Assembly: GCF_018137945.1 (NCBI RefSeq)
Contig: NZ_CP073089.1
Span: forward strand, 2,232,001-2,296,000
DNA: 64,000 bases
Direction of reading: 5' to 3'
Origin: Brevibacterium sp. W7.2
GTDB taxonomy: Bacteria > Actinomycetota > Actinomycetes > Actinomycetales > Brevibacteriaceae
Made by a program: the position numbers and the translations under genes. The notes under the pieces were generated by a model. It was not told the DNA's origin, made no database searches, and saw nothing but the letters and a program-made list of their open reading frames with translations. Of this stretch, positions 1-64,000 are shown in pieces; position 1 is the stretch's first letter; each line of letters starts with the position of its first letter.

Positions 1-1176
1 ATCTACGGCCAGATGACGGCACTGGCGGCGGCCACCGGCGCGGTCAACCTCGGTCAGGGCGCGCCGGGCACCGACGCTCCACCGGAGCTCATCGCCGCCA
101 CGACCGCGGCGATGGACGAGGGGTTCAACCAGTACGCCCCCGGTCAGGGCCACTCGGTTCTGCGGGAGGCCGTCGCCGCACAGCGGGCCCGGGACTTCGG
201 CCAGTCAGTCGACCCCGCTGACGTGCTCATCACCTGCGGAGCCACCGAGGGGCTGACGGCGGCGGTGCTCGCCCTCGTCCCCCGCAGGGGTCGTGCCGTG
301 ACGTTCGAGCCGTTCTACGACGGATATCCTGCGGCCGTCGCCGCGGCCGGCGCAGAGCTCTCGACGGTGCCCATCCTCCCTGATGGGAACGGCGGATTCC
401 ACCCGGATTGGGAGGATTTCGACCGCGTCATGACCTCCGCTCCCCCGGTGTCCCTCATCATCGTCAACACGCCCCACAACCCGACCGGCTTCGTCTTCGA
501 CGCTGCCGACCTCGCGCGCATCGGGGACGCGGCGACGGCCGCGGACGCGTGGATCCTCACCGATGAGGTCTACGAGGAGCTCATCCTCGCCCCCGCCGAC
601 CATGTTCCCCCGGCCGTCGCGGTGAGCGATCCTTCCCGTGTCGTCACCGTCTCCTCGGCGGGCAAGAGCTGGAACATCACCGGGTGGAAGCTCGGCTGGG
701 TCATCGCCGAGCAGCCGGTGCGGGAGGCGATCCAGGCGGTCAAGCAGTTCCTCACCTTCACCGGGGGCGGGCCGATGCAGATCGGCCTCGCTCGCGTTCT
801 CGAGTCCGGCAGCGGGTTCACAGCGATGAATCGGGAATCGCTGCGGGCCCGCGCCGAGGTGCTCGTTCCCGCGTGTGCGAGCGTGCCGGGCGCTGCCGTG
901 TCGACTCCGGCGGCCGGGTACTTCACGGTCGTCGACTTCGCCGCGCTCACCGAGCTCGATGCGTTCGCCCTCAATGATCTGCTCGCACGGGAGCACGGGG
1001 TCGTCGGCATCCCCGTGCCGGCGCTCTGCCGGCCGGGATCGACTGCCGCACAGACGTACCGCAGTGCGATCCGGTATTCGTTCTGCAAGTCCCCGACCGA
1101 CGTCGACGAGGGTGCCCGGCGCATCGCCCTGCTGGCCGCGGCACTGCGGACGGATCCGGACCTGCTGCGCCGCTGA
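1..1176 (+). CDS. PLP-dependent class I/II aminotransferase, 5' end cut off by the window
   Basis: The open frame runs in from base 1, and the first visible residues (IYGQM followed by a VNLGQG motif) belong to the usual N-terminal part of this family, so the true start lies upstream. The ATG at 13 is probably internal. The protein resembles fold-type I aminotransferases of the YbdL/DapC-like group: it shows the VNLGQG substrate loop, an NTPHNPTG motif, a DEVYE motif and an SSAGKSWNITGW motif whose lysine (codon 664-666) should carry the PLP Schiff base. Family members act on methionine, kynurenine or N-succinyl-diaminopimelate; the sequence does not decide which. Another aminotransferase that better fits DapC lies at 45126-46247, so this one may have a different substrate. 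It ends in a strong bidirectional terminator. Confidence 0.88.
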   Translation: MYGQMTALAAATGAVNLGQGAPGTDAPPELIAATTAAMDEGFNQYAPGQGHSVLREAVAAQRARDFGQSVDPADVLITCGATEGLTAAVLALVPRRGRAVTFEPFYDGYPAAVAAAGAELSTVPILPDGNGGFHPDWEDFDRVMTSAPPVSLIIVNTPHNPTGFVFDAADLARIGDAATAADAWILTDEVYEELILAPADHVPPAVAVSDPSRVVTVSSAGKSWNITGWKLGWVIAEQPVREAIQAVKQFLTFTGGGPMQIGLARVLESGSGFTAMNRESLRARAEVLVPACASVPGAAVSTPAAGYFTVVDFAALTELDAFALNDLLAREHGVVGIPVPALCRPGSTAAQTYRSAIRYSFCKSPTDVDEGARRIALLAAALRTDPDLLRR

Positions 1177-1293
1177 CGCGCAAGTTCCCTCGTCCGGCCG
1201 CCCGGCAGTTCTGCCATCCTTGTCCAGCGACCGTCCGCCGGTGGAGGGTCGCAGCGCCTCCGCCCTCGATGTCCATTCACCGGTCCCGGACGC

Positions 1294-1329
1294 GACGAAG
1301 GCGGACCGCCTCAGCGGTCCGCCTTCGTC
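1294..1329. terminator. Bidirectional intrinsic terminator between the aminotransferase and yceI
   Basis: A perfect 16-bp stem (GACGAAGGCGGACCGC, 1294-1309, and its complement at 1314-1329) closes on a 4-nt CTCA loop. It lies between two convergent genes and can serve both. Confidence 0.85.
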
Positions 1330-1357
1330 ATGCGGTCGGCACTGTCGCAGGCAGCGA

Positions 1358-1906
1358 TCAGGCCTTCGTCAGCTCGAGGTCGAGGACGATCTTGATCTTG
1401 TCGGAGACGAGGAGCTCGCCGCCGCCGAGGACGGCCGAGAACTCCATGCCGAACTCCTTGCGGTCGACGGTCGCCGACGCCGTGAGACCGGCCACCTCGT
1501 TGCCCATCGGGTCGGTTGCGACACCGTGGAACTCGCTGTCGAACGCGACCTGCTTGGTCACGCCGCGCATCGTCAGTTCGCCTTCGAGCTCGAAGTCCTC
1601 GCCCGATTCGGCCTTGACTCCGGTCGACTTGAAGGTGAGCTTCGGGTGCTCGTCGGCGGCGAAGAAGTCGCTCGTCTTCAGGTGCTGGTCGCGCTGCTCG
1701 TTGCGGGTGTTGATCGACTCGACGACGGCCTCGGCAGTCACCGAGCTGTCCTCGAGGGAGTCGCCGACCTCAACGGTGCCGGAGATGTCCTCGAAGTTGC
1801 CGCGGACCTTCGACACGCCGGCATGGCGGGCGGTGAAGGTGAACTCGGAGTGGTTCGGATCGATGTTCCAGGTGCCGGCGGTGAGTCCCTTGGGAAGTGC
1901 GGTCAT
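1358..1906 (-). CDS. YceI family lipid-binding protein
   Basis: The protein has 182 residues and is a single full-length YceI domain. It opens with GTWNIDPNHSEFTFTARH and continues through the VRGNFEDISGTV and KLTFKST segments typical of this lipocalin-like beta-barrel. YceI proteins bind isoprenoid or other amphiphilic lipids and often respond to stress. No signal peptide is visible, so this copy is probably cytoplasmic, as is common in actinobacteria. An AAGGAG ribosome site precedes the ATG. The promoter upstream carries an inverted repeat that overlaps the core promoter, so repression by a MarR-type or similar regulator is likely; no regulator gene is adjacent. Confidence 0.9.
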   Translation of the reverse strand: MTALPKGLTAGTWNIDPNHSEFTFTARHAGVSKVRGNFEDISGTVEVGDSLEDSSVTAEAVVESINTRNEQRDQHLKTSDFFAADEHPKLTFKSTGVKAESGEDFELEGELTMRGVTKQVAFDSEFHGVATDPMGNEVAGLTASATVDRKEFGMEFSAVLGGGELLVSDKIKIVLDLELTKA

Positions 1907-1950
1907 GATCTCTGCTTCTCCTTATGGTTGAAATTTGAAGTACGCGGATG

Positions 1951-1979
1951 ACTATAGTTCAGTTTTCAACTATATACAA
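1951..1979 (-). promoter_or_regulatory. yceI promoter with overlapping operator-like inverted repeat
   Basis: On the minus strand a TTGTAT -35 (1974-1979) and a TATAGT -10 (1951-1956) are separated by exactly 17 bp. The inverted repeat TATAGTT-N8-AACTATA (1953-1974) fills the spacer and both hexamer edges, so a bound repressor would exclude RNA polymerase. The arrangement resembles MarR-type operators; the identity of the regulator is not known. Confidence 0.6.
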
Positions 1980-2045
1980 GCTCTGCGCGCCGCAGCGTGA
2001 GCGACCCCGCAGACCTCCCCTCACCCTCGGGCGGACGAGTGAACC

Positions 2046-2058
2046 CAAGGTTACCTTG
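2046..2058. promoter_or_regulatory. Short perfect palindrome upstream of the initiator tRNA
   Basis: CAAGGT-T-ACCTTG is a 13-nt perfect palindrome about 65 bp before the tRNA. It could be a regulator site or part of the tRNA promoter region. Nothing else in 1980-2122 is recognisable. Confidence 0.3.
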
Positions 2059-2122
2059 TGGCAAAGGTCACGCGACGAGAATTTTGCGCAGGAATTACGC
2101 TCGTGTAATGTTGAGACCACGC

Positions 2123-2199
2123 CGCGGGGTGGAGCAGTTCGGTAGCTCGCCGGGCTCATAACCCGGAGGTCGGAGGTTCAAATCCTCCCCCCGCCACCA
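2123..2199 (+). tRNA. tRNA-fMet (CAT), initiator
   Basis: The full cloverleaf can be drawn: acceptor 5' strand at 2123-2129, D arm GAGC/GCTC, anticodon stem CCGGG/CCCGG around CTCATAA (anticodon 2157-2159), T arm GGAGG-TTCAAAT-CCTCC, acceptor 3' strand and encoded CCA at 2197-2199. Three consecutive G-C pairs next to the anticodon loop and an unpaired first acceptor position (C1 opposite C72) are hallmarks of bacterial initiator tRNA, so this is formyl-methionine rather than elongator methionine tRNA. A hairpin terminator follows directly. Confidence 0.95.
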
Positions 2200-2207
2200 C
2201 AGTGGCA

Positions 2208-2240
2208 GAACCCCCAGTCAGTTCATCTGGCTGGGGGTTC
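2208..2240 (+). terminator. Terminator of the initiator tRNA gene
   Basis: The GAACCCCCAG arm (2208-2217) pairs with CTGGGGGTTC (2231-2240), followed by TTCT. It begins nine bases after the tRNA CCA end. Confidence 0.75.
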
Positions 2241-2267
2241 TTCTCATTCACGCACGCCCCAGCGAGG

Positions 2268-2286
2268 TGAGGTTAGACTAACCTGG
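2268..2286. promoter_or_regulatory. DtxR/IdeR-type iron box overlapping the start of the siderophore-binding lipoprotein gene
   Basis: TGAGGTTAGACTAACCTGG contains the perfect 15-nt palindrome AGGTTAG-A-CTAACCT (2270-2284) and matches the DtxR/IdeR consensus TTAGGTTAGSCTAACCTAA except at the outer bases. Its last base is the first base of the GTG start codon. Iron-loaded repressor here would block transcription, which fits an iron-uptake gene. Confidence 0.85.
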
Positions 2287-3311
2287 TGAAAACTTCCAAG
2301 CATTCCCGCGCGCTCTCCGCTGCGGCCGCTCTGCTCACTCTGACCCTCCTCGCCTCCGGCTGCGCGGCGGCCGACGATTCCGCGGGCGACTCCGCCGGCA
2401 GCACCGACGTCGCGGCGGGCGGCAAGGAGTTCGGCACCGCCGATGAGAAGACCGCCGCACTCGGCAGCGACGCCGCGCCCGGCGAGTTCCCGCGCACCGT
2501 CGACCATGCGCTCGGGACCACGGAGATCGAGAAGCGGCCCGAACGCGTCGTCGTCCTCGACACCGGAGAACTCGATGATGTCCTCGCCCTCGGCATCACC
2601 CCCGTGGGCATGGTGACGACCGAGGGCGCACAGCCCGTCCCCTCCTACCTCGCCGAGGAGACGCAGGGCGTGGAGACGGTCGGAACGATCAGCGAACTCG
2701 ACCTCGAGAAGATCGCCTCGCTCGAACCGGACCTCATCCTCGGCAGCCAGCTGCGTGCGGAGAAGCTCTACGACGAGCTCGAGGCGATTGCGCCGACGGT
2801 CTTCTCCATCCGCCCCGGGTTCCCCTGGAAGGAGAACTTCCTCCTCGTCGGCGACGCCCTCGGCCTCGAAGAGGAGGCGACGGCCGAGCTCAACGAGTAC
2901 GGACGTGAGGTCAAGGCCCTGGGCGACTCCGTGACCGGCGATCCGACGATCTCCCTCGTCCGGTTCATGCCCGGGAAGCTGCGCCTCTACGGCAATGCCT
3001 CTCTCATCGGCGTCATCCTCGCCGATGCCGGCCTCGCGCGTCCCGAGACCCAGAACGTCGATGAACTCGCCGTCGAGATCTCCCCCGAGAAGCTCGACGA
3101 GGCCGACGGTGACGTCATCTTCTACTCGAGCTACGGCGAACCCGGCGCCACCGGGGAGACCGAGGCGCTGCAGACGAGCCAGTGGACGAACCTGCCGGCG
3201 GTCAGGGACGGCAGAGCCTACCGCGTCGATGACGACGTGTGGTTCCTCGGACTCGGGCCGATCGGGGCCAAGCAGGTCGTCGAGGACCTCGACGGATACC
3301 TCGCACAGTAG
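2286..3311 (+). CDS. Iron-siderophore ABC transporter substrate-binding lipoprotein (FecB/FepB-like)
   Basis: The 341-residue protein opens with a lipoprotein signal peptide (basic start, hydrophobic stretch, lipobox LASGC with the lipidated cysteine at residue 26). The rest is a periplasmic-binding-protein type III fold: an ERVVVLDTGELDDVLALG segment starts the first lobe, LDLEKIASLEPDLILG closes it, and a long helix links to the second lobe. It should capture a ferric siderophore outside the membrane for a FecCD-type permease, but no permease or ATPase gene is adjacent. The GTG start sits directly behind the iron box. A GAGGTGAG sequence about 15 bases upstream is too distant to be an ideal ribosome site, so a leaderless or very short leader is possible. 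Control by iron is strongly suggested by the operator. Confidence 0.9.
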   Translation: MKTSKHSRALSAAAALLTLTLLASGCAAADDSAGDSAGSTDVAAGGKEFGTADEKTAALGSDAAPGEFPRTVDHALGTTEIEKRPERVVVLDTGELDDVLALGITPVGMVTTEGAQPVPSYLAEETQGVETVGTISELDLEKIASLEPDLILGSQLRAEKLYDELEAIAPTVFSIRPGFPWKENFLLVGDALGLEEEATAELNEYGREVKALGDSVTGDPTISLVRFMPGKLRLYGNASLIGVILADAGLARPETQNVDELAVEISPEKLDEADGDVIFYSSYGEPGATGETEALQTSQWTNLPAVRDGRAYRVDDDVWFLGLGPIGAKQVVEDLDGYLAQ

Positions 3312-3396
3312 CGGTCCCCGACCCAGCCGGTTCTCCCAACCGGCTCCCCGCAGCAGCGGTCCGCGCAGCTGGTCCCCCGCAGCCAGTCCCCCGACG

Positions 3397-3436
3397 ACGA
3401 CGGCCCCGGAAGGATGTCTCCTTCCGGGGCCGTCGT
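3397..3436. terminator. Bidirectional terminator between the siderophore lipoprotein and the UPF0182 gene
   Basis: A perfect 18-bp stem (ACGACGGCCCCGGAAGGA, 3397-3414, with its complement at 3419-3436) has a 4-nt loop. It lies between convergent genes. Confidence 0.85.
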
Positions 3437-3470
3437 GTCAGCCGAGCTGCGGGCTCACTCCCGCGTCGGG

Positions 3471-6467
3471 TCAGTTGCCTCCCTGATCGGGTGCCGGCGA
3501 TTCGGGCGGTGCCGTCGCCCCGCCGTCCTCGGCGAGCGAGGGATCGGCGGCGATCGCATCGTCGATCGCCTGCTTGAGGCGGTCCTGTGCTTCGCCGTAG
3601 GCCTCGAAGTCTCCGGCCTTGAGTGCGGCGTCGGAGTCCTCCATGGCCTGGCGCGCCTCCTGCAGGGCTTCGTTGAGGCCCTGGTCGGTGGGCTGTCCGC
3701 CACCGCCGCCGTCGCCGCCCGAGGAGCCGGAGGTCCCGCCTCCGCCCTCGGTGCCGGCGTCACCGGCCTGTGCGCCGGAGTCACCGCCGAACACCTGGTC
3801 GAGCGCCTCGTCGAGGGTCGGGGCGAACCCGATGTTCTCACCGAAGGCGACGAGCACGTGCTGGAGCAGCGGGTAGGACGTGTCACCGGCCGACCGGACG
3901 TAGACCGGCTGGACGTAGAGCAGACCGCCGCCGAGCGGAAGCGTGAGCAGGTTGCCGTTCTGGACCTGCGACTCGCCCTGCCGCAGCAGGTTGAGGCTGC
4001 GCTGGACATCAGGGGCGGTGTTGAAGTTGTTCTGCGCCTGGCCGGGACCGGGCACAGTGGTGTTGCGCGGCAGCTGGAGGAGCCTGAGCTTGCCGTAGCT
4101 CTCCGCGATGTCACCCGGCGTCGACCCCGCATCCGCATCCGCGGACAGGAAGCCCGTGAGGTTGTTCCGCGACTGGCCCTCCGAGGACTGCGCGGGGATG
4201 TAGGAGCTGGTGAGCGAGAACGACGGGGATTCCTGACCCGGCATCTGCAGAGTCATGTAGAACGGCGGCTGGGTCAGTCCGCTGTTGGCCCGGCGCGTCG
4301 GATCGGTCGGCAGGGCCCAGAAGTCCTGGCCGGTGTAGAACTCGCTCGCGGAGGTCACGTGGTAGCGGGTGAGCAGCTCGCGCTGGACCTTGAAGAGGTC
4401 CTCCGGGTACCGCACATGGCTCATGAGGTCACCGGACATGTCCGAGGCCGGCTTGATGAGGCCCGGGAAGATCTTCATCCACGTCTTGAGCACGGGATCG
4501 TTCTCATCCCACTGGTACATGTCGACCGAACCGTCGTAGGCGTCGACGGTGATCTTCACGGAGTTCCGGATGTAGTTGACCTCTTCGTCCGGCAGAGTGG
4601 CCACGGTTCCCGGCGCCGAGGCGGTCGTCGAGTCCTCGGTCGCCTCCTGGAGGGGCTGCGGGGTCGAGTACGGGTAGTCCTTCGCCGTCGTGTAGCCGTC
4701 GAGGATCCACTTGATCTTCCCGTCGACGACCGCCGGGTAGGGGTCGCCGTCGATCTTGAGGAACGGGGCGAGCTTCTCCACACGCGAGCGCGGGTGGCGT
4801 TCGTAGAGGATCTGCGAATCGGCGTTGACCGCGTCGGAGAGGAGGATCTGCTCGTCCTGGTACTTCAGGGCGTAGGCGAGGCGGTTGAAGATGCTGCCGA
4901 CCGACGGGCCGCCGTCGCCTTGGAAGGTGTTGTTGACCTGACCGGAGCCGCTGTCCTCATCGGACGGGTAGTCGAGCTCGCGCGGGGTCGATCCCTCCGG
5001 ACCGCCGACGATCGAGTACTCCGGGGAGCTCTCACCGAAGTACACCCGCGGCTCGTACTCGGGGAAGTCACCGCGCGGCGGAATGTCGGACTCCATGAAG
5101 GTCGGTTCGCCGTCGGGGTTGCGCTGGTTGCCGTTGGCGGCGACGACACCGAAGCCGTGCGTGTAGACGATCGCCCGGTTGTACCAGCTCTGGTTGTTCA
5201 CCGAACTCGGGCTGAGTTCGCGCACCGCGATGACGGTGTCGCGCATCTGCCCGTCGATGTTGTAGCGGTCGACGTCGAGCTGCGCGGGGAACGAGTAGTA
5301 GGGCCGGACCTGCTGCAGCTGGCGGAAGGTGTCGGAGACGAGGTTGGGATCGAGCAGACGGATCGAGGCCGCGGTCTCGGCATCGGCGCGCAGGGCGCCC
5401 GCCTCGCCGCTCGTGCTCGGCTCGTACGGCGTCACCTCGATGTCGTTGAAGTCGAAGGCCTCACGGGTGGCGTCGATGTTGCGCTGGATGTACTCGGACT
5501 CGAGGCTCTGCTGCGAGGGGTTGACCTGGAACTGCTGCAGGAGCGCCGGGTAGGCGATGATCGACACGCCGCCGAGGACGAGGAGGGTGAGGGTGGCGAT
5601 GATCGAGATCCGCCAGTTGCCCTTCCACGCGGTGTAGACGAAGAGGAGCGCGACGAGCACGGCCGCGATCGCGACGATCGCCATCGCCGGCAGCGCCGCC
5701 CTGTCGTCGACGTAGGTCGCGCCGGGCACGATGCCACCGGACCCGGTGAGCCGGTCGTAGCGGCTCAGCCACAGACGTCCCGCCTGGACGAGGACGAGCA
5801 CGGCCACGGTGATGCCGATCTGCCACTGCGCGGTCTTCGTCAGGATGACCCCGCGCTGCTCGCCGGGCCGGATGCCGCCGAAGAGGTAGTGGGCGACGAG
5901 AGCGGCGATGAGCGAGAGGACGAGCGCCATGCCGAGCTGATCGCCGACGAGGCGCAGGCCGGGCAGCACGAAGACATAGAAGGACTTGTCGATGCCGAAC
6001 TGCGGATCGGTCTCCCCGAAGGACGACGAGTTCATCCATTCGAGGACGACGTTCCACTGCGCCGAGGCGGTGATGCCGGCGAGGATGCCGACGACGGCGG
6101 GGATCGCCAGGGTCGCGACCCGACGCAGGGGCTCGATGGCCTCACGGTAGCGGTCGAGGTTCTCCTGCCGCGGTGTCGTGGGGGCGTAGACGGGACGGTT
6201 GCGGTAGGCCAGGTGGAGGCTCAGCCACACCGGCACGGCCATGACGAGGAAGCCGGCGGCGAACGTGATGCCGCGGGTGAACCACATCGTGCGGAAGACC
6301 TCGGAGGCGCCGAGCTGACCGAACCACAGGACCTCGGTGTAGACCTGGGTGAACGCGATGAAGGCGACGAGGAGGATCGCCACCGACACCAGTGTCAGCA
6401 GCAGTGGCGACCGCCGTGATCCTGATCCGGGCATCTTCGCGGAGGAGGGTGAGGACGTGGTGCTCAC
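3471..6467 (-). CDS. UPF0182 family membrane protein
   Basis: The 998-residue protein matches the length and layout of the UPF0182 family (M. tuberculosis Rv3193c type). About seven transmembrane helices occupy roughly the first 330 residues, starting with SPLLLTLVSVAILLVAFIAF. A large extracytoplasmic domain follows (AIVYTHGFGVVAANGN and LLTRYHVTSASEFYTGQDFW segments). A Gly/Gln/Asp-rich acidic tail covers the last 90 or so residues. The function is unknown. The GTG start overlaps the stop of the upstream PDZ protease gene by four bases (GTGA), with AAAGG as ribosome site, so the two are translationally coupled. The same pairing is recalled in mycobacteria, which hints at a shared envelope role. 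Confidence 0.92.
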   Translation of the reverse strand: MSTTSSPSSAKMPGSGSRRSPLLLTLVSVAILLVAFIAFTQVYTEVLWFGQLGASEVFRTMWFTRGITFAAGFLVMAVPVWLSLHLAYRNRPVYAPTTPRQENLDRYREAIEPLRRVATLAIPAVVGILAGITASAQWNVVLEWMNSSSFGETDPQFGIDKSFYVFVLPGLRLVGDQLGMALVLSLIAALVAHYLFGGIRPGEQRGVILTKTAQWQIGITVAVLVLVQAGRLWLSRYDRLTGSGGIVPGATYVDDRAALPAMAIVAIAAVLVALLFVYTAWKGNWRISIIATLTLLVLGGVSIIAYPALLQQFQVNPSQQSLESEYIQRNIDATREAFDFNDIEVTPYEPSTSGEAGALRADAETAASIRLLDPNLVSDTFRQLQQVRPYYSFPAQLDVDRYNIDGQMRDTVIAVRELSPSSVNNQSWYNRAIVYTHGFGVVAANGNQRNPDGEPTFMESDIPPRGDFPEYEPRVYFGESSPEYSIVGGPEGSTPRELDYPSDEDSGSGQVNNTFQGDGGPSVGSIFNRLAYALKYQDEQILLSDAVNADSQILYERHPRSRVEKLAPFLKIDGDPYPAVVDGKIKWILDGYTTAKDYPYSTPQPLQEATEDSTTASAPGTVATLPDEEVNYIRNSVKITVDAYDGSVDMYQWDENDPVLKTWMKIFPGLIKPASDMSGDLMSHVRYPEDLFKVQRELLTRYHVTSASEFYTGQDFWALPTDPTRRANSGLTQPPFYMTLQMPGQESPSFSLTSSYIPAQSSEGQSRNNLTGFLSADADAGSTPGDIAESYGKLRLLQLPRNTTVPGPGQAQNNFNTAPDVQRSLNLLRQGESQVQNGNLLTLPLGGGLLYVQPVYVRSAGDTSYPLLQHVLVAFGENIGFAPTLDEALDQVFGGDSGAQAGDAGTEGGGGTSGSSGGDGGGGGQPTDQGLNEALQEARQAMEDSDAALKAGDFEAYGEAQDRLKQAIDDAIAADPSLAEDGGATAPPESPAPDQGGN

Positions 6468-7603
6468 TGCTGACCTTTCTCGTTGGTGGTGTCACCGGAC
6501 GTGCACGACTTCAGTTGGGACGTGTCTCCGGTGGCATAGCTTTCGACGGCGGAGCGGGCGTCGTCGAGGGTGTCGATGCGGGCGACGGTGATCTGCGACT
6601 GGTCGGCGGCCCCGATCACCTCGGCGCAGTTCTCGGCGGGTGAGAGGAAGAGCGTGGCGCCCTTCGCGGTGGCGGCGGCGACCTTCTGCCGGGCCCCGCC
6701 GATGGGGCCGACGGTGCCGGCGGGATCGATCTCGCCGGTGCCGGCGACGTGCTTGCCGCCGGTCATCGAGCCGGGGGTGAGCTCGTCGACGATCGCCAGG
6801 GCGAACATCGTCCCGGCCGAGGGCCCGCCGATCCCCTCGACGTTGAAGGACACGTCGACCGGGAAGTCGAACTGCTGCCGCATCATGATGCCGATGGCAT
6901 TGCGGCCGTCGATGGTCGCCGGGTCGAGGCTGAGATCGACCTCGGAGCCGTCGCGCTCGACGACGAGATCGACGGTGTCGGAGTCCTGCACGGTCGCGCT
7001 CATCGTCGCAGGAGCCGCCGAGTCGTTCTCGAGCGAGGTCCCGTTGACGGAGACGAGGCGGTCGCCCTTGTTCAGCTTGCCCTCGGCCGGGGATCCGGGC
7101 GTGACGTCGTCGACGAGGAGGTCGACGGTGTAGGGCATGTCGAGTTCGCCCATGGCCGCGGCGACGGCGACGTCCTGGCTCGATGTCATCTCCACCGTGT
7201 TCGCCTCGGTGACCTGTTCGCGCGTCGTGTCGAGCGGGTAGTACGCCTCGGTGGGCACGACCGTCTCCTCACCGTCGATGAGCGCGCCGAGGGCCTGGGT
7301 CGCGTACGTGTCGCGACCGGGACCGCCGCTGACGGCCACTGTGAGCATGTCGATCTCACCGCTCGTCGGGTAGGTCTGGGCACCGGAGACGCTGATCATG
7401 GGCTTGCCCTGGTAGTCGCCGAGGGTGTTGAACACCGGCCCGGGCAGCTGCAGCATGTAGGGAATCGGGATGAGCACGGCCAGCGCGATGAGCAGGTAGG
7501 TCATGACCCCCGCCGAGGTGGCGAAACGGGGCGAGCGTCGACGGGATCGGCTCCGTGGGGCGGGTGCCTGGACAGGCACCGCTCGGGGGGCATTCTCTGA
7601 CAT
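6464..7603 (-). CDS. Membrane-anchored PDZ domain protein with Lon-type (S16) serine protease domain
   Basis: The protein has 379 residues from the chosen ATG. A single transmembrane helix spans residues 35-55 (MTYLLIALAVLIPIPYML), a PDZ domain lies near 154-225 (VTPGSPAEGKLNKGDRLVSV) and an S16 Lon proteolytic domain covers about 230-360. The catalytic dyad is visible: Ser262 in GGPSAGTM and Lys307 in GGARQK. Homologues include YlbL and M. tuberculosis Rv3194c; they are presumed to process membrane or envelope proteins. The ATG at 7603 is preferred over the GTG at 7621 because AAAGGA lies five bases before it. A TAGACT -10 at 7631-7636 would give a leader of about 20 nt. It overlaps the downstream UPF0182 gene by four bases. 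Confidence 0.92.
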   Translation of the reverse strand: MSENAPRAVPVQAPAPRSRSRRRSPRFATSAGVMTYLLIALAVLIPIPYMLQLPGPVFNTLGDYQGKPMISVSGAQTYPTSGEIDMLTVAVSGGPGRDTYATQALGALIDGEETVVPTEAYYPLDTTREQVTEANTVEMTSSQDVAVAAAMGELDMPYTVDLLVDDVTPGSPAEGKLNKGDRLVSVNGTSLENDSAAPATMSATVQDSDTVDLVVERDGSEVDLSLDPATIDGRNAIGIMMRQQFDFPVDVSFNVEGIGGPSAGTMFALAIVDELTPGSMTGGKHVAGTGEIDPAGTVGPIGGARQKVAAATAKGATLFLSPAENCAEVIGAADQSQITVARIDTLDDARSAVESYATGDTSQLKSCTSGDTTNEKGQQ

Positions 7604-7671
7604 GGATTCCTTTCGGTGCACCGCGTCACCAGTCTAGTTGAAAGGTGACGCGCGACTTCTCAGACTCCTTA

Positions 7672-7748
7672 CGCCCGGTGCGAACACGCACCCCTTTCGC
7701 CGGGTGCGAACATGGAGCGAAACTTCGCGCGATTGGGAAGCTTCGCAC
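7672..7748. promoter_or_regulatory. Repeated GTGCGAA motif in the divergent PDZ-protease / zincin promoter region
   Basis: Two near-identical direct copies ending in GGTGCGAACA (ending at 7686 and 7712, 26 bp apart) are followed by an inverted half-site TTCGCAC at 7742-7748. They lie between two divergent genes, suggesting a shared regulator. The spacing does not fit the actinobacterial LexA box. Confidence 0.35.
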
Positions 7749-7801
7749 ATGTCCCGAGGTTAACGTGGTGATGACTACGATTCTCGAAGGCGCGTGAGAC
7801 C

Positions 7802-9373
7802 ATGAGCGACGACAAGTCCAACGACAACAGCAACGAGCAGAACCCGTTCGAGCAGATCTTCGGAATGCTCTTCGGTCAGGGCGGTCCCGGCAATCCGGGC
7901 GGTCCCGGCCAGGGCGCCTCCGGTCCGCAGGGTTTCAACATCGACCCGGCGATGATGGCGACGATCATGAGCCAGATGCAGGGTCTCTTCGGCCAGGGAG
8001 CCGACCCGAGCGCGCAGGCGACGCAGATCGCGCTGCGCAGCGTGCCCTCGCCGGATCCCGCGGTCAGCGATGACGCCGCGCATGCCGCGACGGATGCGTT
8101 CCGCCTCTCCGAACTCTGGCTCGCCGAGGCGACCGACCTGTCCGTGGCCAACCGCGCGACTGCGACCCTGACCCGCGCCGACTGGGTCAAGCGGACGATG
8201 CCCGGATGGCAGAAGTTCGTCCTCCCGATCAAGGAGAACATGTCGACGGCGCTCACCGACACCCTGCAGACGCAGGTGCCCGAGGAGATGAAGAGCATCC
8301 TCGCCGGTGCCTCGTCGATGTTCTCGACGATGAGCGATTCGATGTTCGCGATGCAGATCGGCCAGGCCGTCGGCGCCCTGTCGGAGAGCGTGCTCACCGG
8401 CACCGAGGTGGGCCTGCCCCTCCTCCCCCACGATCAGGCCGTGCTCGTCGAGGCGAACATCGCCGCCTTCGCCGAGGAGATCGACGTCGACATCTCCCAG
8501 GTCCGCATCTACCTCGCCGCCCAGGAGCTCGCCCATCTCGCCCTCTTCGAACGCGCCCCGTGGCTCGCCGCCCAGGTGGAGACCGCGCTGACGAGGTACG
8601 CGCAGGGGCTCAAGGTCGACACCTCGCAGATCGAGGAGATGGCCTCGTCGATCGATCCCTCGAACATCTCGGATCTCAGCGACAACATCCGCCAGGGACT
8701 CTTCAACCCGCCGACGACCGATGAGCAGAAGCGGGCGCTGACGACGCTGGAGAACCTCCTCGCCGTCATCGCCGGCTGGGTCGACGTCGTCGTCTTCGCC
8801 GCGAGCGACAAGCTGCCGGCCCGCGAGCAGATCCGCGAAGCGCTGCGGAGGCGACGGGCGACGGCCGGACCGGCGGAGAAGACCTTCTCGACGCTCGTGG
8901 GCCTTCAGCTCAATCCGCGTCGGCTCCGCGATGCCGCCGCTCTCTTCGCCTACCTCGAATCGCAGGGCGGCGCCGAGGCGCGCGACAACGTCTTCACCCA
9001 CCCCGACCTGCTGCCGACGACCGAGGACCTCGACGATCCGCTCGGCTACAGCGAACGCCGTCAGGCCGAATGGGCGGGCGACTCGACGCTCGACGAGGCG
9101 CTCAGTCGCATCCTCGCCGAAGGCACCGACGGTGCGACCCCGTCGTCGGCCGGTGAGGCAGGCACGAACTCCGACTCGCAGGAGGAAGCCGGCACCGACT
9201 CCTCGGCAGCCGGCTCCGCCGCCTCGGCGGACCCGACGTCGAGTGACGAGGAGACGGATGACACGTCCGCGTCGAAGCGGGAAGCGTCCTCCGAGGCCGA
9301 GGAGGGATCCGACGCGGACTCCGACGGCCCCGGGCCCAACGGGACTAACGACACCGACCGCGACGAGAAGTGA
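7802..9373 (+). CDS. Zincin-2 / DUF2342 family protein with an altered HExxH motif
   Basis: The 523-residue protein has a Gly/Pro/Gln-rich start (to about residue 65), a DUF2342 (zincin_2, predicted metallopeptidase) core at about 75-440 and a Ser/Asp/Glu-rich acidic tail of about 100 residues. The family is widespread in actinobacteria (Rv3195 type), often beside the PDZ/Lon and UPF0182 genes as here. The predicted zinc site reads QELAH at residues 241-245: the first histidine of HExxH is replaced by glutamine, so classical peptidase activity is doubtful. The following LALFERAPWL matches the family helix. Upstream, TACGAT could be a -10; the ribosome site is weak. The next gene starts immediately after the stop. 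Confidence 0.85.
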   Translation: MSDDKSNDNSNEQNPFEQIFGMLFGQGGPGNPGGPGQGASGPQGFNIDPAMMATIMSQMQGLFGQGADPSAQATQIALRSVPSPDPAVSDDAAHAATDAFRLSELWLAEATDLSVANRATATLTRADWVKRTMPGWQKFVLPIKENMSTALTDTLQTQVPEEMKSILAGASSMFSTMSDSMFAMQIGQAVGALSESVLTGTEVGLPLLPHDQAVLVEANIAAFAEEIDVDISQVRIYLAAQELAHLALFERAPWLAAQVETALTRYAQGLKVDTSQIEEMASSIDPSNISDLSDNIRQGLFNPPTTDEQKRALTTLENLLAVIAGWVDVVVFAASDKLPAREQIREALRRRRATAGPAEKTFSTLVGLQLNPRRLRDAAALFAYLESQGGAEARDNVFTHPDLLPTTEDLDDPLGYSERRQAEWAGDSTLDEALSRILAEGTDGATPSSAGEAGTNSDSQEEAGTDSSAAGSAASADPTSSDEETDDTSASKREASSEAEEGSDADSDGPGPNGTNDTDRDEK

Positions 9374-9934
9374 ATGATCGCGCTCTCCACGGCGCGTGAC
9401 GAGGTCGCGCGCACCGCGCACACGAGTGGATTCGCCGAGGCGTTCGCCGGGCTCTTCGAGTCCCGCGGCGCCTCGGCGCTCGTGCGCGCGGGCACGAGCG
9501 AGCACGTCACCGCGAGCTGCCTCGTCGTCGACCCCGACACCGAGGCGGTCCTGCTCAACCATCACCGCCGGGCCGGCGCCTGGATGCAGTTCGGCGGCCA
9601 TCTCGAATCCGGCGATGTCAGCCTGCGCGACGCCGCCCGGCGGGAGGCGATCGAGGAGAGCGGCCTCGAGCGGTTCAAGTGGGTCTCCCCTGTCCCGCTC
9701 GAGCTCCACGTCCACGATCTCGCCGGTGATTTCGGCACGTGCCGGCGGCACTTCGACGTCGTCTACGGCGCGGTCGCCTCGGCCGGGCAGAACCCGGCCG
9801 TCTCCGCTGAGTCACTCGACGTCGCGTGGTTCCCCATCGCCGAGCTGCCCGCCGCCCTCATGCCCGACCTCGTCACCCGGCTGCCGCAGCTCTACCGCGC
9901 GACCGTCGCGGCGCACGCCGCAGACGGCCGCTGA
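9374..9934 (+). CDS. NUDIX hydrolase
   Basis: The 186-residue protein carries a complete Nudix box at residues 75-97 (GHLESGDVSLRDAARREAIE continuing into ESGL), with the REAIEES metal-binding glutamates intact. Such enzymes hydrolyse nucleoside diphosphates linked to another moiety; the sequence gives no substrate. The ATG directly abuts the TGA of the zincin gene (no spacer), so the two are co-transcribed and probably coupled. It faces the metallopeptidase gene at 9939 with only four bases between the stops. Confidence 0.88.
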   Translation: MIALSTARDEVARTAHTSGFAEAFAGLFESRGASALVRAGTSEHVTASCLVVDPDTEAVLLNHHRRAGAWMQFGGHLESGDVSLRDAARREAIEESGLERFKWVSPVPLELHVHDLAGDFGTCRRHFDVVYGAVASAGQNPAVSAESLDVAWFPIAELPAALMPDLVTRLPQLYRATVAAHAADGR

Positions 9935-9938
9935 GTGA

Positions 9939-10490
9939 TCACCGGCCGCGGCTGAACCGCTCCCCTGCGCTGAAGCCGTCGAGGTAGAGCTTCGCCTCCG
10001 CCTGCCGCGGATGCCGGTCGGCGAGAGCATGGAACTCCTTCGAGTGCGGCCCGATCTGCAGGTGGGCGAGCTCGTGGACGATGACGGTCTCGAGGACCCA
10101 GCGCGGCACGGACTGCAGGCGGTGGGAGATCCGGATGTCCCCCGATGACGTCGTCGTCGAGGCCCACCGGCTGAGGTTCTGGTTCGTCACCCACCTGATC
10201 GAGGCAGGACGCAGTCGCCCGCCGAAGTACCGGCAGCTGAGCTCCTCGGCGATCTCCGCGAGGTCGGCGGCCGAGGAATGGTCCTTCGCCGCCAGCCGAT
10301 TGAAGAGGTCGGTGAGGGAGGCGATGTTCGACTCGACGCTGTAGCGCGTCGGCGCGCTGAGCACGTACGTGTCGATCTCCTTCGACACCGCAATCGTCTT
10401 CTTCCGTCGCGCCGAGCGGCGCACCACGATCTCTCCCCGGGCGATCGCCCGCAGCACGCCGTCTTCCGTCCACCGCTCCCGCTCAGTCAT
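9939..10490 (-). CDS. YgjP-like (DUF45) zinc metallopeptidase
   Basis: The 183-residue protein fits the M48-related YgjP/SprT-like group. HELAH at 139-143 supplies two histidine ligands and the catalytic glutamate, and His149 in PHSKEF is the expected third ligand. The conserved IRWVTNQNLSRWAS segment, with its R-W-x-S pattern, lies around residues 98-111. The cellular substrate is unknown. A TATCAT hexamer (10497-10502) ends six bases before the ATG, so the mRNA may be leaderless. It is convergent with the Nudix gene. Confidence 0.87.
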   Translation of the reverse strand: MTERERWTEDGVLRAIARGEIVVRRSARRKKTIAVSKEIDTYVLSAPTRYSVESNIASLTDLFNRLAAKDHSSAADLAEIAEELSCRYFGGRLRPASIRWVTNQNLSRWASTTTSSGDIRISHRLQSVPRWVLETVIVHELAHLQIGPHSKEFHALADRHPRQAEAKLYLDGFSAGERFSRGR

Positions 10491-10991
10491 CCCACCATGA
10501 TAGGAAACACCACGGACACGAGATTACTTGTGAGTTTCCTGAGTATCGCTTTTCGGGACCGGTCGGCGTTCGTCCACAGACGCCGACGCCGCCGGATCAT
10601 CACTCGAATCTCAAGTGACCTACGCATTCATCGCCTCCTCGGCACATCGGCCGCGACGCCGGATCCGCGCCTCCTCCACAGACGAGCGACACCTGTCCAC
10701 ACGTTATCCACAGGATGGGGCCGAAGCGCGGCGCGGAGCGCCATTGACGGGGCCGCGAATGGGGAATAGGTTCTATGTTTGACCCCGGAAAACCCGGAGA
10801 TGCGTGCGGAAGGGGAAGCCGCACGAGTCACCGCGAGCGCCTGGGGCACTATGCGGTTGAGGGCAAGTCGGACAGCGTTTTCGGCCTGTCCTCAACCGTT
10901 TTTCCACAAGGTTTTCCACAGATCTGCGCACACCGTGGCGCGGCCTGCCTCCATTCACTAGTCTGGGTCTCCCGACACGGAGGCGAGGTGG
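10491..10991. other. Non-coding region with a cluster of DnaA-box-like 9-mers
   Basis: I see no credible gene here. Six sequences ending in TCCACA lie in one orientation: TTATCCACA at 10704-10712 (perfect DnaA box); CTGTCCACA at 10693-10701 (one mismatch to TTGTCCACA); TTTTCCACA at 10900-10908 and 10912-10920 (one mismatch to TTATCCACA); and weaker ones ending at 10578 and 10680. No dnaA or dnaN gene is near, so this is not an ordinary oriC. A TAGTCT at 10959-10964 may be the -10 for the next gene. Confidence 0.5.
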
Positions 10992-11894
10992 ATGATGCTG
11001 CGGATCTGTCCCAGTGTTCCGATCACATGGCGGAGCGCCGCGTGCCTGCAGTTCGGTGTCGAGGACCCGGTGCTCATCGACGGCCTCCTCCCCGCCGATG
11101 CCTCCCTCATCGACGACCTGCGGATGGGTCTGGGATCGGGCCAGTTCCACACCCGGGCCCAGGACCTCGGCGTCGACCTCGCCCGGGCGACGTCACTGCT
11201 CACCCTGCTCGACGAGGCGGGGGTGCTCATTCCCGAGGACTCCGACGCCGCTGCCGTGCGGCGCGGGACGAATCTCCTCGCCACCGCTCGCCTCTTCGGC
11301 CGCTCCCCCGATCAGGCCGCCGCGGCGCTGGCGGCCCGACCGCTCGGCGTGTTCGGCCCGCTGCGCGTCGCGGTCGTCCAGCAGCTGTCGCGAGCGGGAT
11401 TCGCCGTCACTCCCGCAACCCGCATCGACGAGCTCGATCTCACTGCCGATCCGATCGTCGTGACGACGTCGCATCTCGTTCCCGATCTCCACACTGCGAC
11501 GTGGCTCGTCGATCGGGAGGTCGACCACTGTCAGGTCGTGGCCGGTGAGTTCTCCGTCGAGATCACCGGGCTCGTCCGTCCCGGCGCGACCCCGTGCACC
11601 GTCTGTGCGTGCCTGCTCCTCCGTGACGCCGATGAGGGGTGGTTCGACCAGTACCCGCGCATCCGCGCGCTCACCGACCGCGATGACCTCGCCGATCCGC
11701 TCGCTCCCGCGCTCGGTGCCGCTCACCTCGTCCTCGTGCTCCGGGCCGCCCTCCTCACCGAGGCGGAGCCGGTGCGCCGCCGGGTGGATCTGCGCTCCGG
11801 CGCCGTCGACGACGACGCGCTCTCCTACCACCCGCAGTGCCACTGCCGCGTCCCCGCACCCGGGCTGACCCTAATCGACGAGGAGGCGCAGTAG
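10992..11894 (+). CDS. ThiF/E1-like, TOMM-cyclodehydratase-type conserved protein
   Basis: The 300-residue protein resembles conserved actinobacterial proteins annotated as ThiF-like or TOMM leader-binding (Rv3196 type in the same neighbourhood). The N-terminal 100 residues look like a winged-helix or peptide-clamp region. A Rossmann-like part starts near 122 (GPLRVAVVQQLSRAGFAV). Cysteines 202 and 205 (PCTVCACLL) and 283 and 285 (PQCHCR) could form a zinc site like that of E1 enzymes. No glycine-rich ATP loop is obvious, so adenylation activity is doubtful. GGAGGCGAGG precedes the ATG; a second ATG is the next codon. Its last 24 bases overlap the 3' end of uvrD2 on the other strand. Confidence 0.6.
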   Translation: MMLRICPSVPITWRSAACLQFGVEDPVLIDGLLPADASLIDDLRMGLGSGQFHTRAQDLGVDLARATSLLTLLDEAGVLIPEDSDAAAVRRGTNLLATARLFGRSPDQAAAALAARPLGVFGPLRVAVVQQLSRAGFAVTPATRIDELDLTADPIVVTTSHLVPDLHTATWLVDREVDHCQVVAGEFSVEITGLVRPGATPCTVCACLLLRDADEGWFDQYPRIRALTDRDDLADPLAPALGAAHLVLVLRAALLTEAEPVRRRVDLRSGAVDDDALSYHPQCHCRVPAPGLTLIDEEAQ

Positions 11895-13910
11895 GCTCTC
11901 ACCGTAGCGTTCGAGCTTCGTGGCCCCGACGCCGGGCATCCGCGCCAGTCCGGGGAGGTCCCGCGGGTGGAGTTCGGCGATCGCCGAGAGCGAGGCATCG
12001 GTGAGCACGAGATACGGCGGCAGCCCCTGTTCGAGTCCGACGCGCGCCCGCCAGCGGCGCAGGGCATCGAGCAGCTCGAGATCGACGTCGGCGGGACAGT
12101 GCGCGCAGCGCCCCAGAGCCCGTTCCACCTGGGAGACGAGGACCTTCCCGCACGTCCGGCACCGGTTCGTCCGCACCGTGGTCGCCGGTCGCCGCGCCTG
12201 ACCCGGCGCCTCCTCGAGCCGGCCGAGCTCACCGAGGAAGCGGGAGGCCTGCCGCGGCTTCTGCTTCGACTCGTGCCGCGCCAGCGACCAGCTCAGCGAC
12301 AGGTCGCGACCGGCACGGGTGAGCGCGACGTAGAAGAGACGGCGCTCCTCGGCGATCGCCCGCGGGGTCTGCGCATAGCTGATGGGCATGAGCCCTTCGC
12401 TCAGGCCCACGAGGTGGACGCTGTCCCATTCGAGGCCCTTGGCCGCGTGGAACGAGGCGAGCGTGACCCCCTCGATGTCGGGTGCGAACTGGTGTTCGGC
12501 ACGATCGGCGAGGTCGGCGAGGAAGTCCTCGAGCGGCACCGGCAGCGCGCTGCCGGCCTGATGGGTCTCGGCGAGGTCGACGATCGCCTTGAGCGACTCC
12601 CAGCGCTGGCGGCTGGCCCCGGCCGGCGGCGGGGTCCGCGTGTAACCGGCGGAGACGAGCACCTCGGCGACGATCTCCGGCAGCGGTCGCGCTCCCGCGG
12701 CGGCGCGCGCGGCCCGTAGCATGAGGATCGACTCCTTGACCTCCTTGCGGGCGAAGAAGCGCTCCCCGCCGCGCAGGACGTAGGGGATCCCGGCCGCCGT
12801 CAGCGCCTGCTCATACGCCGGGCTCTGCCCGTTCGTGCGGAAGAGGACGGCGATGTCACGGGGACGGCGACCGGCCGTCACCTCGGCGGCGATCGCCCGT
12901 GCGACACCGAGCGATTCGGCGTCGTCGGTGGGATATTCGGTCATCCGCGGCTGCGTGCCCTCGGCGTTGTCCGTCCGCAGGGTCAGGGCGGTGCGCGAGG
13001 TGTGGCGGAGCAGGCTGTTCGCGGTCGCGACGATCGCCTTCGTCGACCGGTAGTTGCGCACGAGCCGGATCGTCTCCGGTGCCGCCAGCTGCGACGGCAG
13101 GGCCTCGAGCAGGGACGCGTCGGCCCCGGCGAAGGAGTAGATCGTCTGCGCGGGATCGCCGACGACGCAGAGGTTGTCGCGCGGCCCCAGCCACCGGGAG
13201 AGCAGATCGAACTGGAGCGGGGAGACGTCCTGGAACTCGTCGACGACGAAGTGCCGGTACTGCTCGCGGACTTCGGCGGCGATCGCCGGATACTCCGCGA
13301 GGACGCCGGTGAGGACGAGGAGGACGTCGTCGAAGTCGAGGAGGCGACCGCGGGTCTTCGCCTCCGAGTAGGCTTCGGCGATGCGGACCATGTCCTCGAC
13401 GCTGAGATCACCGGGCAGGTCCCTGGCCTGGGCTTTCGTCGCATAGTCGGCGACGCCGAGGAGGGAGGCGGCGGCGAACTCGATCTCCGCGGCGACGTCG
13501 CGGGCGAGTTCCCGGCTGACCTCGTGGCCGAGCTCCTGCATGACCGAGCCGAGGACTCCCGCCTTGTTCTCGATGATCCGGGGGAAGTCGCCGGTGGCGA
13601 AGCGGTCCCAGAAGAACCGCAGCTGGCGCAGAGCCGCGGAGTGGAAGGTGCGGGCCTGGACGGCCGGTACGCCGAGGGAGCGCAGACGGGCGCGCATCTC
13701 CCCAGCGGCCTTCGCGGTGAAGGTGAGGGCGAGGACGTGATTGGCGGGGAACACCCCGGTGGCGATCCCGTAGGCGATCCGGTGGGTCATCGCCCGGGTC
13801 TTGCCGGTGCCGGCGCCGGCGAGCACGATGACCGGGGAGGAGAAATGGGTGGCGACGGCCCGCTGCTCGTCGTCGAGGGCGGCGAGGAGGTCGGCGGCGC
13901 GAGCGTTCAC
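11871..13910 (-). CDS. uvrD2: ATP-dependent DNA helicase UvrD2
   Basis: The 679-residue protein is an SF1A UvrD/Rep helicase. Walker A (LAGAGTGKTRAM) lies near residues 29-40, the motif II DEFQDVSP box and the GDPAQTIYSFAGAD motif follow, and TLASFHAAKGLEWDSVHL is motif V. After the motor comes a tetracysteine element (RCRTCGKVL ... GRCAHC) and a C-terminal HRDC domain (LLDALRRWR ... VGATKLERYGESLL). This domain order is that of mycobacterial UvrD2. It unwinds DNA 3' to 5' in repair. The GTG at 13910 is chosen because GGAGAG precedes it and it overlaps the nudC stop in a GTGA; a longer in-frame extension upstream lies inside nudC and lacks family similarity. Confidence 0.93.
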   Translation of the reverse strand: MNARAADLLAALDDEQRAVATHFSSPVIVLAGAGTGKTRAMTHRIAYGIATGVFPANHVLALTFTAKAAGEMRARLRSLGVPAVQARTFHSAALRQLRFFWDRFATGDFPRIIENKAGVLGSVMQELGHEVSRELARDVAAEIEFAAASLLGVADYATKAQARDLPGDLSVEDMVRIAEAYSEAKTRGRLLDFDDVLLVLTGVLAEYPAIAAEVREQYRHFVVDEFQDVSPLQFDLLSRWLGPRDNLCVVGDPAQTIYSFAGADASLLEALPSQLAAPETIRLVRNYRSTKAIVATANSLLRHTSRTALTLRTDNAEGTQPRMTEYPTDDAESLGVARAIAAEVTAGRRPRDIAVLFRTNGQSPAYEQALTAAGIPYVLRGGERFFARKEVKESILMLRAARAAAGARPLPEIVAEVLVSAGYTRTPPPAGASRQRWESLKAIVDLAETHQAGSALPVPLEDFLADLADRAEHQFAPDIEGVTLASFHAAKGLEWDSVHLVGLSEGLMPISYAQTPRAIAEERRLFYVALTRAGRDLSLSWSLARHESKQKPRQASRFLGELGRLEEAPGQARRPATTVRTNRCRTCGKVLVSQVERALGRCAHCPADVDLELLDALRRWRARVGLEQGLPPYLVLTDASLSAIAELHPRDLPGLARMPGVGATKLERYGESLLRLLVD

Positions 13911-14893
13911 CGACTCTCCAGCCACGACCACAGCAGCTGGCCGGCGATCGAGACGGTGCCGGGGGTGCCCACGCGTCCGGCGGCGATGTCCGCTTTCAGC
14001 TCCTCCCGCGTGAACCACTTGAGCGAGGTGATCTCGGCTTCGTCGGCGGTGACGTCCAGCGACTCCGCCTCGGCGGAGAAGCCGAGCATGAGGGAGCAGG
14101 GGAACGGCCACGGCTGCGAGCCGAGGTAGCGGGGATTGACGACGGTGACGTGCGCCTCCTCCCAGACCTCGCGGATCACTGCGTTCTCGAGCGTCTCTCC
14201 GGGTTCGACGAAGCCGGCGAGCAGCGAGTAGCGGTCGGCGGGCCATGCGGCGTTGTTGCCGAGGAGGACCCGTTCGACGCCGTCTGGGTCGGTGTGGACG
14301 ATGACGACGATGATCGCGGGGTCGGTGCGGGGGAAGTGCTCGCTGCCGGTCTCCGGATCGCGGCGGACCCATCCGCCGTGGACCACCTCGGTGGGGGTGC
14401 CGGTGCGCGGGGAATGGGTGTGCGCGCGGTGCCAGTTGCTCAGCGCGACGAGTTCGCAGGCCAGGGACACGTCGACGTCGTCGAGGGCGTCGGCGAGTTC
14501 GCGCAGCGGCAGCCACACGGGTTCGGTGCTGTCGATGCCGGAACCGGGGGCGGTGAGGAGGTCGGTGGCGTCGCGATCGCGGGCCGTGGCCAGGGCGGTG
14601 TCGAGGACGCTGCGCCCCTCGTCGGTGAGCCCGATGCCGATGTAGCGCTGGTCCGCGGCATCCCGGCCGAGGTAGATCTCCGTCTGACCATGCGGCACGA
14701 GGTCGCGGGCGGCGCGGAAGAGGCCGCCGCCGGCCACGAGCAGGGACCCGCGATGCTCGAACACCGCGGCCGGTCCGCCGGCCCACACCTCGGTGAGATC
14801 GCCGTCTGCCCCGCGGGTGAGATGATCGCGGTCGATGCCGTTCCTGGCCAGGCTGACGGGCGTGATCATGGGCAGCGGTTCCATGGATTCCAC
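13907..14893 (-). CDS. nudC: NAD(+)/NADH pyrophosphatase NudC
   Basis: The 328-residue protein has an NTF2-like N-terminal NADH-pyrophosphatase domain, a middle linker, and a Nudix domain with the box at about 227-249 (GFVEPGETLENAVIREVWEE). The NADH-specific SQPWPFP signature follows at 259-265. Such enzymes split NAD(H) and can remove NAD caps from RNA. The linker, which in E. coli NudC carries four zinc cysteines, has none here: residues 157-187 run AHTHSPRTGTP ... RRDPETGSEHFPRTDP, so the ribbon has lost its metal. The start is GTG at 14893; an ATG lies at 14884. It is coupled to uvrD2 downstream by a four-base overlap. Confidence 0.92.
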   Translation of the reverse strand: MESMEPLPMITPVSLARNGIDRDHLTRGADGDLTEVWAGGPAAVFEHRGSLLVAGGGLFRAARDLVPHGQTEIYLGRDAADQRYIGIGLTDEGRSVLDTALATARDRDATDLLTAPGSGIDSTEPVWLPLRELADALDDVDVSLACELVALSNWHRAHTHSPRTGTPTEVVHGGWVRRDPETGSEHFPRTDPAIIVVIVHTDPDGVERVLLGNNAAWPADRYSLLAGFVEPGETLENAVIREVWEEAHVTVVNPRYLGSQPWPFPCSLMLGFSAEAESLDVTADEAEITSLKWFTREELKADIAAGRVGTPGTVSIAGQLLWSWLESR

Positions 14894-14977
14894 GATAGCT
14901 CAGGGGTCTGACGCGGCGGACACGCGTAGGGGTCCAATCCCCGGCCTGGGCGGGGCGCAGACGGTAGATTGGGAAGG

Positions 14978-16192
14978 GTGGATACGAAGGCGCTCAAGTT
15001 GGCAGCGGTCGCGGCGACGATGCTCGACGACTTCTCCCCGACGACATGGACACCGCTGCCCTCCCTCGATGCGGGAGTGAGGATTCTCATCGGCGACGGC
15101 CAGACCGAGTACGTGGCGACGGCGCACACCCGCGTCGACCGGTCCGCTGACACGGGGTCGATCGCCGAGGCGGCCCGGATCTACGATCTCGCCTATCCGC
15201 ACGCCGATTTCACGTGGCCGCATCTGCGGGCGATCACCGAGGTCGAACCGAAGCTCTTCGCGACCGAGAAGGCGGTCACCGTCACCCTCGCCGATCCGCT
15301 TCCCGGTGCCCCGGTCGGTGACGAGCCGATCGCCGATGTCGCGCGGGCGAGCTCGCTGGCGCAGACGCTGGCGACGCTCCACTCGGCCGCCCCGGAGCCG
15401 ATCTCCGACGCCGGGTTCCCCGTCGAGGAGCCCTCCCGCTTCCAGTTCCAGATCCTCGACCGCCTCGATCAGGCCGCGGCCACCGGACGGGTGCCGTCGA
15501 CTCTCCTCCAGCATTGGGAGGAGGAGTTCGAGAAGGTCGCGCTCTGGCACTTCCTCGCCACGCCCATCCACGGCGCCATCGACGAGTCGAGCGTCTACAC
15601 CGATGAGGAACGGGTGCTCGCCCTCTCGGAGATCGGACGGATCCGGGTCTCGGATCCGGCGATCGATCTCGCCGCAGCCTCCGCGCTCATCGATCCGGCC
15701 GCGGTGCCGACGTTCTTCACCGAGTACCGCAGCTCACGGCCCCGCGCGGACGACCACATCGTCACCCGGGCCGAACTCCTCGCCGAGTTCGCCGTCCTCG
15801 ACTGGCTCCTCGAAGCGGTCGACTCCGGCGACGAGGAGGCGATCCAGGACGCCGCCGACCTCCTCACGTCCTTCGATCAGGTGCTTCTGCACCCTGACGG
15901 CTCCGATGTGCCGACGGCGCCGGTGTCGTCGGACGATGTGGCCGAGGGGTCGCACGCCGGGCCGTCATCGGCCTCCGGTCCGGGCGGGTCGACCGCCGAT
16001 GAGCCTCACGCGACGGGCAGCCGGCGTCCGTCGACGTCCGCGGTGGAGTCGACGCCCGCGGCGGAGTCAACGGCCCAGTCCGAGTCAGCGGACGACGCTG
16101 ACGAGGCGACGGCGTCCCCGACGGCTGAGCGGCCCGGGGACTCCGCGCAGGCGCGCAGCACTGAGCGGTCAGGCAGCACCGAGCGGAGCTGA
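14978..16192 (+). CDS. Degenerate phosphotransferase (APH/choline-kinase fold) with Ser/Ala/Thr-rich tail
   Basis: From the GTG at 14978 the protein has 404 residues. The first 285 or so follow the aminoglycoside-phosphotransferase layout (ASSLAQTLATLHSAAPE helix, then IHGAIDESSVY and IRVSDPAIDLA). The catalytic loop, usually HGDLHxGN, reads HGAIDESS at 198-205, and the DFG-like DWG position reads SEIG at about 217. The catalytic aspartate, the loop asparagine and the metal aspartate all appear lost, so this is probably a pseudokinase. The last 110 residues are low complexity. TAGATT (14965-14970) ends seven bases before the GTG, which indicates leaderless transcription; a TTG at 14969 is less likely. 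It converges on adnB. Confidence 0.7.
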   Translation: MDTKALKLAAVAATMLDDFSPTTWTPLPSLDAGVRILIGDGQTEYVATAHTRVDRSADTGSIAEAARIYDLAYPHADFTWPHLRAITEVEPKLFATEKAVTVTLADPLPGAPVGDEPIADVARASSLAQTLATLHSAAPEPISDAGFPVEEPSRFQFQILDRLDQAAATGRVPSTLLQHWEEEFEKVALWHFLATPIHGAIDESSVYTDEERVLALSEIGRIRVSDPAIDLAAASALIDPAAVPTFFTEYRSSRPRADDHIVTRAELLAEFAVLDWLLEAVDSGDEEAIQDAADLLTSFDQVLLHPDGSDVPTAPVSSDDVAEGSHAGPSSASGPGGSTADEPHATGSRRPSTSAVESTPAAESTAQSESADDADEATASPTAERPGDSAQARSTERSGSTERS

Positions 16193-16263
16193 CTCGCGCG
16201 CACTCGGGCGCTCTCCGATGCTCCCATTTCGAGTGGTGTCCGCCCGCACTCACCCGCTCGCGC

Positions 16264-19200
16264 TCAGTCGTGGGCAGCCAGCCATGCGATCACCTCATCC
16301 TCCTCGGGCAGGTCGGAGAAGCTGACGACGTCGTCGCTGCCGACGAAGTAGAACGTCCCGGTCACCTCGGTGACCTCGGGGTGGACCCGCTGGACGGCGA
16401 ACCGATAGAGCGCCAGCTGCCACTTCATCACCTCGAGCGTCTCCGCGTCCGGCCTCTTCGACGTCTTCCAGTCGACGACCTCGGCATGGTCACCAGTGAT
16501 GAACACGGCGTCGATCTTCCCGGGCACCCGGAACCGGCCGAGGACGAGCTCGAAGGACATCTCGATCTCCGCCGCCTGCCGACGCGCGAAGTCCGAGGCG
16601 AGGAACGTCTCCTGGAGGCGCGTGAGCTGCGCCGTGTCGGCCGGCCGCACGGTCTCGAGCTCATCGATGTCGATGCTCGCCTGTCCGAAGTGCCGCTCGA
16701 CCCAGGCATGGAAGCTCGTGCCGATCTCCGCCGCCCGGCTCGGGGGTTCGGGCACGGGACGCAGCGTCTGCGTGCGGAACTCCTCCGGGTCCCGCCGCCA
16801 CGACACGAGGTCCGTCGTCGACAGGCGGTCGGGCAGTCGTCCCTCCGCCGCCGGCTCCTGGGCGCGGAGGATGGCCTGGGCGCGCCTGGCCAGAACGGCC
16901 ACCGGGGAGTCCCCGCGCGCGACGGTCTCGAGGTCGATGTCACCGGCGGCCTCCACCCAGCGCCCGGCGCGTTCGGCGATGGCGACCCGCTCGCTGCGCG
17001 GCACCGGCCACACCGTCGTCTCGATCCGATCCGCCGCGGACTCCTCCGCGGGGTCGGGGATCTCCGGGTTGAGCCCTGCGGCCTCGGCGGCCTCACGGAG
17101 GAACGGGGAGAGCTCGTCGGGGGTGGACCGGGATCCCATGAGCTCGGCGCCGAGCCAGAGATGATGCTTGGCGCGGGTGAACGCGACGTAGGCGAGCCGC
17201 CGCTCCTCCTGCTCATGCGCCTCGGCCACGGCTGGCTTGATGAATTCGCTGACCCATTCGTCGAGTTCCTTCTTCGTCTCGAACTCGGCGCTGCGCAGGT
17301 CGTAGTCGACGAGGTGCCGGCGGTCCCCGCGCAGCGGATAGGGCAGGGCGGTGCGTCCCATCCACCCCTCCTTGTCCCGGGGTTCGGTCGGAAAGTCCTT
17401 GACGACGAGCGAGGGAACGGCGACGGCGTCGAACTCGAGTCCCTTCGAGGCGTGGACGGTCATGACGTTGATCGCCCCGGGGGCCACGGTCGGCTCGGCG
17501 GCGCTGAGCGCGTCCTTGACCTCCATGAGCGAGAGCCATTCGAGGAAGCCGGGCACACTCGGCCGCTCGGCGGTCGCCGAGTACTGGGCGGCGGCGGAGA
17601 GGAACCCGTCGATCGCCTGGCGGTGGACCCGGCGCAGGGCGTCGCCGAGCGCCCAGATGTCGGAGTCGATGCCCGTCTCCGTCAGCGCGGTGCGCACCAC
17701 CGAGGTGAGTGTGCCGGTGCCCGCCCGCACCGCGCGCAGAGCCCGGGCGAAGCGGACGAGACGCTCGCGGGCGGTGTCGCTGAGCCCGGTGGCCCGAACG
17801 GCGGGGGTGTCGATGAGTTCGTCGAGGCCCTCGACGATCGTCGGCACGTCGATGGCTTCGGCGAGCAGCTCTCCCCCGCCGGCGGCCTGCAACCTCGCTG
17901 CGGTCTCCCGACCCTTCGCCTGGCGTCGGGTGAAGGCCGAGAGCGCGGCGATGTCGGTCGCGCCGAGGCCGAGCAGCCGCCCGCTGAGCAGCCGCATGAG
18001 CTCGTCCCCGGCCAGCGGATCGACCGCGGCGCTGAGCACGGCGCGGAGGTCGGCGACGTACGGGTCGCTGAGCAGGCCGGAGGACCCATGGACGTGGACG
18101 GCGAAGCCCGCGGTCTCGAGCGCGGCGGTGACGGGGGCGAAGTGCGCGCGCTTGCGGCACAGCACCGCAGTCGAGGCGCCCTCCGGCAGTCCGGCCGCCC
18201 ATTCGGTGAGCGAGCGCAGCCCCACGGTGAGGAACGACTCGTCGTGTGCGCCGGAGGAGACGTCGACGACGACGTCGCCGACCCCGGCGTCGGGGCGGGT
18301 CGTCAGAGGCGTCTCCCGGCTGCCGGTGAGCCCGTCGGCGACCCGGTTGGCGACGTCGAGGATCGTCCGGTCGTTGCGCCAGCTCGTGCTCAGGGTCAGC
18401 GACTCGACGTCGGTGAAGTCCGCGTCGAAGCGGATCATGTTGTCGGCACTGGCGCCGCGCCAGCCGTAGATCGCCTGCCGGGGATCGCCGACGGCGGTCA
18501 CCGCGGTCGTCGAGAACAGGGTGGAGAGCAGCGTGAGCTGCGCGACGGAGGTGTCCTGGAACTCGTCGAGGAGGACGATCCTCCACCTCGCCTGCTCCGC
18601 CGCCAGGGCTGAGGGCACCTCGTCGACGATGCGCTGGGCGAACCGCACCTGATCGGAGAAGTCCATGGCGAGGTGACGGCGCTTCGCACTCATGTACTCC
18701 CCGGCCAGGGCCGCAGTGCGGATCTTCTCCTCGAGCTTCCGACGCCGACCGCTCGGGTCGACGGGTTTGCCCTTGCTCGACACGAGCGCCCGCAGGCACG
18801 CCTCAAGGTAGTCGGTCACCTCCGCGACATCACGGCCGTGGTCGTTCATCGCCCCGGCGAACGCGATGATGTCGGCGATCATCGTGTCCCGCGCATAGCT
18901 GCCGGGTACCGCCTCGGCGGACGCGGCATCGATGACCTCGGCGGCGATCGCGTGGGCACCCGCCTCGTCGAGGAGCACGGTCTCGGGTTCGATGCCGATG
19001 CTCGCGCCGTGCTCGCCGACGATCGCCGCCGCATACGAGTTGTAGGTCGACACCGTCGGATAGTCGAGTCCCGGCAGAGCGAGGTCGCTGCCCTCGCCGA
19101 GGTTGTGCCGCAGGCGCGAGAGCAGCACCCGGATGCGGCTGCCGAGCTCCCCCACGGCCTTGCGGGTGAAGGTGAGGCCGAGGATCTCCTCGGGCGCGAC

Positions 19201-19392
19201 GTGCCCGTTGGCGACGAGCCAGACGACGCGCTGGGAGATGACGGTGGTCTTGCCCGATCCGGCGCCGGCGGTGACCTTCATCGTCTGGGCGGGATCGGCT
19301 TCGATGATGCGCTGCTGTTCGGGGCTCGGACCGAACGCGCGCGTCGGATCGGCGGCGGTGAGCCGAGCGAGGTCGTCGGCGCTGAATCTCAT
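16264..19392 (-). CDS. adnB: ATP-dependent helicase-nuclease AdnB
   Basis: The protein has 1042 residues from the ATG at 19392. A UvrD-like motor with Walker A TAGAGSGKTT at 42-51, a DEFQDTSVAQ motif II and TVHASKGLEFDAV fills roughly the first 700 residues. A RecB-type nuclease domain closes it, with GKIDAVF and VVDWKTSK (974-979) carrying catalytic Asp and Lys. With AdnA it forms the actinobacterial end-resecting enzyme for double-strand breaks, standing in for RecBCD/AddAB. The ATG shares its A with the adnA stop (TGATG) and is preceded by GGAGG, so the two subunits are coupled. An in-frame extension upstream into adnA is not believed. Confidence 0.92.
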   Translation of the reverse strand: MRFSADDLARLTAADPTRAFGPSPEQQRIIEADPAQTMKVTAGAGSGKTTVISQRVVWLVANGHVAPEEILGLTFTRKAVGELGSRIRVLLSRLRHNLGEGSDLALPGLDYPTVSTYNSYAAAIVGEHGASIGIEPETVLLDEAGAHAIAAEVIDAASAEAVPGSYARDTMIADIIAFAGAMNDHGRDVAEVTDYLEACLRALVSSKGKPVDPSGRRRKLEEKIRTAALAGEYMSAKRRHLAMDFSDQVRFAQRIVDEVPSALAAEQARWRIVLLDEFQDTSVAQLTLLSTLFSTTAVTAVGDPRQAIYGWRGASADNMIRFDADFTDVESLTLSTSWRNDRTILDVANRVADGLTGSRETPLTTRPDAGVGDVVVDVSSGAHDESFLTVGLRSLTEWAAGLPEGASTAVLCRKRAHFAPVTAALETAGFAVHVHGSSGLLSDPYVADLRAVLSAAVDPLAGDELMRLLSGRLLGLGATDIAALSAFTRRQAKGRETAARLQAAGGGELLAEAIDVPTIVEGLDELIDTPAVRATGLSDTARERLVRFARALRAVRAGTGTLTSVVRTALTETGIDSDIWALGDALRRVHRQAIDGFLSAAAQYSATAERPSVPGFLEWLSLMEVKDALSAAEPTVAPGAINVMTVHASKGLEFDAVAVPSLVVKDFPTEPRDKEGWMGRTALPYPLRGDRRHLVDYDLRSAEFETKKELDEWVSEFIKPAVAEAHEQEERRLAYVAFTRAKHHLWLGAELMGSRSTPDELSPFLREAAEAAGLNPEIPDPAEESAADRIETTVWPVPRSERVAIAERAGRWVEAAGDIDLETVARGDSPVAVLARRAQAILRAQEPAAEGRLPDRLSTTDLVSWRRDPEEFRTQTLRPVPEPPSRAAEIGTSFHAWVERHFGQASIDIDELETVRPADTAQLTRLQETFLASDFARRQAAEIEMSFELVLGRFRVPGKIDAVFITGDHAEVVDWKTSKRPDAETLEVMKWQLALYRFAVQRVHPEVTEVTGTFYFVGSDDVVSFSDLPEEDEVIAWLAAHD

Positions 19393-22300
19393 CAGGAATC
19401 CTCCAGCATGTGGGGGCCGATCGCCGGGCACGACGATCGCACGGGACAGCTCAGGCACTTCGGCGGGTCGACGCGGGCCGGGAAGTCCGCCGAGCGCATC
19501 CTCGTCGAGACCTCACCGATGAGCTCACGCGCCCAGTCCGGGTCCTCGTCGGCGCTCACCGCGCCCTGCAGCCGCTTCGTCGACTTCGTCCGGCGCAGGA
19601 AGACGAGTTCGGCGCCGACGGCTTCGACGTCGACGACCCGGCCGTCGGGCAGGGTGAGCGTCCCGGAGTCGACGGCCTCCTGGTAGACGCCGAGCTGGGC
19701 GTGCCGGGGCATGTCGGCACCGGCGGGAACGTTCCGCCCCGTCTTGAAGTCGACGATGCGCACCCCGTCGGCAGTCGCTTCGACCCGGTCGAGCCGACCG
19801 GTGATCGTCCATTCCTGCCCGAGGTCGTCGACACCGGAGGCATGAACCTGGGCTTCGACGCCGAGCACCGACCCGGGGGCGTCCTCGATGTACTCGCCGA
19901 GGCGGTCGACCATGGCCATCGCGGCCGTGTGCTCCCGCTCGCGCTCCCAGTCGGTGGCGAACTCGAGGGTGGCGAATTCGCGTTCGACGTACTCCCTGAT
20001 CGTCGAGGTCGGACCGGTCGGATGGTGTTCGGCGGCGGCGTGGAGGATCGTGCCGATGCTCTGCGCGGTCGTCCCTCCCCGGTCGCCGCCGTGGCGGGTG
20101 AGGAACCAGCGCAGCGAGCAGTCGGAGAACGTCTCGACCTGCGACGGGGAGATGGTGACGTCGTCGTCGGGTGTGAACAGCGGTGCCGTCGAGGTGACGT
20201 CCTCGGCCTCCCGCCACTGTCCGGGTGCGCGCAATCCGGGAACCGCGGCTGTCAGCGCCGCTGACAGGGCCGCCCAGTCCGCGGCGGCTGCCGGCGCCGG
20301 ATCGCCTCCCTCACCGGCGGCGTCGCGGGCGGCCTCGAGGAGCTGGGAGCGGGCCAGCGCGGCGATCTCGGCGAGATCGAGGGGCGGCAGCTCATCCTCG
20401 TCGGTGAGCGTGTATCCGTCGGTCGAGGCGGTGCCGCGTGCCGTGGCTGCGGCGATGACGTCGAAGAACGCCGAGGGCGCGGACTCGGAGTCCGAGAGTG
20501 CGGTGACGATGATCCGGTCGCGGCCCCGCGTCAGGGCGGTGTAGAAGAGCTCGGCTTCCTCGCGCAGGTTCGTGCGCTTGGCGTGCGCATGGTAGCCGGG
20601 GTCCGCGGTGACGGGGTCGTCGCCGGCGAGGAGCGCAGTGAGGTCGCCGAGTCCGAGGATGCCGCCGCGCAGCTTCGGGTTGGGCCACACCCCCTCGTTG
20701 ACGTCGGTGATGATGACGCAGGGCACACGGAGGTGGGCGAGCGAGGCCGGGGTGCCGACCTGGACGTGGTCGGCGAACCCGGAGGTGCGGGCGAGCGAGT
20801 CCTGGGCGATGTCCTGCTCGGCGACGATGCCGGCGAACGAGCGGGCGGTGAACCCGCCGCGGTCGGTGATCTTCTCCGCCAGGGTGAAGAGGCGCAGCAC
20901 GGAGTCGAGGTGGGCGCCGGAGATCCCGTCGGGGTCCCGCAGCGCCTCGGTCTGCCAGCGTTCGGCGACGCCGGCGGCCTCCCAGATCGCCCAGAGCGCG
21001 GTGTGCGGGTCCGCATCGGCGTGGTCGGCGGCGGCACTGATCATCCGGGACAGCGTCGACAGTCCCGGGATCGGTGAGTCCGCTGGGGCGTCGCGCAGCG
21101 CTGCGGCCAGCGACGCCGTGCTGTCGGCGGCCGGATAGGCGCTGCGGACGAGGCGGCGGAAGCGGCGCAGCTGCACGGCGTCGAGGCGGATGTAGACGCT
21201 GCCGGCCAGTGACAGCGCGACCCGGGTGAGGGTGTCGTCGTCGCCCAGGCCGGGCGCTTGGGTGAGCAGGTCGAGCAGGGGCGCGGTCGCCGGATCGACG
21301 TTGAGGGGCTGGACGATCGTCGCCGTCGGCGTGCCCGCCGCGCGGAGTTCGCCGGCGGTCACTCGTGCCGTCGACGCGTTGCGGCAGATGACGGCGACAT
21401 CGGAGTGGGAGTGCCCGGCGGCGACGAATTCGGCGATGCGTCGGGCGAGGTAGCGGTGAGCCGACGCGGCACCGGCGAAGACATGGGTCTCGACGGCCTC
21501 GTCCGCCGCGGCCTCGTCCGCCGTGAGCTCCGACCCGGCGGGCGCAGCCGTGTCCTCCCCCACCCCGTCCTCCCCCGCGGCAGACATGAGCGGACGCGGC
21601 ATGTGCCCGAGTCCCCACCGGGTGGTGATCCGTGCACCGAATCCGTCGGCGACGGCCGCGAGCTCGGGCTCGGTGTCGACGACGCGGTCGAGGACGAGAG
21701 TTTCGAACCGGGCATCGGAGGCCGCCCGGTCGAGCACCGAGGCGTCGGCCCCGTGGAAGCGGCCCGTCACCGTCTCCGGGGCGCCGAAGAGCGCGAGCGC
21801 AGTCCCGCGCTCGCGCAGCTGCTCGAGGACGCCCCAGCTGGCGGCGGGGAAGTCCTGGACCCCGTCGGCGAGGACGACGGAGGGCACCCGATCGGGAGAG
21901 AACGACCACGGCCGCCCGGCGGTCACCTCGGCGGGTTCACGGAGGATCTCGAAAGCCGCGCGGGCGAGCACCGTCGCCGCATCGATGCCCCCGTATCCGG
22001 GCATGCTCATGATCCCGAGGTACTCCTCGAGCACCGCAGCGACCGCCTCCCACCGCGGGTCGGGGTGGGTCGCGAGGACCCGCTCCAAGGCGCTGCGACC
22101 GGCGTCGAAGACGTACTCCCCGTGCTCATCGGCAGGCGGCAGCCGGACCCCGAAGTCGAACTCCATCACCCGGTTGAGGACGTCGCGGATCTCGGTGCGG
22201 AACGCCGAGGTGGCGCGCACCTCGGCGGTGATGTCGGACGGCCAGTTCGGGGTGCGTCCGTGACCGGCCTCGTGGCCGGCGAGGAGATCGGCGAGGAAGA

Positions 22301-22643
22301 CGTCCTGGTCGGCACCCGAGACGAACTCGAGCTCCTCCCCGGTGCGGGTCGCGTGGGCGGCGCGGGCGATGCCGTAGGCGAACGACGAGATGCTGCGGGC
22401 CGGAGCGGCCCGGAGGATCGCCTCGGCGGGGACGGGAAGAGTGTTGCGCAGGACGTCGGCATGGTCGCGGTTGGGGGTGAGGACGAGGATCGACGAGGGA
22501 TCGACGGACTCGACGAGACGGCCGTAGACCGCCTCGAGCAGCGTCGTCTTCCCCGTCCCCGGCCGTCCGATGACGGCGGCGGATTCGCGGTTGAGCAGCG
22601 CCGCGGACAGCGTCGCCGAGTGATCGGGTGCCAGGTCATCCAT
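19392..22643 (-). CDS. adnA: ATP-dependent helicase-nuclease AdnA
   Basis: The 1083-residue protein combines a UvrD-like motor (Walker A GRPGTGKTTLL at 26-36) with a C-terminal RecB-like nuclease (GRLDRVEATADG, VDFKTG at 964-969). Cysteines near residue 850 (FSDCSLRWFL) and in PKCLSCPVRSSCP (1063, 1066, 1072) are arranged like the iron-sulfur staple of AddB/AdnA. The expected Walker B region reads VVLADGVQDFP (about 256-266), lacking the usual acidic pair, so this motor may not hydrolyse ATP well. AdnA is the partner of AdnB in break resection. The gene is divergent from the TetR gene at 22719, with 75 bp between them. Confidence 0.9.
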   Translation of the reverse strand: MDDLAPDHSATLSAALLNRESAAVIGRPGTGKTTLLEAVYGRLVESVDPSSILVLTPNRDHADVLRNTLPVPAEAILRAAPARSISSFAYGIARAAHATRTGEELEFVSGADQDVFLADLLAGHEAGHGRTPNWPSDITAEVRATSAFRTEIRDVLNRVMEFDFGVRLPPADEHGEYVFDAGRSALERVLATHPDPRWEAVAAVLEEYLGIMSMPGYGGIDAATVLARAAFEILREPAEVTAGRPWSFSPDRVPSVVLADGVQDFPAASWGVLEQLRERGTALALFGAPETVTGRFHGADASVLDRAASDARFETLVLDRVVDTEPELAAVADGFGARITTRWGLGHMPRPLMSAAGEDGVGEDTAAPAGSELTADEAAADEAVETHVFAGAASAHRYLARRIAEFVAAGHSHSDVAVICRNASTARVTAGELRAAGTPTATIVQPLNVDPATAPLLDLLTQAPGLGDDDTLTRVALSLAGSVYIRLDAVQLRRFRRLVRSAYPAADSTASLAAALRDAPADSPIPGLSTLSRMISAAADHADADPHTALWAIWEAAGVAERWQTEALRDPDGISGAHLDSVLRLFTLAEKITDRGGFTARSFAGIVAEQDIAQDSLARTSGFADHVQVGTPASLAHLRVPCVIITDVNEGVWPNPKLRGGILGLGDLTALLAGDDPVTADPGYHAHAKRTNLREEAELFYTALTRGRDRIIVTALSDSESAPSAFFDVIAAATARGTASTDGYTLTDEDELPPLDLAEIAALARSQLLEAARDAAGEGGDPAPAAAADWAALSAALTAAVPGLRAPGQWREAEDVTSTAPLFTPDDDVTISPSQVETFSDCSLRWFLTRHGGDRGGTTAQSIGTILHAAAEHHPTGPTSTIREYVEREFATLEFATDWEREREHTAAMAMVDRLGEYIEDAPGSVLGVEAQVHASGVDDLGQEWTITGRLDRVEATADGVRIVDFKTGRNVPAGADMPRHAQLGVYQEAVDSGTLTLPDGRVVDVEAVGAELVFLRRTKSTKRLQGAVSADEDPDWARELIGEVSTRMRSADFPARVDPPKCLSCPVRSSCPAIGPHMLEDS

Positions 22644-22718
22644 ACCCGTATTCCATCATGTACCTCTGACACGGTGATCGCTGCCGGGTCGCGGGGCGGA
22701 TTCGCGTAGGATTGGGGG

Positions 22719-23318
22719 ATGCCGAGTCCGCAGCAGAGAATGCCCCGTGAACAGCGCCGTGACCAGTTGGTCGGGGTGGCGCGCGCCGTGTTCGCCAATC
22801 GGGGATACCGCACGACGTCGATGGACACGATCGCCGAGGAGGCCGGCGTGTCGAAGCCGGTCCTCTACCAGCACTTCGCGTCGAAGCAGGACCTCTACCT
22901 CGCCCTCATCGACCACTCGGCCGCGCACCTGGCCGGACAGGTCGCGCAGGCGCTCAACTCGACCGATGACCCCCGCGAGCGCATCCGCGCGACCTACCGG
23001 GCGTACTTCGACTTCGCGATCTCCCATCGCGAGGAGTTCGTCATCCTCTTCAACTCCGATGTCTACGAGCCCGAGGCGCAGCAGCGTGTGCGCACGATGC
23101 GCGAGGGCACCGTCGCCCGCATCGTCAGTGCGCTCCAGAGCTTCACCGATCTCGACGACGCGGACGCGGATCTGCTGTGCCGCACGCTCATCGGCACCGC
23201 CGAGGTCGTCATCAAGCAGATCGAGGCGACGCACGAACTCGACATCGATGCGACCGTCGACCTGCTCACCCAGATGAGCTGGGGCGGACTCTCCTCCTTC
23301 GCGACCCACACCCGCTGA
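22719..23318 (+). CDS. TetR family transcriptional regulator
   Basis: The 199-residue protein has a standard N-terminal TetR helix-turn-helix (RDQLVGVARAVFANRGYRTT, then MDTIAEEAGVSKPVLYQHFA) and a C-terminal ligand domain of 140 residues. Its neighbours (adnAB divergent, DUF3107 downstream) match the recalled Rv3208 context in M. tuberculosis. TAGGAT (22707-22712) ends six bases before the ATG, indicating a leaderless transcript; GGGGG lies too close to be a ribosome site. The ligand and targets are unknown. Confidence 0.9.
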   Translation: MPSPQQRMPREQRRDQLVGVARAVFANRGYRTTSMDTIAEEAGVSKPVLYQHFASKQDLYLALIDHSAAHLAGQVAQALNSTDDPRERIRATYRAYFDFAISHREEFVILFNSDVYEPEAQQRVRTMREGTVARIVSALQSFTDLDDADADLLCRTLIGTAEVVIKQIEATHELDIDATVDLLTQMSWGGLSSFATHTR

Positions 23319-23505
23319 GGACCGCTCACGGTGTCCGACCGGGACGGTGGGCGGACCCGGCGATGCTCCCACAGGGCGCCCGTCGGCTCCACCCGCGGTC
23401 GTTCGCGTTCGCTGAGAGCCGAGCGCCGACCCCTGCGAGGCGGGAAGAAACCGGGGCGAGGGCAACGTTAAGCTGAGGACGACTACCACCGCGTTAAGGA
23501 GAACA

Positions 23506-23730
23506 ATGGAAATCAAGATCGGCGTCCGCCAGTCCCCGCGTGAGATCGTCCTCGACACGGACGAGTCCGCCCAGGACCTCGCCACGCGCATCGAGGAAGC
23601 GGTCAAGGCCGAGGCTCTGCTCACCTTCACCGACACGAAGGGCCGCCAGGTCTTCGTGCCGTCGACGGCGCTGGGCTACATCGAACTCGGCAGCGAGACC
23701 TCCCGACGCGTCGGCTTCGGCGTCGCCTGA
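23506..23730 (+). CDS. DUF3107 family small protein
   Basis: The 74-residue protein (starting MEIKIGVRQSPREIVLDTDE, ending near SRRVGFGVA) is a full DUF3107 domain of the Rv3209 type. The family is small and largely actinobacterial, and its function is unknown. AAGGAG lies four bases before the ATG. A strong hairpin terminator follows 15 bases after the stop, so it is probably a single short transcript, or the last gene after the TetR gene. Confidence 0.92.
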   Translation: MEIKIGVRQSPREIVLDTDESAQDLATRIEEAVKAEALLTFTDTKGRQVFVPSTALGYIELGSETSRRVGFGVA

Positions 23731-23744
23731 GGCGGTCGGACAGC

Positions 23745-23777
23745 GCAGAGGCCCGGTCATCGTGACCGGGCCTCTGC
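23745..23777 (+). terminator. Terminator after the DUF3107 gene
   Basis: GCAGAGGCCCGGTCA (23745-23759) pairs perfectly with TGACCGGGCCTCTGC (23763-23777). It lies between convergent genes and may act on both. Confidence 0.82.
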
Positions 23778-23811
23778 CGTGTCTCCACCTATGCCAATGC
23801 GACACCTATAC

Positions 23812-24444
23812 CTATGCGACGAGGCCGAGGGCCGACATGCGGCGGGAATGGTTCGCGGTGACCGCGGGGATCGCCTCGACGATGACGGCCTCGTCGATGC
23901 CGAGGACCGGGTCGGTGAGCAGGTGCCGGGCGCGGCCGAGGGTCTCGGCGACGAGTTTGCGTCCCCACAGGGCGAGCCGGGAGGCCAGCTGCGTGTCCTC
24001 GCCGACGTCGGCGGTCAGCCGATTGCGGACGAAGTCGGCGGCCCGTGTATCATCGAGAACAGCAATTGCCAGGCTGTGCTCGGGTTCTGCGAGCTTATCG
24101 GCCGCCATGCGATAGAAGTCGTTCATGATCCCGTCGAAGACGAAGCCCTTCATGAGGCTCTCGTACCAGTCACGGGGACGAGTCCTCTCCGCCAGCACGG
24201 AGAATGTCGGCTCGAAGATCCTGCAGAGTTCGATCACATCCTGGCCCGACTCACTGATGCGCTGCGAAAGCTCTTCGAAGTGCGAGAATGAGTGCGATGC
24301 CAGCCGTGACAGCGTCACCGTGTCGTCGAGCTCCACAGCCGTGGACGCATTGGTCGCCATTCTCTCGAAGGCGGTGAGCTCACCGTACGCGACCAGCGCA
24401 AGCGTTGCAGCATCAGTACTGGCCAAGGGGTAAGAATCGGGCAT
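23812..24444 (-). CDS. Ferritin-like domain protein (Rv3210c type)
   Basis: The 210-residue protein is all-helical with a ferritin-like layout similar to tRNA-hydroxylase or MiaE-like proteins: LVAYGELTAFERMATNAST in the first helix, HSFSHFEEL in the second, and DWYESLMKGFVFDGIMNDFY later. Some metal-type residues (Glu, His) are present, but a full di-iron EExH set is not clear, so enzymatic function is uncertain. The gene lies between DUF3107 and the DEAD-box helicase as recalled for mycobacteria. TACTCT (24451-24456) ends six bases before the ATG, suggesting a leaderless transcript divergent from the helicase gene. Confidence 0.8.
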   Translation of the reverse strand: MPDSYPLASTDAATLALVAYGELTAFERMATNASTAVELDDTVTLSRLASHSFSHFEELSQRISESGQDVIELCRIFEPTFSVLAERTRPRDWYESLMKGFVFDGIMNDFYRMAADKLAEPEHSLAIAVLDDTRAADFVRNRLTADVGEDTQLASRLALWGRKLVAETLGRARHLLTDPVLGIDEAVIVEAIPAVTANHSRRMSALGLVA

Positions 24445-24505
24445 AGCTCAAGAGTACCGGTTCGCATCCAGCACGGGCGCGAAGGCGCCAAAAGGAGTTT
24501 GAGAC

Positions 24506-25978
24506 ATGGCGGACACAGACGCCGATTTCGCTGATCTGGGGGTGTCGGGACCGATCGTCGCCTCCCTGGCAGCGGCCGGGATCACCCACCCGTTCCCGAT
24601 CCAGGCGATGACGCTTCCCGTCGCGCTCTCGGGCGCCGACATCATCGGGCAGGCGAAGACCGGAACGGGCAAGACGCTCGGCTTCGGCATTCCCCTCCTC
24701 CAGCGCGTGGTCGGCAAGGACGAGGACGGCGCGGCCGACACCGGTCAGCGCCTGCCGCAGGCGCTCGTCGTCGTCCCCACCCGCGAGCTCGCCAAGCAGG
24801 TCGCCCAGGACCTCGTCACCGCGTCGAGCCAGCGTGACATCGACATCATCACGATCTACGGCGGCAAGGACTTCGATCCGCAGATCAACGCCCTCAAGGC
24901 CGGCGTCGACGTCGTCGTCGGCACCCCCGGACGCCTCCTCGACCTCTACGGCCGCAAGGTGCTCAAGCTGAACAAGGTCCGCACCGTCGTCCTCGACGAG
25001 GCCGACGAGATGCTCGACCTCGGGTTCCTCCCCGACGTCGAGCGCATCATCAACGCCGTTCCCGCGAACCGGCAGACGATGCTCTTCTCCGCGACGATGC
25101 CCGGCGCCGTCATCACCCTGGCCCGCCGCTACATGAATCGCCCCACCCACATCCGCGCCCATGACAACGAGGACCTCTCGCTCACGGGCAAGAACACGAC
25201 GCAGTTCGTCTACCGCGCGCATTCGATGGACAAGAGCGAGATGGTCGCCCGTCTCCTCCAGGCCGAGGGCCGCGGGCGGACGATCATCTTCACCCGCACG
25301 AAGCGCACCGCCGACAAGCTCGCCGCCGAACTCTCCGACCGCGGCTTCGCCGTCCGGGCGCTGCACGGCGACCTCGGGCAGGCGCAGCGGGAGAAGGCGC
25401 TGAAGTCGTTCCGCGACGGCACCGTCGACGTCCTCGTCGCCACCGACGTCGCCGCCCGCGGCATCGACATCGACGATGTCACCCACGTCGTCAACTTCCA
25501 GTCCCCCGAGGACGAGAAGACCTACGTCCACCGCATCGGCCGCACCGGTCGCGCGGGCAACTCCGGCACCGCCGTGACGCTCGTCGACTGGGATGACATG
25601 CCCCGCTGGCGGCTCATCAACAAGGCCCTCGGCCTCGAGCACGACGAGCCCGCGGAGACGTACTCGACCTCCCCGCACTTCTTCTCCGACCTCGGCATCG
25701 CGAAGGGCACGAAGGGGCGTCTGCCCCACAAGCACGGCGAATCCTCCGACAACGTCGGTGAGGACAAGCGCCCGGCCCGTCGTCGGCGCAGCGGGGAGAA
25801 GAGCGAATCCCCGTCCGATTCCCGTCGCGGCGACTCCTCGGACTCCCGCGGCGGCGACTCCGCGACCGATACCGATGCGAAGAAGCCCCGCCGCAACCGG
25901 CAGCGTCGTCGCACCCGCGGCGGCAAGCCCGTCGGTCGCACGAGCCGTGCCGAGGCCTCGGACACCGGCACCGAGTGA
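24506..25978 (+). CDS. DEAD-box ATP-dependent RNA helicase, RhlE-like
   Basis: The 490-residue protein has every DEAD-box motif: a Q motif (THPFPIQAMTLPVAL), Walker A AKTGTGKT at 50-57, PTRELAKQV, TPGRLLDL, DEAD at 164-167, SAT near 196, ARGIDIDDVTHVVNF and HRIGRTGRAG. The last 90 residues are a basic Arg/Ser/Asp-rich tail that could bind RNA. It would remodel RNA in ribosome assembly or decay. AAAGGAG lies eight bases before the ATG. A hairpin terminator follows the stop. The position beside the ferritin-like gene matches recalled Rv3211. Confidence 0.93.
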   Translation: MADTDADFADLGVSGPIVASLAAAGITHPFPIQAMTLPVALSGADIIGQAKTGTGKTLGFGIPLLQRVVGKDEDGAADTGQRLPQALVVVPTRELAKQVAQDLVTASSQRDIDIITIYGGKDFDPQINALKAGVDVVVGTPGRLLDLYGRKVLKLNKVRTVVLDEADEMLDLGFLPDVERIINAVPANRQTMLFSATMPGAVITLARRYMNRPTHIRAHDNEDLSLTGKNTTQFVYRAHSMDKSEMVARLLQAEGRGRTIIFTRTKRTADKLAAELSDRGFAVRALHGDLGQAQREKALKSFRDGTVDVLVATDVAARGIDIDDVTHVVNFQSPEDEKTYVHRIGRTGRAGNSGTAVTLVDWDDMPRWRLINKALGLEHDEPAETYSTSPHFFSDLGIAKGTKGRLPHKHGESSDNVGEDKRPARRRRSGEKSESPSDSRRGDSSDSRGGDSATDTDAKKPRRNRQRRRTRGGKPVGRTSRAEASDTGTE

Positions 25979-25993
25979 GACCGGCACCCCCGG

Positions 25994-26024
25994 CGCCCCG
26001 CCCGCAGTCCTCTGCGGCGGGGCG
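25994..26024 (+). terminator. Terminator after the DEAD-box helicase gene
   Basis: CGCCCCGCC(C)GCAG (25994-26007) pairs with CTGCGGCGGGGCG (26012-26024): 13 bp with one bulged C and a TCCT loop. It begins 16 bases after the stop. Confidence 0.72.
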
Positions 26025-26137
26025 TTCGTCGTCTGCCGAAGAAGCCCGCACCCGTCGACCCCCGCTCGATCACGCGGCAGTGCGGACAGCGGGCCGTGCA
26101 CGCGTCTATCGCTTGATCGAGGGCGCTGACTCCGCGC

Positions 26138-26995
26138 TCACCCCTGGATGAACTCGACTCCCCCGGGCCTGGCCGCGGCACGGTCGAGGAGTTTGGCGAG
26201 CATGTGCTCGGACGTCGAATGCTCGCCGAGGCGGTTGGGCTTGCCCGTGCCGTGATAGTCGCTCGACCCGGTGACGATGAGGTCGTGGTCGTGGGCGAGC
26301 CGGCGCATGATCTCGCGTTCGTTCGGCGGGTTGTCCCGGTGGTCGACCTCGAGTCCGTCGAGTCCCGCGGCGATGAAGTCGGCCATCGCGGAATCGGAGA
26401 CGACGAGACCCCGCATCGCCGCCCGGGGATGGGCGAAGACGGACACACCCCCCGCCTCGGCGATGAGGCGGATCGCGGTGATCGGGTCGATCGTCGGCAG
26501 GGTGACGTGGTACTTCCCGTGGCTCGAGAGGATCGAGGCGAACGCCTCCGAGCGGGTCTCGACGAGCCCGGCGGCCACGAGCGCATCGGCGATGTGGGGG
26601 CGCCCGATCGTCGCGTCCTCGCCGGCGACGGCGAGCACGGCGTCCATGTCGATGGGATAGTCCTCGGCGAGCCGATCGATGATGAGGTGGGTCCGGTCGA
26701 GGCGGGCCCGCCGGGTCTCCTCGACGACGCTGGCCAGGCCCGTGTCATACGGGTCGTGGAGATAGGAGAGGAGATGGACGCTGATGCCCTCATGACGGCA
26801 CGAGATCTCCATCCCGCGGACGAGGCCGAGGCCGTAGACCCGGGCCGCCTCCTCGGCGGGAGCCCATCCTGCGGTCGTGTCATGATCAGTGATGCCGACG
26901 ACGTCGATGCCCTCCATCGAGGCTTCGGAAACGAGTTCGGACGGGCTCTGTGTCCCGTCCGAGAACGCCGTGTGTGCATGGAGATCGATGACCAT
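26138..26995 (-). CDS. PHP domain phosphoesterase
   Basis: The 285-residue protein is a stand-alone PHP domain: HAHTAFSDG at 6-14 gives the first metal ligands, GITDHDT the next, then EISCRHEGISVHLLSY, with GSSDYHG near the C-terminus. Proteins of this type include 3',5'-nucleoside bisphosphate phosphatases and RNase AM-like enzymes. The ATG at 26995 is chosen because the protein starts exactly where the family does; the open frame continues upstream only as the shadow of the opposite gene. TAGACT (27003-27008) ends seven bases before the ATG, a leaderless signature. It is divergent from the aminopeptidase gene. Confidence 0.92.
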   Translation of the reverse strand: MVIDLHAHTAFSDGTQSPSELVSEASMEGIDVVGITDHDTTAGWAPAEEAARVYGLGLVRGMEISCRHEGISVHLLSYLHDPYDTGLASVVEETRRARLDRTHLIIDRLAEDYPIDMDAVLAVAGEDATIGRPHIADALVAAGLVETRSEAFASILSSHGKYHVTLPTIDPITAIRLIAEAGGVSVFAHPRAAMRGLVVSDSAMADFIAAGLDGLEVDHRDNPPNEREIMRRLAHDHDLIVTGSSDYHGTGKPNRLGEHSTSEHMLAKLLDRAAARPGGVEFIQG

Positions 26996-27052
26996 GCCCT
27001 CAAGTCTATCCACTCGCCGGAGCCGTCCTGACCGCGTGCCTAGAATGGAGGC

Positions 27053-28555
27053 ATGACAGACAGCACGGAGACCGACCAGCCGATCAACGACCGCGTCAAC
27101 AACCGCTCGCACCGTCCCAGCTCCCGCGCATTCCGCGACTTCGTCTCGCAGGGCTGGGATCGCACCCCGCTCAACGCCGAGGCGCTCGCGGCCGCCGGGT
27201 TCACCCCTGAGCGACGGGCGAAGATCTCCGCGGCCTTCCCCGGGGAGCGCCTCGTCGTGCCCGCCGGCGGACTCAAGGTCCGGTCGAACGACACTGACTA
27301 CCGGTTCCGCGCCCATTCGGCGTTCATCCACCTCACCGGCCTCGAAGCCGATTCCGAACCCGACGCCGTCCTCGTCTTCGAACCCGAAGGCGACGAGCAC
27401 GCCGTCACCCTCTACTTCCGTCCCCGCGCCGGCGCCGACACCGAGGAGTTCTTCTCCGACGCCCGCTACGGCGAGTACTGGGTGGGCCCGCGCGCCGATC
27501 TCGAGGCGATGGCGACGATGACCGGCATCGCGACCGCGAACTCGGCGACCGTCGACGATGCGATCACGAAGGACCTCGGGGCGATCTCCGTGCGCCTCGT
27601 GCGCGCAGCCGACACCCGCATCGACTCGGTCATCGACCTCGCCCGCACACAGGTCCAGGCCGACCTCGAGACCTCGGAGGCCGGGGATGCCGAGCTCGCC
27701 CAGGCGCTGTCCGAGCTGCGCCTCATCAAGGACGACCACGAGATCGAGGCGATGCGCGAGGCCGTCGCGATCACCCGCGCCGGCTTCGACAACGTCGTCG
27801 CCTCCCTGCCCCAGGCCGTCGCCCACCGCCGCGGCGAGCGCGTCATCGAAACCGCCTTCGAGACCGCCGCCCGCTCCGACGGCAACGGCATCGGCTACGA
27901 CACGATCGCGGCCTCGGGCAACCATGCGTGCACCCTCCACTGGATCCGCAACGACGGACCCGTCGTCGACGGCGATCTCGTCCTCGTCGACGCCGGAGCC
28001 GAAGCCGATTCCCTCTACACCGCTGACATCACCCGCACCCTGCCGGTGTCGGGCACGTTCACCGAGGTGCAGGCGAAGATCTACGACGCCGTCCTCGACG
28101 CCTCCGATGCCGCGTTCGCCGTGGCCGCCGAGCACACGCAGCGCACCGTGCGCTTCCGCGAACTCCACGAGGCGGCGATGGAGGTCATCGCCGCGAGGCT
28201 CGAGGAGTTCGGTCTCCTCCCGGTCTCCGCGGCCGAATCCCTCTCCCCCGAGGGTCAGCAGCACCGCCGGTGGATGGTCCACGGCACAAGCCACCACCTC
28301 GGTCTCGACGTCCACGACTGTGCGCAGGCACGGGCGGAGATGTACCTCGACGGCGTGCTCGAACCCGGCATGGTCTTCACGATCGAACCCGGCCTCTACT
28401 TCAAGGCCGACGACCTCCTCGTGCCCGAGGAGTTCCGCGGCATCGGCGTGCGCGTCGAGGACGATGTCCTCGTCACCGCCGACGGAGTGGAGAACCTCTC
28501 CGCCGGGTTCCCCCGCACCCGCGAGGAGATCGAAGCCTGGGTCCAGGGTCGATGA
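27053..28555 (+). CDS. pepP: Xaa-Pro aminopeptidase (aminopeptidase P, M24B)
   Basis: The 500-residue protein has the aminopeptidase P N-terminal domain (about 50-200) and a pita-bread M24 domain. All metal ligands are visible: two Asp in VDAGAEADSLYTADITRT, His in HGTSHHLGLDVHD, Glu in FTIEPGLYF and Glu in GVRVEDDVLVT. It removes an N-terminal residue preceding proline. TAGAAT (27041-27046) ends six bases before the ATG; GGAGG is only one base away, so a leaderless start fits better. The stop overlaps the next gene in an ATGA, which couples it to another peptidase. Confidence 0.94.
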   Translation: MTDSTETDQPINDRVNNRSHRPSSRAFRDFVSQGWDRTPLNAEALAAAGFTPERRAKISAAFPGERLVVPAGGLKVRSNDTDYRFRAHSAFIHLTGLEADSEPDAVLVFEPEGDEHAVTLYFRPRAGADTEEFFSDARYGEYWVGPRADLEAMATMTGIATANSATVDDAITKDLGAISVRLVRAADTRIDSVIDLARTQVQADLETSEAGDAELAQALSELRLIKDDHEIEAMREAVAITRAGFDNVVASLPQAVAHRRGERVIETAFETAARSDGNGIGYDTIAASGNHACTLHWIRNDGPVVDGDLVLVDAGAEADSLYTADITRTLPVSGTFTEVQAKIYDAVLDASDAAFAVAAEHTQRTVRFRELHEAAMEVIAARLEEFGLLPVSAAESLSPEGQQHRRWMVHGTSHHLGLDVHDCAQARAEMYLDGVLEPGMVFTIEPGLYFKADDLLVPEEFRGIGVRVEDDVLVTADGVENLSAGFPRTREEIEAWVQGR

Positions 28556-29700
28556 TCCCGACCCCGATCCGCGGGCGGGGCATCCTCGAGATCCCCGGGA
28601 TCGGACTCGGGCATGCCGGTGACTTCACCCGGCAGCGCCTCTCGGGTGTCACCGCACTTGTGCCGCCGCCGGGATCGACGGTCGGCGTCGATGTGCGCGG
28701 CGGAGGTCCGGCGACGCACGAGACCGATGTCATCGCTCCGGGCACCCATGCCTACGGTGCCGATGCGATCGTCCTCACCGGCGGATCGGCGATCGGTCTG
28801 CGCACCGTCGCCGGGGTGTCGGAGGCCCTCGCCGAGGCGGGTCGGGGTTTTCCCGCACCTCACCTGCCGGGCACGGTCATCCCGCTCGTCCCCGCCGCCG
28901 CGCTCTACGACCTCGGCCGCGGCACCGGTCCCGTCGCCCCGCCGACACCCGCTGAGGGGGCGGCGGCCGTGCGGGCGGCTCTCGCGGCGGCCGGCACCGG
29001 CGGCTCTGGCGGCGCGGACCCGACAGACGGCGCGGGCGCGAGTGACGACGCGGACCGCGCCTCCAGTGTGAGAGGCAGCGTCGGCGGGGCCAGCGGGGCG
29101 CGGATCGGGTTTCAGACGATGCGCGGCGGCCTCGGGTCGTTCGCGCTGCGCCTGCCCAGCGGACACACCGTCGCAGCCCTCGTCGCACTCAACGCACTCG
29201 GGACCATCGGCACCCCGGACGGCACCCTCTGGGCCTCTCCCCTCCTCCGCGCATTCGGGTGGGACCTTCCTCCCGTGCCCGGGCTGCCGATTCCGGAGAC
29301 CGCGGCAGATCCCGAAAGCGCGGATGCCCCGGACTCCGGGGCATCCACCTCGGCGACGAATACGACCCTGGCGGTCGTCGCGACCGATGCCGCCCTCGAC
29401 CCGGCGCAGGCGACGCGGATGGCCGCGAGCTGCCACGCCGGCATCGCGCGGGCGATCCTTCCCTCTCACACCCACTTCGACGGGGATACGGTGTTCGCCA
29501 TCAGCACGGGCACGGTGCCGTTGGCCGCCGAGGCGACACCTGACCTCGTCTCGATCCACGCGGCCGCGGCCGATGCGATCACCCTCGCCATGATCGATGC
29601 CGCCGTCAGCGCCGTCCCCGTCGACCCGTCCTGGGACCAGCCGCCGACCCTGACCGACCTCGCGCCCGCGTTTACGGCCGCCTTCGCCGCCATTCCCTGA
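28552..29700 (+). CDS. P1 family peptidase (S58, DmpA/aminopeptidase-like)
   Basis: From the ATG at 28552 the protein has 382 residues. It shows the P1/DmpA fold: GVDVRGGGPATHETD and VLTGGSAIGL early, an ALVALNALGTIGTPDG segment, then NTTLAVVATDAAL, where the family self-cleaves before a Thr/Ser nucleophile, and SHTHFDGDTVFAIST near the end. Relatives cleave N-terminal residues from peptides or beta-peptides. A Gly/Ala/Asp-rich stretch of about 40 residues (roughly 143-182) and a second Ala/Asp/Ser segment before the cleavage site are low-complexity inserts. The start overlaps the pepP stop by four bases, so the two peptidases form one operon. Confidence 0.85.
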   Translation: MIPTPIRGRGILEIPGIGLGHAGDFTRQRLSGVTALVPPPGSTVGVDVRGGGPATHETDVIAPGTHAYGADAIVLTGGSAIGLRTVAGVSEALAEAGRGFPAPHLPGTVIPLVPAAALYDLGRGTGPVAPPTPAEGAAAVRAALAAAGTGGSGGADPTDGAGASDDADRASSVRGSVGGASGARIGFQTMRGGLGSFALRLPSGHTVAALVALNALGTIGTPDGTLWASPLLRAFGWDLPPVPGLPIPETAADPESADAPDSGASTSATNTTLAVVATDAALDPAQATRMAASCHAGIARAILPSHTHFDGDTVFAISTGTVPLAAEATPDLVSIHAAAADAITLAMIDAAVSAVPVDPSWDQPPTLTDLAPAFTAAFAAIP

Positions 29701-30007
29701 AGCAGCGCCCGGGCAGACGCCGCATCGACAGCGGCCAGGCGATCGCCGCAACAGCGCCCGGCCTGCCGCCCTCCGCATGCCAGTCAGGTCGCCAGCGAGG
29801 TGGATCGCGCTCGAAATCTCGCGGGATCTCGAGCCGGATCCACCTCGGCGGCACGGCCGGACGGCGCATCAGGCACACCTGCACTCGCTGACACGGTCCG
29901 ACGACGCTGCCGGCGAATCCTGCAGTCCGGCGACAAGACGACTTGGCGACCGGGACGTGATGTGGACGACGCCGCCCAGGGCGTGACCACGAAGTAGGCT
30001 TGAGGAT
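29701..30007. other. Intergenic region holding a long palindromic repeat
   Basis: I see no gene here. The sequence contains two copies of CAGCGCCCGG (near 29703 and 29752), a 52-nt imperfect palindrome at 29796-29847 (separate entry) and the promoter of the next gene: TAGGCT at 29995-30000, seven bases before its ATG. Confidence 0.5.
29796..29847. repeat. REP-like imperfect palindrome, copy 1
   Basis: Outer arms CGAGGTGGATC (29796-29806) and GATCCACCTCG (29837-29847) pair fully. GCTCGA and TCGAGC pair inside them, and a further short helix closes the loop. A sequence of the same design lies at 53065-53114. Both follow gene ends and share GAGG(T/C)GGATC outer arms. This suggests a dispersed palindromic repeat that may also act as a terminator. 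Confidence 0.6.
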
Positions 30008-31285
30008 ATGAGTGGCTCCTCGAAACGCGTCTTCGTCGCCCGCCTCATCTCCGCCCCGGTCTTCGACCCCCTCGGCGATCAGGTGGGCCGCGTGCGCGAC
30101 GTCGTCATCGTCTACCGCACGACGATGCGCCAGTACCCGCGCGTCATCGGGCTCGTCGTCGAGGTGCCCGGACGCCGCCGGGTGTTCGTCCCGATGGGGA
30201 GGGTGACCTCGATCGACGCCGGTCAGGTCATCACCACGGGACTCGTCAACATGCGCCGGTTCGAGCAGCGCCGCTCGGAGACCCTCGTCGTCAACGACCT
30301 CCTCGACCGCCGCCTGCGCCTGCGCGAGGACGACTCCCCCGTCCAGATCGAGGACGTCGGCATCGAACAGCAGGTCAACCGCGATTGGGAGGTCACCCGC
30401 CTCTTCGTCCGTCGCGTCCAAGAGCGCAGCAGCGCCTTCTCCGCGTTCCGCCGGCGCGGGGAGACGATGCAGATCTCCTGGACGGACGCCGACCATCCCG
30501 CGGACTCCGCCCACGATCAGGAAGCCACGCAGCTCATCGCCGCGTACCAGGACACGAAGCCGGCCGACCTCGCCGACGTCCTCTTCGAGATGACCCCCGA
30601 ACGCCGCCTCCAGGTCGCGCGCGCCCTCGACGACGAACGCCTCGCCGACGTCATCGAGGAGCTCCCGGACGAGACCCAGGTCGAACTCCTCTCCGCCCTC
30701 GACACGGAGAGAGCCGTCGTCGTCCTCGAGGAGATGGAGCCCGATGACGCCGCCGACCTCCTCGGCGAGCTCACCGACGAACAGGCCGAGCGGTTCCTCA
30801 CGCTCATGGAGCCCGACGACGCCGAGGACGTGCGCACCCTGCTCTCCTACGACGAGCACACCGCCGGTGGTCTGATGACGACCGAACCGGTCATCCTCAC
30901 CCCGGAGACGACCGTCGCCGAGGCGCTCGCCCACGTCCGCCGCGAGGACCTCCCGCCGGCGCTCGCCGCGGCGATCTTCGTGTGCCGCCAGCCCATCGAG
31001 ACCCCGACCGGCAAGTACCTCGGCCTCGTCCACATCCAGGAGATGCTGCGCCATCCGCCGCACGAGGCGGTCGGCATCATGCTCGACACCGAGGTCGACC
31101 CGATGCCGCCGGACACCCCGCTGGCCGAGGTGACGAAGTTCCTCGCGGCGTACAATCTGGTGTCGGTGCCGATCACCGACGAGAACGACCGACTCATCGG
31201 CGTCGTCACCGTCGATGACGTCCTCGACGAGCTGCTGCCCGAGGACTGGCGCACGACCGGCCGCGACGACCACAGAAGGGGGTAA
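30008..31285 (+). CDS. MgtE N-terminal / CBS domain protein lacking the transport domain
   Basis: The 425-residue protein starts with a PRC-barrel-like part (about 8-85: APVFDPLGDQVGRVRDVVIV), continues with an MgtE intracellular N-domain of repeated short helices (LADVLFEMTPERRLQVARAL, then VIEELPDETQVELLSALD), and ends with a pair of CBS motifs (LMTTEPVILTPETTVAEAL; LVSVPITDENDRLIGVVTVD). The five-helix MgtE transmembrane domain is absent and no membrane segment is visible, so this is a soluble magnesium or nucleotide sensor rather than a channel. TAGGCT ends seven bases before the ATG (leaderless signature). The two following genes are two bases apart or overlap, forming an operon recalled from M. 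tuberculosis Rv1229c-Rv1232c. Confidence 0.88.
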   Translation: MSGSSKRVFVARLISAPVFDPLGDQVGRVRDVVIVYRTTMRQYPRVIGLVVEVPGRRRVFVPMGRVTSIDAGQVITTGLVNMRRFEQRRSETLVVNDLLDRRLRLREDDSPVQIEDVGIEQQVNRDWEVTRLFVRRVQERSSAFSAFRRRGETMQISWTDADHPADSAHDQEATQLIAAYQDTKPADLADVLFEMTPERRLQVARALDDERLADVIEELPDETQVELLSALDTERAVVVLEEMEPDDAADLLGELTDEQAERFLTLMEPDDAEDVRTLLSYDEHTAGGLMTTEPVILTPETTVAEALAHVRREDLPPALAAAIFVCRQPIETPTGKYLGLVHIQEMLRHPPHEAVGIMLDTEVDPMPPDTPLAEVTKFLAAYNLVSVPITDENDRLIGVVTVDDVLDELLPEDWRTTGRDDHRRG

Positions 31286-31287
31286 CC

Positions 31288-31821
31288 ATGCCGACCGACG
31301 ATTTCGACGTCCCCCGCTCCTCGAAGCGCAAGCTGCCCCGGTTCGCGATCTCCCCGGAGACCTTCGGCCGCGGCGCCGAGGCGTTCGCCCGGTTCATGGG
31401 CACCCCGGCGTTCCTCGTCGGGATGACGGTGTTCTGTGCCGTGTGGCTGCTGTGGAACACGCTGCTGCCCGAGGCGGTGCAGTTCGATCCGCGTTCGCTC
31501 AACTTCACCCTGCTCACCCTCATCCTCTCCCTGCAGGCCTCGTACGCGGCCCCGCTCATCCTGCTCGCCGAGAACCGCAGCGCCGACCGCGACCGCGTCG
31601 AGTTCGAGCACGACCGGCAGCGGGCCGAGCGCAACCTCGCCGACACCGAATACCTCGCCCGTGAGGTCGCGGCCCTGCGCATCGCGATGCGCGAGGTCGC
31701 CACCCGCGACTTCATCCGCTCCGAGCTCAAGGATCTGCTCAAGGAGCTCGAAGAGGACGCCGCCAAGGACAGCGGCGGAGCAGATGATCACAGCCCGCGC
31801 GACACGAAGGGAGGCCGCTGA
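31288..31821 (+). CDS. DUF1003 membrane protein
   Basis: The 177-residue protein has a DUF1003 core with two predicted transmembrane helices (FLVGMTVFCAVWLLWNTLLP and LLTLILSLQASYAAPLILLA) joined by FDPRSLNFT, followed by the family motif NRSADRDRVEFEHDRQ and an alpha-helical, charged C-terminus. The function is unknown. It lies two bases after the MgtE-N/CBS protein and overlaps mrp by one base (TGATG), so all three are co-expressed. AAGGGGG precedes the ATG. Its helices could anchor the neighbouring CBS protein to the membrane; this is inference. Confidence 0.88.
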   Translation: MPTDDFDVPRSSKRKLPRFAISPETFGRGAEAFARFMGTPAFLVGMTVFCAVWLLWNTLLPEAVQFDPRSLNFTLLTLILSLQASYAAPLILLAENRSADRDRVEFEHDRQRAERNLADTEYLAREVAALRIAMREVATRDFIRSELKDLLKELEEDAAKDSGGADDHSPRDTKGGR

Positions 31822-32948
31822 TGAGTAGCGCCCCGACCATCGACGCCGTGAGGGAGGCCCTCACCACCGTCATCGACCCGGAGATCCGGCGCAACATCGT
31901 CGACCTCGACATGGTCTCCGACATCGCCGTCGACGGCGGCACCGTCACCGTCACCGTTCTCCTCACGATCTCCGGCTGCCCGCTCAAGGACACGATCACC
32001 CGCGACACCGAGGCGGCCGTGGGCCGGCTCGAGGGCGTCACCGAGGTGGTCGTCGAGCTCGGGACGATGACTCCCGAACAGCGCACCGCGATGCGGGAGA
32101 AGCTCCAGGGCCCCGGCGGCACCCGGGAGGTGCCGTTCGCGAAGCCGGAGTCCCTGACGAAGGTCTATGCCGTCGCCTCCGGCAAGGGCGGGGTCGGCAA
32201 GTCCTCGGTGACGGCCAACCTCGCCGCGGCGCTGGCCGCGAAGGGTCTGCGCGTGGGCCTCGTCGACGCCGACATCTACGGCTTCTCGATCCCGACGATG
32301 CTCGGCCTCTCCGGGCAGCCCACCCGGGTCGACGACATGATCATCCCCCAGGTCGCCCACGACGTGAAGGTGATGAGCATCGGGATGTTCGTCCCCGGCA
32401 ACCAGGCCGTCGTGTGGCGGGGACCGATGCTCCACCGCGCCCTCCAGCAGTTCCTCACGGATGTCTTCTGGGGCGACCTCGACATCCTGCTCCTCGACCT
32501 GCCCCCGGGCACCGGCGACATCGCGATCTCCGTGGCGCAGCTGCTGCCGAACTCCGAACTCCTCGTCATCACCACCCCGCAGCAGGCCTCGGCGCAGGTC
32601 GCCGAGCGGGCCGGTGCGATCGCCACGCAGACGAACCAGCCGATCGCCGGGGTCATCGAGAACATGTCGTGGATGGAGCTGCCCGACGGCACCCGGATGG
32701 ACGTCTTCGGCACCGGCGGCGGGCAGACCGTGGCCGAGAATCTCGCCGCGACGACGAACACCGAGGTGGAGCTGCTCACGCAGATCCCCCTCGACACCCT
32801 CGTGCGGGAGGGCTCCGATGCGGGCACGCCCGTCGTGCTCAGCCGTCCCGACTCCCCTGCCGCGCAGGCGTTCGACTCGTTGGCCGAGCGCCTCGCGCAG
32901 CGCTCGCGCGGCCTCTCCGGGCGCTCGCTCGGCCTCAGCCCCGTGTGA
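31821..32948 (+). CDS. mrp: Mrp/NBP35-type iron-sulfur cluster carrier ATPase
   Basis: The 375-residue protein has an N-terminal MIP18/DUF59 domain (1-95), then a MinD-like P-loop ATPase with the deviant Walker A GKGGVGKSS at 121-129, DADIYGFSIPTMLG, a DLPPGTGD motif and an IENMSWMELPDGTRM segment. In many bacteria the last segment holds a CxxC that binds the cluster; here it is LPDG, as I recall for actinobacterial Mrp, so any cluster ligand must lie elsewhere. It probably delivers Fe-S clusters to apoproteins. The start overlaps the DUF1003 stop by one base. Confidence 0.92.
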   Translation: MSSAPTIDAVREALTTVIDPEIRRNIVDLDMVSDIAVDGGTVTVTVLLTISGCPLKDTITRDTEAAVGRLEGVTEVVVELGTMTPEQRTAMREKLQGPGGTREVPFAKPESLTKVYAVASGKGGVGKSSVTANLAAALAAKGLRVGLVDADIYGFSIPTMLGLSGQPTRVDDMIIPQVAHDVKVMSIGMFVPGNQAVVWRGPMLHRALQQFLTDVFWGDLDILLLDLPPGTGDIAISVAQLLPNSELLVITTPQQASAQVAERAGAIATQTNQPIAGVIENMSWMELPDGTRMDVFGTGGGQTVAENLAATTNTEVELLTQIPLDTLVREGSDAGTPVVLSRPDSPAAQAFDSLAERLAQRSRGLSGRSLGLSPV

Positions 32949-33190
32949 CGACACGCCGACGATCACGTCACATCGTTGTCACTGCTCGTCATCGGTGATC
33001 ACAATCGTGCAACTCCGGTGTGATCTCTGCCCTGAGATCTGTCTCACGACGCTCCCGCAGCGTCCCCGTCAGTGCTGGTGAGACCCATCAGAGCAGGTGA
33101 GAGGCCTGACTGCCGCTGTCGTTCGCGTGTCAGGGCGGTCCTCTAGACTGGACGGCGAGCATCCCCCACAGTCGCTTTTAGGACCTCTCT

Positions 33191-34699
33191 TTGACATTCC
33201 CTTCGCGTCGCCGTGCCCTGCGTCCCCTCGCCGCCCTCACCGCCGTCTCCGCTGCCCTCACCCTCCTGTCGGGCTGCGTCGTCGCCGACGGCACCCGCGA
33301 CGGCTCGTCCGCGTCTCAGGCGCAGCGGTCGACCGCCGAGGACAATCTGCAGACGCTCACGTCGGCGCTGCGCAGCTACGCCGTCGTCGATGCGAAGACG
33401 ACGCCGAGCTCCGATGCGCACCTCTTCGGTCTGCCCGGTGCGAAGTCCCTGGCCGCTGCCACGGAGAAGGTCGTCCTCGGCGGCTTCGAATCCGCCGGCG
33501 CGTTCGGCGACCGCAAGGCCTTCAGCCCCGTCGTCACCGACCCCGCCGAGCGGTGGGAGGCCTCGAGGTTCACCGCACCCGCAGCGAACCCGACCGCCTC
33601 GACATCGACGCAGCCGACCGCCTCGGCGAATACCCCCGGCACCACCGGCGGGGAAGTCGACTACAGCAACCGGGTCCTCACCGCCGGCGGTGACTACCTC
33701 GTCAGCGCCGTGACGGAGAACCGCGCACCGAAGAGCCCGCAGCTCGGCGCCCCGGGCACCTCGACGCCCGCCCCGAACTCGACGCCCGCCTCGGCGCCGG
33801 CCGCAGCGACGACGGTGTTCGTCACGGACCTCGCCGAGGACACGACCGTCGAAGCCGCCGACCTCTTCACGACGACGACGGACCCAGGCGCGATCGGCGC
33901 CGATGAGACCGGTGCACTCACCGTCGGCGGCGAGCCGGTGGACACCGATGATCTCACCGCTCTCGGCCGGACGGTGACGACAGCGCTGCACACCCCCGTC
34001 AACCTGCCGCAGGGGGCCGATGAGCGCGACCCGGACTACTCGTGCGCCCTGCTGCCGTGCGTGGCCCTGACCTACGACGACGGTCCGGGAGAGACGTCGA
34101 TCGAGGACAAGCTGCTCGCCGATGCGAAGGACGCGAAGATCCGTCTCACGTACTTCCTCCTCGGCAAGAACGTCGAGCACAATCCCGGGGTCGTCGGTCG
34201 CATGGCCGAGGCCGGACACGAGCTCGGCAACCACTCGTGGAGCCACCCGCAGCTGTCGAAGGAGAGCCCTGACGCGGTGAAGAAGCAGATCGGCGACACC
34301 GACAAGGCGATCGAGAAGGCCGGCGGCGGCAAGGTCACCGTCATGCGCCCGCCCTACGGCGCGATGTCGAAAGCCTCGGCGAAGGCCATCGACCATCCGG
34401 CGATCATGTGGGACGTCGACACCGAGGACTGGCGGCACAAGAGCGCGTCGATGATCGTCGACGCCGTCCGCGCCGCGGCGAAGCCCGGCTCGGTCGTGCT
34501 CATGCACTCGATCCATCCGACGACGATCGATGCGGCACCGGAGGTGTTCAAGACCATCGCGGATGAGGGGCTCTACGCCGTGACCGTGTCCGATCTCTTC
34601 TCGGAGAAGACGATGGAGAGCGGTGCCGAGTACTTCTGCCGGGGGTACTCCACGGCCCTGTGCTCGAACCCCGAACATCCCGCCGTCCACCGCAACTGA
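33191..34699 (+). CDS. Polysaccharide deacetylase lipoprotein (CE4, NodB domain)
   Basis: The 502-residue protein has a lipoprotein signal peptide (lipobox LLSGC, Cys29), a Ser/Thr/Ala-rich linker, and a NodB deacetylase domain over about 290-480. Catalytic motifs are complete: TYDDGPG (base and metal Asp), HSWSHPQ (metal His), RPPYGA, DTEDW and VLMHSIHP. It would remove acetyl groups from cell-wall glycans on the outer face of the membrane. The start is TTG with AGGAC upstream; a TAGACT -10 occurs near 33143. Other starts would lose the signal peptide. A terminator follows about 100 bases after the stop. Confidence 0.88.
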   Translation: MTFPSRRRALRPLAALTAVSAALTLLSGCVVADGTRDGSSASQAQRSTAEDNLQTLTSALRSYAVVDAKTTPSSDAHLFGLPGAKSLAAATEKVVLGGFESAGAFGDRKAFSPVVTDPAERWEASRFTAPAANPTASTSTQPTASANTPGTTGGEVDYSNRVLTAGGDYLVSAVTENRAPKSPQLGAPGTSTPAPNSTPASAPAAATTVFVTDLAEDTTVEAADLFTTTTDPGAIGADETGALTVGGEPVDTDDLTALGRTVTTALHTPVNLPQGADERDPDYSCALLPCVALTYDDGPGETSIEDKLLADAKDAKIRLTYFLLGKNVEHNPGVVGRMAEAGHELGNHSWSHPQLSKESPDAVKKQIGDTDKAIEKAGGGKVTVMRPPYGAMSKASAKAIDHPAIMWDVDTEDWRHKSASMIVDAVRAAAKPGSVVLMHSIHPTTIDAAPEVFKTIADEGLYAVTVSDLFSEKTMESGAEYFCRGYSTALCSNPEHPAVHRN

Positions 34700-34795
34700 G
34701 GCGCGCTGCGCGCAGGAGCACTGCAGCCGGTCAGGCGCTGAGGCGGTCAGCCGTGCAGGATCAGCTGCTCGCGGGCGCGCTGCGCGCAGACTGAT

Positions 34796-34821
34796 GGCCC
34801 CGTCACCGACGTGACGGGGCC
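34796..34821. terminator. Terminator between the deacetylase and tatB
   Basis: GGCCCCGTCAC (34796-34806) pairs with GTGACGGGGCC (34811-34821) around CGAC. It lies between convergent genes. Upstream of it, GGCGCGCTGCGCGCAG occurs twice (34700-34715 and 34774-34789). Confidence 0.78.
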
Positions 34822-34916
34822 CTTGGTCTGTGCTCAGCAGCGGTCGGCGTGCGCCGGACGGTCGGCGGGCAGCAGCCGGCCTGCGAGCAACGGCTCGGGG
34901 GTGACGCCGAGGCGGC

Positions 34917-35405
34917 TCAGGTGGCTTCGGAGTCGAAGGGGGCCGCCTCGGCGCGATTGCGGCGCACATGCTGCGCCTGGAACCGCTCGATCGGCGATGC
35001 CGCTGCGGCAGCGCCCCCGGCGGCACCGGCAGCCCCGCCTGCAGCTCCCCCCGCGGCGCCCGCACCGGACGTGCCGTCCGAGCTCTCCGTGTCGTCCTGG
35101 ACGGCGGGAGCGGCGAGCTCCTCCCGGCGCTTGGCCTCACGGATCGCCGAATCCTCTTCGACGAGGGCCTCGCGGACGATGCGACGCGGATCGTACTGGC
35201 GCGGGTCGAGCTTCTGCCAGTCGACGTCCTTGAAGTCGTCGCCGAAGTCGCGTTTGACGTTGTCCTTCGCGCCCTCGGCCATGCGGCGGAGCTGGCGCAC
35301 GAGGTCGCGCAGCTTCTGGGCGTATTCGGGGAGGCGTTTGGGGCCGATCACTACGAGAGCGACGATCACGAGGATGACCATCTCGGTGCCGTTGACGCCA
35401 AACAT
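34917..35405 (-). CDS. tatB: Twin-arginine translocase subunit TatB
   Basis: The protein has 162 residues. One N-terminal transmembrane helix (EMVILVIVALVVIGPKRLP) with the conserved GPKRLP hinge is followed by an amphipathic helix (YAQKLRDLVRQLRRMAEGAK), then charged sequence and an Ala/Gly-rich stretch near the C-terminus. TatB binds twin-arginine signal peptides with TatC. The second of two nearby ATGs (35405) is chosen: TAGAAT (35413-35418) lies seven bases upstream and would leave the first ATG (35414) outside the transcript; GGAG also precedes it. It is convergent with the deacetylase and divergent from the alkyltransferase-like gene. Confidence 0.9.
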   Translation of the reverse strand: MFGVNGTEMVILVIVALVVIGPKRLPEYAQKLRDLVRQLRRMAEGAKDNVKRDFGDDFKDVDWQKLDPRQYDPRRIVREALVEEDSAIREAKRREELAAPAVQDDTESSDGTSGAGAAGGAAGGAAGAAGGAAAAASPIERFQAQHVRRNRAEAAPFDSEAT

Positions 35406-35477
35406 GATCTCCATTCTAACGCCGCTGAGACGTATGCTCGTTCTCAGGTCGTGTCCCCGTTCGCAAGGAGAGAAGCC

Positions 35478-35816
35478 GTGGACGAGGTCGTCGTCGAACG
35501 CGTGCTGCGCATCGTCGAACTCGTGCCGTCCGGTCGCGTCGTCAGCTACGGCACCGTCGGCGTCGTCGCCTCCTGCTCGCCCCGCTACGTGGGCCGTGTG
35601 ATGAAGGAGTACGGGGCGAACGTCACCTGGTGGCGCGTCGTCAACGCCGCCGGTGCGCTGCCGGCACCGCTGCTCGGACGCGCCCGGGACCACTGGCGGG
35701 CCGAAGCCACCGCTCACACCCAGGAGAAGGCGCTCACCTCGGCGTTTCTCAGCCCAGAGGATCTCGACGCGCTGTGGGCGCGCCACGGAAGAGACCCGGA
35801 GGAGCGGTTAGACTGA
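35478..35816 (+). CDS. Alkyltransferase-like protein (ATL, O6-alkylguanine recognition)
   Basis: The 112-residue protein corresponds to the C-terminal DNA-binding half of O6-methylguanine methyltransferase. In place of the reactive PCHR motif it reads TWWRVVNAAG, so the alkyl-accepting cysteine is gone and a tryptophan occupies its place, as in ATL proteins. ATLs bind alkylated guanine and hand it to nucleotide-excision repair. An arginine-finger-type segment (YVGRVMKEYG) is present. The start is GTG with AAGGAG eight bases upstream. The last codons contain TAGACT, a likely -10 for the following O-methyltransferase gene. Confidence 0.85.
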   Translation: MDEVVVERVLRIVELVPSGRVVSYGTVGVVASCSPRYVGRVMKEYGANVTWWRVVNAAGALPAPLLGRARDHWRAEATAHTQEKALTSAFLSPEDLDALWARHGRDPEERLD

Positions 35817-35848
35817 CGGTTGAGCAGCAGCGGAAAGCGAGGGGTCGA

Positions 35849-36487
35849 TTGTCACGTGAGCATGCCGGTGATGTGACGTTCGCCGAGCAGTACAACGGAC
35901 CTGACGCGCTGCTCGACGCCGCCCGGACCCTCTCCCACGAGTACGGGATCAGCCCGGTGTCCCAGACGACCTCGGCCACCCTCACCCTGCTCGCACGCCT
36001 CCTCGGCCCCGTCGCCGCAGTCGAGGTCGGCACGGGAACCGGGACGTCGACGCTCGCACTGCTGCGCGGCATGCCGAACGCCGGGATACTCACCTCGATC
36101 GACACGAACTCCACCGCGCAGGGTGCCGCCCGCGACCTCATCGACCTCGCCGGCATCCGTCCCGGGCGGCTGCGACTGATGAGCGGACGCGCCGAGGATG
36201 TCCTCCTCCGCCTTGCCCCGAGCGCCTATGACCTCGTCTTCCTCGACGTCGACCCCGTCGGGCTCGAGCGGATGATCGAACCGGCGCTGCGTCTCCTCGA
36301 CGCTCAGGGGCTCCTCGTCATCAATCAGACGCTGCTCGCCGGCAGCGTCGCCGACCCGGTCGACCGGTCCGCGCGCACGCAGGCCGCACGGGGTCTGCTC
36401 AACCGGCTGGCTGCCCAGGAGCGCCTCGAACGCGTCCTGCTGCCGATCGGCGAGGGCCTGCTGGCCGTGCAGAAGACGTGGCGCTGA
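35849..36487 (+). CDS. O-methyltransferase family 3 (SAM-dependent; Rv1220c type)
   Basis: The 212-residue protein is a class I SAM methyltransferase: AVEVGTGTGTSTLALL is motif I, GILTSIDTN binds the ribose, and DLVFLDVDP gives a metal-type aspartate. It resembles catechol/caffeoyl-CoA O-methyltransferases and recalled Rv1220c; the substrate is unknown. TTG at 35849 is taken as the start because GAGGGG lies five bases before it and no earlier RTG is in frame after the previous gene. A promoter at TAGACT (35809-35814) would give a leader of about 27 nt. A strong terminator follows. Confidence 0.82.
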   Translation: MSREHAGDVTFAEQYNGPDALLDAARTLSHEYGISPVSQTTSATLTLLARLLGPVAAVEVGTGTGTSTLALLRGMPNAGILTSIDTNSTAQGAARDLIDLAGIRPGRLRLMSGRAEDVLLRLAPSAYDLVFLDVDPVGLERMIEPALRLLDAQGLLVINQTLLAGSVADPVDRSARTQAARGLLNRLAAQERLERVLLPIGEGLLAVQKTWR

Positions 36488-36543
36488 TCCATTCCCGCAC
36501 CCGCGGGCCAGGCTCCCCGATAGGCAGATAAGCGGCAGAGACA

Positions 36544-36580
36544 GAGAAGCAGCAGAGACGAATCGTCTCTGCTGCTTCTC
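36544..36580. terminator. Terminator between the O-methyltransferase and DUF3117 genes
   Basis: GAGAAGCAGCAGAGACGA (36544-36561) pairs with TCGTCTCTGCTGCTTCTC (36563-36580), a nearly continuous 18-bp stem. It lies between convergent genes. Confidence 0.82.
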
Positions 36581-36599
36581 GTGCGGGCTGTGCTGCTGG

Positions 36600-36770
36600 T
36601 CAGATGCCCAGGGTCTCCGCGAGGGTGTCGTGCAGAGCCGTCGCTTCGTCAGCGCTGAGCTCGATCACGAGTCGGCCACCGCCCTCCACCGGAAGCCGCA
36701 TGACCATGCCGCGGCCTTCCTTGGTGACTTCCAGAGGTCCGTCGCCGGTGCGGGGTTTCTGAGCTGCCAT
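36600..36770 (-). CDS. DUF3117 family small protein (Rv1211 type)
   Basis: The gene encodes a 56-residue protein beginning MAAQKPRTGDGPLEVTKEGR and ending TLAETLGI. The sequence GRGMVMRLPVEGGGRLVIEL is the strongly conserved DUF3117 core. The family is nearly universal in actinobacteria and has no known function. AAAGG lies about 10 bases before the ATG. It is convergent with the O-methyltransferase and shares its terminator. Confidence 0.9.
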   Translation of the reverse strand: MAAQKPRTGDGPLEVTKEGRGMVMRLPVEGGGRLVIELSADEATALHDTLAETLGI

Positions 36771-36890
36771 GTGGGCGCAACCTTTCGTTGTTTGAACAGA
36801 GTGAACAGATCACACGATCAGCCCACTGTGATAGTCCGATTATTCCATGAACCGCACTCGCACGGGGACACTTGCCGAAATTGTCGCAGA

Positions 36891-38126
36891 TCACGGCGGC
36901 AGGTCGGACGGCGGAGTGAAGTGCCAGAGGTAGCCCACCCAGACGATCTGGAGCATGATGAACGCCGCGATGACGACGACGCGGTACCCGCGCGAGCGCA
37001 CCGCCGCCAGGGTCAGCGCGATCGGGAAGAGCGGCAGCAGCAGGCGCAGGGTCGAGGTCTGCGGGGTGAAGAAGATGAGCAGGTAGAGCCCGTAGGCGGT
37101 GCAGAAGAGCTGCAGCGTCCGACCCATCCGCGCACCCGCGGGCGAGAAGATGAGGGCGAGCATCCCGGCGATGACGCCGAAGAGGAGGAGCGGTCCGAAC
37201 GGACCGACGAGGCCGTTGGCCGCCCCCAGCCATTGGACGAAGTACGACGATGTCCCGGTGTGCCAGGCCGCCTCGGTGTCGGTGTAGGCCGTCATCGACC
37301 CCGTCGTCAGCCACGCATGGACGGGGTGGAGAAGAGCCGCGACGCACGAGAGCACGCCGAGCGTCCACGAGCGCACGACCTCCCCGAGCGGGTACGGATC
37401 GGTCCGGCGGCGGAGGAAGCGGTCGATGAGCACGAAGAGCATGAAGAACGAGAACGCCACCCCGATGGGCCGGGAGAGGTCCATGAGGATGACGACGGGG
37501 ATCGCGGTGAGGTAGCGGCGTTCGACGACGAAGAGGAGGGCCAGGGCCTGGAGCAGGAGGGTGAGCGATTCGGCGTAGCCGGTGGAGAAGACCGCCGCGG
37601 GCGGGAAGACCATGACGAATGCGAGTGCGGTGAGCGCCTGGCCGGGCGGGACGAACTTGCGGAAGAGCGTGAGGATGACGATCGAGGCCAGGCCCGCGGC
37701 GATCGTCGACACGAGCGGGGAGATGACCTCGTAGCTCAGTCCGGTCAGGCGCGCGATCTCCCCGGTGATCGCCGGGTGGAGAGGATAGAAGGCCCACTGG
37801 TTCTGGATGATGTCACCGGTCTCGGTGACCGGCAGCGTGGCGGGGTACCCCTCGCTTGCGACGCGCGCGTACCATGCGGAGTCCCAGAAGTTGAGGAAGT
37901 CGCCTAGCGTCGTCGTCACCGGGCTCGACGACCAGCCGGCGACCTCCTGCCGGCGCAGCACCGCGGCGAAGATCGAGATGCTCACGATCCGCGAGGCGAC
38001 GTAGACGGTCAGCGCCTGCAGCCACAGCGGGAGCTGGAGGAAGAGGACGCCGGCCCGGTGGAGGCGGGAGGAGTTGAAGAGTTCGGGGACGAGGGTGATG
38101 CCGGGGAGGTCTGCGGGTCTGCTCAT
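36891..38126 (-). CDS. PIG-V-like GT-C mannosyltransferase, integral membrane
   Basis: The 411-residue protein has about ten transmembrane helices. The first outer loop carries the PIG-V-type signature FWDSAWYARVASEGYP (about 80-95), where the WD acid is the expected catalytic residue for polyprenyl-phosphate mannose donors, followed by NQWAFYPLHPA. In actinobacteria such enzymes mannosylate lipoglycans or proteins from the outside; the acceptor here is not known. It lies three bases after the small DivIVA-like gene and is probably co-transcribed with folP2 and the LOG gene further upstream. Confidence 0.83.
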   Translation of the reverse strand: MSRPADLPGITLVPELFNSSRLHRAGVLFLQLPLWLQALTVYVASRIVSISIFAAVLRRQEVAGWSSSPVTTTLGDFLNFWDSAWYARVASEGYPATLPVTETGDIIQNQWAFYPLHPAITGEIARLTGLSYEVISPLVSTIAAGLASIVILTLFRKFVPPGQALTALAFVMVFPPAAVFSTGYAESLTLLLQALALLFVVERRYLTAIPVVILMDLSRPIGVAFSFFMLFVLIDRFLRRRTDPYPLGEVVRSWTLGVLSCVAALLHPVHAWLTTGSMTAYTDTEAAWHTGTSSYFVQWLGAANGLVGPFGPLLLFGVIAGMLALIFSPAGARMGRTLQLFCTAYGLYLLIFFTPQTSTLRLLLPLFPIALTLAAVRSRGYRVVVIAAFIMLQIVWVGYLWHFTPPSDLPP

Positions 38127-38129
38127 CGC

Positions 38130-38393
38130 TTAACGGTGCGCGGCTTCCAGTTCGCTGATGCGCTCGCGCAGCCGGCCGATCGCCGCATCGACCTCGTCCA
38201 TCCGGTACCCCCGCAGGGCCGGACGGAACCTCAGCTCATCGACGTCCTCGACGGTGAAGTCGCCGGACAGCGGGGCGGCCACAGCATCGGTCTCCTCGGC
38301 GGCCTCGGAGCTGAAGAGCTCGAAGGATGCGGCAAGGACGATGACGAGAACGAAGATCGCCGCCGCGACCCCGATGACAATCCACAATGGCAT
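38130..38393 (-). CDS. Small membrane protein with DivIVA-type motif
   Basis: The 87-residue protein has one N-terminal transmembrane helix (LWIVIGVAAAIFVLVIVLAA) and a C-terminal DivIVA-like motif (RFRPALRGYRMDEVDAAIGRL) leading into a short coiled coil. The RGYxxDEVD pattern is that of DivIVA/Wag31 N-domains, normally used for polar or septal targeting. Recalled Rv1209 has the same size and position next to folP2. A role in cell growth geometry is inference. Confidence 0.82.
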   Translation of the reverse strand: MPLWIVIGVAAAIFVLVIVLAASFELFSSEAAEETDAVAAPLSGDFTVEDVDELRFRPALRGYRMDEVDAAIGRLRERISELEAAHR

Positions 38394-38509
38394 GAGCCCA
38401 TCATTTCACATCGACCCTGAGCATCGCCGGAGGTCGGCGTGTGCGAACCCTCTCAGCGGAGGCCTGCGACCGCGGCGATCGCAGTGGCAGTCCTCAGCCC
38501 GGGCCGGTC

Positions 38510-39423
38510 TCAGCGGAGGCCGCGGACCGTGTGCCGCGGCTGCGCCTCACCGGTGATCGCGACCGTCACGGCGATCGCGTCGGCGGTCGCCGCCACGTCG
38601 TGGGCGCGGATGACCGCCGCGCCCCGTTCGACCGCCAGTGCTGTCGCCGCGATCGTCCCGTGCAGTCGGTCGGCGGGTCCGGCCGCGCCGATCGTCTCCC
38701 CGATGAAGTCCTTCCGGGAGATCGCCAGCAGCACCGGATAGCCGGTGTCGCGGAAGCGGGTGAGCTCCCGCAGCAGGCGCAGCGAGTGATAGGTGTTCTT
38801 CCCGAAGTCGGGGGTCGGGTCGATGACGATGCGCTCCGGGGCGACCCCGGCCCGCTGGGCCGCCTCGGCGAGGGCGACGACCCCGGCAACGGTGTCGGTG
38901 ACGACCTCGCCGGCATGGAGGCCGTAGCGGCTGCGATGGGCGTCGGTGCGCGGGGTCAGGCCGCCGGTGTGGGAGCAGACGAGGCCGACGTCGAAGGCGG
39001 CCGCCACCTCGGCGACACGGGGATCGGCGCCGGCCCAGGTGTCGTTGAGGAGGCCCGCGCCGGCCGCGCACACGGCCTCGGCCACCTCGGCGCGCCACGT
39101 GTCGACGCTGATGAGGAGGCCGGGATGGCGCTCCCGGACGGCGGTGACGGCCGGGGCGACGCGGTCGATCTCCTCGGCCACGGAGATCTCCCTCCCCCGA
39201 CCGGCGCGGACTCCGCCGATGTCGACGATCCGCGCCCCCGCCTCGGCGGCGGCATCGACGGCGGCCAGCGCACCGTCTAAGGTCGCCGCGGATTCGTAGA
39301 ACGAATCCGTCGTCCGGTTGACCACGGCCATGATGACGGGAGCACCGGGCCGAGCGTCGTCGAGGACGCTGCGGGCACGGACCGGTCGGGCGGAGCCGCT
39401 GGGTCGGGCCTGCGCGCGGTCCC

Positions 39424-39427
<4 letters not shown>
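38510..39427 (-). CDS. folP2: Dihydropteroate synthase homologue of the FolP2 type
   Basis: The 305-residue TIM-barrel protein shows IMAVVNRTTDSFY at the start of the DHPS domain, DIGGVRAGRG where true DHPS has DxGGESTRPG, LLNDTWAG, SHTGGLTPRTD and ISRKDFIGET. This fits the FolP2 paralogue of mycobacteria (Rv1207), which as I recall lacks clear DHPS activity, so the pterin reaction should not be assumed. The GTG start overlaps the LOG stop by four bases (GTGA). The sequence TCTCAGCGGAGGCC recurs just past the stop (38451-38464 and 38508-38521). Confidence 0.85.
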
Positions 39428-40434
<1,007 letters not shown>

Positions 40435-40439
40435 CGGTC

Positions 40440-41675
40440 TCACCCCTCCTCGAGGTAGCTCACGAGCGCCCGGGTCGCGTCCTCCACTTCCCGGACCCTG
40501 ACATGCTCGTCTGACTTGTGAGCATACAGAGGGTTGCCCGGGCCGAAATTCACCGCCGGCACCCCGAGCGCGCTGAAGCGCGAGACATCGGTCCATCCGA
40601 GCTTCGCGGCCGGTTCGGCGCCGAGGGCTGTGAGGAAGTCCTGCGCGATCGGCCGGTCGAGTCCGGGACGGGCGCCTTCCGCGGCATCGGTGACGACGAC
40701 GTCGAAGCCGGTGAAGAGCTCACGGAGGAAGCCCTCGGCCTCGGCCGCCGACTTCGACGGGGCGAACCGGTAGTTGACGGAGACCCGGCATTCGTCGGGG
40801 ACGACGTTGCCGGCGACTCCCCCGCTGATCGCCACGGCCGACAGGGATTCGCGGTAGTCGAGTCCGTCGACGGTGACCGTCTCGGACACGTGGTCGGCGA
40901 GGCGGGTGAGCACCTCGGCGGCGGCGTGGATGGCGTTGACGCCCATGAAGGCCCGCGCCGAATGCGCCCGCACACCGTGGGTCGTGACGTCGACGCGGAT
41001 CGTGCCGTTGCAGCCGCCCTCGACGCTCGCGTTCGAGGGTTCGCCGAGGATCGCGAAGTCCCCGTCCAACCAATCCGGGTGGTTCCGGGCGACACGGCCG
41101 AGGCCGTTGAGCGCGGCGTCGACCTCCTCGTGGTCGTAGAAGACCCAGCTGACGTCGCGCGTCGGGTTGCGCAGGGCTGCCGCGGTGACGAGCTGCATCG
41201 CCACGCCCGCCTTCATATCGCAGGCCCCACGGCCCCAGACGATGTCCTCGGCGGGGGCGGCCGCCTCGGCGGGAGACGTCCCCGGTGCGCCCTGGCCGGG
41301 GTGCGGTTCGGCACTCTCTCCCGCGGGGCCGGCGGCGGTGCCGACGAAGCGCAGGGGCGGGAGGTTGCCCTCGACGGGGACGGTGTCGAGGTGACCGGCG
41401 ACGACGATCCGCTCGCTGCGCCCGAGCCGGGTGCGGGCGACGATCGTGTCGCCGTCGCGGAGGATCTCCAGGTCAGGGCCGTCTCCGGCACTGATCGCCT
41501 GCAGCACGGCCTCGACGGCATCGGTGATCGCCGCCTCGTTGCCGGAGACGGATTCGATCGCGCACAGCCGGCCCGTGAGCTCACCCGGATCGTCGATCGC
41601 GGCGAGCAGATACTCGCCGAGGTCGCCGTCGGGAACGAAGGCGGATGTGGTCTCAGCAGGTGGATGAGCGGTCAT
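40440..41675 (-). CDS. dapE: Succinyl-diaminopimelate desuccinylase
   Basis: The 411-residue protein is an M20 di-zinc hydrolase. Ligands and catalytic residues are visible: [32 protein letters not shown] with the catalytic Glu, AILGEPSN, and HKSDEHV at the C-terminus. It releases succinate from N-succinyl-LL-diaminopimelate in lysine and peptidoglycan synthesis. About 30 residues (roughly 101-130) form a Gly/Pro/Glu-rich insert before the metal Asp. TAGGCT (41683-41688) ends seven bases before the ATG, indicating a leaderless transcript. It is divergent from dapD and heads the dapE-LOG-folP2 operon. Confidence 0.93.
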
Positions 41676-41682
41676 ACGGCTT

Positions 41683-41711
41683 AGCCTAGTACCGCGGTCA
41701 CCGACTAGGCT
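41683..41711. promoter_or_regulatory. Divergent dapE/dapD promoter region with mirrored -10 elements
   Basis: TAGGCT occurs on the minus strand (41683-41688) and on the plus strand (41706-41711), each exactly seven bases before an ATG. Two leaderless promoters are thus packed into a 43-bp gap, giving co-ordinated but separate transcription of two steps of one pathway. Confidence 0.65.
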
Positions 41712-41718
41712 TGCGGTC

Positions 41719-42663
41719 ATGACACAACGCATCGTTTCCGCGCGTGGACTCGCCACGCAGCATGAGAACACCGTCCTCTCCGTCTGGTACCCGACCCTGA
41801 GCGTCGCCGACGATTTCACCGACGCCGAGGCGGCCGCCACCGCTCTCGCGTCCGAGGACGGACTCGACGCGCTGACCGGAGAGGATCCGGCCCGGGGAAC
41901 GACGACGACCGTGGTGACGACGACGATCGACCTCGACGAAGCCCCCGCCTCGGCGGCCGATGTCTACCTCCGCCTCCACGCGCTCTCCCACCGCATCGTC
42001 GTGCCCAACGACGTCAACCTCGACGGCATCTTCGGTCACATCGCCAACGTCGTGTGGACCTCGGCGGGTGCCTGCTCGCCCGAGGGCTTCGAGGCCACCC
42101 GCGCGAAGCTGCTCGCCAACGGCCCCGTCGCGGTCTTCGGCCTCGACAAGTTCCCGCGGATGACGGACTTCGTCATCCCCTCCGGTGTGCGCATCGGCGA
42201 CGCCGACCGGGTCCGCCTCGGGGCACATCTGGCCCCGGGCACGACGGTCATGCATGAGGGCTTCGTCAACTTCAACGCCGGCACCCTGGGTTCGGCGATG
42301 GTCGAGGGACGCATCTCGCAGGGCGTCGTCGTCGGTGACGGGTCGGACGTCGGCGGCGGGGCCTCGATCATGGGCACGCTCTCCGGGGGCGGCACGCACC
42401 GCATCTCGATCGGCACGGGCAGCCTGCTCGGCGCGAACTCCGGTGTCGGCATCTCGATCGGCGACGACTGCATCGTCGAGGCCGGCCTCTATCTGACCGC
42501 CGGCACGCGCGTGAGCGTGCTCGGCGACGACGAGCGGGTCGTCAAGGCCTCCGAGCTCAGCGGAGCGAGCAACATCCTCTTCCGCCGCAACTCCGTCACC
42601 GGTGCCGTCGAGGCGATCGCGCGCTCGGCCAAGGGCATCGAGCTCAATCCCGACCTCCACTGA
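41719..42663 (+). CDS. dapD: 2,3,4,5-tetrahydropyridine-2,6-dicarboxylate N-succinyltransferase
   Basis: The 314-residue protein is the actinobacterial DapD type. The N-terminal domain contains a [20 protein letters not shown] segment, and a left-handed parallel beta-helix follows with hexapeptide-like repeats ([57 protein letters not shown]). It transfers succinate from succinyl-CoA to tetrahydrodipicolinate, the step before DapC. It is probably leaderless (TAGGCT seven bases before the ATG). A strong U-tract terminator follows 65 bases after the stop. Confidence 0.95.
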
Positions 42664-42727
42664 GGTCTGAGGCGGTCGCTGAAAGACGGCACCTCGATTC
42701 GCACCCGCGCCGATCGGGTTCGTGGGC

Positions 42728-42772
42728 AGCCCTCCGGAACCGAGCAATCGCCTCGGTGCCGGAGGGCTTTTT
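42728..42772 (+). terminator. Terminator of dapD with U-tract
   Basis: AGCCCTCCGG pairs with CCGGAGGGCT (42759-42768), with an inner CCGAG/CTCGG helix, and is followed by TTTTT. The outer stem has the same sequence as part of the gltA terminator at 43587-43643. Confidence 0.88.
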
Positions 42773-42823
42773 CGCTGCGCTGCCCGGCCGGGCCGCCGGA
42801 AGGACGAACGACCGCGGATGAGG

Positions 42824-43573
42824 GCGGCCGCTCCGGCAACCCCGCACCCGGAGCCTCACACACAACCCGTGCACGCGTAGGACAAGCGACTCCGCGGTGT
42901 GCGTGCAAAGCCACGCGGTGTGAATCGCGCTGCAGGTTGTTCAACGACCTTTGGGTTGTTTATCGGCTTGCGGGACGCGAATTCGGCAGCCGCTTTGGCA
43001 ACCCCGCACACGGAGGTTCACACACAACCCGTGCGGGCGTAGGACAAGCGACTCCGCGGTGTGCATGCGAAGCTACGCGGTGTGCCTCGCGCTGCAGGTT
43101 GTTCAACGACCTCTGGGGTGTTTATCGGCTTGCGGAGCGCGAAGTGGGCAGCCGCTTTGGCAGCCCCGCACCCGGAGCTTCACACACAACCCGTGCACGC
43201 GTAGGAGACGCGACTCCGGGGTGTGCGTGCGAAGCCCCACGGTGTGCATCGCGCGACGCGGTGTGCATCGCGCGACGCGGTGTGCATCGCGCGACGCGTT
43301 GTGTATCGCACTCCGGGTTGTTCAACGGGTTGCGGGGCGCGAAGTGGGCAGCCGCTTTGGCAGCCCGCACCCGGAGCTTCACACACAACCCGTGCACGCG
43401 TAGGAGACGCGACTCCGGGGTGTGCGTGCAGAGAGCCACGCGGTGTGCCTCGCGCTGCAGGTTGTGTGCGGCACTCAGGGTTGTGGTCGGAATTGCGGTG
43501 AGTTCAAGCGTGCCTGGTGGTGATCGGCGCCCCGGGTGGTGAGCGGCGCTGCAAGTTGTGATCGGCACCGCGA
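42824..43573. repeat. 19-bp-periodic repeat array with four 162-bp super-units
   Basis: The region between the dapD and gltA terminators consists of degenerate 19-bp units (consensus close to GGTTGTGATCGGCNCTGCN). Eight units plus 10 bp form a super-unit of 162 bp. The anchor TCACACACAACCCG begins near 42856, 43018, 43180 and 43379 (offsets 162, 162, 199). The third interval is longer because CGGTGTGCATCGCGCGACG is repeated about three times (43240-43300). Seven further 19-bp units (43441-43573) follow without the anchor block. Open frames across it have no family resemblance and are not called genes. Confidence 0.8.
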
Positions 43574-43586
43574 TCACCCCAGACGA

Positions 43587-43643
43587 CAGCAGCCCTCCGG
43601 TTGCTCAGCCACGGACGGTGGCGGAGCAACCGGAGGGCTGCTG
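43587..43643 (-). terminator. Terminator of gltA
   Basis: A perfect 20-bp stem (arms 43587-43606 and 43624-43643, containing GCAGCCCTCCGG) has a 17-nt loop that can itself form a CCAC/GTGG helix. It starts 16 bases after the gltA stop. Confidence 0.85.
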
Positions 43644-43659
43644 GAGTGGAGAGAGAAAC

Positions 43660-44943
43660 TCAGCGCTCGCTGATGTCCTCGTAGTCGCGGGAGACCGCGC
43701 CGGTGTAGACCTGGCGGGGACGGCCGATGCGTGTCTCGGGGTCGTTGATCATCTCGCGCCACTGGGCGATCCAGCCCGGGAGGCGACCGACGGAGAAGAG
43801 CACCGTGAACATGTTCGTCGGGAAGCCGAGCGCCTTGTAGATCAGGCCGGTGTAGAAGTCGACGTTCGGGTAGAGCTTGCGCTCGACGAAGTAATCGTCG
43901 GCCAGCGCGATCTCCTCGAGCTGCATCGCGAGCTCGAGCAGCGGGTCGCCGCCGTTGCGGGCGAGCACCTCGTCGGCGGTCTTCTTGATGATCTTCGCGC
44001 GCGGGTCGTAGTTCTTGTACACCCGGTGGCCGAAGCCCATGAGGCGCACGCCCTCTTCCTTGTTCTTCACGCGCTCCATGAACTTCTTCGGACCGTCGTC
44101 GGAGGCCGCGATCGACTGGAGCATCTCGAGCACCGCTGAGTTCGCACCGCCATGCAGGGGGCCGGCCAGGGCGTTGATGCCCGCGGAGATCGACTGGAAG
44201 ATGTTCGCCTGGGCAGAGCCGACGAGGCGGACGGTCGACGTCGAGCAGTTCTGCTCGTGATCGGCGTGGAGGATGAAGAGCTGATCCATCGCCTTGACCG
44301 CCAGCGGGTCCGGCTCGTAGGGCTCGGACGGCACACCGAAGTTCACCCGGAGGAAGTTCTCCACGAGGCTGAGCGAGTTGTCCGGGTGGATGACGGGCAG
44401 GCCCATGTTCTTCCGGTGCGCGAGCGCCGCGATCGTCGGCATCTTCGCGAGCAGCCGGTAGGACGAGGTGTCGACCTGCTCCTCGTCAAAAACATCGAGG
44501 TCATCTTGGTAGAAAGTCGACAAAGCCGCGACAGCGGCTGAAACCATGGGCATCGGGTGCGCATCGTAGGGGAACGCACGGAAGAACCGACGCAGATCCT
44601 CGTGGACGATCGTGTGCTTGCGCAGACGCGAATCGAAGGCATCGTACTGCTCCTGAGTGGGCAGGTCGCCGTGGATGAGGAGGTAGCAGACTTCGACGAA
44701 GTTCGACTTCTCCGCGAGCTGCTCGATCGGGTAGCCCCGGTACTGCAGAACGCCGGCGTTGCCGTCGATGTAGGTGATCGCCGAGGAGGTCGATGCGGTG
44801 TTGCCGAATCCCGGGTCGTAGGTGACGGCTCCGGTCTCCTTGAGCAGAGAGCCGATGCGATATCCGTTGTTGCCCTCAGTGGCCGGCACTTCTGGCAGTG
44901 CCAGGTCCGTATCGGCAATCCTGAGATTCGCTTCGGTCGGCAT
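43660..44943 (-). CDS. gltA: Citrate synthase (type II)
   Basis: The 427-residue protein matches hexameric-type citrate synthase in length. Catalytic residues are visible: His in HADHEQNCSTST, His in GPLHGGANSAV and Asp in GHRVYKNYDPRA. YRGYPIEQLAEKS marks the N-terminal domain. It condenses acetyl-CoA with oxaloacetate at the entry of the TCA cycle. GAGGAG lies five bases before the ATG. A likely -10 (TAGTCT, 45007-45012) gives a leader of about 55 nt that contains a perfect 19-nt palindrome, and two more inverted repeats lie further upstream, so the gene is probably regulated. Confidence 0.96.
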   Translation of the reverse strand: MPTEANLRIADTDLALPEVPATEGNNGYRIGSLLKETGAVTYDPGFGNTASTSSAITYIDGNAGVLQYRGYPIEQLAEKSNFVEVCYLLIHGDLPTQEQYDAFDSRLRKHTIVHEDLRRFFRAFPYDAHPMPMVSAAVAALSTFYQDDLDVFDEEQVDTSSYRLLAKMPTIAALAHRKNMGLPVIHPDNSLSLVENFLRVNFGVPSEPYEPDPLAVKAMDQLFILHADHEQNCSTSTVRLVGSAQANIFQSISAGINALAGPLHGGANSAVLEMLQSIAASDDGPKKFMERVKNKEEGVRLMGFGHRVYKNYDPRAKIIKKTADEVLARNGGDPLLELAMQLEEIALADDYFVERKLYPNVDFYTGLIYKALGFPTNMFTVLFSVGRLPGWIAQWREMINDPETRIGRPRQVYTGAVSRDYEDISER

Positions 44944-44966
44944 ATGTTCTCCTCACCGTCGACCCA

Positions 44967-44985
44967 CCCCAAGAACTTCTTGGGG
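44967..44985. promoter_or_regulatory. Perfect palindrome in the gltA leader
   Basis: CCCCAAGAA-C-TTCTTGGGG lies between the presumed -10 at 45007-45012 and the gltA ATG at 44943, about 24 bases before the start. It could be a repressor roadblock site or an RNA hairpin that affects translation. Confidence 0.5.
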
Positions 44986-45040
44986 CGTCTTGCACAGTTC
45001 CCTCAAAGACTACCCACTCCCTGAGGATTCGAAAAATCAC

Positions 45041-45091
45041 TGCACCCAGTGCATACCGACCGGTAACATGTCCTACCTGGTCAGACATGTT
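45041..45091. promoter_or_regulatory. Two inverted repeats upstream of the gltA promoter
   Basis: TGCAC-N3-GTGCA (45041-45053) lies at about -40 relative to the presumed gltA start. AACATGTC-N11-GACATGTT (45065-45091) lies further upstream and 35-61 bases beyond the dapC stop. The second could be a regulator site for gltA or a weak dapC terminator; no U-tract follows. Confidence 0.4.
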
Positions 45092-45125
45092 GCGGCTGGG
45101 TGAAATCAGAGCGGCCTGAGCGACC

Positions 45126-46247
45126 TCATTCGGCGGCGGCGAGCAGCCTCTGCGCGGCCTCGTCGATGCGCTCGTCCGTCGCCGTCAGCGCAATCCGCAC
45201 ATGCGAGGCTGCGGCATCGCCGTAGAACGCGCCGGGTCCGGCGACGATCCCGAGATCGGCGAGTGCGCCGATCGATTCCCAGCAGTCGACCCCGGCCGTC
45301 GCCCACAGATAGAGGCCGGCTTCGGAGTCGTCGATGCGGAATCCGAAGCTCTCGAGCGCCGGACGCAGCCGATCGCGCCGGGCCCGGTAGCGCTCCTTCT
45401 GCTCGACGACGTGGTCGACGTCGCGCAGTCCGGCGACCATCGCCGCCTGGATCGGCGCAGGCACGATCATCCCCGCGTGCTTCCGCGTCTTCGTCAGATC
45501 GCCGATGAGGTCGGCGTCGCCGGCGACGAAGGCGGCACGGTAGCCGGCGAGATTCGACTGCTTCGACATCGAGTAGACGCTGAGCACCCCGGAGTGGTCG
45601 CCCTCGGTCACCGACAGCACGCTCGGTGCGGGGTCGTCGGAGACCCAGTTGAGGAGGCCGTAGCACTCGTCGGAGGCGACGACGACTCCGGCTGCGCGGG
45701 CACGGCGGACCACCTCGGCGAGGGTGTCCCGGTCGAGGACGGCACCGGTGGGATTGCCGGGGGTGTTGAGCCAGAGCAGACCGATGCCCTCCAGCGAGGC
45801 ACCGGCGAGGATCTCAGCGGCGTCGAGGCGGACGCAGTCGACCCCGGCGATCGTCGCCCCCATCTCGTAGGTGGGGTACGCCGCATGCGGGCACGCGACG
45901 CTCAGACCCAGCTGCCGCAGGCCGAGCAGGGTCGGCAGCCACGCGACGAACTCCTTCGACCCGATGGTCGGGAGCACCTCGGTGGCAGGGTCGACGGTGA
46001 CGCCGTGCCAGGTGTCGTACCAGCCGGCGATCGCCGCGCGCAGCTCATCGGTGCCCGTCGTCGTCGGATAGCCGTGGGCATCACCGGCCGCGGCCAGCGC
46101 GTCCTCGATGACCTGCGGCGTCGGGTCGACAGGGGTGCCGATCGAGAGGTCGCAGACCCCGCCGGGATGCTCGGCGGCGCGAGCCCGGTACGCGGTGAGC
46201 TTGTCCCACGGATAGTCGGGCAGATCGAGCCCGAAGCGGCGGTCCAC
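45126..46247 (-). CDS. dapC: Succinyldiaminopimelate transaminase
   Basis: The 373-residue protein is a PLP aminotransferase of the actinobacterial DapC group: LSIGTPVDPTPQVIEDAL, YPTTTGTDELRAAIAGW, NTPGNPTG, DECYG and SMSKQSNLAGYRAAF, whose lysine binds PLP. It converts N-succinyl-2-amino-6-ketopimelate to N-succinyl-LL-diaminopimelate, between DapD and DapE. The GTG start lies one base after the ferredoxin stop, so the two genes are coupled; the fdxA-dapC pair is recalled from M. tuberculosis Rv1177-Rv1178. Confidence 0.92.
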   Translation of the reverse strand: MDRRFGLDLPDYPWDKLTAYRARAAEHPGGVCDLSIGTPVDPTPQVIEDALAAAGDAHGYPTTTGTDELRAAIAGWYDTWHGVTVDPATEVLPTIGSKEFVAWLPTLLGLRQLGLSVACPHAAYPTYEMGATIAGVDCVRLDAAEILAGASLEGIGLLWLNTPGNPTGAVLDRDTLAEVVRRARAAGVVVASDECYGLLNWVSDDPAPSVLSVTEGDHSGVLSVYSMSKQSNLAGYRAAFVAGDADLIGDLTKTRKHAGMIVPAPIQAAMVAGLRDVDHVVEQKERYRARRDRLRPALESFGFRIDDSEAGLYLWATAGVDCWESIGALADLGIVAGPGAFYGDAAASHVRIALTATDERIDEAAQRLLAAAE

Positions 46248-46248
46248 C

Positions 46249-46569
46249 TCAGCCGTTCTGCGGCGGCAGGACGGAGATGATCGCGTGGTCCTTGCCGGTG
46301 TTGCCGAGCTTCGCGGCACCGCCGGGCGAACCGATGTCATCGAAGAACTCGACGTTGGCCTTGTAGTACTCCGACCATTCCTCGGGGACGTCGTCCTCGT
46401 AGTAGATCGCCTCGACGGGGCACACGGGCTCACACGCGCCGCAGTCGACGCACTCGTCGGGGTGGATGTAGAGGGAGCGCTCCCCCTCGTAGATGCAGTC
46501 GACCGGACATTCGTCGATGCAGGCCTTGTCCTTCACGTCAACGCAGGGCTGGGCGATGATGTACGTCAC
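46249..46569 (-). CDS. fdxA: 7Fe ferredoxin (3Fe-4S and 4Fe-4S)
   Basis: The 106-residue protein starts VTYIIAQPCVDVKDKACIDE from a GTG with GAGGAG eight bases upstream; an in-frame extension to 46617 adds residues not found in the family. Cys9, Cys17 and Cys21 plus a later CP motif hold one cluster, and CVDCGACEPVCP holds the other. It is a small low-potential electron carrier of the FdxA/FdxC type. Its electron partner is not evident nearby. It heads the fdxA-dapC operon. Confidence 0.95.
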   Translation of the reverse strand: MTYIIAQPCVDVKDKACIDECPVDCIYEGERSLYIHPDECVDCGACEPVCPVEAIYYEDDVPEEWSEYYKANVEFFDDIGSPGGAAKLGNTGKDHAIISVLPPQNG

Positions 46570-46748
46570 GGATTCGCGCTCCTCGGGAAACTGAAGTCGT
46601 TCTCTCCAGTCCACCATACGCCCTGAGCACGTGCCCAGTCTCCCAGGGAGGTCCCCGCACCCCCGTGGTCTCGGTCACGCCTGCGCCCGGCCCGCCGCCG
46701 TCTGCTCTAGGGTGGACTGAGGAATCACAGGATGAGGGAAGGGACTCC

Positions 46749-47825
46749 GTGGACGATCTGCAGCCCGGGAAGAGAGTCGTCGTGCGCTACTCGCTCGACC
46801 CCGGAGACAGCCATGCGACCTCCGATGCGCTCGGCGTCGTCACCGCCGCCGATGAGTCCCGCGTCGAGATCGACACGAAGCGCGGTCCCGTGCGCATCCT
46901 CCGCGACCAGATCCTCCTCGTCCACGAGGTCCCCCCGGCACCGACCCGGTCGGGCCGCACGCACGAGATCGTCTCCGCCGTCGACCTGCGCCGGATCTCG
47001 GCGGCGGCCTGGCTGCCCGCCGACGTCTCGTGGCTCAACGCGGAGAACCTCCGCAACGAATCCCGCAGCGACGACGGCGATGACGTCGGCCTCCTCCAGA
47101 AGGGCTGGCTGCTGCGCAGCTCGGAGTCGGTGACCCGGCGGGCCAACAGCGCCCTGCCCGTCTCGGAAACGGGGCTGAGCTGGGAGGACGGCCTCGATGC
47201 CGTCGAAGCGTGGTATGCCGCCAGGAACCGTCCGCCGGTCGTCCAGATCTACTCGTCCGATGACTCCGCCGGCCTCGACCCGGTGTGCGCGGGCCTCGGC
47301 CCGCTGCTCTCGGACCGCGGGTACACCGCCTCGGAGACCGTGCATCTGCTCACCGGATCCACCGCCGAGGCGGCCGGTGGTGCCGCCGGACCCGCCGAGG
47401 CGGCTGCTCCCGGCCTCGTCATCGACGTCACGGAGACCCCGAGTCCGCTGCACTATGCGGCGTGGACGAGTGAGCGCGATCCCGGCTCCGCCGAGGCCCT
47501 CCGGGCTCTCATCGAAGCCGACGACCCGTGCCAGTTCGTCACCGCATGGGCTCAGCACCCCGACGGTTCGCAGACGATGGTCGCGACCTGCCGGGTCGTC
47601 GAGCGCAGCAAGTGGGGCGTCATCACCAACCTCGTCACGCGCCCCGACCTGCGTCGCCGCGGCGCCGGGCGCGCGGTCGTCCGGGCGGCCGCCGCGCTGC
47701 TCTCCCAGCGCGGAGTGCGGTCGTACCTCGTCGATGTCGAAGCGGGCAACACGGCCTCGCTCGAGCTCTTCGGCTCCCTCGGGGCGAGCATCCGCCACCG
47801 ATACTGGTTCGCCAGCCGCGGCTGA
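46749..47825 (+). CDS. GNAT family N-acetyltransferase with N-terminal beta-barrel-like domain
   Basis: From the GTG at 46749 the protein has 358 residues. Residues 1-60 (GKRVVVRYSLDPG, then GVVTAADESRVEIDTKRG) look like a small SH3- or Tudor-like barrel. The C-terminal 110 residues form a GNAT fold with the acetyl-CoA loop VTRPDLRRRGAGRAVVRAAA and a SYLVDVEAGNTASLELFGSLG segment. The substrate is unknown. GGGAAGGG lies five bases before the GTG; TAGGGT at about 46709 may be the -10. It is convergent with vanW. Confidence 0.82.
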   Translation: MDDLQPGKRVVVRYSLDPGDSHATSDALGVVTAADESRVEIDTKRGPVRILRDQILLVHEVPPAPTRSGRTHEIVSAVDLRRISAAAWLPADVSWLNAENLRNESRSDDGDDVGLLQKGWLLRSSESVTRRANSALPVSETGLSWEDGLDAVEAWYAARNRPPVVQIYSSDDSAGLDPVCAGLGPLLSDRGYTASETVHLLTGSTAEAAGGAAGPAEAAAPGLVIDVTETPSPLHYAAWTSERDPGSAEALRALIEADDPCQFVTAWAQHPDGSQTMVATCRVVERSKWGVITNLVTRPDLRRRGAGRAVVRAAAALLSQRGVRSYLVDVEAGNTASLELFGSLGASIRHRYWFASRG

Positions 47826-47877
47826 GCCGGGCCGGAAGGCGCGGCACACGCGGATCCGGCTTCAGCCGACCCGCAGA

Positions 47878-47894
47878 GTGACCCGCCGGGTCAC
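47878..47894. terminator. Short hairpin between the GNAT and VanW genes
   Basis: GTGACCC-GCC-GGGTCAC is a 7-bp stem with a 3-nt loop between two convergent stops. It has no U-tract and is a weak terminator candidate. Confidence 0.4.
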
Positions 47895-47898
47895 CCGC

Positions 47899-49644
47899 CT
47901 ACTTGCACTCGACCTTGTTGACGGGGCGGTAGGTCGTGACGAAGGAGTCCTTCGTCGTCTTGCCCGTGGCGATCTCCTTCATCGTGCGGGTGATCTTGAT
48001 CGACCAGCCCTCACGCGGAGACTGCGGCTTGCACGAGGATCCCGACTCCGTCACCGTCGCCGGAGAGGTGAAGGCGTAGCGGCCGGAGGAATCGGAGGAG
48101 ACATCGAGGGTCTTGACGCCGAAGACCTTCGCATTCACCTTGCCGTCGGCCAGGTACATGTCGAGGACGACGGGCGTCTTCGACGTGTTCGTGAACTTGA
48201 GATCGATCGATGAGAAGTCGAGCGTCGTCTCCCGCCCCTCGGGGTAGCGCGAGATGTAGCGCGAATGCGCCTGGTGCTCGTCGAGGGAGAAGCCGGCGAA
48301 GAACGCGGCGTTGAACAGCGTCGTCGACACCTGTGAGACCCCCCCGCCGAAGTCCTCCTTCATCTGCCCTTCCGAGATCACTCCGGCGGGCTTGTAGCCG
48401 TTGGCCGCGGTGCGCTGTCCGAGGGTGTCGTTGAGGGAGAACTGCTCACCGGGCTGGAGCACGGTGCCCGAGACCTCCTTCGAGGCCACGCGGAGGTTGT
48501 TGTCGCGGTTCGGGTCGGAGTCGTAGGGGGTGCTGAACTCGGAGACGACCTGGGAGACGTCGGCCTTCTCCGCGTCCTCGGTCGTGAACTCGGGGTCGAC
48601 GGAGGCCAGGGTCACCTCGGCGGCCGCGCTGTCCCCGTTGATCGCATCGGTGACGGCCTTCGAGAGGTCGTCGGCCTTGATGCCGATGCCGGTCTCGGAT
48701 GCGACGACCTTCGGTTTGCCGTCGACGATCTCATACGTCGCGTCCTTGGCGGGGCGGCCGATCTCCGTGTTCTCGTCCAGCGCCTGCTTCTGCAGCTCCT
48801 TCGCGTCGAACTCCGGCACGAGGGCGGAGTCCTTCGGGGTGAAGCTCAGGGTGTCCGCGATCGTCTCGGGAGCGATCGTGAGGTCCCCGCCCTTGACGTC
48901 GGAGTCCGCGTCCTTGCCGGGCACGGCCTTGACCGTGACGTCGCCGGCGACGGCGTCGGTGGCGAATCCCTGGGCGACCTCCTCGGCCTCCGCGGTCGTG
49001 ATGTCGGGGTCCTCGTTCGTCGCCTCGACCGCCAGCGGCCCGTCCTGCTGCAGCCACTCCGAGGTGATCGCCGTGCGGATCGCGTCAGGTTCGACGGTCT
49101 GTCCGACGACGCCGTCCTTGACCGTCGGCGTCGTCTTGTCGTAGGTGACCTCGGCGTTGGCGGGGTCGACCTTGAGGGCCTGGGCGGCATCCTCCGCGGC
49201 GGGGGTGAACGCCTGCTCGTCGACGGTGACGACGGGTGAGACCTCGTCGTCGCCGAAGAGCCGGTCCCAGAGGATCGTGGGGTTGAGCGTGAATCCGGTG
49301 ACCCGGGCGACCGTCCCGTCGACATCGACGCCGATGCCGGCGTCCCCGGGTTTGAGCGTCGCCGTCGACTCGCCGGCGGTGAGCTCGATGTCCTGCGTCA
49401 TCGGGTCGGCGAGAGCGTCCTCGAGGGTCGTGCTCGCATCGCTCGCGCTCTTGCCGCCGATGTCGACCCCGGCCACGGTGGTGCCGGGGGCGACGATGCG
49501 GCCGCTGAAGAGCCCGAGGAGGAGGTAGACCACGGCGAGGCCGAGCACGACGAACAGGGCGATGAGCCAGGGGCGGCGGCTGCGTCGCTTATCGGTTTCG
49601 GCACCGGATTCGGGGGTGCCGCCGGAGAGGGTGGGAGTGGACAT
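47899..49644 (-). CDS. VanW family protein with peptidoglycan-binding-like domains
   Basis: The 581-residue protein has a cytoplasmic N-terminus of about 25 residues, one transmembrane helix (WLIALFVVLGLAVVYLLLGL), two repeats of a putative peptidoglycan-binding type 4 domain (GTTVAGVDIGGKSASDASTT; later FTPKDSALVPEFDAKELQ) and a C-terminal VanW domain (EFSTPYDSDPNRDNNLRVA, LNDTLGQRTAANGY, EDFGGGVSQVSTTLFNAAF). VanW proteins occur in some vancomycin-resistance clusters but are common in ordinary Gram-positive envelopes; no van genes are near. It lies 13 bases downstream of mshB in the typA-mshB-vanW operon. Confidence 0.9.
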   Translation of the reverse strand: MSTPTLSGGTPESGAETDKRRSRRPWLIALFVVLGLAVVYLLLGLFSGRIVAPGTTVAGVDIGGKSASDASTTLEDALADPMTQDIELTAGESTATLKPGDAGIGVDVDGTVARVTGFTLNPTILWDRLFGDDEVSPVVTVDEQAFTPAAEDAAQALKVDPANAEVTYDKTTPTVKDGVVGQTVEPDAIRTAITSEWLQQDGPLAVEATNEDPDITTAEAEEVAQGFATDAVAGDVTVKAVPGKDADSDVKGGDLTIAPETIADTLSFTPKDSALVPEFDAKELQKQALDENTEIGRPAKDATYEIVDGKPKVVASETGIGIKADDLSKAVTDAINGDSAAAEVTLASVDPEFTTEDAEKADVSQVVSEFSTPYDSDPNRDNNLRVASKEVSGTVLQPGEQFSLNDTLGQRTAANGYKPAGVISEGQMKEDFGGGVSQVSTTLFNAAFFAGFSLDEHQAHSRYISRYPEGRETTLDFSSIDLKFTNTSKTPVVLDMYLADGKVNAKVFGVKTLDVSSDSSGRYAFTSPATVTESGSSCKPQSPREGWSIKITRTMKEIATGKTTKDSFVTTYRPVNKVECK

Positions 49645-49657
49645 CAGTCTTCCAACT

Positions 49658-51010
49658 TCAGCGTGTGCGTCCCGCGCGGCGCTTCTCCCGTCCCATCACA
49701 GGGGTGAAGGCGAAGACCGCGGCGACGATCATGGGGCCGAGCAGCCAGACAACTGACCGCAGGGTGCCTGTGACGATGGTGTCGGCACCCGGCAGCCACT
49801 GCGGCTGACCGAGGATGTACGAGAGGAGAGCGATGACGATCGCAGCGACGAGCATGGGCCCGGTGCTGCGATACATCGTTTTGAGGTGCCAGAGCCCGGC
49901 GACCGCCATGAGCAGCGCCAGGGCCAGTCCCCAGGGAAGGATGACCGGTTGCTCGCCGAGGCGGACGACCGAGACATTGAGGTGCTGGAGTCCGCCGAGG
50001 AAGCCGATGAGCAGCCCGAGCAGCCCCGCATGGATGAACGCGAGGACACCGGGCTTCTTCGGTTCCCGACGGCGCCGACGACCGGCGAGGGCGTTCTCGT
50101 CCTCGATGGCTTCGAGGTCGAGCCCGGCGAGCACGTGCACAGCGGGTCCCGCCTGCACGGTCTCGGCGGGGATCGGCGTACCCGCACCGATCGAGTAGTA
50201 CTCGTGGTCGGGCAGCTTCGTGCCCACTCCGTTGGACAGCGCATAGAAGTCTCCGCCGACGCTGACCTGCGTGCGGTGGGCCGACAGCGCCGCCTGCTGC
50301 GCCGGCCGGGAGCGCGTGACGTCCTGGGCGACGGCGATCGGCCCGCTCGGGGCCTTCGTCGGGATCGTCTGCGCGGGCGCGAACCCGGACTCGGCGAATC
50401 CGGGCTGAGCGGGATCGAAAGCGGCACGGGCCACCTCGGCGGGGACCTCGACGAAGAGGAGACGACCCGTCGTCCACGTCGCCGCCTCGACGGCGGCCAC
50501 CGTCGCGTCGTGGACGCGGACATGGTCCGGGTGGCCGTAGCCGCCGTTGGCCGCATACGTGATGACGGCATGCGGTCGGACTTCGTCGATGACGGCCGCG
50601 ATGTAGCCGGCGACGTCATCGACCGCTGCCGCGCAGAGCGCCCCCGCGGGCATCGTCGGGGCGGGAACGGCGTGGCCGTCGCTCCCCCAGGCCATCCCCG
50701 AATCCTCGAAGCGACGCTCGGGCAGGGTCGCCGCACCGCCTCGGCGAGTGCCGAGGAACCGGTGATCGGTGACGCCGAGCGCGCGCATGGCCGCCGCGAT
50801 CTCCGTCTCCCGCACCTCGGCGAGGCCGGCCCGATCGCCTTCGAGTCCGCGGAGTTCGGGCGGGATGACCTCTCCGCCCTCTCCCCGGGTGGCGGTCAGC
50901 ACTGTCACCTGGTCGCCCTCGGCGACCAGTTCGGCGATCGTGCCCCCTGTCGCGATCGTCTCATCATCGGGATGAGCGTGCACGAAGAGGATGCGCGGGG
51001 TGACACTCAT
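49658..51010 (-). CDS. mshB: MshB-type GlcNAc-inositol deacetylase fused to a C-terminal membrane domain
   Basis: The 450-residue protein begins with a PIG-L/LmbE deacetylase: His13, Asp15 and Asp16 in HAHPDDE, and His163 in YGHPDHVRVH are the metal and catalytic residues known from M. tuberculosis MshB. It should make GlcN-Ins for mycothiol. MshB is normally about 300 residues; here about 120 further residues (from roughly 325) form four predicted membrane helices (VLAFIHAGLLGLLIGFLGGL and following). In M. tuberculosis a small membrane gene (Rv1171) follows mshB, so this looks like a fusion. The ATG overlaps the typA stop by four bases. Confidence 0.88.
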   Translation of the reverse strand: MSVTPRILFVHAHPDDETIATGGTIAELVAEGDQVTVLTATRGEGGEVIPPELRGLEGDRAGLAEVRETEIAAAMRALGVTDHRFLGTRRGGAATLPERRFEDSGMAWGSDGHAVPAPTMPAGALCAAAVDDVAGYIAAVIDEVRPHAVITYAANGGYGHPDHVRVHDATVAAVEAATWTTGRLLFVEVPAEVARAAFDPAQPGFAESGFAPAQTIPTKAPSGPIAVAQDVTRSRPAQQAALSAHRTQVSVGGDFYALSNGVGTKLPDHEYYSIGAGTPIPAETVQAGPAVHVLAGLDLEAIEDENALAGRRRRREPKKPGVLAFIHAGLLGLLIGFLGGLQHLNVSVVRLGEQPVILPWGLALALLMAVAGLWHLKTMYRSTGPMLVAAIVIALLSYILGQPQWLPGADTIVTGTLRSVVWLLGPMIVAAVFAFTPVMGREKRRAGRTR

Positions 51011-52917
51011 GCGTTCTGGCGGCGCAGCTTCGCGTAGTTCTTCGCGCGTTCCTTCTGGTCGAGTTCGACCTTGCGGATGCGCACGGCGCTCGGGGTGACC
51101 TCGACGCATTCGTCCTCTCGGGCGAATTCGAGGCTCTCCTCAAGCGTGAGCTTGCGGGGCGGGACGAGGTTCTCGAAGGAGTCCGCGGAGGCCGAGCGCA
51201 TGTTCGTCAGCTTCTTCTCCTTCGTGATGTTGACGTCCATGTCATCGGCGCGCGAGTTCTCGCCGACGATCTGGCCCTCGTAGACCTCGGAGGTCGGCTG
51301 CACGAAGAACGAGCCGCGCTCCTGGAGGTTGATCATCGCGTACGGGGTGACGGCGCCGGCGCGGTCGGCCACGAGCGAGCCGTTCGTGCGGAACTCGATG
51401 TGCCCGGCCCACGGACCGTATCCGGCGGAGATCGAGTTCGCGATGCCGGTGCCGCGGGTCTCGGTGAGGAACCGCGTGCGGAAGCCGATGAGGCCGCGGG
51501 CGGGGACGGTGAACTCCATGCGCACCCAGCCGGTGCCGTGGTTCGTCATCGTCGACATGACGCCCTTGCGGCTGGCCATGAGCTGAGTGACGGCGCCGAG
51601 GTAGTCCTCCGGAACGTCGATCGTGAGGTCCTCGAAGGGTTCGTGGACCTTGCCGTCGACGGTCTTCGTCACGACCTGGGGCTTGCCGACGGTGAGTTCG
51701 AAGCCCTCGCGTCGCATCTGCTCGACGAGGATGGCCAGCGCGAGCTCGCCGCGGCCCTGGACCTCCCACGCGTCGGGACGCTCGGTGGGCAGCACCTTGA
51801 GGCTGACGTTGCCGACGAGCTCGGCGTCGAGGCGGTCCTTGACCATGCGGGCGGTGACCTTCGTGCCCTTCTCGCGACCGGCCAGCGGCGAGGTGTTGAT
51901 GCCGATGGTCATCGAGATCGCGGGATCGTCGATGACGATCGCCGGCATCGGCTTCGGGTTGTCGATGTCGGTGAGCGTGTCGCCGATCATGATGTCGGGG
52001 ATGCCGGCGACGGCGACGATGTCACCGGCGGAGGCCTCGGTGGCGGGAACCCGGTCGAGACCCTGGGTCTCGAGGAGTTCGGTGATCTTCACCGAGCTGA
52101 TCGCATCGCCGCGGGCCCAGGCGACCTGCTGGCCCTTCTTCAGCGTGCCGCCGAAGATGCGCAGCAGGGCGAGACGGCCGAGGAACGGCGAGGCGTCGAG
52201 GTTCGTCACGTGCGCCTGGAGGATGCCGTCGGCGTTGATCTCCGGGGCCGGGATCGTCTCGATGATCGTCTTGAACAGCGGCTCGAGGTCCGGGTTGTCC
52301 GGGGCCTCGCCGTCGGCGGGCTGGTCGAGCGAGGCGGCGCCGACCTTCGCGGCGGCGAAGACGACGGGCACGTCGAGGACGGAGTCGACGTCGAGGTCGG
52401 GGACCTCGTCGGCGAGATCGGAGGCGAGTCCGAGGAGGAGATCCTGGGAGTCCTCGACGACGCCGTCGATGCGGGCATCGGCGCGGTCGGTCTTGTTGAT
52501 GACGAGGATGACCGGCAGCTTCGCGGCCAGGGCCTTGCGGAGGACGAAGCGCGTCTGCGGCAGCGGTCCCTCGGAGGCGTCGACGAGGAGGACGACGCCG
52601 TCGACCATCGACAGGCCGCGTTCGACCTCACCGCCGAAGTCGGCGTGGCCCGGGGTGTCGATGACGTTGATGACGATCGGCTCGTCGCCGGCCGAGGGGC
52701 CGTTGTAGAGCACCGAGGTGTTCTTCGCGAGGATCGTGATCCCCTTCTCCCGCTCGAGGTCGCCGGAGTCCATCACGCGTTCGGCGAAGTCACCGTGCTC
52801 GTTGAACACACCGGTCTGCCGGAGCATGGCGTCGACCAGAGTGGTCTTGCCGTGGTCGACGTGGGCGACGATTGCCACGTTGCGGCGGTTTTCCCGGCGC
52901 ATGGGAGCTTCAGTCAT
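51007..52917 (-). CDS. typA: Ribosome-associated translational GTPase TypA/BipA
   Basis: The 636-residue protein shows the G1 loop AHVDHGKTTL (19-28), DSGDLEREKGITI (switch and G2), DTPGHADFGGE (G3) and NKTD (G4), followed by EF-G-like domains and the BipA-specific C-terminal part (RGSFFVQPTSEVYEGQIVGE). BipA acts on 50S assembly and stress or cold translation. The ATG at 52917 follows AAAAGG by six bases; earlier in-frame codons add no family sequence. The promoter has a consensus TATAAT. It leads the typA-mshB-vanW operon. Confidence 0.96.
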   Translation of the reverse strand: MTEAPMRRENRRNVAIVAHVDHGKTTLVDAMLRQTGVFNEHGDFAERVMDSGDLEREKGITILAKNTSVLYNGPSAGDEPIVINVIDTPGHADFGGEVERGLSMVDGVVLLVDASEGPLPQTRFVLRKALAAKLPVILVINKTDRADARIDGVVEDSQDLLLGLASDLADEVPDLDVDSVLDVPVVFAAAKVGAASLDQPADGEAPDNPDLEPLFKTIIETIPAPEINADGILQAHVTNLDASPFLGRLALLRIFGGTLKKGQQVAWARGDAISSVKITELLETQGLDRVPATEASAGDIVAVAGIPDIMIGDTLTDIDNPKPMPAIVIDDPAISMTIGINTSPLAGREKGTKVTARMVKDRLDAELVGNVSLKVLPTERPDAWEVQGRGELALAILVEQMRREGFELTVGKPQVVTKTVDGKVHEPFEDLTIDVPEDYLGAVTQLMASRKGVMSTMTNHGTGWVRMEFTVPARGLIGFRTRFLTETRGTGIANSISAGYGPWAGHIEFRTNGSLVADRAGAVTPYAMINLQERGSFFVQPTSEVYEGQIVGENSRADDMDVNITKEKKLTNMRSASADSFENLVPPRKLTLEESLEFAREDECVEVTPSAVRIRKVELDQKERAKNYAKLRRQNA

Positions 52918-52944
52918 CAATAGCCTTTTGAAGGTAGGGAGAAT

Positions 52945-52974
52945 GGTCCGGTACGGACCCGACACTCAATTATA
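52945..52974 (-). promoter_or_regulatory. typA promoter and leader palindrome
   Basis: TATAAT (minus strand, 52969-52974) is a perfect -10. Immediately after the expected start point the leader contains GGTCCG-GTA-CGGACC (52945-52959), a perfect palindrome. No good -35 is visible at 17 bp. Confidence 0.6.
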
Positions 52975-53064
52975 CGCACCACCGCCCTTCCCCATTCACA
53001 GGCGCATGACATCTGCACAGAAGGGCGTGTGCCAGCAGTTCAGAAGATCGCCAGCGAAGTCAGC

Positions 53065-53114
53065 GAGGCGGATCCGTCGCGACGTCGCGTTCGACATCGC
53101 GTCGGATCCGCCTC
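53065..53114. repeat. REP-like imperfect palindrome, copy 2
   Basis: Outer arms GAGGCGGATCCG (53065-53076) and CGGATCCGCCTC (53103-53114) pair perfectly. Inside, CGCGA-CGTCG pairs with CGACATCGCG with one mismatch. It lies 22 bases past the stop of the peptide-transporter ATPase and shares its plan and outer sequence with 29796-29847. It may work as a terminator. Confidence 0.6.
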
Positions 53115-53136
53115 ACCGGCACCGAGGTGGTCTCCC

Positions 53137-55028
<1,892 letters not shown>

Positions 55029-55029
<1 letters not shown>

Positions 55030-56063
55030 CACTTGTCCCCCTTCTTCGCCATGCGCTCGGCCTTCTTCATCTTCCGCCAGCTCGGGATCGTCTTCATCCG
55101 CGGGTCGAATGCGTCGCGCAGACCGTCGCCGATGAAGTTCACGCAGAGCGCGATGATGATGATGAAGAAGCCGGGCCACCAGAACAGCCACGGACGCGTC
55201 GCGAACGAGGTCTGGTATTCGCTGATGAGCTGTCCGAGCGAGATGTCGGGCGGTGCGATGCCGAAGCCGAGGAAGCTCAGCGAGGCCTCGAGGACGATCG
55301 CCTGGCTCATCAGCAGCGTCGTGTTGACGATGATGACACCCATCGCGTTCGGGAGCATGTGCTTGAACATGATCCGGAAGTCGCTCGCTCCGGCCACTCG
55401 CGCCGAGTCGACGAACTCGCGTTCGCGCAGCGAGAGGAAGTCACCGCGGACGAGTCGGGCGAGACCGGTCCAGAGGATCGCACCGAGGACGAGGCCGAGC
55501 ATCGCTCCCCCGGTGCCCGAGACGAGCTTGCCGAGGATCGCGCCGACGACGATGACGGGCAGGATGATGAAGCCGTCGGTGATGCGCATGAGCACCGAAT
55601 CGACCCAGCCGCGATAGTAGCCGGCCAGCGCCCCGACGATCGTGCCGATGATCAGTGCCACGACACCGATGATGACCATGACCATGATCGAGATCTGGGT
55701 GCCCTTCATCACGCGGGCGAAGTTGTCGCGGCCGATCTCGTCCTGGCCGAACGGATGCTCACCGGGAGAGAAGATGTTCGACAGGCTCCACGTCGGGGCG
55801 CCACCCGGATTGACGATCGGCCCCGATGCCGTGTGGTTGAAGATCCACCACCCGGGGATCGGACCGATGCCCTGGGCCGTGTAGGCGAAGATCGTCACGA
55901 GGATGAGGACGATGAGACCCGCCATCGCACCCTTGTGGCGGATGAACTTGCGGAAGACGATCTTCCCCTGCGAAAGGCCTTCCGTCTCCTTCGTCTCGAT
56001 CGCGTTCTCGCCGACGGGCTCGAGACCCGTCTCCGTGTCTTGGTTCTTGTTGTCGATGCTCAT
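55029..56063 (-). CDS. Oligopeptide ABC transporter permease (DppC/OppC type)
   Basis: The 344-residue protein has an N-terminal OppC_N segment (IVFRKFIRHKGAMAGLIVLI), a periplasmic region with HPFGQDEIGRDNFARVM, and five further membrane helices with the EAA-loop SARVAGASDFRIMFKHMLPN. It forms the membrane channel with the DppB-type permease. It overlaps that gene by four bases (ATGA) and the ATPase gene by one. Confidence 0.94.
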
Positions 56064-57604
56064 GCGTTCACTCGAATTCTCGGGTCGAGGACGGCGTAGA
56101 GGAAGTCCGCGACGAGGTTGGCGATGATGGCGAGAATGCCCGTGATGAGGATGTAGGCCATGATCGGATCGAGCTCGGACTGCCTCATCGAGTCGATGAA
56201 GAGCTTGCCCATGCCGTTCCAGCCGAAGATCGTCTCCGTGATCACGGCACCGCCGATCATCGTGATGACATCGACCGGGATGATCGAGGCCAGCGGCAGC
56301 AGCGCATTGCGCAGCGCATGGCGCATGATCACCGTGCGCTCATTGAGGCCTTTGGCCCGCGCCGTGCGGATGTAGTCCTGTCCCATGACCTCGAGCATCG
56401 ACCCGCGGGTATAGCGCGTGTACGACGCGAAGGAGATGAGGACGAGCGCGATCGACGGCAGCAGGAGATGGGTGAACGTGTCGAGGTTCGTGATCCAGAA
56501 ATCGCCGTCGACGTTCGGCGCCGAGGCACCGATCGTCGCGATCGGGCGGTTGTTGATCGCGGGACTGTTCGAGTATTCCGTCCATCCCTGGAGGACTCGG
56601 TCGGCGAAGATCGTCACCGCGATGATGACCGCGGTGAAGACCGTCGTCCGCGCGGTGTCCCACGGATCGGGTCCGCGGAAGGCAAGGCCGACGGCGATCG
56701 CCACGCCGATCGTGACGATGAACAGGCCGAACATCCACAGCCAGTTCATCTCCTGGTAGTAGAAGAGGTACTGGAGAGGCATGTAGAGGAGCACTCCGAT
56801 GACGGCGATCGTCAGCGAGGCGTAGAGCACGCGCTTGTTCTTCAGACCCGTCGAGAGGAAGGTCATGACGATCGCGGCGCCGACGCCGATGAGCACGACC
56901 CCGACGACGCCGATCGTCGGCTGCTGGAGCCATCCGCTCGCGAGGATGTAGTAGATCGTGCCGAACGTGACGAGTGTCGCGGCGAGGAACGTGATGATGC
57001 GTCTCTTCTTGCCTCCACCGAGGGCGCCCATCCAGAAGAGCCCCATGCCGAGGCACCCGATGATGATCGGCCACCAGCTGGTCAGCGTCGGATCGTTGAT
57101 GAAGTTGTTGATCTCGATGGCTCCGTACTGCTTGAGCAGCACCGCGACCCAGAAGACGGGCAGCGAGTAGAGGAGGAACGAGACGAAGGTGATGAAGTAG
57201 TCGAAGCCCGAGTACTGGCGGATCGCGGAGACCATGCCGACGGCGATGCCGAGGATGATGGCGACGATCGTCGACGCGGTGATGAGCTTGACGGTGTTGA
57301 CGATCGCGCCCTGGAGCAGGTAGGTGACTTCCTGACCGCTCTTCCACGCGATGCCGAGATCACATTGGCCGACGAGGCAGCCGCTCGCGCCGGCGAGCCA
57401 CTTGAAGTAGCGGACGATCGCGGGGGTCTCGAGATCGAGGAGGCGAATGCGCGATTCGTAGAGCGCTTCGATGTTCGGGGAGGTGCTCGAGCGCAGGTCC
57501 CAGAAGAAGTCGAGCGCCACGTTGAGCAGCAGGTAGAGGACGAAGGTGACGACGAGCAGAACGAGCACTGTCGACAACAGGCGCCTGAGAATGAACTTGA
57601 TCAT
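56060..57604 (-). CDS. Oligopeptide ABC transporter permease (DppB type) with a large internal membrane insert
   Basis: The 514-residue protein is about 190 residues longer than usual for DppB/OppB. The N-terminal part (FILRRLLSTVLVLLVVTFVL) and the C-terminal part with the EAA loop (YIRTARAKGLNERTVIMRHA, about 411-430) are standard. Between about 175 and 370 lies an insert of some six hydrophobic helices (WWPIIIGCLGMGLFWMGAL; VVGVVLIGVGAAIVMTFL; NWLWMFGLFIVTIGVAIAVG). The reading frame is intact, so this is a real extension. The gene is separated from the binding-protein gene by a hairpin and is overlapped by the next permease. Confidence 0.9.
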   Translation of the reverse strand: MIKFILRRLLSTVLVLLVVTFVLYLLLNVALDFFWDLRSSTSPNIEALYESRIRLLDLETPAIVRYFKWLAGASGCLVGQCDLGIAWKSGQEVTYLLQGAIVNTVKLITASTIVAIILGIAVGMVSAIRQYSGFDYFITFVSFLLYSLPVFWVAVLLKQYGAIEINNFINDPTLTSWWPIIIGCLGMGLFWMGALGGGKKRRIITFLAATLVTFGTIYYILASGWLQQPTIGVVGVVLIGVGAAIVMTFLSTGLKNKRVLYASLTIAVIGVLLYMPLQYLFYYQEMNWLWMFGLFIVTIGVAIAVGLAFRGPDPWDTARTTVFTAVIIAVTIFADRVLQGWTEYSNSPAINNRPIATIGASAPNVDGDFWITNLDTFTHLLLPSIALVLISFASYTRYTRGSMLEVMGQDYIRTARAKGLNERTVIMRHALRNALLPLASIIPVDVITMIGGAVITETIFGWNGMGKLFIDSMRQSELDPIMAYILITGILAIIANLVADFLYAVLDPRIRVNA

Positions 57605-57637
57605 GGTGTGTCCGATTCAGTCTGTGCGAGCACGCCA

Positions 57638-57667
57638 CTGTGGGGATCACTGTTGTGACCCCCACAG
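57638..57667 (-). terminator. Intercistronic hairpin between the peptide-binding protein and the permeases
   Basis: CTGTGGGGATCAC (57638-57650) pairs with GTGACCCCCACAG (57655-57667) with one mismatch and a 4-nt loop. It has no U-tract. Within an operon it would favour more binding protein than permease, by partial termination or protection of the upstream mRNA. Confidence 0.6.
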
Positions 57668-57706
57668 CAGCTGAGATGGTGAAAAGCCGATCGCATCAGA
57701 GGCGAA

Positions 57707-59512
57707 TCAGTTGGTCTCCCACTCCCAGTAGTTCCAGAACATCGTCGGCGACACAGAGGTCGAACTGACGTTCTTGACCTTGTCGTTGTAGATTGTCAGC
57801 TCGGGGAACTGGAAGATCGGCGCACCGAACGCATCCTCGGTGAGCTGCTTCTCCATGTCGATGAGCAGCTGCTGCTGTTCGTCTTCCTTCGACACGAGAA
57901 GCTTGTCAAGGATCTCGTTCATATTGTCGTTGGAGTAACCGCCGTAGTTGTTCTGCGCTCCGGTGCGGAAGTTCGCATCGTTCTCGGTCACACCGGTACC
58001 CGTCGACTGCCAGCCGAAGAGTGCGAGGTCGTACGAGCCGTCACCGAGGCGGGTGCCCCAGTTGACATCGCCGACATCTTCGATCGTGAAGCCGGCCTGC
58101 TCAGCCGATTCCTTGATGAGCTGGAACTCCTGCTGGCGACGGGCGTTCGTGTTGTCATACATGACGCGGACCGGCTTGATCTCACCGCCGACTTGTTCGA
58201 GCAGCTGCTTCGCACCCTCGATGTCGACTGCGTTGTAGGCGTCCATGCCGTTCTCAGCGACGATGCCGTCATACATCGGGGAACCGGGGACCTGCGAGAA
58301 GGAATCGCGAGTGACCGCCTCTGGATTGAGCGGCTTGATGATCTTGTCGACGATGTCCGCACGCGGGACGGTCTTGAGGAAGGCCTCACGGACCTGCTTC
58401 GCCTTCTCCTCGTCGCCGCCGTACGACTGCGGATCGAAAGGACCATTGTTGTTGAAGGTGAAATCGACGTGCTCATAGGTCGCACCATCGGCAGCGTCGA
58501 CAGTCACGCCGTCAATGCCTTCGGCAGCATCGAGGACGTCAGCGGTCGCCTGCGGCTGGGTCATGTCGACCTCGCCGTTCTCGACTGCCTGGACCATCGC
58601 CATCGGATCGCCGTTGTAGCGCACGGTGATGGTGTTGACCTTCGGCTCGACCGGACCCGAGTAGTTCTCATCGAGCTGGACGGTGATGTACTGCCCCTCC
58701 TGGAAGTCCGTGATCTTGTACGGACCGTTGTGGACGAGCAGATCCTCGTCCTCGGGCATCGAGGTGAAGTCGAAGCCGGTGTTCCAGAAGTTCGAGATCT
58801 TCGACAGCGCAGCGGTGTCCTTCTTCTCGATCGCGTCGAGAATCGCCTGTTTGCCTGCGGCAGCGTCCTCCTCGCCCAGTGCCTTCTTCGCCACGATATG
58901 CGCCGGCACGCCAACGCCGTCGGCACCCGTGCCGAACTGAATTGCCCAGTCAGCGAACGGCTTCGAGTACGTGAAGGTGATTTCCTTGCCGTCCTCGGAG
59001 ATCTCCGGGAAGTCCTTGACCAGTCCCGCTCCGGCAGTCGCAGAATCGAAGTAGACGGTGCTCTCGTCGTTCTCCTTGACGGTGCCGTCGTCGTTGTTGT
59101 TCGACTCGACAGTGTTGAAGTTCGCCGAGGTGCCGGCCCACGTCAGGGCGAGGTCCGCGGCATCGACGGGCGTGCCGTCCGACCACTTGGCAGTGTCGTT
59201 GAAGGTGTACTTGACCTTGAGCGGATCGTCGGAGACCTTCTCGATCGTGCCGAGCGCGCCGTCCTGGACCTCGAGGCTGTCGTCGTAGTACCCGAAGTTG
59301 TCATTCATCATGTAGGTGAGAATGGCGTTCGAGACGGCATTGCCGTTGGCCGTCAGAGTATTCATCGAGCGGAAGGACTCGTTCCAACCGATGTTGAGAA
59401 TCGAGTTGTCCGAGGCCTGGTCGTCGTTACCGCCACCGGGAGGGGTGCAGGCAGAAAGCACCATTGCTGCTGCGGCAACTGAGGCTCCGGCTGCGAGGAA
59501 GCGCTTGTTCAC
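57707..59512 (-). CDS. Oligopeptide ABC transporter substrate-binding lipoprotein (SBP family 5)
   Basis: The 601-residue protein has a lipoprotein signal peptide with lipobox VLSAC (Cys22) and a full family 5 binding domain: NAILTYMMNDNFGYYD, KWSDGTPVDAADLALTW, NGPYKITDFQEGQYITV, and PRADIVDKIIKPLNPEAVTR. It captures peptides outside the membrane and delivers them to the two permeases. The GTG start has AAGGAG five bases upstream. The leader contains two GC-rich inverted repeats. It is first in a four-gene operon with the permeases and the fused ATPase. Confidence 0.94.
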   Translation of the reverse strand: MNKRFLAAGASVAAAAMVLSACTPPGGGNDDQASDNSILNIGWNESFRSMNTLTANGNAVSNAILTYMMNDNFGYYDDSLEVQDGALGTIEKVSDDPLKVKYTFNDTAKWSDGTPVDAADLALTWAGTSANFNTVESNNNDDGTVKENDESTVYFDSATAGAGLVKDFPEISEDGKEITFTYSKPFADWAIQFGTGADGVGVPAHIVAKKALGEEDAAAGKQAILDAIEKKDTAALSKISNFWNTGFDFTSMPEDEDLLVHNGPYKITDFQEGQYITVQLDENYSGPVEPKVNTITVRYNGDPMAMVQAVENGEVDMTQPQATADVLDAAEGIDGVTVDAADGATYEHVDFTFNNNGPFDPQSYGGDEEKAKQVREAFLKTVPRADIVDKIIKPLNPEAVTRDSFSQVPGSPMYDGIVAENGMDAYNAVDIEGAKQLLEQVGGEIKPVRVMYDNTNARRQQEFQLIKESAEQAGFTIEDVGDVNWGTRLGDGSYDLALFGWQSTGTGVTENDANFRTGAQNNYGGYSNDNMNEILDKLLVSKEDEQQQLLIDMEKQLTEDAFGAPIFQFPELTIYNDKVKNVSSTSVSPTMFWNYWEWETN

Positions 59513-59533
59513 GTTCTCTCCTTGTTGTTCTCT

Positions 59534-59574
59534 GGGCTCGCGCCCATCGTGCCCGCATCCCGGTTTCGGGATGC
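59534..59574 (-). promoter_or_regulatory. Inverted repeats in the leader of the peptide transporter operon
   Basis: GCATCCCG-GTTT-CGGGATGC (59555-59574) is a perfect 8-bp inverted repeat; GGGC-TCGC-GCCC (59534-59545) adds a short hairpin. They lie 22-62 bases before the GTG. CATGT-TTTC-ACATG is further upstream near 59614-59628. The rest of 59575-59759 is AT-rich by local standards and should hold the divergent promoters. Confidence 0.45.
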
Positions 59575-59759
59575 GTTCCGACCACTCGTCCCGCCATCGG
59601 GAGTGTGACCGCGTTCATGTTTTCACATGGATTGCCTCAAAGTTAATTCACTGGTCTCTGTGACTGAGTCCACATTCTGAGCCGTTCGAGGAATCGTTAC
59701 CGTTTCGAGACACAGCTCACATACATCGAATTGAAAGTCTCAATGGATAGGATGTTCAG

Positions 59760-60341
59760 ATGGCTGACAGTGAGATGACACCCGATGAGACCCGAATTGT
59801 GAGAACCACGGGATCGACGGTGCTCTTCGGTCTCATCGCGATCATCGCCGTCATCGGCGTCGGCTCGATCGTCGTCGGTGACCTCACGTTGCGCGGCCTG
59901 GCGATCGCGGGGATTCCCGTGCTGCTCTTCATCGGCGCGTGGATGCTCTACCGCTTCCCCCGGGTCGAGCTGCGGCCCCAGGAGATCGTGCTCGTCAATC
60001 CGCTCAAGACCGTGACGGTGCCGTGGAACCTCGTCGACGGCTTCGACACGCACTTCGGCCTCGGCGTCGAGACGCGTGAGAAGACATTCTCCTCATGGCC
60101 GCTCGCCGGTCGCGGAAAGAAGATGGAGAAGGATGCCGCCGGCGCGCGGCGCCTCGTCGACAACCCCAACCCTGCCGTCGACGGCGTGCTCGATCACTTC
60201 CGCGGGCTCGGCGACGAGCAGCTGTCCAACCCACGGGGAGAGCGCACGATCACCGAGCGCTGGAACATCGAGGTCATCATCGTCCTCGCCGTCGCGATCG
60301 GGTGGGCGATCATCGGCTTCACCGCCGTCCCGAGCTGGTGA
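59760..60341 (+). CDS. PH-like domain membrane protein
   Basis: The 193-residue protein has two N-terminal membrane helices (VLFGLIAIIAVIGVGSIVVG and LAIAGIPVLLFIGAWMLYRF), a bacterial PH-like domain (RVELRPQEIVLVNPLKTVTVPWNLVDGF), a basic stretch, and a C-terminal helix (IEVIIVLAVAIGWAIIGFTA). Similar small actinobacterial proteins are of unknown function. TAGGAT (59748-59753) ends six bases before the ATG, a leaderless signature. It is divergent from the peptide transporter operon. Confidence 0.82.
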   Translation: MADSEMTPDETRIVRTTGSTVLFGLIAIIAVIGVGSIVVGDLTLRGLAIAGIPVLLFIGAWMLYRFPRVELRPQEIVLVNPLKTVTVPWNLVDGFDTHFGLGVETREKTFSSWPLAGRGKKMEKDAAGARRLVDNPNPAVDGVLDHFRGLGDEQLSNPRGERTITERWNIEVIIVLAVAIGWAIIGFTAVPSW

Positions 60342-60377
60342 TGTTGATCGACCCTCGGTCACCGCTGTCGGAGTCAG

Positions 60378-61034
60378 TCACCACCCGCGTTCGCGCCACT
60401 GACCCAGCTGGCCGCGCTCGGCACCGAGCGTCGTCGGGGCACCGTGGCCGGGCAGCACCTGCGTGTCATCGGGCAGCTGCTCGAAGACCCTCTCGTCGAG
60501 ATCGTCCATGAGTGAGGTGAAGTCCTCGGGACTCCACGTCTTGCCCGGACCACCGGGGAAGAGCGAGTCCCCGGAGAAGAGGATCGTCTGTCCGCCGTCG
60601 CGGAGCAGCAGCGCGATCGATCCCGGTGTGTGCCCGCGCAGCGCGATCGCCTGGAGGACGAATCCCCCGAAGTCCCCGACATCGAGATGATCGACGGTGT
60701 GGGCGATCTCGACGCCTTCGGCCTCGGTGATCGCCTCGGCGTCGGCGGCGCCGGCGATCGTCATGGCATCCGGGTGCCGCTTCGCCGCTTCCGGCAGCGC
60801 CCTGATGTGGTCCCAGTGCCGGTGCGTCGTGATGATCGCCTGCAGGCTCGGCTCGGCACTCGTGTCCTCCGCTCCCGCTGCCAGCAGGCTCTCGATCGCC
60901 TCGATGTCGTCGGCGGCGTCGATGAGGACCTGCGCCCCGGTCTCCTTGGCGGTGATGAGATAGACGTTGTTCTCCATCTCGGAGACGGAGATCCATCGGA
61001 TGACGACGTGTTCGGTCTCGATCGTGTTCACCAT
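60378..61034 (-). CDS. Metallo-beta-lactamase fold hydrolase (glyoxalase II-like)
   Basis: The 218-residue protein has the MBL metal motifs THRHWDH, GHTPGS, FSGDSLFPGGPG and LPGHG, which resemble hydroxyacylglutathione-hydrolase-like enzymes; in this setting a mycothiol thioester is a possible substrate, but that is inference. The ATG overlaps the end of the flavin oxidoreductase gene by seven bases, so the two are coupled. It is convergent with the PH-domain gene, 36 bases apart. Confidence 0.9.
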   Translation of the reverse strand: MVNTIETEHVVIRWISVSEMENNVYLITAKETGAQVLIDAADDIEAIESLLAAGAEDTSAEPSLQAIITTHRHWDHIRALPEAAKRHPDAMTIAGAADAEAITEAEGVEIAHTVDHLDVGDFGGFVLQAIALRGHTPGSIALLLRDGGQTILFSGDSLFPGGPGKTWSPEDFTSLMDDLDERVFEQLPDDTQVLPGHGAPTTLGAERGQLGQWRERGW

Positions 61035-62098
61035 TTTCCCCTCACGTACTGTGCTGGATACGGTCCCGGCTCGACGCCGAGCTCATGGGCCGCCCGCTGC
61101 GGCCATGCCGGTTCGCGGAGCGCCACCCTGGCGAGCAGGATCGCGTCAGCCTGCCCCGAGGCGAGGATCGTCTCGGCCTGCCCGGGTTCGGTGATGAGGC
61201 CGACGGTCGCCGTCGTCGCCCCGGCGTCGCGGATCGCCGCCGACAGCGGCACCTGGTAGCCGGGCCCGACGGGCACCTTGACGGGGAAGTTCCCGCCCGA
61301 GGACACGTCGATGACGTCGACCCCGCGGGCGTCGAGCTCACGGGAGACCTCGACCGCCTCGGCGATGTCGAAGCCGTTCTCCACCCACTCGCTCGCCGAG
61401 AGCCGCACGAACACGGGAACGTCCTCCCCCACGGCCTCGCGCACGGCGTCATAGGTCTCGTAGAGGATCCGGGCCCGGCCGGCGAGATCGCCGCCGTAGC
61501 CGTCGGTGCGCTGGTTCGACAGGGGCGAGAGGAACGAGTGGAGCAGGTAGCCGTGGGCGGCGTGAAGTTCGACGAGGTCGAAGCCGACGGCGATCGCCCG
61601 GCGCGCAGCCGCCGCGAAGGCGGCGACCACCTCGGCGATGTCCGCCTCCGTCATCTCCGTCGGCTCGGTGTATCCGGGGTAGGCGATCGGGCTCGCGCCC
61701 AGCGGCTGCCACCCGCCCTCGGCAGCGGGCACCGTGCCGCGCGGGTTGCCGTCGAAGGGGCGGTACGTGCTCGCCTTCCGGCCCGCATGCGCAAGCTGCA
61801 TGCCGATCACGGTGCCCTGTGAGTGGACGAAGTCGACGACGGGCTTCCACGCCTCGGCGTGCGCGTCGCTCCAGATGCCGGCGTCCTGCGGGGAGATTCT
61901 GCCCTCGGAGACGACGGCGGAGGCCTCGGTGAGGATGAGTCCGAAGCCGCCGGTCGCTCGCGCGCCGAGGTGGACGAGGTGCCACGTGCCGGGCATGCCG
62001 TCCTCCTTCTCGCACGAGTACTGGCACATGGGGGCGAGCCAGATCCGGTTGTCGACGGTCAGTCCGCGCAGAGTCATCGGGGTGAAGAGTTCAGCCAT
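61028..62098 (-). CDS. NADH:flavin oxidoreductase, old yellow enzyme family (YqjM type)
   Basis: The protein has 356 residues from the ATG at 62098; a GTG six bases upstream (62104) is possible. It is an FMN TIM-barrel enzyme: RIWLAPMCQYS with the YqjM-type Cys near the flavin, GMQLAHAGRKAS, FDLVELHAAHGYLLHSFLSP with the substrate His pair, NQRTDGYGGDLAGR and VDVIDVSSGGNF. Such enzymes reduce activated C=C bonds with NAD(P)H. It is followed by the overlapping MBL hydrolase gene, suggesting a shared detoxification role. Confidence 0.93.
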   Translation of the reverse strand: MAELFTPMTLRGLTVDNRIWLAPMCQYSCEKEDGMPGTWHLVHLGARATGGFGLILTEASAVVSEGRISPQDAGIWSDAHAEAWKPVVDFVHSQGTVIGMQLAHAGRKASTYRPFDGNPRGTVPAAEGGWQPLGASPIAYPGYTEPTEMTEADIAEVVAAFAAAARRAIAVGFDLVELHAAHGYLLHSFLSPLSNQRTDGYGGDLAGRARILYETYDAVREAVGEDVPVFVRLSASEWVENGFDIAEAVEVSRELDARGVDVIDVSSGGNFPVKVPVGPGYQVPLSAAIRDAGATTATVGLITEPGQAETILASGQADAILLARVALREPAWPQRAAHELGVEPGPYPAQYVRGKW

Positions 62099-62129
62099 GG
62101 GCACCAGTCTGCCTCAATGGTGCTTGTCC

Positions 62130-63782
62130 TCACAGCATGATGTTGAACACCGGGACGGCGAGCAGGTAGACGGTGGCGGTGATGAGGACGATGCCGATGA
62201 GGTTGAGCCAGATGCCGCCCTTGACCATCTGCCCGATCGTCACGTAGCCCGAACCGTAGGCGACGGCATTGGGCGGGGTCGCGACCGGGAGCATGAACGC
62301 GCACGTCGCGGCCAGCGCCACCGGGATCGTGAGGATGAGCGGGTCGAGCTGGAGTCCGAGGGCGACACCGCCGACGACGGGGATGAAGGTCGCCGCGGTC
62401 GCGGTGTTCGAGGTCAGCTCGGTGAGGAAGAGGATGAGCGCAGCGAGGATCGCGACGATGAGGATGAGCGGCAGCGCGCCGAGCCCGGCCGAGACCTCGC
62501 CGATCCATTCGGTGAGTCCCGAGGACGAGAACTGCGAGGAGAGTGCGAGTCCGCCGCCGAAGAGGAGGAGGACGCCCCACGGCAGCTTCTCCGCGGTCTC
62601 CCAGTCGAGGAGGCGGACGCCGCGGTGGGCGCCGCCGGGGATGAGGAAGAGGAGGAGGCCGATGACCATCGCGATGCCCTCGTCGCTGATCGGCGGGTCC
62701 TCGAAGATCAGCGGGATCGAGATCCAGCTGACCGCGGCGAGGATGAACATCCCGAGGACGAGCTTCTCGCCCGTCGACATCGGCCCGAGCTTGGCCATCT
62801 CCTCGCGGATGAGTTCGCGGCCGCCGGGGATCTCGTCGATCTCGGGCTTGAAGAGGACCTTGACGAGGAGGAACCATGCGATCGCCATCATGACGACGGC
62901 CAGGGGCACGCCGACGAGCATCCACTGGCCGAAGCCGATCGAGATGTCGTGGTTGTCCTTGAGGTAGGCGACGAGGAACGTGTTGGGCGGGGTGCCGATG
63001 ATCGTGCCGAGCGAGCCGATCGAGGCGGCGTAGGCGATGCCGAGCATGAGCGCGGTGCCGAAGTTCGACTTCACGGCGTGGCCGATGCCGACCTCGCCGG
63101 TGCCGCCGTCTCCGCTGGAACCGTCCGGGGTGCCGTCCGCCGAGGCGGTCGCATCGTCCGCGGATTCACGGTCGCCGGGGACCGCCTCGGTGGTCGTCGT
63201 CCCTGTCACCATCGCCGAGCCGACGACCTTCGCGACGATCATGAGCACAGAGATGCCGATCGGCAGCATCATCACCGCGGTCGCCGTGTTCGAGACCCAC
63301 ATCGACATGAAACCGGTGGCGATCATGAAGCCGGCGATCATCGGACCCGGCTTGTTGCCCATGAGGCTGAGCGTGAAGAGGGCGATGCGCCGGTGGAGGT
63401 TCCACCGCTGCATCGCCAGGGCGATCAGGAACCCGCCGAGGAAGAGGAAGATGATCGGATTGCCGTAGGAGGCGCCGACATCGGCCATCTCCACCTCGGC
63501 GCCGAAGACGGGGAACGCGACAAGCGGCACGAGCGAGGTCGCGGGGATCGGCAGGGCCTCGGTCATCCACCACACGGCCATGAGGACGGCGACGGCGGCG
63601 GTGAGCTTCGCGTTGTGCTCGACGGTGTCGGGCATGATCGCGTAGACGAGGGTGCAGAGGATGAGGCCGAGGAAGAAGCCCGTCCACCGCACTCTTACCG
63701 TCCGCAGCGGGAAGCCGGGGGCGCGCTCCCCCGGTGACTGCTCGGCGATCTCTGTCGACTGCGGCGACGGGGTGTCGTTCAC
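62130..63782 (-). CDS. SLC13/DASS family sodium:dicarboxylate symporter
   Basis: The 550-residue protein has about twelve membrane segments and the two family SNT signatures (WVSNTATAVMMLPI near 165, and LTSNTATAATFIPV in the second half), each expected to bind sodium and one carboxylate of the substrate. A hydrophilic loop of about 45 residues (around 205-250, ending DGSSGDGGTGEVG) interrupts the middle. It would import C4-dicarboxylates or related anions. The GTG start has GGAG upstream. It lies 31 bases upstream of the flavin oxidoreductase gene on the same strand. Confidence 0.92.
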   Translation of the reverse strand: MNDTPSPQSTEIAEQSPGERAPGFPLRTVRVRWTGFFLGLILCTLVYAIMPDTVEHNAKLTAAVAVLMAVWWMTEALPIPATSLVPLVAFPVFGAEVEMADVGASYGNPIIFLFLGGFLIALAMQRWNLHRRIALFTLSLMGNKPGPMIAGFMIATGFMSMWVSNTATAVMMLPIGISVLMIVAKVVGSAMVTGTTTTEAVPGDRESADDATASADGTPDGSSGDGGTGEVGIGHAVKSNFGTALMLGIAYAASIGSLGTIIGTPPNTFLVAYLKDNHDISIGFGQWMLVGVPLAVVMMAIAWFLLVKVLFKPEIDEIPGGRELIREEMAKLGPMSTGEKLVLGMFILAAVSWISIPLIFEDPPISDEGIAMVIGLLLFLIPGGAHRGVRLLDWETAEKLPWGVLLLFGGGLALSSQFSSSGLTEWIGEVSAGLGALPLILIVAILAALILFLTELTSNTATAATFIPVVGGVALGLQLDPLILTIPVALAATCAFMLPVATPPNAVAYGSGYVTIGQMVKGGIWLNLIGIVLITATVYLLAVPVFNIML

Positions 63783-63895
63783 GGTGAGCTCCTCTATGAG
63801 CTGGCGGACGGGGCCTGTGTCTCCACCCTAACGACAATCACGACAGTTGTCTTCGACCGTGAGGTCACGGCCGGGACACGGTCTCGGCGTCCCCC
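63783..63895. other. Upstream region of the SLC13 gene
   Basis: A GACAA-N9-TTGTC inverted repeat near 63832-63850 is a possible operator for the transporter gene. Nothing else is recognisable in this gap. Confidence 0.25.
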
Positions 63896-64000
63896 TCAGA
63901 GACCGGCGATGAACGAGTGGATGCGGTCGGCGACGAACTCGGGATGCTCGGCCATGAGGAGGTGGGCGGAGTCCGGGATGACGGCGAGCTCCGACCCTTC
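63896..64000 (-). CDS. Alpha/beta hydrolase, 3' end only
   Basis: Only the last 34 codons are inside the window. They read IPDSAHLLMAEHPEFVADRI and then HSFIAGL and stop. The H in SAHLLMAEHPE is in the position of the catalytic histidine of alpha/beta-hydrolase fold enzymes. The substrate cannot be judged. Confidence 0.75.
   Translation of the reverse strand, partial: EGSELAVIPDSAHLLMAEHPEFVADRIHSFIAGL

Follow-up and report, generated by a model that had tools for sequence, protein, structure and literature searches.

The chromosome of Brevibacterium sp. W7.2 (G000; 3,861,567 bases, one contig) carries, between the convergent genes dapD and gltA, a non-coding array of degenerate 19-bp repeats, raising the question of what such an array is and whether anything in the cell reads it. 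We analyzed it within a 64,000-nucleotide stretch of this chromosome, hereafter the window, and compared it with the rest of the genome, with other Brevibacterium genomes and with other genera. Among the matches listed, the nearest named records of DapD are those of B. iodinum ATCC 49514 and Brevibacterium sp. S111, at 85% identity.

Setting and module plan of the dapD–gltA array

The dapD–gltA gap spans 996 bp, with a strong stem-loop at either end and the array (42851-43570) inside. The initial annotation had placed the array between two facing terminators. There is indeed a stem on each side, and five T follow the one past dapD, but the stem past gltA has no T run and a consensus terminator scan lists neither of the two. 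Upstream, at 40208-40393, the window holds a 72/90-bp plus 18-bp tandem repeat, lying in the low-complexity start of a coding frame adjoining dapE.

Both reported periods, 19 and 162 bp, stand far above shuffled background. Tandem Repeats Finder identifies a period of 162 at 42823-43254 (88% matches), of 19 at 43240-43309 (3.7 copies, 96%) and of 200 at 43055-43455 (87%), and the autocorrelation of 42824-43590 peaks at lags 162 (z 16.6), 19 (z 11.4) and 324 (z 8.2) relative to 200 mononucleotide shuffles. The four anchors at offsets of 162, 162 and 199 bp were likewise borne out, but the proposed composition of the super-unit, 8 x 19 + 10 bp, was not. Each module instead comprises a head, made up of an inverted 19-bp unit, a 4-bp centre and a direct unit, followed by further direct units every 19 or 21 bp and, at its end, by approximately 40 bp that score as no unit or weakly. 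Each super-unit, of 162 or 199 bp, repeats the entire module including the final 40 bp or so, and its inverted unit had been overlooked. The 4-bp centre is TGCA in three of the four window modules. The tail, previously read as seven plain 19-bp units, contains six that score in 43439-43570, at steps of 19, 19, 37, 19 and 19 bp. The features of the region are as follows.

41719-42663, + strand: dapD, upstream flank of the array gap
42728-42773, + strand: terminator-like stem-loop past dapD, then five T (sequence; RNA fold -32.4 kcal/mol, z -4.1)
42851-42892, + strand: head 1, inverted unit 42851-42869, TGCA 42870-42873, direct unit 42874-42892 (unit matrix; dyad operator match 42863-42880)
42893-42970, + strand: module 1 direct units, starts 42893, 42914, 42933, 42952 (unit matrix)
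43013-43054, + strand: head 2, inverted unit 43013-43031, centre TGCG 43032-43035, direct unit 43036-43054 (unit matrix)
43055-43132, + strand: module 2 direct units, starts 43055, 43076, 43095, 43114 (unit matrix)
43175-43216, + strand: head 3, inverted unit 43175-43193, TGCA 43194-43197, direct unit 43198-43216 (unit matrix; operator match 43187-43204)
43217-43332, + strand: module 3 direct units, starts 43217, 43238, 43257, 43276, 43295, 43314 (unit matrix; contains the near-identical 19-bp run 43240-43309)
43374-43415, + strand: head 4, inverted unit 43374-43392, TGCA 43393-43396, direct unit 43397-43415 (unit matrix; operator match 43386-43403)
43416-43570, + strand: module 4 and tail direct units, starts 43416, 43439, 43458, 43477, 43514, 43533, 43552 (unit matrix)
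43587-43643, - strand: strong stem-loop past gltA, without a T run (RNA fold -55.3 kcal/mol, z -10.1)
43660-44943, - strand: gltA, downstream flank of the array gap

The unit was defined by training a weight matrix with EM on 20 array regions, the window array among them, and its consensus, from 256 sites, is CGSGKWGTGYGTGSGGCTS. In 19 of the 20 regions, a direct unit begins 4 bp past the end of an inverted one; in the remaining region, L167, the direct partner falls below threshold. Steps of 23 bp are of the inverted-to-direct kind in 37 of 39 cases, while steps between direct units are mostly 19 bp (112) or 21 bp (24). Within the 64 kb the matrix, itself trained partly on the array, scores 13 sites in the array and none elsewhere at a threshold of at least 14 bits, 17 and 4 at a threshold of at least 12 bits, and 23 and 17 at a threshold of at least 10 bits. 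Unit sequence varies from locus to locus, and a first, earlier guess at the pattern had matched in the window only. The head is captured by the dyad CWMC-N3-TGCA-N3-GKWG, in which the core word GKWG corresponds to unit positions 4-7; this operator pattern has three matches in the window, all within the array, where 0.01 are expected, and misses head 2 because the centre there is TGCG rather than TGCA.

The earlier statement that the array is not CRISPR-like holds: the regular spacing recalls CRISPR, but the degenerate units abut directly, so that the unit itself is the period, and there are no unique spacers. Coding sequence was also rejected, as three ORFs across the array lack a Pfam match, a codon-based caller places no gene in the gap, and 19 is not a multiple of three.

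A dispersed family with a constrained unit

The array had been taken for a single locus, but it belongs to a family scattered over the chromosome. Searching the G000 genome at the DNA level yielded 17 places, and R1, a sequence profile built from 22 heads, gave 69 matches (palindromes counted on both strands), which correspond to about 19 loci in the chromosome. Convergent gene pairs flank 14 of the 19 loci, compared with 11 of 47 gene pairs in the window (p 2e-4), where orientation comes from a crude codon-based caller that missed the gene between the L023 heads and where the 47 pairs include dapD-gltA. Among paralogous heads, the asymmetric core occurs in two orientations. At L023 5836-6873 (G000:C1 2617835-2618872), two direct heads enclose a protein-kinase-like gene (PF00069, E 1e-8) whose third-position GC is low; the counterpart of this locus in the sister genome G073 (L179; DapD 99% identical between the genomes) has one degenerate head and no kinase-like gene. 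At L024 5143-6264 (G000:C1 2641142-2642263), two oppositely oriented R1 matches flank a gene with DUF559 / MTES_1575 endonuclease-like matches.

Duplicated modules within a locus allow the divergence of individual unit positions to be compared. Positions 4 and 7 were left out when the register was set; over the 12 loci used, 16 of 579 comparisons (2.8%) show a difference at G4 and G7, versus 247 of 1,937 (12.8%) at the other G's of the unit. The rate is lower in all 12 loci (sign test p 5e-4), and the sign test is the safe figure, as the pairwise counts are non-independent. Within heads, 0 of 284 comparisons show a difference at G4 and G7, versus 7.8% of 930 for other G's; in direct units the values are 5.4% of 295 and 17.3% of 1,007, with the lower rate in 10 of 12 loci (p 0.04). 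The TGCA centre differs in 9 of 192 comparisons (4.7%) and bases outside units in 22-23%, and the G4/G7 contrast persists when CpG is left out. This low divergence indicates constraint and argues against a purely neutral satellite. Constraint at fixed unit positions, the mark of a protein-binding array, is therefore present in the family, and is weaker in direct units alone.

Selection could in principle act on RNA rather than DNA, with the array serving as a transcribed structured RNA or a bidirectional terminator whose hairpins are the selected feature. Many arrays do lie between convergent genes, and the heads of L167 (z -5.5) and L188 (z -7.5) fold very strongly; against this, the window heads fold like shuffles (z 0.37 to -1.94), and mismatches between arms are G-T in 49 cases and A-C in 61, so that there is no G-T excess and no RNA-wobble signature. 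None of the 12 Rfam matches in 42600-43700, with E up to 1, reaches its gathering score, and a scan restricted to promoters of the sigma-70-like type finds none in 42600-43720. We therefore consider this explanation improbable. Complementarity between the arms stems mainly from both being copies of the unit. Locus-specific matching of arms is modest (own 0.577, swapped 0.545; z 2.6 for the whole arm and 3.7 for positions 6-17, with 10 of 64 heads excluded because their centre departs from TGCA by two bases or more). Taken alone, G061, a species with about 87% identity to G000, does not reach significance. The hairpin as a conserved feature was rejected on this modest matching and on RNAalifold, which returns four pairs without covariation for the heads. 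Rho-site and G-quadruplex readings were weighed by eye and set aside.

Repeated constraint on the unit, a constrained dyad, the lack of an RNA signature and a site between the stem-loops of convergent genes together fit a protein-docking array. We thus propose, at a probability of roughly one half, that the dapD-gltA array is one of about 19 dispersed intergenic arrays likely to be docking sites for a putative DNA-binding protein that would recognize a mirrored operator and GNNG cores. Of the options offered by the initial annotation, a binding array fits best, the protein being putative. Such a protein would bind the mirrored operator at each head, where the dyad may nucleate binding, and would also contact the GNNG core of the 19-bp units that follow. 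Its effect might be to block, insulate or relieve convergent transcription, as a roadblock, an insulator, or a dock for topoisomerase or a nucleoid protein. Among the points against docking, a 19-bp spacing does not amount to full helical turns, which would place neighbouring units on different faces of the DNA, and the unit profile was learned on these same arrays.

Turnover in close relatives and competing origins

R1 has 23 matches in G061, 10 in G073, one or two in each of four more genomes and none in 50 of the 57 Brevibacterium genomes. The earlier suggestion of repeated duplication under constraint agrees with the comparison of dapD-gltA gaps, in which G073 has one head and the window four, and with the two unit positions that diverge far less than others. 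Where both flanks align, the G000 gap is longer in all six comparisons with G073, the extra gene at L023 contributing about 1 kb, and in 8 of 12 with G061; the remaining four G061 gaps are L183 and L188, which have extra ORFs, L196, which is of similar length, and L189. A head lies inside the gap that holds a G000 array in 10 of 15 stretches fetched from G061; of the others, L186 has its head at a different gap of the same stretch and four do not align to an array stretch. At the orthologous sites G000:C1 2010774 and G073:C2 303860, the asymmetric head core is reverse-complemented, giving the two orientations also seen among paralogous heads. In G061 itself, the dapD-gltA gap (L183 3391-5180) measures 2.7 kb and contains ORFs of 333 and 263 aa without a Pfam match rather than a long array, while at L188 4700-5600 a 158-aa ORF, also without a Pfam match, sits between two palindromic heads that are near-perfect and share one direct orientation. 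The arms of the L188 heads differ by a compensated G-C to C-G change.

These comparisons bear on the possibility that the family is a neutral bacterial satellite, a set of mosaic repeats that grow and turn over by slippage, template switching and gene conversion wherever extra DNA is harmless. The fast change in copy number seen in the gap lengths, the similarity of modules within a locus, the rewriting of sequence between clades and the occurrence of head cores in both orientations are all consistent with such an origin, and neutral DNA is best tolerated in convergent gaps. Turnover alone, however, would not spare two G's of the unit and the TGCA centre, and we regard a neutral satellite as possible but rather unlikely.

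Dispersed copies within one genome could also reflect a non-autonomous mobile element of the REP or MITE kind, spread by a transposase. The lexA gap is occupied in G000, G061 and G073 while lag 19 is missing in 26 other genomes, and the core GKWG recalls the GTAG tag of REPs. Yet the 10 G061 heads that share gaps with G000 arrays indicate descent in place, and a search confined to the RAYT family (PF01797) was negative in all 57 genus genomes and positive in 5 of 14 control genomes. The window array has no match in 72,556 plasmid records or in phage records, and one 20-bp head pattern has no exact match in viral contigs; plasmid, phage and viral origins were dropped on these results. REP/BIME with RAYT was rejected on the absence of PF01797, and a mobile element of any such kind appears quite improbable. 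As in the BIME-2 mosaics of E. coli, the Brevibacterium arrays are intergenic mosaics of short units in both orientations. According to the available text of PMC6379681, BIME-2 mosaics house gyrase cleavage sites and may be protein docks, which makes docking by arrays of this kind possible. The Brevibacterium arrays differ from BIME-2 and REPs in their 19-bp units, which may lack a hairpin of their own, and in the lack of RAYT in the 57 genomes. A survey of GTAG/CGTC repeats, in its accessible portion, names other phyla, with Actinobacteria not among them (PMC3733652).

The genes situated between heads recall a further option, also raised at the outset as a recombination locus, namely an iteron-like replication or recombination site that captures genes. 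Plasmid iteron arrays repeat a unit of about 19-22 bp in inverted and direct orientation, much as the Brevibacterium arrays do with their units of about 19 bp. In a few cases a gene sits between two heads, and the kinase-like gene is missing at the G073 site, but this support is weak. The Brevibacterium arrays differ from iterons in lacking a plasmid match and in occupying about 19 scattered chromosomal loci, among which the unit sequence differs, and we consider an iteron-like site very improbable.

The 19-bp period in other clades and genera

In dapD-gltA gaps of other Brevibacterium, lag 19 ranks first at a pooled z of 11.9, the next being 5.3 at lag 16, and exceeds z 2 in 13 of 21 gaps; the pooled value is inflated because the genomes are related. 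The 21 gaps, of 27, are each longer than 250 bp and exclude G000 and G073 (L131 and L132 have no gap, and L108, from G061, was not entered). Ten mutually dissimilar representatives give a pooled lag-19 z of 8.7, with the next at 3.4. At this locus GKWG words are spaced 18, 19, 21 and 37-40 bp apart, with additional spacings of 10 and 25 bp in the full set. The arrays of other clades are spelled differently, their sequence having been rewritten: R2, a profile built from clade A heads, has hits in 26 of 57 genomes, as many as 20 in a single genome, with G000, G061 and G073 not among them, and R3, the clade B profile, matches 23 of 57, strongly at dapD and weakly elsewhere. Divergence in clade B is 18% for chain cores, 29% for the rest of the unit and 34% for isolated GKWG (one of 10 reference rows runs opposite); the corresponding clade A values, 18%, 24% and 19%, show a weak contrast. 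The units that follow the head are less constrained than the head itself, and in clade A constraint is weak.

The other loci compared are less regular. Lag 19 exceeds z 2 at lexA in 0 of 26 other-clade loci among those listed, and at PEPCK, with a mixed outcome, in 5 of 27 (pooled z 2.2, with lags 16 and 21 reaching 5.0); the first 350 bp of the PEPCK gap of G000 itself give a lag-19 z of -1.0. None of the dapD, lexA and PEPCK loci fetched from other clades contains the exact operator, and comparisons at all three cover the first 30 loci each, so that the most distant clade lies outside them. The absence of signal at lexA outside the clade of G000 and the mixed result at PEPCK speak against generality of the arrays.

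A broader form of the docking proposal, which we put forward tentatively and judge unlikely, is that operator-nucleated 19-bp docking arrays occur genus-wide, mostly between convergent genes, and are recoded from clade to clade and read by an undescribed, co-evolving DNA-binding protein, the architecture being kept while the letters are rewritten. They would then be a bacterial counterpart of roadblock or insulator arrays. In eukaryotic rDNA, TTF-I and Reb1 roadblock arrays place short repeated protein sites where transcription ends; the analogy to the Brevibacterium arrays, with their putative protein, would be functional only. If protein-bound, the arrays would constitute a chromosome-wide non-coding code in a bacterial genus, sited where convergent transcription meets, and the dyad with a few units would offer a compact bait for finding the protein. 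Should their function prove modest, a periodicity that persists through the rewriting of sequence between clades would still provide a good test case for satellite-like turnover versus selection in bacteria, and module number may serve strain typing. A literature search on Brevibacterium repeats, palindromic or intergenic arrays and 19-bp repeats, covering mostly journals open without subscription, found no description of such arrays; the available text of PMC6579920 and PMC5719810 speaks of repeats belonging to CRISPR, insertion sequences and an island.

Beyond the genus, lag 19 ranks first at z of at least 5 in 0 of 17,812 windows from 77 dapD loci of other genera, by a strict test that is insensitive, passing two windows in the 64 kb, three in G000 stretches and two in genus dapD loci. 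Since so few Brevibacterium windows pass, absence in other genera is weak evidence. Among 198 genomes searched, R1 matches 8 from outside the genus, once each, with E of 1.9e-4 to 8.7e-4. Five of the eight were dismissed as chance (lag-19 z no higher than 1.2, with one unit match at best), as was the single R1 match of G016 (lag-19 z 1.0). Downstream of PEPCK at L237 (G025), in the same gap as a G000 array, lies a near-perfect and very long palindrome whose arm measures about 20 bp.
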